The notes below the pieces were generated by a model. The model ran no database searches, had not been told where the DNA came from, and was given only the letters and a program-made list of their open reading frames with translations. DNA of 19,485 nucleotides, taken from contig JBGPLH010000014.1 of NCBI GenBank assembly GCA_041486365.1, forward strand, positions 1 through 19,485, read 5' to 3'. This DNA comes from JBGPLH01 sp041486365 [NCBI: Thermodesulfobacteriota bacterium] (GTDB lineage Bacteria > JAUYMQ01). The position numbers and the translations under genes are program-made. Below are positions 1 to 19,485 of the stretch, piece by piece. Position 1 is the first letter of the stretch, and each line of letters begins with the position of its first letter.

Positions 1-1050
1 GCCTACATCGAAATCACCGCCGCGTGCAATTTCCGATGCTCCTTCTGTCCGCTCGTGAGCATGGAACGCCCCATGCTCACCATGCCGAGCGCCATGGTGC
101 TGGACCTCATCGAGCAGGTACGGCGCGACGGTCTCGCGGACACGATCAGCTTCCACGTCATGGGAGAGCCGACGCTGCACAAGGATCTCGTACAGTTCTG
201 CCGGATCGCCACGGAGGGCGGGCTCCATGTCTCTTTGGTCACGAACGGCAGCCGACTATCCGACGCGATGAACAGTGCTCTCCTCGATACCGGGCTCAGC
301 AAGATCTCGGTCAGCCTGCGCAGCCCGAACGATGACTACTACTCCGAGATTTTCAAGTCCTCGAAGCAGCTGGACTACGAGGCCTATCTGGGGCAGATAC
401 GCTCGCTCGTCGCCGAGTCGTGCAAGCGCGGGCCTGATCATCCCACGTTCGTGGGCATTCGCGTATTCCAGCGGCGAATCTCCGATAGCCTGAGCAAGGA
501 GGTCCGGCACCAGGAGGCCCTGTACGATACGGAGGCGATCATCAGCAGGCTGCGGGGATGGGGAGAGGAGCTTTGCGGGCTCACCACCGACGACCTGCGC
601 CGCATGTACCCCGAACGATTTGCCGCCAAAATTCGTATTCCGTTGACTCCCCGTGTCTCCCTCCGGACCAATCCCATCATGCGCTGGTGGCAACGGGAGG
701 CGGACCTCGTCGGCACGAAATATCCGGCGGTCATCTCTTACTGCTCCGGATTCAAGGACCAGTTTGCCGTGCTGGCCGACGGCCGAGTCACTGCCTGTTG
801 TCTGGACTATGAAGGACACACCGCTCTCGGAAACGTGAAGGAGCGATCCCTGAAGGAGATCCTGGGTGGCTCCCGGGTTTCCGATTTCGTCCGTTCCTTC
901 CAGCGATTGCGTCCGCCGACCAAGACGTGCGCCAAGTGCCTCGGCGGGGACACGCTGCCGGAATGGATAGGGCGGCAGGCGCTCGCCGCGGGTCGTCAGG
1001 TGGCGGAACAGGGAATGAGCTCGCTGAGAGGCACGCTGAAGATCAAATAA
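1..1050 (+). CDS. Radical SAM/SPASM domain protein, 5'-truncated
   Basis: The reading frame is open from the first base, and 349 codons are visible before a TAA. Cysteines 9, 13 and 16 of the visible part form the CxxxCxxC motif (CNFRCSFC) that binds the SAM-cleaving 4Fe-4S cluster. GEPTLH (the GGEP-like element) and a TNG motif follow, as in the radical SAM barrel. Near the C-terminus a Cys-rich part (YCSGF, then GRVTACC, then CAKC) with LGNV between them fits a SPASM/twitch domain binding one or more auxiliary clusters. Because the first cluster motif is normally 10-40 residues in, only a short N-terminus is missing, and the ATG at 55 would delete the cluster motif and is not the start. SPASM proteins modify peptides or sugars; the substrate cannot be told here and no precursor peptide was seen downstream. 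Wobble positions look slightly less GC-rich than in the following operon. Confidence 0.9.
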   Translation, partial: AYIEITAACNFRCSFCPLVSMERPMLTMPSAMVLDLIEQVRRDGLADTISFHVMGEPTLHKDLVQFCRIATEGGLHVSLVTNGSRLSDAMNSALLDTGLSKISVSLRSPNDDYYSEIFKSSKQLDYEAYLGQIRSLVAESCKRGPDHPTFVGIRVFQRRISDSLSKEVRHQEALYDTEAIISRLRGWGEELCGLTTDDLRRMYPERFAAKIRIPLTPRVSLRTNPIMRWWQREADLVGTKYPAVISYCSGFKDQFAVLADGRVTACCLDYEGHTALGNVKERSLKEILGGSRVSDFVRSFQRLRPPTKTCAKCLGGDTLPEWIGRQALAAGRQVAEQGMSSLRGTLKIK

Positions 1051-1141
1051 GTGTCCACCTCGAGAAATCGATGCCCCGCTTCATCCCCCAAGCGTCGCGA
1101 ATCCGGGATTTCGAGCCCGCTGGCTCATCGCGGGGTGCCGG

Positions 1142-2176
1142 ATGAAACCGGAGAACGAGCAACTCGCCCATGCGCTCTCGGCCGCCCTCTCCAAGGAACT
1201 CGGGGGTGAGGTGCGCATCGAGGCCCTGGCGCGCCTGACAGGCGGAGCCAGCCGGGAGACCTGGTCCTTCGACGCCATGGGGCCCGACGGGGTCCGCCTT
1301 CCGCTGATCCTCCGCAAGGACTTCGAAGGGGGCGCTTTGCTGAATCTGAGCGCGCTCTCCGGCGAGGGCGACGGCTTCGACCGGGCCGGTGAGTACGCGC
1401 TGTGCCGGGTCCTGCATCTCGCGAAGGTGCCCGTGGCCCGCCCCGTCTGCCTGCCGGATCCGTCCACGGGTCTCAAGAGCTGCTACATCATGGAGCGCCT
1501 GGAGGGCGAGGGTCAGCCGAGGAAGATCCTGCGCGAGGATGCTTACGCAGGCGTGCGTTCCAGCATGGCCGGCACCCTGGGCACGGTCCTCGCGCGGATG
1601 CACGGCCTGGGGCCGAAAGAGCTCCCGATGCTGCCCACGCAGAGCGTTGAATCCCAGCTTGCCCTGTGTCGGCGGATGCTCGATCTCGGACCCGGCCCGC
1701 GCCCCATCCTCGAGCTGGCGCTTCGCTGGCTCCGGGATCGCATGCCGCCCCTGCGATCCGGCCCCAGGCTCGTCCACGGGGATTTTCGCAACGGAAACTT
1801 CCTCATCCGCGAAGCAGGCCTCGTCGCGATCCTCGACTGGGAGACGGCCCATCTCGGCGATCCCATGGAGGACCTCGGGTTCCTGTGCATGAAGCCCTGG
1901 CGCTTCGGGAACAACAAGCTGGAGGTGGGCGGTTTCGGCCCGCGCGAGGACCTCTTCCGCGCCTATGAAGCCGCCGGGGGCGGGCCGGTGGACCCGGAGG
2001 TCGTGCGTTACTGGGAGGTGCTCGGCATGCTCAAGTGGGGCGCCTTCTGCGCCATCCGCGCCATGCTTCATATCAACAGGGTCCAGCGATCGGTCGAGGC
2101 CGCCGCCATCGGCCGGCGTGTCGCCGAAACCGAGTACGACCTCGTGCGGCTCCTCGAGGCAAGCCATGGCGGTTGA
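1142..2176 (+). CDS. APH-fold phosphotransferase, LvaA/ACAD10-11 kinase type
   Basis: This 344-residue protein has the aminoglycoside phosphotransferase/choline kinase fold. LTGGASRETW near residue 28 is the nucleotide loop, HGDFRNGN (H212, D214, N219) is the catalytic loop, and DWE (D232) is the metal-binding DFG equivalent. The family includes LvaA, the 4-hydroxyvaleryl-CoA kinase of levulinate catabolism, and the N-terminal kinase domain of human ACAD10/ACAD11, which phosphorylates the 4-hydroxy group of acyl-CoAs. The next two genes are the small protein and the acyl-CoA dehydrogenase expected for that pathway, so I infer a 4-hydroxyacyl-CoA kinase rather than a drug-resistance enzyme. 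The ATG is preceded by a weak GGGG-type ribosome site. Its end overlaps the next start by 11 bases, which points to coupled translation. The exact acyl chain is unknown. Confidence 0.85.
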   Translation: MKPENEQLAHALSAALSKELGGEVRIEALARLTGGASRETWSFDAMGPDGVRLPLILRKDFEGGALLNLSALSGEGDGFDRAGEYALCRVLHLAKVPVARPVCLPDPSTGLKSCYIMERLEGEGQPRKILREDAYAGVRSSMAGTLGTVLARMHGLGPKELPMLPTQSVESQLALCRRMLDLGPGPRPILELALRWLRDRMPPLRSGPRLVHGDFRNGNFLIREAGLVAILDWETAHLGDPMEDLGFLCMKPWRFGNNKLEVGGFGPREDLFRAYEAAGGGPVDPEVVRYWEVLGMLKWGAFCAIRAMLHINRVQRSVEAAAIGRRVAETEYDLVRLLEASHGG

Positions 2177-2525
2177 TCGTCCCGGCGCGCTGGAACTGCT
2201 CGAAGCGGTCCAGGAGTTCCTCCAGGAGCGCGCGATCCCGAAGCTATCAGGCCATGCGGCCTTCGAGGCGCGCGTCGCGGCGAACCTCCTGGCCATCGCG
2301 CGCCGGGAGATAGAGGAGGGCCCGCGGCTGCTCGAAGAAGAGGCGGCGGATCTCGAGAGACTGCTCCAAAGGAAGGGGACGCCCGAGGCGCTGGAGGCGG
2401 AGCTGGTGGACCTGATCCGGGACGGCGATCCGGGTTCCCGGTGGGAGGACCTGATGGCCCACCTGCGCCGGAGGGCCGAGGGCCGATTGCGAATCGCCAA
2501 CCCGAGGTACCTGGACGAATCCTAG
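2166..2525 (+). CDS. DUF6285-type small protein, LvaB-like partner
   Basis: This 119-residue acidic, helix-rich protein runs from an ATG inside the end of the kinase gene to a TAG. Its start (MAVDRPGALELLEAVQEFL) and its C-terminal RIANPRYL are typical of the DUF6285 proteins that sit between a phosphotransferase and an acyl-CoA dehydrogenase. In the Pseudomonas putida lva operon the small LvaB protein occupies the same slot and supports the LvaA kinase. I infer the same role here from size and position. No catalytic motif, signal peptide or membrane segment is visible. A longer in-frame start at 1965 would lie entirely within the kinase gene and is rejected as a shadow. The family name is from memory of sequence style and not from a search. 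Confidence 0.75.
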   Translation: MAVDRPGALELLEAVQEFLQERAIPKLSGHAAFEARVAANLLAIARREIEEGPRLLEEEAADLERLLQRKGTPEALEAELVDLIRDGDPGSRWEDLMAHLRRRAEGRLRIANPRYLDES

Positions 2526-2569
2526 AATCCGGACGCCCCTGACGCAGGCTCAACCCCCGGAGCAAGACG

Positions 2570-3790
2570 ATGGACTTCGATTTCTCACCCAGGGTGAAGG
2601 ATCTTCGGGCGAAGCTCGGCGCCTTCATGGACGAGTACGTCTATCCGAGCGAGCGCGCCGTTCACGAGTTCGGCGGGAGTCCCGCCTCGCGCTGGACCGT
2701 CCCTCCCGTCGTCGAGGAGCTGAAGGCGAAGGCGCGGGCCGAAGGGCTCTGGAATCTCTTTCTCCCCGAATCGGAACTCGGCGCGGGTCTCACGAACCTG
2801 GAGTACGCGCCCCTGTGCGAGATCATGGGGCGTTCGCTCATCGCACCGGAGATCTTCAACTGCAATTTTCCCGACACGGGAAACATGGAGGTCCTGGTCC
2901 GCTACGGGACGGCCGCGCAGCAGGAGCGCTGGCTCAAGCCCCTCCTTCGCGGCGAGATCCGCTCGGCCTTCGCGATGACGGAGCCGGGGGTGGCGTCGTC
3001 CGACGCGACGAACATCCAGGCGACCATCCGGCGGGAGGGGGATGCGTGCGTCGTGGACGGCGAGAAATGGTACATCTCCGGCGCCGGAGATCCCCGGTGC
3101 AAGGTCATGATCTTCCTTGGGCGATCGAACCCCGATGCGCCGCCGCACGCGCAGCACTCGATGATCCTGATCCCCATGGACGCACCGGGCGTCCGGATCG
3201 GACGTCCGATGCTCGTCCTCGGGTACGACAGCGCGCCCAGCGGGCAGTTCGAGATCACGTTCGAAGGCGTCCGGGTGCCCGCCGACAACCTGATCCTGGG
3301 AGAGGGACGGGGTTTCGAGATCGCGCAGGGGAGGCTCGGTCCCGGCCGCATCCATCACTGCATGCGGGCCATCGGTATGGCCGAGCGGGCGATCGAGCTG
3401 ATGGTCGCCCGGGCGATGAGCCGCACGGCCTTTCACAAGCGGTTGGCCGATCAGGGCATGATCCGGCGTTACGTCGCCGAGTCGCGCATCGAGATCGATC
3501 AGGCACGGCTCCTCACCTTCAAGGCGGCCGACATGATGGACAAGCTCGGGAACAAGGCGGCCCGATCCGAGATCGCCCAGATCAAGGTCGTCGCTCCGAA
3601 CATGGCCATGCGCGTGCTCGATCGGGCCATCCAGATCCACGGCGCGGCCGGGCTCTCGCAGGATCTTCCCCTCGCGGGCTTCTACGCGGCCATGCGGGCG
3701 TTGCGCATGGGCGACGGGCCCGACGAGGTCCATCTCAACGCGATTGCCAAGATGGAGTTCGAGAAGCAGCAGAGACGGCCGGGTGCTTGA
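2570..3790 (+). CDS. Acyl-CoA dehydrogenase, ACAD10/11 and LvaC type
   Basis: This 406-residue flavoprotein has the full acyl-CoA dehydrogenase layout: an all-helical N-terminal domain, the [15 protein letters not shown] flavin and substrate stretch near residues 133-147, [11 protein letters not shown] around 165, then the C-terminal helical domain with [12 protein letters not shown]. Where medium-chain dehydrogenases carry the catalytic Glu (YEG), this protein has GDGPDEVH with Asp at about 382, as in the ACAD10/ACAD11 group. It closes the kinase/DUF6285/dehydrogenase operon, 44 bases after the preceding stop. In the LvaABC pathway the dehydrogenase homologue turns 4-phosphoacyl-CoA into the enoyl-CoA with loss of phosphate, and I infer that reaction here. 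Its last codons (EFEKQ) are echoed in a relic at 4986-5033. A generic straight-chain dehydrogenase is the less likely alternative. Confidence 0.9.
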
Positions 3791-3833
3791 TGGATCGAAG
3801 AAGGAGCCTTGAACCAACGCCACGGAGTTGACG

Positions 3834-4349
3834 ATGCGCTCGAAACGTTTCCTCCCATCGATGATGGAGATGCTTCTGCTCGCCGGGCTGATATGCCTTG
3901 CCGGGAGCAACGATGTCCGCGCCGGCCAGTTCGATGACACCATGTGGAACCTGACGGGCACCGTCCAGGCCCGCGTCGGCGCTCTTTCCCAGTCCGGTCC
4001 GGTGTCCGGAATGCTCACCCTGAGCGCCGATCGGACCTACCTCCTTCATGATGACAGCTCATCGGGACCGGACGAAGCGGGAGCCTGGTTCGAGTATCGA
4101 GGTGCGCTCTATCTCTATGCGCAGAACGTGCTGGAGCAGATCGAATCGCTTGAAACCGAGCTGAGCTCCCAGGCCGGCGAGCCTGTCCGGATCGTTCCGC
4201 TTCGAAGCACCGGCACCGCCAAGTTCAACAGCAAGACGGGAGCGCTCTCGATAATCACGAGCGCTCAAATGGTCGCGATGCTCCAAAGTTCAAACCTTAC
4301 CCTCAATATTTCGCTGAAGGCCGCGCTCACCGGCATGCCGGCGCCCTAG
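3834..4349 (+). CDS. Small secreted protein of unknown function
   Basis: The product has 171 residues. A Sec-type signal sequence is clear: MRSKRF, then a hydrophobic stretch MMEMLLLAGLICLAG, then a likely cleavage site after VRA near residue 30. The ATG at 3834 is chosen over the in-frame TTG at 3828 because GGAG at 3824-3827 sits 6 bases ahead of it. The mature part is short-strand rich (WNLTGTVQARVG, GMLTLSADRTYLL, GTAKFNSKTGALSI), suggesting a small beta-sheet protein exported to the periplasm or outside. No cysteine pair or enzymatic motif is visible, and I do not recognise the family. Base composition is noticeably more AT-rich toward the 3' end than in the neighbours. It follows the dehydrogenase by 43 bases but has no evident link to acyl-CoA metabolism. 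Confidence 0.7.
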   Translation: MRSKRFLPSMMEMLLLAGLICLAGSNDVRAGQFDDTMWNLTGTVQARVGALSQSGPVSGMLTLSADRTYLLHDDSSSGPDEAGAWFEYRGALYLYAQNVLEQIESLETELSSQAGEPVRIVPLRSTGTAKFNSKTGALSIITSAQMVAMLQSSNLTLNISLKAALTGMPAP

Positions 4350-4383
4350 CCGGAGGTCTCCCTGCGCCCGGGGCGGGGTGGTC

Positions 4384-4410
4384 TTGACGGGCGCGCCGCG
4401 CCGTTACAAA
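4384..4410 (+). promoter_or_regulatory. Candidate sigma-70 promoter
   Basis: TTGACG at 4384-4389 and TACAAA at 4405-4410 are separated by 15 bases. The -35 box matches five of six and the -10 box four of six consensus positions. It lies 67 bases ahead of the ATG at 4478 in an AT-rich island within otherwise GC-rich DNA. The short spacer keeps confidence modest. Confidence 0.35.
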
Positions 4411-4477
4411 AGTTTATCCGGCCTCGATGAGAGCGGCAGTCCGGGCGTCGGCCCTCACCGGAGGTAACAGGTTTCCC

Positions 4478-4954
4478 ATGGACGCAGGAAAAAAGAAGAC
4501 CGACGATCTAAAACGGCTCGTGGAGCGTCACCAGGTCTGCTGGGAGGTTTGGCCCGAGGAGACCATCAACCGGGACGGGCGCCGGGTGCAGATCGGGTTC
4601 GAGCTGGATCTGCTCGGAACGCACGATCACGTGACGGACCCCCCGACGCCCGGGTGCGACGAGTGCGCCGTGGTCTACGTGGACTTGAAGAAGATCGCGC
4701 AGGCGATCCTGCCGGAGGGGGAGCACGAGAGCGATTACGAGATCGGAGCGTTCGACTCCGCGATCCGCTTCCCGCCCGAGCGAGACTTCCGCCGGGAGGT
4801 CACGCTACCCATCCGGATCGTTCACCGCGAAGGCTTCGAGCGGCCCGTGGACGCCTGCGAAGTCCGCTGTCTGCAGGAGATGGAGAAGAAGCTCGAGGCG
4901 CTCGGCGCCTCCAAGGGAAAATGGCATCCGCCGGCGGGACACTTGCGGGACTGA
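4478..4954 (+). CDS. Hypothetical cytosolic protein
   Basis: The gene encodes 158 residues. The ATG at 4478 is preferred over the in-frame ATG at 4427 because GGAGGT lies at 4460-4465, though the 12-base spacing is long. The protein is charged, with no signal peptide or membrane span. Visible features are WEVWPEE, a histidine-containing LLGTHDHVTDPPTPGCDECAVV stretch with a CxxC pair (residues about 58-61), and a basic C-terminus. CxxC with HDH could bind a metal, but this is only a possibility. I do not recognise the family. It stands alone between a candidate promoter and the decayed spacer at 4955-5038. Confidence 0.65.
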   Translation: MDAGKKKTDDLKRLVERHQVCWEVWPEETINRDGRRVQIGFELDLLGTHDHVTDPPTPGCDECAVVYVDLKKIAQAILPEGEHESDYEIGAFDSAIRFPPERDFRREVTLPIRIVHREGFERPVDACEVRCLQEMEKKLEALGASKGKWHPPAGHLRD

Positions 4955-4959
4955 GCCGC

Positions 4960-4992
4960 CTAGCTGAGCTGGCTACGGAACCTCCGCGCTCG
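4960..4992 (-). pseudogene. Relic of an ABC-2 permease C-terminus
   Basis: Read leftward, this stretch gives R-A-R-R-F-R-S-Q-L-S-stop, nearly the same as the end of the intact permease at 8887-10062 (V-R-R-F-R-S-Q-F-G-stop). The two loci share 19 identical bases (4969-4987 and 8896-8914) in the same orientation. An exact 19-base match by chance is unlikely in a window this size. Only about ten codons survive and no permease body lies to the right, so it looks like a leftover gene tail. Confidence 0.5.
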
Positions 4993-5033
4993 AGTTCGAG
5001 AAGCAGCGGGCCGGTCGTGAGGCGGAGGTGTGA
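4986..5033 (+). pseudogene. Relic of an acyl-CoA dehydrogenase C-terminus
   Basis: Read rightward, this gives A-L-E-F-E-K-Q-R-A-G-R-E-A-E-V-stop. It mirrors the end of the intact dehydrogenase at 2570-3790 ([10 protein letters not shown]) and is typical of that family's last helix. Sixteen bases are identical (4992-5007 and 3755-3770). No dehydrogenase body lies to the left, where the hypothetical gene ends at 4954. It overlaps the permease relic on the other strand by a few bases. Confidence 0.45.
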
Positions 5034-5038
5034 TGGGC

Positions 5039-5871
5039 TCAGCGCCAGGAGGCGTCGCCGGGCACCTGCGGGACGCCCTCCCCGGCCTCGCGGGTTCGCG
5101 GGAGGCCCAGGGCGATCAGGGCGGCCCCGTAGGCGCCCACGAGCTGGGGATGACGGGGCGCAGCACCCTGTGGCCGGTCTCGTCGGACAGGATCTCGCGG
5201 ATCGCCGCGTTCTGCGCCACGCCTCCGGATAGCATGACGGGCGGGGTGAGTCCCGCGGTCCTGGCCAGGGCCGAGATCCGGCGCACGAGCGATCGGTGAA
5301 GGCCGCGGACGATGTGCTCGGTGTGGGAACCGCGCGCGATGAGGGAGACGATCTCCGATTCCGTGAACACCGTGCAGGTGCTTGATATCGATGCTTCCTC
5401 CGCCGTGGAGAGCGCCACCTCTGCCATCTTCGCCAGGGGAATTCGCAACCGCTCGGCGACGACTTCCAGGAAGCGCCCCGTGCCCGCGGCGCACTTGTCG
5501 TTCATGGCGAAGTTCTTCACGTTGCCATCGTTGTCGATGACGATGACCTTCGTGTCCTGCCCGCCGATGTCTATCAGCGTCCCGCCGTGACCCATCTCCC
5601 GGAACACGCCCCGGGCGTGGCAGGTGATCTCGGTCACCCGGCGGTCCGCGGGCTACACGAGGTTCCGGCCGTAGCCGGTGCCGACGAGCGGCAGGCCGGC
5701 GAGACCCGCCTGCTCCCGCGCGATGTCGAGGAAGCGGCGGACCTGCGCCTCGACCCGTGGATCCGTCGGCTCCAGGTAGTGCCAGGCATGCGCGCCCGAT
5801 GACGTGACGCCCACGATCTTGGTCGTCGTGGGCCCGGCGTCGATGCCGAGCGCGGCGATCTCGCTCTTCAA
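5039..5871 (-). pseudogene. 2-hydroxyacyl-CoA dehydratase activase, amber codon plus frameshift
   Basis: The gene encodes the BadF/BadG/BcrA/HgdC-type ATPase that uses a 4Fe-4S cluster to push an electron into (R)-2-hydroxyacyl-CoA dehydratases. It reads leftward from a TTG start at 5871 with AAGGAAGG just before it. The N-terminal nucleotide fold (LGIDAGPTTTK), TGYGR, ITCHARG, DIGGQDTK, and cluster cysteines C127 (KCAAGTG) and C166 (STCTVF) are all present, and numbering through the amber site places them exactly as in Acidaminococcus HgdC. Two lesions break it. A TAG at 5653-5655 replaces codon 73, and the frame continues downstream (ADRRVTEITCHARG). A base is missing at the GGGG run at 5146-5149, after which QLVGAYGAALIAL resumes in another frame and ends at 5039. 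Repaired, it would be 277 residues, normal for the family. No dehydratase subunits are in the window. Sequencing error is possible but would have to occur twice. Confidence 0.8.
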
Positions 5872-5994
5872 CCTTCCTTGTGGCTGCGCATGACCTCCCG
5901 GCGCCCGGGGATCTGAAGATCGATCTTCACGCTTTCGGATAAGGACATGTGGACCCGTCGTGAAAGGTGCGAGAGAACATGCTTCCCGCGCGAG

Positions 5995-6486
5995 TTACTC
6001 CCGGAACTCCCGAACCTCGAGCCTGAGCTTCGGCCGTGCCCACAGCAGATAACCGGCCATCGCGATGGACGCCACGAACGTGCCTCCGAAGGACACCCAC
6101 ACCGGGATGGACGCCCGGAACGATTCCGAGAGGATCTGTACGATCCCGTAGACGTGGAACAGCACGAGGATATAAAGCGTGATGGCGATGTACCAGAACT
6201 CCGGGCCCCGCTCCGCCAGGGCCGCGAACCATGCCGCGATCATCCCCAGGAGGAGGAAGACCAGGAGATGCACCCCGTTGTAGGCCAGGACCACCCCGGG
6301 CCAGACGACGACCTGCGAGGGATCGTGCAGGCCGTAGAAGAGCGCTCCTCCGAGGAGGGCCGCCATGTGGAAGGGCGATTGCCCGGCGAGCGCGCTCGCG
6401 AGCATGAAGAACAGCGTCGTGCACACGTAACCGATCGTCCCGGCGATCAGGCCTTCGGACAGGAGCTCGATGGTGGTGGGCTTCAT
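5995..6486 (-). CDS. Small polytopic membrane protein
   Basis: The gene encodes 163 residues from an ATG with GGGAGG six bases upstream. About five hydrophobic segments are visible: near residues 9-34 (EGLIAGTIGYVCTTLFFML), 38-55 (FHMAALLGGALFYGL), 60-88 (VVVWPGVVLAYNGVHLLVFL), 95-118 (FWYIAITLYILVLFHVYGI) and 125-148 (VWVSFGGTFVASIAMAGYLL), followed by a charged cytosolic tail. The layout suggests an inner-membrane protein, but no transporter or enzyme signature is seen and I do not recognise the family. It stands alone on its strand, 123 bases ahead of the activase relic, with a long structured region upstream (6487-6760). Much larger frames extending it to the right are antisense shadows of the gene at 7054. 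Confidence 0.75.
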   Translation of the reverse strand: MKPTTIELLSEGLIAGTIGYVCTTLFFMLASALAGQSPFHMAALLGGALFYGLHDPSQVVVWPGVVLAYNGVHLLVFLLLGMIAAWFAALAERGPEFWYIAITLYILVLFHVYGIVQILSESFRASIPVWVSFGGTFVASIAMAGYLLWARPKLRLEVREFRE

Positions 6487-6712
6487 GTTCGCCTCCCGGC
6501 CGCCGCCTCCTGATGGCTCGCCGCGCGGGCGGCGGTAACGCGCGGTCCGGAGTTGCTCGCTCGCTCCGGCGCAGACGCAGGAGCACCTCCCTGCCACCGG
6601 GGGAGCGTGCTCACGATCTGGCCGAAGCCAGTTCTGGCCCCTTGTTGGAAGGTGTCTCCATCTCGTTAACATGCAAGATGCAAGCCGAGCACCGCCCGAG
6701 CATCTCTTCCCG

Positions 6713-6740
6713 AAAAAACCGCTCTCGTTGGTGGGAGCGG
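6713..6740 (-). terminator. Intrinsic terminator, leftward
   Basis: On the minus strand CCGCTC (6740-6735) pairs with GAGCGG (6724-6719) around a 10-base loop and is followed at once by six T residues (6718-6713). This is the classic GC stem plus U-tract. It sits about 230 bases upstream of the leftward membrane protein gene with no leftward gene behind it, so it may end a small RNA or act as a leader attenuator. Confidence 0.6.
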
Positions 6741-6741
6741 A

Positions 6742-6754
6742 TGCAATGATTGCA
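6742..6754. promoter_or_regulatory. 13-base palindrome, possible operator
   Basis: TGCAAT and ATTGCA flank a single central G, giving a perfect inverted repeat directly beside the leftward terminator stem. It could be a regulator's operator or a second hairpin of the same transcript. No regulator gene is nearby. Confidence 0.3.
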
Positions 6755-7053
6755 ATGCCCCGCATCCTCGATGAAATTTTTTCACTCTCGAAGGCCCCCT
6801 TGAGGCGGATTGCCACGGCTGTTGATCCCTGCGCCGCACTACGCTGGCAGGGAGAATTACGCCGGTTTGTCGGGAGATGAACCCAGGACAAGGTGTAGTA
6901 TCGGCGCCCTCGCGTCGGTCGGCGCCGGTGACGGAGGAATCGCTCCGGATGGGGACGGGGGCCAGGGGCCGCGGCGCGCGGCCGCCCGCTCGAGAGCAGG
7001 GCGAACGCGTGGATGTCGCGGGCTCCCGACGGAAAAAAGGGAGGCGGTCTTTG

Positions 7054-8850
7054 ATGAAAGGTGAAGACCGCGAGCTGCGAAGGAGGGCGGCGGAAGCAGG
7101 CCCGGGAAATCTTTCCCGCGCTGACCGGATCTGCTCCGTTCTTCTCTTCGCCGGGGCGGTCGCCCTGTACCTCCCGAGTCTCCGTTACGAATTCACGATC
7201 GACGACCCGCTCGTCACGGTCCTCAACCGGAACATGCCGACCTCGACCGGCGATTTCCTCGCCCCCTTCAGGACCAGCCTCTATTCGGGAACCGAGATGG
7301 GACCGACGAATGCCTATCTCTTTCGCCCTCTGCTGATGACATCGCTTTCGATCAACTACCGGCTGGCGGGCAACACCTATGATCCCTTCTCCTTCCACCT
7401 GGCAAACATCGTCCTGTTCGGCCTCAGCGTGGTGGTCGTGTTTCTTCTCGCGCGGGCGATGCTGAGGGAAGGCAGGAGTGGCCTCGCCGCGGTGCTCACC
7501 GCCACCCTGTTCATGGTTTTTCCGTCGCATCTCGAGTCGGTGTGCAACGTGAAGAACAGGGAGGAGATCCTCGCGTTCCTCTTCGGCGGGGTCTCCTGGT
7601 TGCTCATCCTCGGAAAGCCCGGAGAGGGGACCTCCCGGACCACGGCGAGACTGGTTGCGGCTCCCCTTCTTTTCCTCATGGCGCTCCTTTCCAAGGAGAG
7701 CGCGCTGCTGCTCCTGCCCTGCATGCTGATCTGGGAGTACGTGAAGGGAGATCGCTCGAGGGCGAGAAGGACACTTCCGGCCTGGGCCCTCTCCATGGCG
7801 GTCGCCACGGCGATGTATCTGGGTATGCGCCACCGCGCGGTGGGATCCTGGCTGAGCCCGCACGACGCGAACACGTTCTTCGGGCCGGGCGAGGGCGCCC
7901 TGGTCCGCGTACTCTCGTCGGCGCGGATCTTCGTGAAGTACTACCTCTGGGACCAGGTGTTCGCGCTGAAGCTGGATCCGAACTTCAGCACCCGCTTCAT
8001 CCTGCCCCTGGAAAACCCGCCGACCTTCATCGGCGTTGCCTGCCTGGTCGCGCTCGCCGGGGCCCTGGTCTTCTCGGTGTGGGAGTTCGTGAGGGTGGGA
8101 TCCCCGTGGGCGTTCTGGGTGATCTTCTTCCTCGTCAATTCGTTCTTCGTATTCCATTTCCTGCCCCTGGGGACCGCGGGCGCTTTCCGGTTGATGTTCA
8201 CCCCGTCCCTGGCGCTCTGTGTGCTGCTCGCCCTCGGGATCGTGAGTCTCGGGCGCGCCACCGCCGAGCGCATCGAAAGGGTCCGGGGGCGGCCGGGACT
8301 CGTCGCGGCGGGGCTCTTAGTGCCCGTGGCCCTCTGCTATGGCTTGACGACCCTGAACAGGATGGGGATCTGGAAGGATGATGGGACGATCTATTCCTAC
8401 TCGGCCGCGGTGGGGCGTGGCAATCCGATGAGCTACTACGCGGCGGGGCAGCACTACGGCCAGAAAGGACAGGCGGAGAAGAAGCTCGATTATTACGGAC
8501 GCGCCCTGCGGATCTTCATCGACAGGGAGCGTGATCCCGAGGTCTTCGATGAGAGATCCCGGGACGCCTTTTCGGTCGTCGCCACCGAGATCGCCTACGC
8601 GCGGGTGGACCGCAATCCCCGCGAGGCGCTGGACCTCGCCAACGTGGCGCTCGGGCAGTTCTCGAGACTCCAGGCGCTGCGAAAGGGGAGAATCGATCCG
8701 AACGTGGCGGGACCCTACTACGTGAAGGCGCTCGCCTACAGGAACCTGGGAGACGTGCGCGGGAGCATCGAAACCTGCCGGGCGGCCCTGGCGATCACCC
8801 CTCACGCGGGCATCGAGCAGTTGCTTCGATCCCTGACGGGCGGGGGATGA
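7054..8850 (+). CDS. TMTC-like GT-C membrane protein with TPR-like C-terminus
   Basis: With the ATG at 7054 (GGGAGG nine bases upstream) the product has 598 residues. The first membrane helix (about 26-43) is followed by an acidic pair D50-D51 in YEFTIDDP, the position of the catalytic acid in GT-C glycosyltransferases. Further signatures are LESVCNVKNREEILAFLF and LLSKESALLLL, which match bacterial and animal TMTC/DUF1736 proteins. About ten more hydrophobic helices follow up to roughly residue 455. The C-terminal 140 residues hold TPR-like helical pairs (SYYAAGQHYGQKGQ, then YYVKALAYRNLGD). TMTC proteins transfer mannose from a lipid-linked donor to proteins on the far side of the membrane; a similar role here is inference. 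The frame can be extended to 6877, but that region is low-complexity and lacks a good ribosome site. Confidence 0.8.
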   Translation: MKGEDRELRRRAAEAGPGNLSRADRICSVLLFAGAVALYLPSLRYEFTIDDPLVTVLNRNMPTSTGDFLAPFRTSLYSGTEMGPTNAYLFRPLLMTSLSINYRLAGNTYDPFSFHLANIVLFGLSVVVVFLLARAMLREGRSGLAAVLTATLFMVFPSHLESVCNVKNREEILAFLFGGVSWLLILGKPGEGTSRTTARLVAAPLLFLMALLSKESALLLLPCMLIWEYVKGDRSRARRTLPAWALSMAVATAMYLGMRHRAVGSWLSPHDANTFFGPGEGALVRVLSSARIFVKYYLWDQVFALKLDPNFSTRFILPLENPPTFIGVACLVALAGALVFSVWEFVRVGSPWAFWVIFFLVNSFFVFHFLPLGTAGAFRLMFTPSLALCVLLALGIVSLGRATAERIERVRGRPGLVAAGLLVPVALCYGLTTLNRMGIWKDDGTIYSYSAAVGRGNPMSYYAAGQHYGQKGQAEKKLDYYGRALRIFIDRERDPEVFDERSRDAFSVVATEIAYARVDRNPREALDLANVALGQFSRLQALRKGRIDPNVAGPYYVKALAYRNLGDVRGSIETCRAALAITPHAGIEQLLRSLTGGG

Positions 8851-8857
8851 GGGGGTC

Positions 8858-8876
8858 CCGGGGCATTCTTCCCCGG
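8858..8876. terminator. Hairpin between convergent genes
   Basis: CCGGGG (8858-8863) and CCCCGG (8871-8876) form a perfect six-base GC stem with a seven-base loop, in the 36-base gap between two genes that end facing each other. It could slow transcription from both sides, but no T-run follows on either strand. Confidence 0.35.
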
Positions 8877-8886
8877 AGCCGGACCG

Positions 8887-10062
8887 TCACCCGAACTGGC
8901 TACGGAACCTCCGCACGGAGATCGCGAACAGCACCGCTCCCAGAACGCCCATCGTGAGCACCGAATCCCACAACAGGTCCAGGCCCTCCCCCCGCAGCAG
9001 GATCCCGTAGGCGATATTGATGAAGTGCCGGAGCGGCGAGAGGGTCATGAGGATCCGTAGCCACACGGGCATGCTCTCGATGGGCGCCCAGGTGCCCGAG
9101 AGCATCACGATCGGGATCACCACGAGGACCGCCAGCATGCCGGACTGCGCCGAATTGCGCGCGAAGGTGGCGATCACGAGCCCGAGGCCCGCGTTCGTGA
9201 ACGTGTAGACGGCCGTGAGCACCAGTAAGAGCGTGAGGCTCCCCTCGATCGGAACGCCGTACACGGGCCGCATGACCCCGAACAGGGCGATCAGCGTCCC
9301 CGCGAGCATCACGAAGATCATCGCGGTGACCTTCGCCAGCATGACCTGCAGAGGGGAGACGGGGGACACAAGGAGCTGCTCGATGGTCCCGCGCTCCTTC
9401 TCCCGCACCAGCGCCGCCGCGGGTAGCAGCAGGCACGCCACCGTCATCATCGTGAGCAGTTCCGAGATCGTCCGGAACCATGACTCTTCAAGGTTCGGGT
9501 TGAACCACACGCGACGCTGGTTGTCGATCGCGGGGAGTCTCGCGGGATCCTCGCCGCGGCGTGCGAGATTGCGATCGACCCATTCGCCGCCGTACCGCGT
9601 GGCGATGCGCTGCGCGTAGGCCGCCGCGAGGTAGCCCGTCTGCGAGCGGCTGGTGTCCACGAGGAGCTGCGCGCTGGCCGGCGCCTCGCCCTGGTAGAGT
9701 GTCTTCGCGAAATTTTCCGGAACGTCCAGCACCACCATCGCCTCCCCGTCGTCGAGAAGGTCTTGGGCCTCGCGCTCGTCGCGCACCGTCCCCGTAAGAA
9801 TGAAGTAAGGAGGCTGAAACCGGTGGATCAGCTCCCGGGAGGCCGTGGTGCGGTCGCCGTCCCGCACCACGAGCGCCGCCTGGTGCAGCTCCATGCTCGG
9901 GGCACCGCCCACCAGCAGGATGTTGAGGGAGAAGATATAGACGACCCAGATCGAGAGGACCCGGTCGCGAAAGAGCTGGCGCAGTTCCTTGACGCTCATC
10001 CCGTGGAGCTGACGCAGCCATCGGATCACGCGGGCGACACGCCCGTCCCTCGCGGCGATCAT
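8887..10062 (-). CDS. ABC-2 type exporter permease (YbhR/YbhS-like), second subunit
   Basis: The gene encodes 391 residues. It has the ABC-2 permease pattern: a cytosolic N-terminus (MSVKELRQLFRDRV), one membrane helix near residues 32-50, a large extracytoplasmic domain, then five helices starting near residue 205. ALVREKERGTIEQLLVSPVS is the conserved cytosolic motif that contacts the ATPase, and LSGTWAPIESMP and LSPLRHFI are also typical. Its ATG overlaps the stop of the preceding permease in ATGA, so the two are translationally coupled. It should pair with that permease and the fused ATPase upstream to export a substrate, as YbhFSR does in E. coli. The final codons RRFRSQFG have a near copy at 4960-4992. 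Confidence 0.9.
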   Translation of the reverse strand: MIAARDGRVARVIRWLRQLHGMSVKELRQLFRDRVLSIWVVYIFSLNILLVGGAPSMELHQAALVVRDGDRTTASRELIHRFQPPYFILTGTVRDEREAQDLLDDGEAMVVLDVPENFAKTLYQGEAPASAQLLVDTSRSQTGYLAAAYAQRIATRYGGEWVDRNLARRGEDPARLPAIDNQRRVWFNPNLEESWFRTISELLTMMTVACLLLPAAALVREKERGTIEQLLVSPVSPLQVMLAKVTAMIFVMLAGTLIALFGVMRPVYGVPIEGSLTLLLVLTAVYTFTNAGLGLVIATFARNSAQSGMLAVLVVIPIVMLSGTWAPIESMPVWLRILMTLSPLRHFINIAYGILLRGEGLDLLWDSVLTMGVLGAVLFAISVRRFRSQFG

Positions 10063-11213
10063 TGCGGCGTCCTCTTGTGGAACATGCGGTGCGACAGCCA
10101 GAGGAGCCCGGCCGGGTAGGCCGCCAGGAACAGCGCCTCCTTCCAGAACACCCGCAGGCCCACGCCCTTCAGGAACACGCCGCGCAGGATGGTATCGTAG
10201 TAGAGCGCCGGGAAAGCGTGGGCCAGCACGAAGTTCGGCCCCTTCATGCTCTCGACCGGCGTGATCATCCCCGAGAACTGCACCCCGATCAGCACGGAGA
10301 GAACGAGCGAGATCATGAGCGCGGAGGACTGCGTCGGCACGATGAGCGAGATCACGAGGCCCATGCAGGAGAGGCACGCCACGTACAGGAAGGTCGCGAG
10401 CAGGAAGAACGCGAAGCTCCCCTTGAAGGGCGTCCCGAACCACCCCACCGCGAGGCCCCAGAGCCCGATGGCGTTGGCGAAGGAGATCCCCACGTTTGGC
10501 AGGAGTTTTCCGGCGAGGAACTCACCGCGCGTGATCGTGGCTGAGTAGATGTTGTAGATCGCCCCGCTCTCCTTCTCGCGCACCACGCTCAGGGCCATCA
10601 GGAGGGGCGCGGCCATGAGCATCGTGAACATGATGAGCGAGGGGGTCACGGTCCAGATGTTCCGCAATTCCTGGTTGTACAGATAGCGCGTCTCGAGGCG
10701 GATCGGCTGGAGCAGGATCTGCGCTTCCTCCCGGGGGATTCCGAGGCTGCGGCTCAGGAAGTCCGTCTGCAGCGCGCCGCTCGCGGCGGCGTTGATCGCC
10801 TCGATGTAGCCCTGGAGCGTGCGGGTGGTCGTCGGGAATGTGCCGTCAAGCAGCGTCTGGATTTCCGCGACGCGGCCGGAAAGGATCTTCTCCTGGAACC
10901 CCTCGGGCAGGACCAGGACGAACTGCACCTTGCGGTCCGTGAGCCGGCGCTCGGCGTCGCGCAGGTCCGGCAAGGACCCCTTGAACCGGAAGTAGTGCGA
11001 ATGGATGAAGTGGCTCGCGTAGTCGCGGGAGAGCGTGGTGTCGTCGTGATCGACCACCGCGAAGGCGACGTTCGCCACGTCGCGGCTACTGCCGTACGTG
11101 TCCACCAGGAAGAGCATCGGGGGGAGCAGGAAGGCGAGGAGGAGCACGATCCGGTCGCGGAGGATCTCGCGGGATTCCTTCTGGGCCACGGTGAACACGC
11201 GCCGGAGGTTCAC
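10059..11213 (-). CDS. ABC-2 type exporter permease (YbhS/YbhR-like), first subunit
   Basis: The gene encodes 384 residues from a GTG start that overlaps the ATPase stop in GTGA. The first helix (about 24-40, LLLAFLLPPMLFLVD) is followed by a large extracytoplasmic domain (SSRDVANVAFAVVDHDD and onwards) and then a five- or six-helix membrane bundle beginning near residue 210. VVREKESGAIYNIYSATITR is the ABC-2 coupling motif, and IVPTQSSALMISLVLS and FPALYYDTILRG are typical of drug/lipid exporter permeases. It is related to, but clearly diverged from, the next permease, so the transporter is probably a heterodimer. Long frames that extend it upstream on this strand are shadows within the ATPase gene. 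Confidence 0.9.
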   Translation of the reverse strand: MNLRRVFTVAQKESREILRDRIVLLLAFLLPPMLFLVDTYGSSRDVANVAFAVVDHDDTTLSRDYASHFIHSHYFRFKGSLPDLRDAERRLTDRKVQFVLVLPEGFQEKILSGRVAEIQTLLDGTFPTTTRTLQGYIEAINAAASGALQTDFLSRSLGIPREEAQILLQPIRLETRYLYNQELRNIWTVTPSLIMFTMLMAAPLLMALSVVREKESGAIYNIYSATITRGEFLAGKLLPNVGISFANAIGLWGLAVGWFGTPFKGSFAFFLLATFLYVACLSCMGLVISLIVPTQSSALMISLVLSVLIGVQFSGMITPVESMKGPNFVLAHAFPALYYDTILRGVFLKGVGLRVFWKEALFLAAYPAGLLWLSHRMFHKRTPQ

Positions 11214-13201
11214 CGGGGGCCCCCGCGGGCGGCGCGGGCCTGGTCCTCGAGCGCGCCGATCCGGTAGACGAAGACGTCCTCCATCGAGAGGGGCAGGAGC
11301 GTGACGGAGGAGACGCGGATGCCGTCGGCGGCGAGGAGCCCGGGGATCCGCGCGCGGTCCGCCTCGGCCGACTTCGAAAAGAGGTGAATCCGCCGGCCGA
11401 AGAGCGCCGCGTCCTCGAACCCCGCCCGGGAGAGGCGATCGAGCGCGAGCACCGGCCGGTCGGTATCCACCTCGAGCACGTGCCCCGCATCCTCCTCGAC
11501 CTGCCGCTTGAGATCGCTCGGCGGCGCGTCGGCCACGATCCGCCCCGCGAACATGAGCGCCACCCGATCGCAGTGTTCGGCCTCGCTCATGTAGTGCGTG
11601 GTGACGAGGATCGCGACACCCTCCTCGCGCGAAAGCCGGAACAGGATGTCCCAGAACTGCCGGCGGCCCACGGGATCGACGCCGGAGGTGGGCTCGTCGA
11701 GGAAGAGCACCTGCGGCCGGTGCACGAGCGCGCACCCGAGCGCCAGGCGCTGCCGCATGCCCATCGGCAGATTCCCGGCCAGCTCCCGCTCGTGGCCCCC
11801 GAGTCGTCCCATCTCGAGAATCCACGCCTCCCGGGCGCGCGTCCCGGCCGCGTCGAGCCCGTAGATCCCCGCGTACAGCCGGATGTTCTCCACCACCGTG
11901 AGATCGGTGTAGAGGGAGAAGGCCTGCGACACGTAGCCGATGCGCTGCTTGATGTCGCGCCCCGCGCGCCGCATGTCGGCGCCCGCCACGTGACCCGCGC
12001 CCGCGGTGGGGTGGAGGATCCCCGTGAGCATCTTGATGACGGTGGTCTTCCCCGCGCCGTTGGCGCCGAGCAGGCCGAAGATCTCGCCCTGTCGCACCTG
12101 GAAGCTCACCCGATCCACCGCCCGGAACTTCCCGAAGTCGCGGGTGAGATCCCGCGCCTCGATGGCCACGCCGTCGTGCCCGGAGGCCGCCGCGGGCGCC
12201 GGCCGGCGCTCCGCCTCGGGCGGCGCTTCCTCCATCAGGTTGCGCCGGCGCAGGAGCGCGACGTATACATCCTCGAGCTCCGGCTCGCCCGTGTGCATGT
12301 CGCCCGTCACGAAGCCGTCGAGCGCGCTCGCCGCGTGCGCGGATGCCTCCACCGTCCCGGCGCCGTCCACGAACACACGGAGCCAGGGTCCGAGCGCCTG
12401 CACCTGCGGGAACCGCGTCTTGAGCCGCGCGAAGGCCTGCGCCTGCTCCGGCGCCCGCAGCGTGACGAGGCTGCCGGGCACGAGCGCGCGGATCTCCTCT
12501 GGCGCCCCCTCCGCGAGCACCCGGCCGCCCTGGAGCAGCGCGACCCGATGGAAGCGGCTCGCCTCGTCGAGATAGGCGGTGGAGACGAGCGCCGTGATCG
12601 CGCGCTCGCGCACCAGCGTCGAGAGGATGGTCCAGAAGTCGCGGCGCGAGACCGGGTCGACGCCCGTCGTCGGCTCGTCGAGGATCACCAGCTCGGGCTG
12701 ATGGATCAGCGTGCACGCCAGCCCGAGCTTCTGCTTCATGCCGCCCGAGAGGTGCTTCATGGGCCGGTCGCGGAACCGGTCGAGGCGGGTCATCTCCAGC
12801 AGGATCCGCTTGCGATCGGCGAGGGACGCCGGCGGAACCATCCGCAGGCGCGCGAAGAAGTCGATGTTCTCCTCGACGGAAAGCTCGGGGTACAGGTGCA
12901 ACCCGAGGCCCTGCGGCATGAAGCCGATGCGGCCCTTCACCTGCTCGGCGGCACGCTCGGAGGCGACCGGCAGGCCGAAGACCTCGAGCCAGCCACCATC
13001 GAAGGTGAGCACGCCGGCCAGCGCCTTGAGCAGCGTGCTCTTCCCCGCGCCGTCCGGGCCGATCAGCCCGTAGATCTCCCCGCGTCCCACCGTGAGATCA
13101 ATTCCCTGCACGGCGGGGCGCCCACGGTAATCCTTCCGCAGCCCGCTCACGCGGACGACGGCGAGACTCTCCGTGGCGACGACGGCCGCGGCTTCGTTCA
13201 C
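11210..13201 (-). CDS. Fused double ABC ATPase (YbhF-like)
   Basis: The 663-residue product starts at a GTG with AGAGGA seven bases upstream and has two ATPase domains in tandem. Domain 1: Walker A GPDGAGKST (48-56), signature LSGGMKQK (151-158), Walker B LVILDEP (171-177), but the H-loop His is replaced (STAYLDEA, 207-214). Domain 2: Walker A GANGAGKTT (379-387), a non-standard signature NLPMGMRQR (477-485), Walker B VLFLDEP (498-504), and an intact H-loop H536. The losses are complementary, so only one of the two composite ATP sites is canonical. The domain order, the GPDGAGK variant and the two coupled permeases resemble YbhF. The HlyD-type adaptor that often accompanies YbhFSR is not in the window. 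The substrate is unknown. Confidence 0.92.
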   Translation of the reverse strand: MNEAAAVVATESLAVVRVSGLRKDYRGRPAVQGIDLTVGRGEIYGLIGPDGAGKSTLLKALAGVLTFDGGWLEVFGLPVASERAAEQVKGRIGFMPQGLGLHLYPELSVEENIDFFARLRMVPPASLADRKRILLEMTRLDRFRDRPMKHLSGGMKQKLGLACTLIHQPELVILDEPTTGVDPVSRRDFWTILSTLVRERAITALVSTAYLDEASRFHRVALLQGGRVLAEGAPEEIRALVPGSLVTLRAPEQAQAFARLKTRFPQVQALGPWLRVFVDGAGTVEASAHAASALDGFVTGDMHTGEPELEDVYVALLRRRNLMEEAPPEAERRPAPAAASGHDGVAIEARDLTRDFGKFRAVDRVSFQVRQGEIFGLLGANGAGKTTVIKMLTGILHPTAGAGHVAGADMRRAGRDIKQRIGYVSQAFSLYTDLTVVENIRLYAGIYGLDAAGTRAREAWILEMGRLGGHERELAGNLPMGMRQRLALGCALVHRPQVLFLDEPTSGVDPVGRRQFWDILFRLSREEGVAILVTTHYMSEAEHCDRVALMFAGRIVADAPPSDLKRQVEEDAGHVLEVDTDRPVLALDRLSRAGFEDAALFGRRIHLFSKSAEADRARIPGLLAADGIRVSSVTLLPLSMEDVFVYRIGALEDQARAARGGPR

Positions 13202-13255
13202 GCTCTGTCCTCTTGAGGGAAGATGCCCGCGGCGCGCGCGGGCGAAGGCGGGACC

Positions 13256-13269
13256 CCCCGGGCCCGGGG
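13256..13269. repeat. 14-base GC palindrome in the ABC operon leader
   Basis: CCCCGGGCCCGGGG is a perfect self-complementary sequence 55 bases upstream of the ATPase start. It might hinder transcription or act as an operator. No regulator is adjacent and the meaning is unknown. Confidence 0.3.
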
Positions 13270-13422
13270 AGGACCACTTCACTTCGATAGTGTTCGATCA
13301 TTCCGTGGACGGGTCAAGGCGTCGAGCCCCGATCCATCGTCATTTCAGATCGAACGCAGATTCTGCGGGACCCATCGAGCGGCGGGGAACTCCGGAACAA
13401 GAGAGGCGGAGGTGGGGCCCGC

Positions 13423-15558
13423 TCACGCGGATCGCTTTCGCCGCGTTCGTAAGATCCCCGCGACGGCCATCAGCAATGCCAGCAGGAGCAATCCCTTCGT
13501 CGAGAGCGCCGGGATGTACTTGCCCGAGCCGGTGTTCTGCGTGATCCCCGGATCATTGATGTTGAGGGAGGTTACCGCCGTGTTCGTGGTCACGGTGCTG
13601 CCGGAGGATGTCGCGATGACGCCGATGGCGGCGAGGGTCGAATTGGCGTTGATCGCCGCCGCGATCGCCGCGGCCAGGGCCGCCGAGGTCGCGCCTCCCC
13701 TCGTCACCACCTGAACGGTCACGCCCTGGATCCCCAGATCGACGCTTCCGCCCTTCGTCGTTCCCGCGAACGTGATGCCCGTGAACGTGCCGGCCGGATC
13801 GGGGATCACCACGATGCCGAAGGGGTCGGCGAACTGGCCTCCGACGGAGACGCTCGTCTGCGCCCCTGTCACCGGGTCGATCCGGATCACCGCGCCGTTG
13901 TTTCCCGAGGTCCCCTGGTCGAAGACGAAGATCCGGCCGGTCCCGTCGAGCGCGATGCCGAAGGGAGCCACGAGGCTCCCGCCGGAAGACACCGCCGCCT
14001 GCGCGCCGCTCACCGGATCGAGACGGATCACCTTCGCCGCGACGGCGTCCACCACGAGGACGTGCCCGTCCGTCTCCACCGCGAGACCGAAGGGCGCCCG
14101 GAAGAGTCCGCCGGTGGAGAGCGGCGTCTGCGCCCCGGTCCCCGGATCGACGCGGAGCACGCCGCCGTTTCCGCCGAAGGCGCTCCGATCGGCGACCAGG
14201 ATCGTGCCCAGGGGCTCCACGGCGAGGCCCACGGGCTGGACGAGGTTCCCGCCGGAGGAAACCGTCACGGGAGCACCGGTCGCGGGGTTCACCCGGAGGA
14301 TGCGTCCTCCCGCCGCGTCGGCCACGAGCAGGTTTCCGCTGCCTTCCGCGGCGATCCCGATGGGGCCCGCGAAATTGGCCGGCGCGGAAACGACGGTCTG
14401 CGCGCCCGTCACCGGGTCGACGCGGATGATCCCCCGCGCGCGATCCATCGTGACCGCCTTCCCGGAGGGCTCCAGGGCGATGCCGAAGGGATCGAGGAAG
14501 TTCACGCCGCCGGAGAGGATCGTCTGGGCGCCCGTGTTCGCGTTCACGCGGATCACGCCGCCGACGCCGCCGAAGGCGCCGAAGTCGGTGACGAGGATGC
14601 GGCCGGGGCTGGACACCGGGGGTGGCGGCGACGGGAAGCTCGACGGGAGGACCGCGATGCCGAAGGGATCCGCGAAGCTCCCGCCCGATGCGAGCAGGTA
14701 CTGGGCGCCGCTGGAGGGATCGATCCGGAACACCGCGCCGGTGCCGACTCCCTGATCGAAGACGAGGATCTTTCCCGTGGCGTCGATCGCGACGCCGAAG
14801 GGTGCCACAAGGGAACCGCCGGAGGCGACGCTGGACTGCGCGCCGCTTCCGGGGTCCACGCCGATCACCTTCCCGGCCGTGGCGTCCGCAACGAGGATGA
14901 AGCCGCCGCCGTCCACGGCGATTCCCATGGGGTTCACGAACATCCCGCCGGACGACACCACGGTCTGCGCGCCCGACACCGGGTTGACGCGGATGATCGC
15001 GCCGGCGCCGCCGAAAGCGTCCCGATCGCCGACGAGGATCCCGCCGTTCGGCTCGACGGCGATCGAGACGGGCCGCACGAAACCTCCGCCCGAGGACAGG
15101 ACCGTCTGCGCGCCGTTGCCGGGATCCACGCGGACGACACCGGTCACCCGATCGATGGCGACGATCTTTCCGTCGGCCTCCAGCGCCAGCGCGATGGGGT
15201 CCTGGAGGCTCCCGCCCGAGGAGACGGTCGTGCGGCTCCCCGTCGCGGGATCGATCCTCAGGATCCCGCTCACGCGGTCGGCGACGAGGATCTTGTTGTT
15301 GGAGTCGATGATGAGGCCGAATGGATCGACGAAGTTGCCGCCGGAGGAGACGGTGGACTGGACGCCCGTCACCGGGTCCACGCGGAGGATCGCGCCGCCT
15401 CCGCCGGAGGCGCTGAAGTCGGCGACGACGATGTCCCCCGGCGCGAGCGTGACGGCGTGCGCGGCGGGCGCGAGCGCAATCGCCCAGGCGAAGACCGCCG
15501 CGGCGGCCGCCCCTCTCCGGCATCGGCGGGCATCGTCTCTGATTCCGTCGCGTGACAG
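13423..15558 (-). CDS. Secreted double six-bladed NHL-like propeller with IPTL-CTERM tail
   Basis: The frame has no ATG, GTG or TTG before its signal peptide. The best start is a CTG at 15558, with GGAGGG at 15568-15563 ending four bases upstream, which gives 711 residues. A basic n-region (RDDARRCRRG), a hydrophobic core (AAAAVFAWAIALAPA) and AHA form a clear signal peptide. Twelve repeats of about 45-50 residues follow, each with ILVAD..., RVDPxTGAQT and SSGGxFxxPxGIA. After repeat six lies a proline-rich linker (SSFPSPPPPVSSPG, about residues 303-316). Repeats 1/7, 4/10, 5/11 and 6/12 match best, so the protein looks like two six-bladed propellers made by internal duplication. The C-terminus has the motif IPALSTKG, a hydrophobic helix and RTRRKR, an IPTL-CTERM-like surface-sorting signal. 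Likely a surface-bound binding or lactonase-like protein; no active site is recognised. Confidence 0.8.
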   Translation of the reverse strand: MSRDGIRDDARRCRRGAAAAAVFAWAIALAPAAHAVTLAPGDIVVADFSASGGGGAILRVDPVTGVQSTVSSGGNFVDPFGLIIDSNNKILVADRVSGILRIDPATGSRTTVSSGGSLQDPIALALEADGKIVAIDRVTGVVRVDPGNGAQTVLSSGGGFVRPVSIAVEPNGGILVGDRDAFGGAGAIIRVNPVSGAQTVVSSGGMFVNPMGIAVDGGGFILVADATAGKVIGVDPGSGAQSSVASGGSLVAPFGVAIDATGKILVFDQGVGTGAVFRIDPSSGAQYLLASGGSFADPFGIAVLPSSFPSPPPPVSSPGRILVTDFGAFGGVGGVIRVNANTGAQTILSGGVNFLDPFGIALEPSGKAVTMDRARGIIRVDPVTGAQTVVSAPANFAGPIGIAAEGSGNLLVADAAGGRILRVNPATGAPVTVSSGGNLVQPVGLAVEPLGTILVADRSAFGGNGGVLRVDPGTGAQTPLSTGGLFRAPFGLAVETDGHVLVVDAVAAKVIRLDPVSGAQAAVSSGGSLVAPFGIALDGTGRIFVFDQGTSGNNGAVIRIDPVTGAQTSVSVGGQFADPFGIVVIPDPAGTFTGITFAGTTKGGSVDLGIQGVTVQVVTRGGATSAALAAAIAAAINANSTLAAIGVIATSSGSTVTTNTAVTSLNINDPGITQNTGSGKYIPALSTKGLLLLALLMAVAGILRTRRKRSA

Positions 15559-15585
15559 GGTGCCCTCCGTGAGCGCGCGCGAACC

Positions 15586-16986
15586 CTACTGGATCGAGAT
15601 CCCGTTGATGATTCCGCTCGCCGAGTAGCAGCCCGCGCCGCCCGCCGGGCTGCCGCAGCCGTTCGTGACGCCGAAGTAGCAGGCGTCGCCCGCGTCGGCG
15701 CACAGCTCCTGGATCCAGGTCATCCCGCGGCCTGCCCGGAAGGGCTCGATGATCACCTCGAGGTTGGGGCTGTTCTCGCCGTAGAGGATCCGCGCGAAGG
15801 TCGAGAGCGAGTCGACCGTCATGTCCCATTCGTCAAAGAAAATCTGGGACGCCCGCGAGCCCTCGTTGCAGGTGTTCCCCGAGTAGGACGTGCAGACGCG
15901 CGTGTAGGACGCGCTCCCGATCCGCTCCGTGGCCATGGCCTGCGCGGCGTGGATGATCTGCCGCTCCCAGGCGCCCTCCCGCGTCTGGAAGAAGTAGGGC
16001 ATCGAGGGAAAGATCTTGAATGCGGGGCGCTGCGACTTCACGTAGGCAAGGAGCCCGACGAAGTCGTTGATGTAGTGTGTCGCGTCGATGGCGCTGGCGG
16101 CGACCGGCAGTTCCTTGATCTCCGTGAAGTCCAGGCCGTCCGCGCTGTAGCCGACGTTCGGCTCGTCGATCCGGATCCCCTGGATCGCGCAGGGGGGGCT
16201 GCATTCGCTCCCGTTCAGGAGGCGATCGGCGTCGGCCACCACCATGTTCCGGACATTCTGGGAGGCGAAGTTCACGAAGGCGTGCTCTCCCACCGGGCGG
16301 GAATCGTAGGGCGCTCCCACCGTGAAGCAGCCGGGCCCGCCACTGCCGATCGTGTGCCGCTTGTCCCAGCGCGAGGTGGGCGGGCAGTCGGCCGGGTTCT
16401 GCGCCGTGCAGGCGTCCCAGGAGACGACCTCCGGCGTGTTGCAGGTGCTGTCCGCCGCGAGCGTGCAGGTCCCCGTGCCCCCGCCCGTGCAGCAGGCGAA
16501 GGGCGCGCCGGAGGCGGTGCACTCCGTGTTGTCGTTACAGCAGAGGTAGGGGGAGTTGGCCGCCTTGCAGCAGGAGTTCCCGTTCGCGTGATAGGACCGC
16601 GAGCCCGCCGTGCGGTGATGGTAGAAGTCCGCCTCCGTGAGCGTGCCCGTCTGGGGCCGGAAGGGCGTATTGGACGGGAGCAGATTCCAGGTCGTCGCCA
16701 GGATCCGGTACATCACGAAGAAGTGACCCGCGGGCGGGTTGGCCGCCTTGGCCTTGGCGTAGGCCTGCATGTTGTTCGCGGCGAGCTCGAAGGAGTAGCA
16801 GCCGGGCGAGGCGTTCGTGATCCAGGTGTCGGATCGACCGCCGAGCACGCAGTGAAACTTGGGCGGCGTGGGCGGAAGCGCGAGACTCTGCGCCCGCGCG
16901 GCGCCTCCCGGGATCCCTGACAAGGACGCCCCGAGGACCCCTTCCAGACACACCGCCGCGGCCAGGATGACGCGCCATCGATTCAT
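15586..16986 (-). CDS. Cys-rich secreted protein, possible TIM-barrel hydrolase-like
   Basis: The gene encodes 466 residues from an ATG with GAGG six bases upstream. MNRWRVILAAAVCLEGVLG plus a cleavage site near ARA (about residue 31) is a Sec signal peptide. Residues about 130-190 form a Cys-rich insert with paired cysteines (NSCCKAA, YLCCND, FACCTGGGTGTC), probably a disulphide-bonded module. The rest alternates strands and helices with conserved-looking acidic spots (GIRIDEPNVGY, FKIFPSMPYFF, IFFDEWD, EVIIEPFRAG), which resembles a TIM-barrel glycosidase layout, but no named family is recognised. It ends in TAG, and the propeller gene begins in the same frame 27 bases later. Both have signal peptides, so they are probably separate co-transcribed secreted proteins. 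Acidic residues in those strands could be catalytic; this is inference. Confidence 0.7.
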   Translation of the reverse strand: MNRWRVILAAAVCLEGVLGASLSGIPGGAARAQSLALPPTPPKFHCVLGGRSDTWITNASPGCYSFELAANNMQAYAKAKAANPPAGHFFVMYRILATTWNLLPSNTPFRPQTGTLTEADFYHHRTAGSRSYHANGNSCCKAANSPYLCCNDNTECTASGAPFACCTGGGTGTCTLAADSTCNTPEVVSWDACTAQNPADCPPTSRWDKRHTIGSGGPGCFTVGAPYDSRPVGEHAFVNFASQNVRNMVVADADRLLNGSECSPPCAIQGIRIDEPNVGYSADGLDFTEIKELPVAASAIDATHYINDFVGLLAYVKSQRPAFKIFPSMPYFFQTREGAWERQIIHAAQAMATERIGSASYTRVCTSYSGNTCNEGSRASQIFFDEWDMTVDSLSTFARILYGENSPNLEVIIEPFRAGRGMTWIQELCADAGDACYFGVTNGCGSPAGGAGCYSASGIINGISIQ

Positions 16987-17171
16987 GATCGGCCTCTTTC
17001 GGAATTGCGGTTCGCTTCGGTCTGCGGATTTGCGGGCGAAGGAGGATGGAAGATTCCGGCGTGGGGCCCAGTAGAGCACATGCCGGGGGACTTTCACAGA
17101 GAGGGGGCGTCCGGCGCGGACCCCGAGAAGAGTCGCCGGGCAGCGGGGCTGCGATTCGCATCGCCTTCGCG

Positions 17172-17936
17172 TCAGGCGCCCTGCGGCCCGCCCTCGGCGC
17201 GCGCGGCGCTCCCGGATCCCTCCGGCAGCGCCGGCGGGCGCACTCCAGGAATCACCGAGTGCCTTGCTGCGACGACCGCCTCCTTGCTCGGAGCGGGGAT
17301 CCAGCCGATCAGCGCCGCCGCCATCAGCATCACGACCGCGCCGTCCAGCTCGAGCACCTCCTCCATCACGTGGGAGTCCCGCCACCGCAGGACCTTATCG
17401 TCGATGAGCTGCGCCAGGAGGACCATGCCCGCGGCGAGAAGCGCGAACCGCCATGCCGGATGTCGGCGCACGAAGGCCGCGATACGCGGCACGACGCGGT
17501 GGCGGATCGCCAGGAAGACCAGCGTCACCCACAGGATGCTCTGGAGGAGGTCCGCATGGCCGCTCCGCTTGAAGGGAAGCAGCAGCGCCCCGATCAGACT
17601 GTGCAGGGAGTCGACGTGCTTGTTGAACAGGAGGGGCGGATGCAGGTGGAAGAGGCTCTCGCCGTAGCTCGCCTCCTCCAGCCAGCCAAAGAGGCCCGCC
17701 GCCGGTATCCAGGCGAACTCACGGCGCAGGGGCGCCGCCAGCCGCGAGAGGGACAGGAGCCCCAGGAGGAAGCTCGCGAAGAAGAGATAGGCCGTCGCGG
17801 ACTGGACGAAGCCGCCTTCGTGAACGAGCGCCCTTCTGAGGCCGGGATGGGTCTCGTACAGCCATGAGGCGAGCGCGAGGCTCAGCATCGCGGCCAGGAC
17901 GAAGCCCTGGGTCAGGTATCGGAGTGTCCGATTCAT
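17172..17936 (-). CDS. Polytopic membrane protein with EExSxGE and NxHxDSLHS motifs
   Basis: The product has 254 residues from an ATG at 17936 with a weak GAGAG site. About six or seven membrane helices are visible (near 10-26, 45-64, 74-88, 113-121, 133-145, 162-177 and 197-212). Between helices three and four lie EEASYGES (87-94) and FNKHVDSLHS (104-113), which resemble the WGEEISWGQ / NLHN signature of a widespread family of uncharacterised bacterial membrane proteins. A second acidic site, DSHVMEEVLELDGA, lies near the last helix. The clustered acidic and His residues inside the membrane hint at an enzyme or metal site, but no function is known to me. It contains no cysteine, which excludes an exosortase. 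The frame upstream to 18080 is rejected: that part is low-complexity and not membrane-like. Confidence 0.75.
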   Translation of the reverse strand: MNRTLRYLTQGFVLAAMLSLALASWLYETHPGLRRALVHEGGFVQSATAYLFFASFLLGLLSLSRLAAPLRREFAWIPAAGLFGWLEEASYGESLFHLHPPLLFNKHVDSLHSLIGALLLPFKRSGHADLLQSILWVTLVFLAIRHRVVPRIAAFVRRHPAWRFALLAAGMVLLAQLIDDKVLRWRDSHVMEEVLELDGAVVMLMAAALIGWIPAPSKEAVVAARHSVIPGVRPPALPEGSGSAARAEGGPQGA

Positions 17937-18101
17937 AGGCGTGCAGTCTCTCACTTGACGCGAAGGAGGAAACGTTGGCCAGATCTCGGGATCCGGGAAG
18001 GCGGCGGACCGTGCCCCGGAGCGTGGGAACCGAGACCGGGCGGTGCAGATACTGCATGCGCACCCGCCGGGCGTCAACATGTACCTTCCCGCCTGCGCCT
18101 T

Positions 18102-18125
18102 GATCCCGGCCGGAGCCGGGGGATC
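18102..18125. other. Hairpin in the leader of the acetate kinase gene
   Basis: GATCCCGGC (18102-18110) and GCCGGGGGATC (18115-18125) pair around a CGGA loop with a two-base bulge, 80 bases ahead of the kinase start in the 269-base divergent gap 17937-18205. Nothing else certain is seen in this gap. Confidence 0.3.
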
Positions 18126-18205
18126 GGCTTACCCGTCGGTTCGGGATGGAAGGGGGCGTGGGGCGGAACCGTGCCGGGCGCCCACGGCGTCAGGGAGGCA
18201 AACGC

Positions 18206-19411
18206 GTGATCGTGCTCGCGCTGAACGGCGGCTCCTCGTCGCTCAAGCTGAAGATCATCGACCTCGAAGAGGATCGCTCGCGCGTGATCGCGGTGGGCGC
18301 CGTCGAGGCCCTCGGTCCGGAGGCCTCGATCGCGCTTGGCGTCGAAGGCGGCGCGACGCTCGCCGAGCGCGCGCCGGTCCCCGATCTCGCGACGGCCATC
18401 GAGCGGGCGGTGGCCTGGATGGACGCGGCCGTTCCCGGAGGGTCCTCGGCGGTGGAGGCCGTCGGGCACCGCGTCGTGCACGGCGGCGCGCGCTTCACGC
18501 GGACGACCCGTATCGACGCCTCGGTGGAGAAGGCGATCGAGGATCTGGCCTCGGTCGCGCCGCTGCACAACGCGCCGGGCCTGGCCGGGATCCGTGCGGC
18601 GCGGCGCCATTTCCCGGCGCGCCCGATGGTGGCCGTCTTCGACACCGCCTTCCACGCAGGCCTTCCCGACGCCGCGGCCACCTACGCGATCCCCCTCGAG
18701 CTCGCCCGGGCGCAGGGGATCCGGCGCTACGGGTTCCACGGACTCTCCTATATGAACCTTGTGGAGCGCCTCCCGATCGTCTCGGACCTGCGCGGGGCCG
18801 GGCAGCGCATCGTGGCCTTTCACCTGGGCAGCGGCTGCTCGGCGGCGGCGATTCGCGGGGGGCGGAGCCTCGAGACGTCCATGGGGTTCTCGCCGCTGGA
18901 GGGACTGGTCATGGGCACCCGCGCGGGCGATCTCGATCCCGCGATCCCGTTTCATCTCATGGGCGCGGCGGGTCTGGCGCCCGCGGACGTGGAGCGGATC
19001 CTGCAGCATGAGTCGGGCCTCGCGGGACTCTCCGGGACGGACGGCGACGTCCGCTCCGTTCTCTCGGCGGCGGCGCGGGGTGACGCGCGCTCGAGGCTGG
19101 CGCTCGAGGTCTTCGTCCACCGGGCGCGCAAGTACCTCGGCGCCTACCTCGCCGTGCTCGGCGGCGCGGATGCCGTGACGTTCAGCGGCGGGATCGGCGA
19201 GCGCTCCCCGGAGATCCGCGCGGCGATCCTCGAGGAGATGGACTGGTGCGGGATCCGGATCGATCCGGCGCTCAATGCGCGTGCGCGGGGAGGGGAGGCA
19301 CGCGTGAGCCCGGAAGGCGCGTCTCCGGAGGTCTGGGTGATCGCGGCGGACGAGGAGCGGGTGATCGCGCGGGAGACCGCGCGCTGCCCGGGGATCACTT
19401 CGTCAGGATGA
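18206..19411 (+). CDS. ackA: Acetate/propionate kinase family protein
   Basis: This 401-residue protein matches acetate kinase in length and layout. It would interconvert acetate plus ATP and acetyl phosphate in the cytosol. The GTG start has AGGGAGG seven bases upstream; earlier in-frame starts would put residues before the invariant N7 motif (LALNGGSSSLK). Residues corresponding to the Methanosarcina enzyme are R89 (GHRVVHGG), H121, D146 (FDTAFH), H178 (YGFHG), R239 (GTRAGDLDP) and an EE pair near 383-384 (ADEER), so the active site is nearly complete. Two unusual changes are GFHGLSY (usual GFHGTSH) and HLGSGCS (usual HLGNGAS). The substrate may therefore be acetate or another short acid. 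No phosphotransacetylase gene is near. Confidence 0.9.
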   Translation: MIVLALNGGSSSLKLKIIDLEEDRSRVIAVGAVEALGPEASIALGVEGGATLAERAPVPDLATAIERAVAWMDAAVPGGSSAVEAVGHRVVHGGARFTRTTRIDASVEKAIEDLASVAPLHNAPGLAGIRAARRHFPARPMVAVFDTAFHAGLPDAAATYAIPLELARAQGIRRYGFHGLSYMNLVERLPIVSDLRGAGQRIVAFHLGSGCSAAAIRGGRSLETSMGFSPLEGLVMGTRAGDLDPAIPFHLMGAAGLAPADVERILQHESGLAGLSGTDGDVRSVLSAAARGDARSRLALEVFVHRARKYLGAYLAVLGGADAVTFSGGIGERSPEIRAAILEEMDWCGIRIDPALNARARGGEARVSPEGASPEVWVIAADEERVIARETARCPGITSSG

Positions 19412-19485
19412 GGGCGCTCTTCGGGGCGAGGGTGCGCTTGTCCACGGTGATCGTCGAGGAGGTGGGATTGAGGTACATCGTGGCC
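19395..19485 (-). CDS. C-terminus of an unidentified protein, truncated by the window
   Basis: Leftward from the window edge 29 codons end at a TGA whose complement is 19395-19397. The peptide ends in TLAPKSALILTK, the kind of beta-strand tail seen at the end of many carbohydrate-active enzymes, where a final all-beta domain closes with a SxLIL strand. The frame overlaps the end of the kinase gene by 17 bases in a convergent arrangement. Too little is visible to name the product. Confidence 0.5.
   Translation of the reverse strand, partial: ATMYLNPTSSTITVDKRTLAPKSALILTK

What the first reader, a model, noticed from the sequence alone, without database searches (positions are those of the whole stretch)
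13423..15558. Two six-bladed propellers from one internal duplication, anchored by an IPTL-type tail
Twelve repeats are countable. A proline-rich linker lies exactly after the sixth, and repeats match best at a distance of six: 1 and 7 share DF-A-GG-G, 4 and 10 share DR-AFGG-G, 5 and 11 share A-KVI, 6 and 12 share VFDQG. This shows duplication of a whole propeller rather than stepwise blade growth. The tail IPALSTKG differs from the usual IPTLSEWG, so it may belong to a variant sorting class.
Basis: partly seen in the sequence, partly recalled or inferred. Interest (0 to 1): 0.6.

Follow-up and report, generated by a model that had tools for sequence, protein, structure and literature searches.

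The report
Surface protein with two propeller rings
This gene encodes a probably exported bacterial surface protein made of two six-bladed propeller rings that arose by an old doubling of one ring, followed by a small domain resembling part of a virus tail sheath and an ordinary membrane sorting tag.

Summary
Minus-strand 15558..13423 encodes a protein with an export signal (by eye), twelve 42-47-residue NHL-type blades, a proline-rich linker exactly after blade six, and an IPTL-CTERM tail. Blades i and i+6 are on average more alike than at any other offset with more than one pair. A relative in a Deltaproteobacteria MAG, seen on two contigs, has the same linker and unit lengths. Trees pair ring 1 with ring 1 and ring 2 with ring 2, so the ring doubled before the two lineages split. 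AlphaFold2 plus PDB comparison gives two separate six-bladed rings. The signal is uneven: 5/11 and 6/12 carry it; 2/8 and 3/9 do not.

A 'variant sorting class' is not supported: the tail passes the curated IPTL-CTERM cut-off, and the relative mixes IPTLS and IPALS tails with one exosortase H over cut-off.

A conserved orphan gene lies directly upstream.

The parts
13423..15558 (-). Whole coding sequence: double-propeller protein, 711 residues, CTG start (inferred) to TGA stop
   Evidence: the first in-frame ATG/GTG/TTG after the upstream stop TAG (15588-15586) is at 15381, inside blade 1
15563..15568 (-). GGAGGG, possible ribosome-binding site 4 bases before the CTG
   Evidence: read from the sequence; role inferred
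15454..15558 (-). Sec-type signal peptide, ending AHA (residues 1-35)
   Evidence: sequence, judged by eye (no signal-peptide program at hand); helix 4-29 in the model
14644..15441 (-). Propeller ring 1, blades 1-6 (residues 40-305)
   Evidence: six HMM units, 24 strands, model 39-309 on the ApoER2 propeller at 2.1 A over 252 residues
14608..14643 (-). Proline-rich linker SSFPSPPPPVSS (residues 306-317)
   Evidence: pLDDT under 50 at 306-318; proline-rich counterpart in the relative on both contigs
13801..14607 (-). Propeller ring 2, blades 7-12 (residues 318-586)
   Evidence: six HMM units, 24 strands, model 316-589 on the nidogen propeller at 2.1 A over 253 residues
13519..13788 (-). Pre-anchor module of the phage tail-sheath / flagellin insertion-domain kind (residues 591-680)
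   Evidence: PHROG 165 tail sheath on 4 of 4 modules; weak PDB profile hits; fold match Z 11.1
13423..13518 (-). IPTL-CTERM sorting tail YIPALSTKG + hydrophobic stretch + RTRRKRSA, with stop codon
   Evidence: TIGR04174 26.1 bits (cut-off 20.5); PF18203 19.0 on the whole protein and 22.2 on the C-terminal part alone (cut-off 20.8)
15586..16986 (-). Upstream gene on the same strand, probably secreted orphan protein; adjacency conserved in the relative
   Evidence: 70% identity over 442 residues to L037:1818-3215, followed there by the propeller gene at 3274; no Pfam hit up to E 10, none in NCBIfam up to E 0.1, none in PDB up to E 1

Best explanation
The gene makes an exported, surface-sorted scaffold protein. 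Shown by sequence, trees and model: twelve NHL-type blades form two six-bladed rings joined by a short proline-rich linker; the second ring came from an old duplication of the whole ring (or fusion of two very close copies), before the window's lineage split from its Deltaproteobacteria relative; a ~90-residue domain akin to those on phage tail sheaths and flagellins follows; an ordinary IPTL-CTERM tail ends the chain. Inferred: Sec exports the chain, the tail parks it in the inner membrane, exosortase H cuts at the IPxLS motif and hands the protein to the cell surface, and the sheath-type module acts as a stalk or packing domain just above the cut. The two rings offer two similar, separately tunable binding faces, so the likeliest role is a two-site binding or display scaffold, probably working with the protein encoded directly upstream. 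Ligand and catalytic activity, if any, are unknown.
For: Unit count and linker; offset-6 statistics; ring and blade trees with AU tests; unit lengths 47-42-(41 to 43)-(47 or 48)-43-(45 or 47) in all four rings of the two species, not seen in the unit borders of the single-ring relatives; two rings in the model, with tandem LRP2, LRP6 and LRP4 propellers as first fold matches; IPTL-CTERM over its curated cut-off; exosortase H at 110.7 bits (cut-off 86) in the relative, the only one over cut-off in 14 genomes searched, with a near miss of 80.7 bits in G011; sheath-type module; conserved upstream neighbour.
Against: The window's own genome is not held, so its exosortase H is not shown. The model has pTM 0.44 and rests on 4 sequences whose three relatives cover mainly ring 2 (invariant columns 300-586), and ring orientation is undetermined. 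The relative is on two contigs that differ by about 13% where they overlap, and the copy on C84 is frameshifted in ring 2, so no single complete ortholog was seen. The four-ring clade is only 67/87 with 14 rings; 96/96 appears after four rows are left out. Blade borders of the relative were partly set by eye. Pairs 2/8 and 3/9 show no i+6 signal. No functional data of any kind.
Confidence: 0.68

Rival explanations
1. Fusion of two neighbouring paralogous single-ring genes rather than an internal duplication. It yields the same two-ring protein, and the copies would have drifted apart before joining.
For: With 14 rings the four-ring clade has only 67/87 support, so separate single-ring ancestors are not firmly excluded; R1 and R2 are only 51% identical, and blade pairs 2/8 and 3/9 show no special likeness.
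Against: Both rings share the same unit-length pattern, blades 6/12 and 1/7 form clades across species, and the reduced ring tree unites all four at 96/96.
Confidence: 0.25
2. One large twelve-bladed ring, closed by the first and last strand.
For: Propellers of up to twelve blades exist (PMC6805158, passages).
Against: Proline-rich linker between blades 6 and 7 in both species; six units in 13 of 17 non-orthologous relatives; model with 24 strands on each side of the linker, each side superposing on a six-bladed propeller.
Confidence: 0.04
3. It is a periplasmic enzyme of the ScyD/ScyE or SMP-30/gluconolactonase kind, with two catalytic rings.
For: NF033206 (ScyD/ScyE) 76.7 bits, just under its cut-off of 80, and one relative, L012, passes it at 91.4; Pfam SGL 52.7 bits, over its cut-off of 26.3; ScyE is needed for scytonemin production (PMC12188702 and PMC4870267, passages).
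Against: Score under the ScyE cut-off; no scytonemin gene named among the 12 other window frames scanned with Pfam (two of them with NCBIfam too); metal or active-site residues were not examined; ScyE's own role is described as not established in PMC4870267 and as monomer dimerisation in PMC12188702.
Confidence: 0.12
4. A variant sorting class: IPALSTKG is recognised by a different protease from IPTLSEWG.
Against: TIGR04174 26.1 bits over a 20.5 cut-off; the relative has IPTLS and IPALS tails and one exosortase H over cut-off. The relative also has a second EpsH-type exosortase (L035, 225.8 bits to PF09721) that I did not classify, so it is not fully excluded.
Confidence: 0.05

Closest known systems
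ScyD/ScyE family (NCBIfam NF033206) and single-ring NHL propellers with PEP-CTERM tails, such as the one in L010
   Same: NHL-type propellers with the same blade motif; L010 has six units and a PEP-CTERM tail at 28.2 bits, cut-off 16
   Different: One ring (L010), PEP-CTERM not IPTL-CTERM; this protein scores 76.7 bits, under the ScyE cut-off of 80
PknD sensor domain, TRIM-NHL domains and designed Pizza proteins
   Same: Closest solved structures by sequence: PknD 1rwi E 1.5e-16, TRIM2 7b96 E 6.5e-12, Pizza3 3ww8 E 2.3e-9
   Different: Single rings or parts of rings, other contexts, no sorting tail named in those entries
IPTL-CTERM / exosortase H sorting system (TIGR04174, TIGR04177)
   Same: Tail over the curated cut-off; exosortase H in the relative's genome
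   Different: IPALS in place of IPTLS; a sheath-type module directly before the tail
Tandem YWTD propellers of LRP6, LRP4 and megalin
   Same: Two six-bladed rings in series; 500 residues over LRP6 E1E2 (rmsd 20 A, so ring orientation differs) and about 2 A per ring
   Different: 13-20% identity in the rows; proline-rich linker here; bacterial. EGF modules between the LRP rings are recalled
Phage tail-sheath additional domain / flagellin insertion domain
   Same: Module matches 8kee sheath at Z 11.1, 2.1 A over 84 residues, 29% identity, and flagellin 4nx9 at Z 8.7, 2.1 A over 81; PHROG 165 in 4 of 4 modules
   Different: No sheath core; stands alone before a sorting tail on unrelated proteins

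Membership tests
NHL-repeat propeller (PF01436) | NHL repeats over Pfam's gathering score | tested here: met
   64.8 bits against 20; twelve units
NHL-repeat propeller (PF01436) | six-bladed ring | tested here: met
   model: two rings, 2.1 A to solved six-bladed propellers over 252 and 253 residues; predicted, not solved
IPTL-CTERM protein (TIGR04174) | C-terminal motif, hydrophobic stretch and basic end over the curated cut-off | tested here: met
   26.1 bits against 20.5, residues 682-708 of 711; PF18203 19.0 on the whole protein (under 20.8), 22.2 on the C-terminal part
IPTL-CTERM protein (TIGR04174) | exosortase H encoded in the same genome | not testable with these tools
   own genome not held; present in the relative at 110.7 bits
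ScyD/ScyE family (NF033206) | score over the curated cut-off of 80 bits | tested here: not met
   76.7 bits
SMP-30/gluconolactonase-like (PF08450) | score over Pfam's gathering score | tested here: met
   52.7 bits against 26.3
SMP-30/gluconolactonase-like (PF08450) | metal-binding active-site residues | not tested
   not examined
Phage tail-sheath additional domain (part of PHROG 165) | sequence match to that part of the profile | tested here: met
   E 1.2e-4, 5.5e-7, 1.3e-5 and 4.3e-5 for the four modules, profile positions 105-183 of 493; PHROGs gives no curated cut-off
Phage tail-sheath protein | conserved sheath core around the additional domain | tested here: not met
   the module alone was scanned and matches only that part of PHROG 165; the rest of the chain is propellers and tail
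Flagellin hook IN motif (PF07196) | score over Pfam's gathering score of 22.7 | tested here: not met
   listed for one of four modules (L011), 8.4 bits, E 3.2

The most novel reading that the evidence does not exclude
A domain of the phage tail-sheath/flagellin kind has been put to use as a general stalk or packing unit between varied secreted proteins (double propeller, metallopeptidase-like protein, multicopper oxidase) and an exosortase H sorting tail, so that sorted proteins can line up or pack on the cell surface as sheath and flagellin subunits do.
Probability: 0.3. Interest if true: 0.6.

Novelty: new variant of a known kind. Interest (0 to 1): 0.42.

Why it matters
It is a clear case of propeller evolution by doubling a finished ring rather than adding blades, placed before a lineage split, and it joins three things I saw joined in no other protein examined here except its ortholog: a two-ring NHL propeller, an exosortase H-type tail and a tail-sheath-type domain. 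'IPTL-CTERM' occurs in only one paper of the open-licence library searched, so substrates of this system look little studied there. The shared pre-anchor module gives a handle for asking what happens to such proteins after cleavage.

Tried and rejected
Tried without result: P0001 against genome contigs and viral contigs, the half-alignment and the blade pattern against viral contigs, P0001 against phages. Plasmid matches (12 records, all under 60% identity, none covering 80% of the query) are mostly annotated as propeller, NHL or PknD proteins where annotated at all. The upstream gene found nothing in plasmids, viral contigs, PDB or Pfam up to E 10. The sheath-type module found nothing by tblastn in phages (L011's module) or plasmids (the window's), and no viral model at E 0.001 or better (best 0.0028). 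Searches by order and phylum around G001 returned only G001, so the spread of the double ring is unknown. A stop-codon readthrough fusing the upstream gene to the propeller (same frame in the window) was considered and dropped: in the relative the two genes lie in different frames, with 58 bases between. Three-fold periodicity inside a ring: opposite blades score 99.7 against 97.4 for other within-ring pairs, so no case. One alignment (A2) put the relatives, even the ring-2 fragment L011, on ring 1 and was not used for folding. Alignment A5 of single rings was made and not folded. The module model rests on one of five runs (pLDDT 87.3; the others 48-53), so I lean on the sequence evidence as well. 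The TIGR04174 search at E 1 also rang, under the cut-off, in 8 of 14 control genomes, so only matches over the cut-off count.

Rows dropped before a count: the ring tree used 14 of 21 rings (two of the window, L011 R2, C84 R1 and 10 single-ring relatives; L001, L002, L006, L007, L013, L017 and L018 were left out as cut, irregular or distant); the reduced tree also left out L004, L005, L014 and L015. The 18 relatives are those of 20 pattern loci with a tblastn match; L003 and L016 had none. L016's genome was not held and not searched.

Full report
What is there. The finding lies on the minus strand. The open frame runs from a CTG at 15558 to a TGA ending at 13423, 711 residues. The first in-frame ATG, GTG or TTG after the upstream gene's stop (TAG, 15588-15586) is at 15381, already inside blade 1. 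The CTG has GGAGGG four bases before it and opens a good export signal by eye (LSRDGIRDD...AAHA), so I take CTG as the start by inference. The relative's copy has an ATG.

Repeats. A unit HMM built from the twelve units counts exactly twelve, touching end to end except for residues 306-317, SSFPSPPPPVSS, after the sixth. Offset 6 has the highest mean similarity of the offsets with more than one pair: 121.8 against 88.0-97.6 for offsets 1-5 and 87.5-103.2 for 7-10; 84 of 100000 label shuffles and 4 of 720 orders of the second half reach it. Without the loop-length columns the signal stays but weakens: 117.5, 370 of 100000, 12 of 720, best of offsets 1-6 in 1955 of 2000 bootstraps. It is uneven: 5/11 and 6/12 are 64-67% identical and resolved in the tree; 2/8 (40%) and 3/9 (43-45%) are not above other offsets; only 6 of 12 units have their i+6 or i-6 mate as best partner.

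Relatives. The window's genome is not held. A DNA pattern for the blade motif found 20 loci in genome contigs, 18 of them with a propeller relative by tblastn. One, L011 (MAG Deltaproteobacteria bacterium C24_metabat.bin.90), is an ortholog at 55-56% identity covering the end of blade 6, the linker, ring 2, the C-terminal module and an IPTLS tail. Its genome (G001) has another contig, C84, with the N-terminal part: signal, ring 1, linker and the start of ring 2. The two contigs overlap at about 87% identity and are therefore two diverged copies, from paralogs or mixed strains; the C84 copy lacks about 125 bases in ring 2 and is frameshifted. Among the 17 other relatives, 13 have six units, three have five and one, cut by its locus, has four: six is the rule.

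Age and mode of the doubling. With both species' blades, blades 6/12 of both form one clade (96/94) and blades 1/7 another (87/82); most other positions stay unresolved. Cross-ring blades at the same position score 110.5 against 93.9 for others; 3 of 720 orders, the true one included, reach this. Unit lengths run 47-42-42-47-43-45 and 47-42-43-47-43-47 in the window, 47-42-41-48-43-47 and 47-42-43-47-43-47 in the relative (the relative's borders partly set by eye), a pattern I do not see in the unit borders of the single-ring relatives. In the ring tree, window R1 pairs with relative R1 (81/90) and window R2 with relative R2 (96/96); all four form a clade at 67/87 with 14 rings, and at 96/96 with the 10 left when four rows are dropped; window R1 and R2 as sisters is rejected (p-AU 0.0095 and 0.0088, tested after the tree was seen). 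So the ring was doubled before the two lineages split. Fusion of two very close paralogs cannot be told from tandem duplication here.

Structure. AlphaFold2 on an alignment of four sequences gave mean pLDDT 73.9, pTM 0.44, 24 strands before and 24 after the linker, whose pLDDT is under 50. Model residues 39-309 superpose on the ApoER2 propeller (252 residues, 2.1 A), 316-589 on the nidogen propeller (253 residues, 2.1 A), and the pair matches LRP6 E1E2 over 500 residues at 20 A, i.e. two rings in another mutual orientation.

Tail and protease. TIGR04174 scores 26.1 bits against 20.5; PF18203 is under its cut-off on the whole protein (19.0 against 20.8) and over it on the C-terminal part (22.2). 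In G001 the genome search lists 8 places at E up to 1, of which two are over the cut-off: an IPALS tail (C520, 23.0) and the IPTLS one (C234, 22.7); the IPALS tail on C335 scores 12.9. hmmscan of the whole proteins scores the first two at 19.5 and 19.0, just under. G001 has one exosortase H over its cut-off (110.7 and 110.8 bits against 86), the only one among 14 genomes searched, with 80.7 bits in G011 as the nearest miss, and a second EpsH-type exosortase that I did not classify. Nothing calls for a variant sorting class. Cleavage by exosortases follows the model of PMC1569441 (passages), itself a proposal there.

The module nobody asked about. Residues 591-680 (window 13788-13519) form a separate module. 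In G001 the same module precedes the tails of a metallopeptidase-like protein (HEYGHNTGLNH; Pfam hits all under their cut-offs) and of a multicopper oxidase (Cu-oxidase_2 82.1 bits). Pfam has no match over a cut-off; PHROG 165, tail sheath, matches all four modules (E 1.2e-4 to 5.5e-7, profile positions 105-183 of 493). The two best PDB chains for the four-row profile are phage tail sheaths, weakly (E 0.014 and 0.015, next a lumazine protein at 0.097). The best AlphaFold2 run (pLDDT 87.3; the other four 48-53) matches a cyanophage sheath at Z 11.1, 2.1 A over 84 residues, and Pseudomonas flagellin at Z 8.7. A search of 19 genomes with the profile hit, beyond G001 (3 places), only a FlgL protein in one other genome (E 6.1e-4). 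Sheath additional domains lie away from the tube and are thought to aid stability or adsorption (PMC9230969, passages). A stalk or packing role here is inference.

Neighbour. The gene directly upstream (16986..15586) encodes a probably secreted protein (signal by eye) of unknown family, 70% identical over 442 residues in the relative, where it also lies directly before the propeller gene. It has no Pfam, NCBIfam or PDB match at the limits used. That the two are co-transcribed and act together is inference.

Function. Most likely a surface-displayed two-site binding scaffold. The nearest named family, ScyD/ScyE, is missed by 3.3 bits; ScyE is periplasmic and needed for scytonemin, by dimerising its monomer according to PMC12188702 and with a role not yet established according to PMC4870267 (passages).

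Verdict. Observation confirmed, duplication and two rings supported, variant sorting class not supported. Ordinary parts in an uncommon combination; the sheath-type pre-anchor module is the most interesting piece.

Noticed in passing
window 13519-13788 (-); L023:1585-1845 (-); L024:484-738 (+): Module resembling a phage tail-sheath/flagellin domain sits directly before IPTL/IPAL tails on a double propeller, a metallopeptidase-like protein and a multicopper oxidase.
   Followed up: yes
window 15586-16986 (-): Cysteine-rich, probably secreted orphan protein, conserved at 70% directly upstream of the double propeller in the relative; no Pfam, NCBIfam or PDB match.
   Followed up: partly
window 15556-15588 (-): The propeller gene seems to start at CTG with a GGAGGG before it, and shares the reading frame of the upstream gene, from which one TAG stop parts it.
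   Followed up: partly
L037 (G001 contig C84) 3274-4515: The relative's C84 copy of the propeller lacks about 125 bases, roughly one blade, in ring 2 and is frameshifted; deletion between repeats or assembly error.
   Followed up: partly
L036:1-943 (-): The relative's exosortase H gene overlaps a small hydrophobic frame downstream (158 residues, cut by the contig end, no NCBIfam match), perhaps a partner of exosortase H.
   Followed up: no
L010:5877-6902 (-): Single-ring propeller with six units and a PEP-CTERM tail in an Alphaproteobacteria MAG, a one-ring counterpart with another sorting tail.
   Followed up: partly
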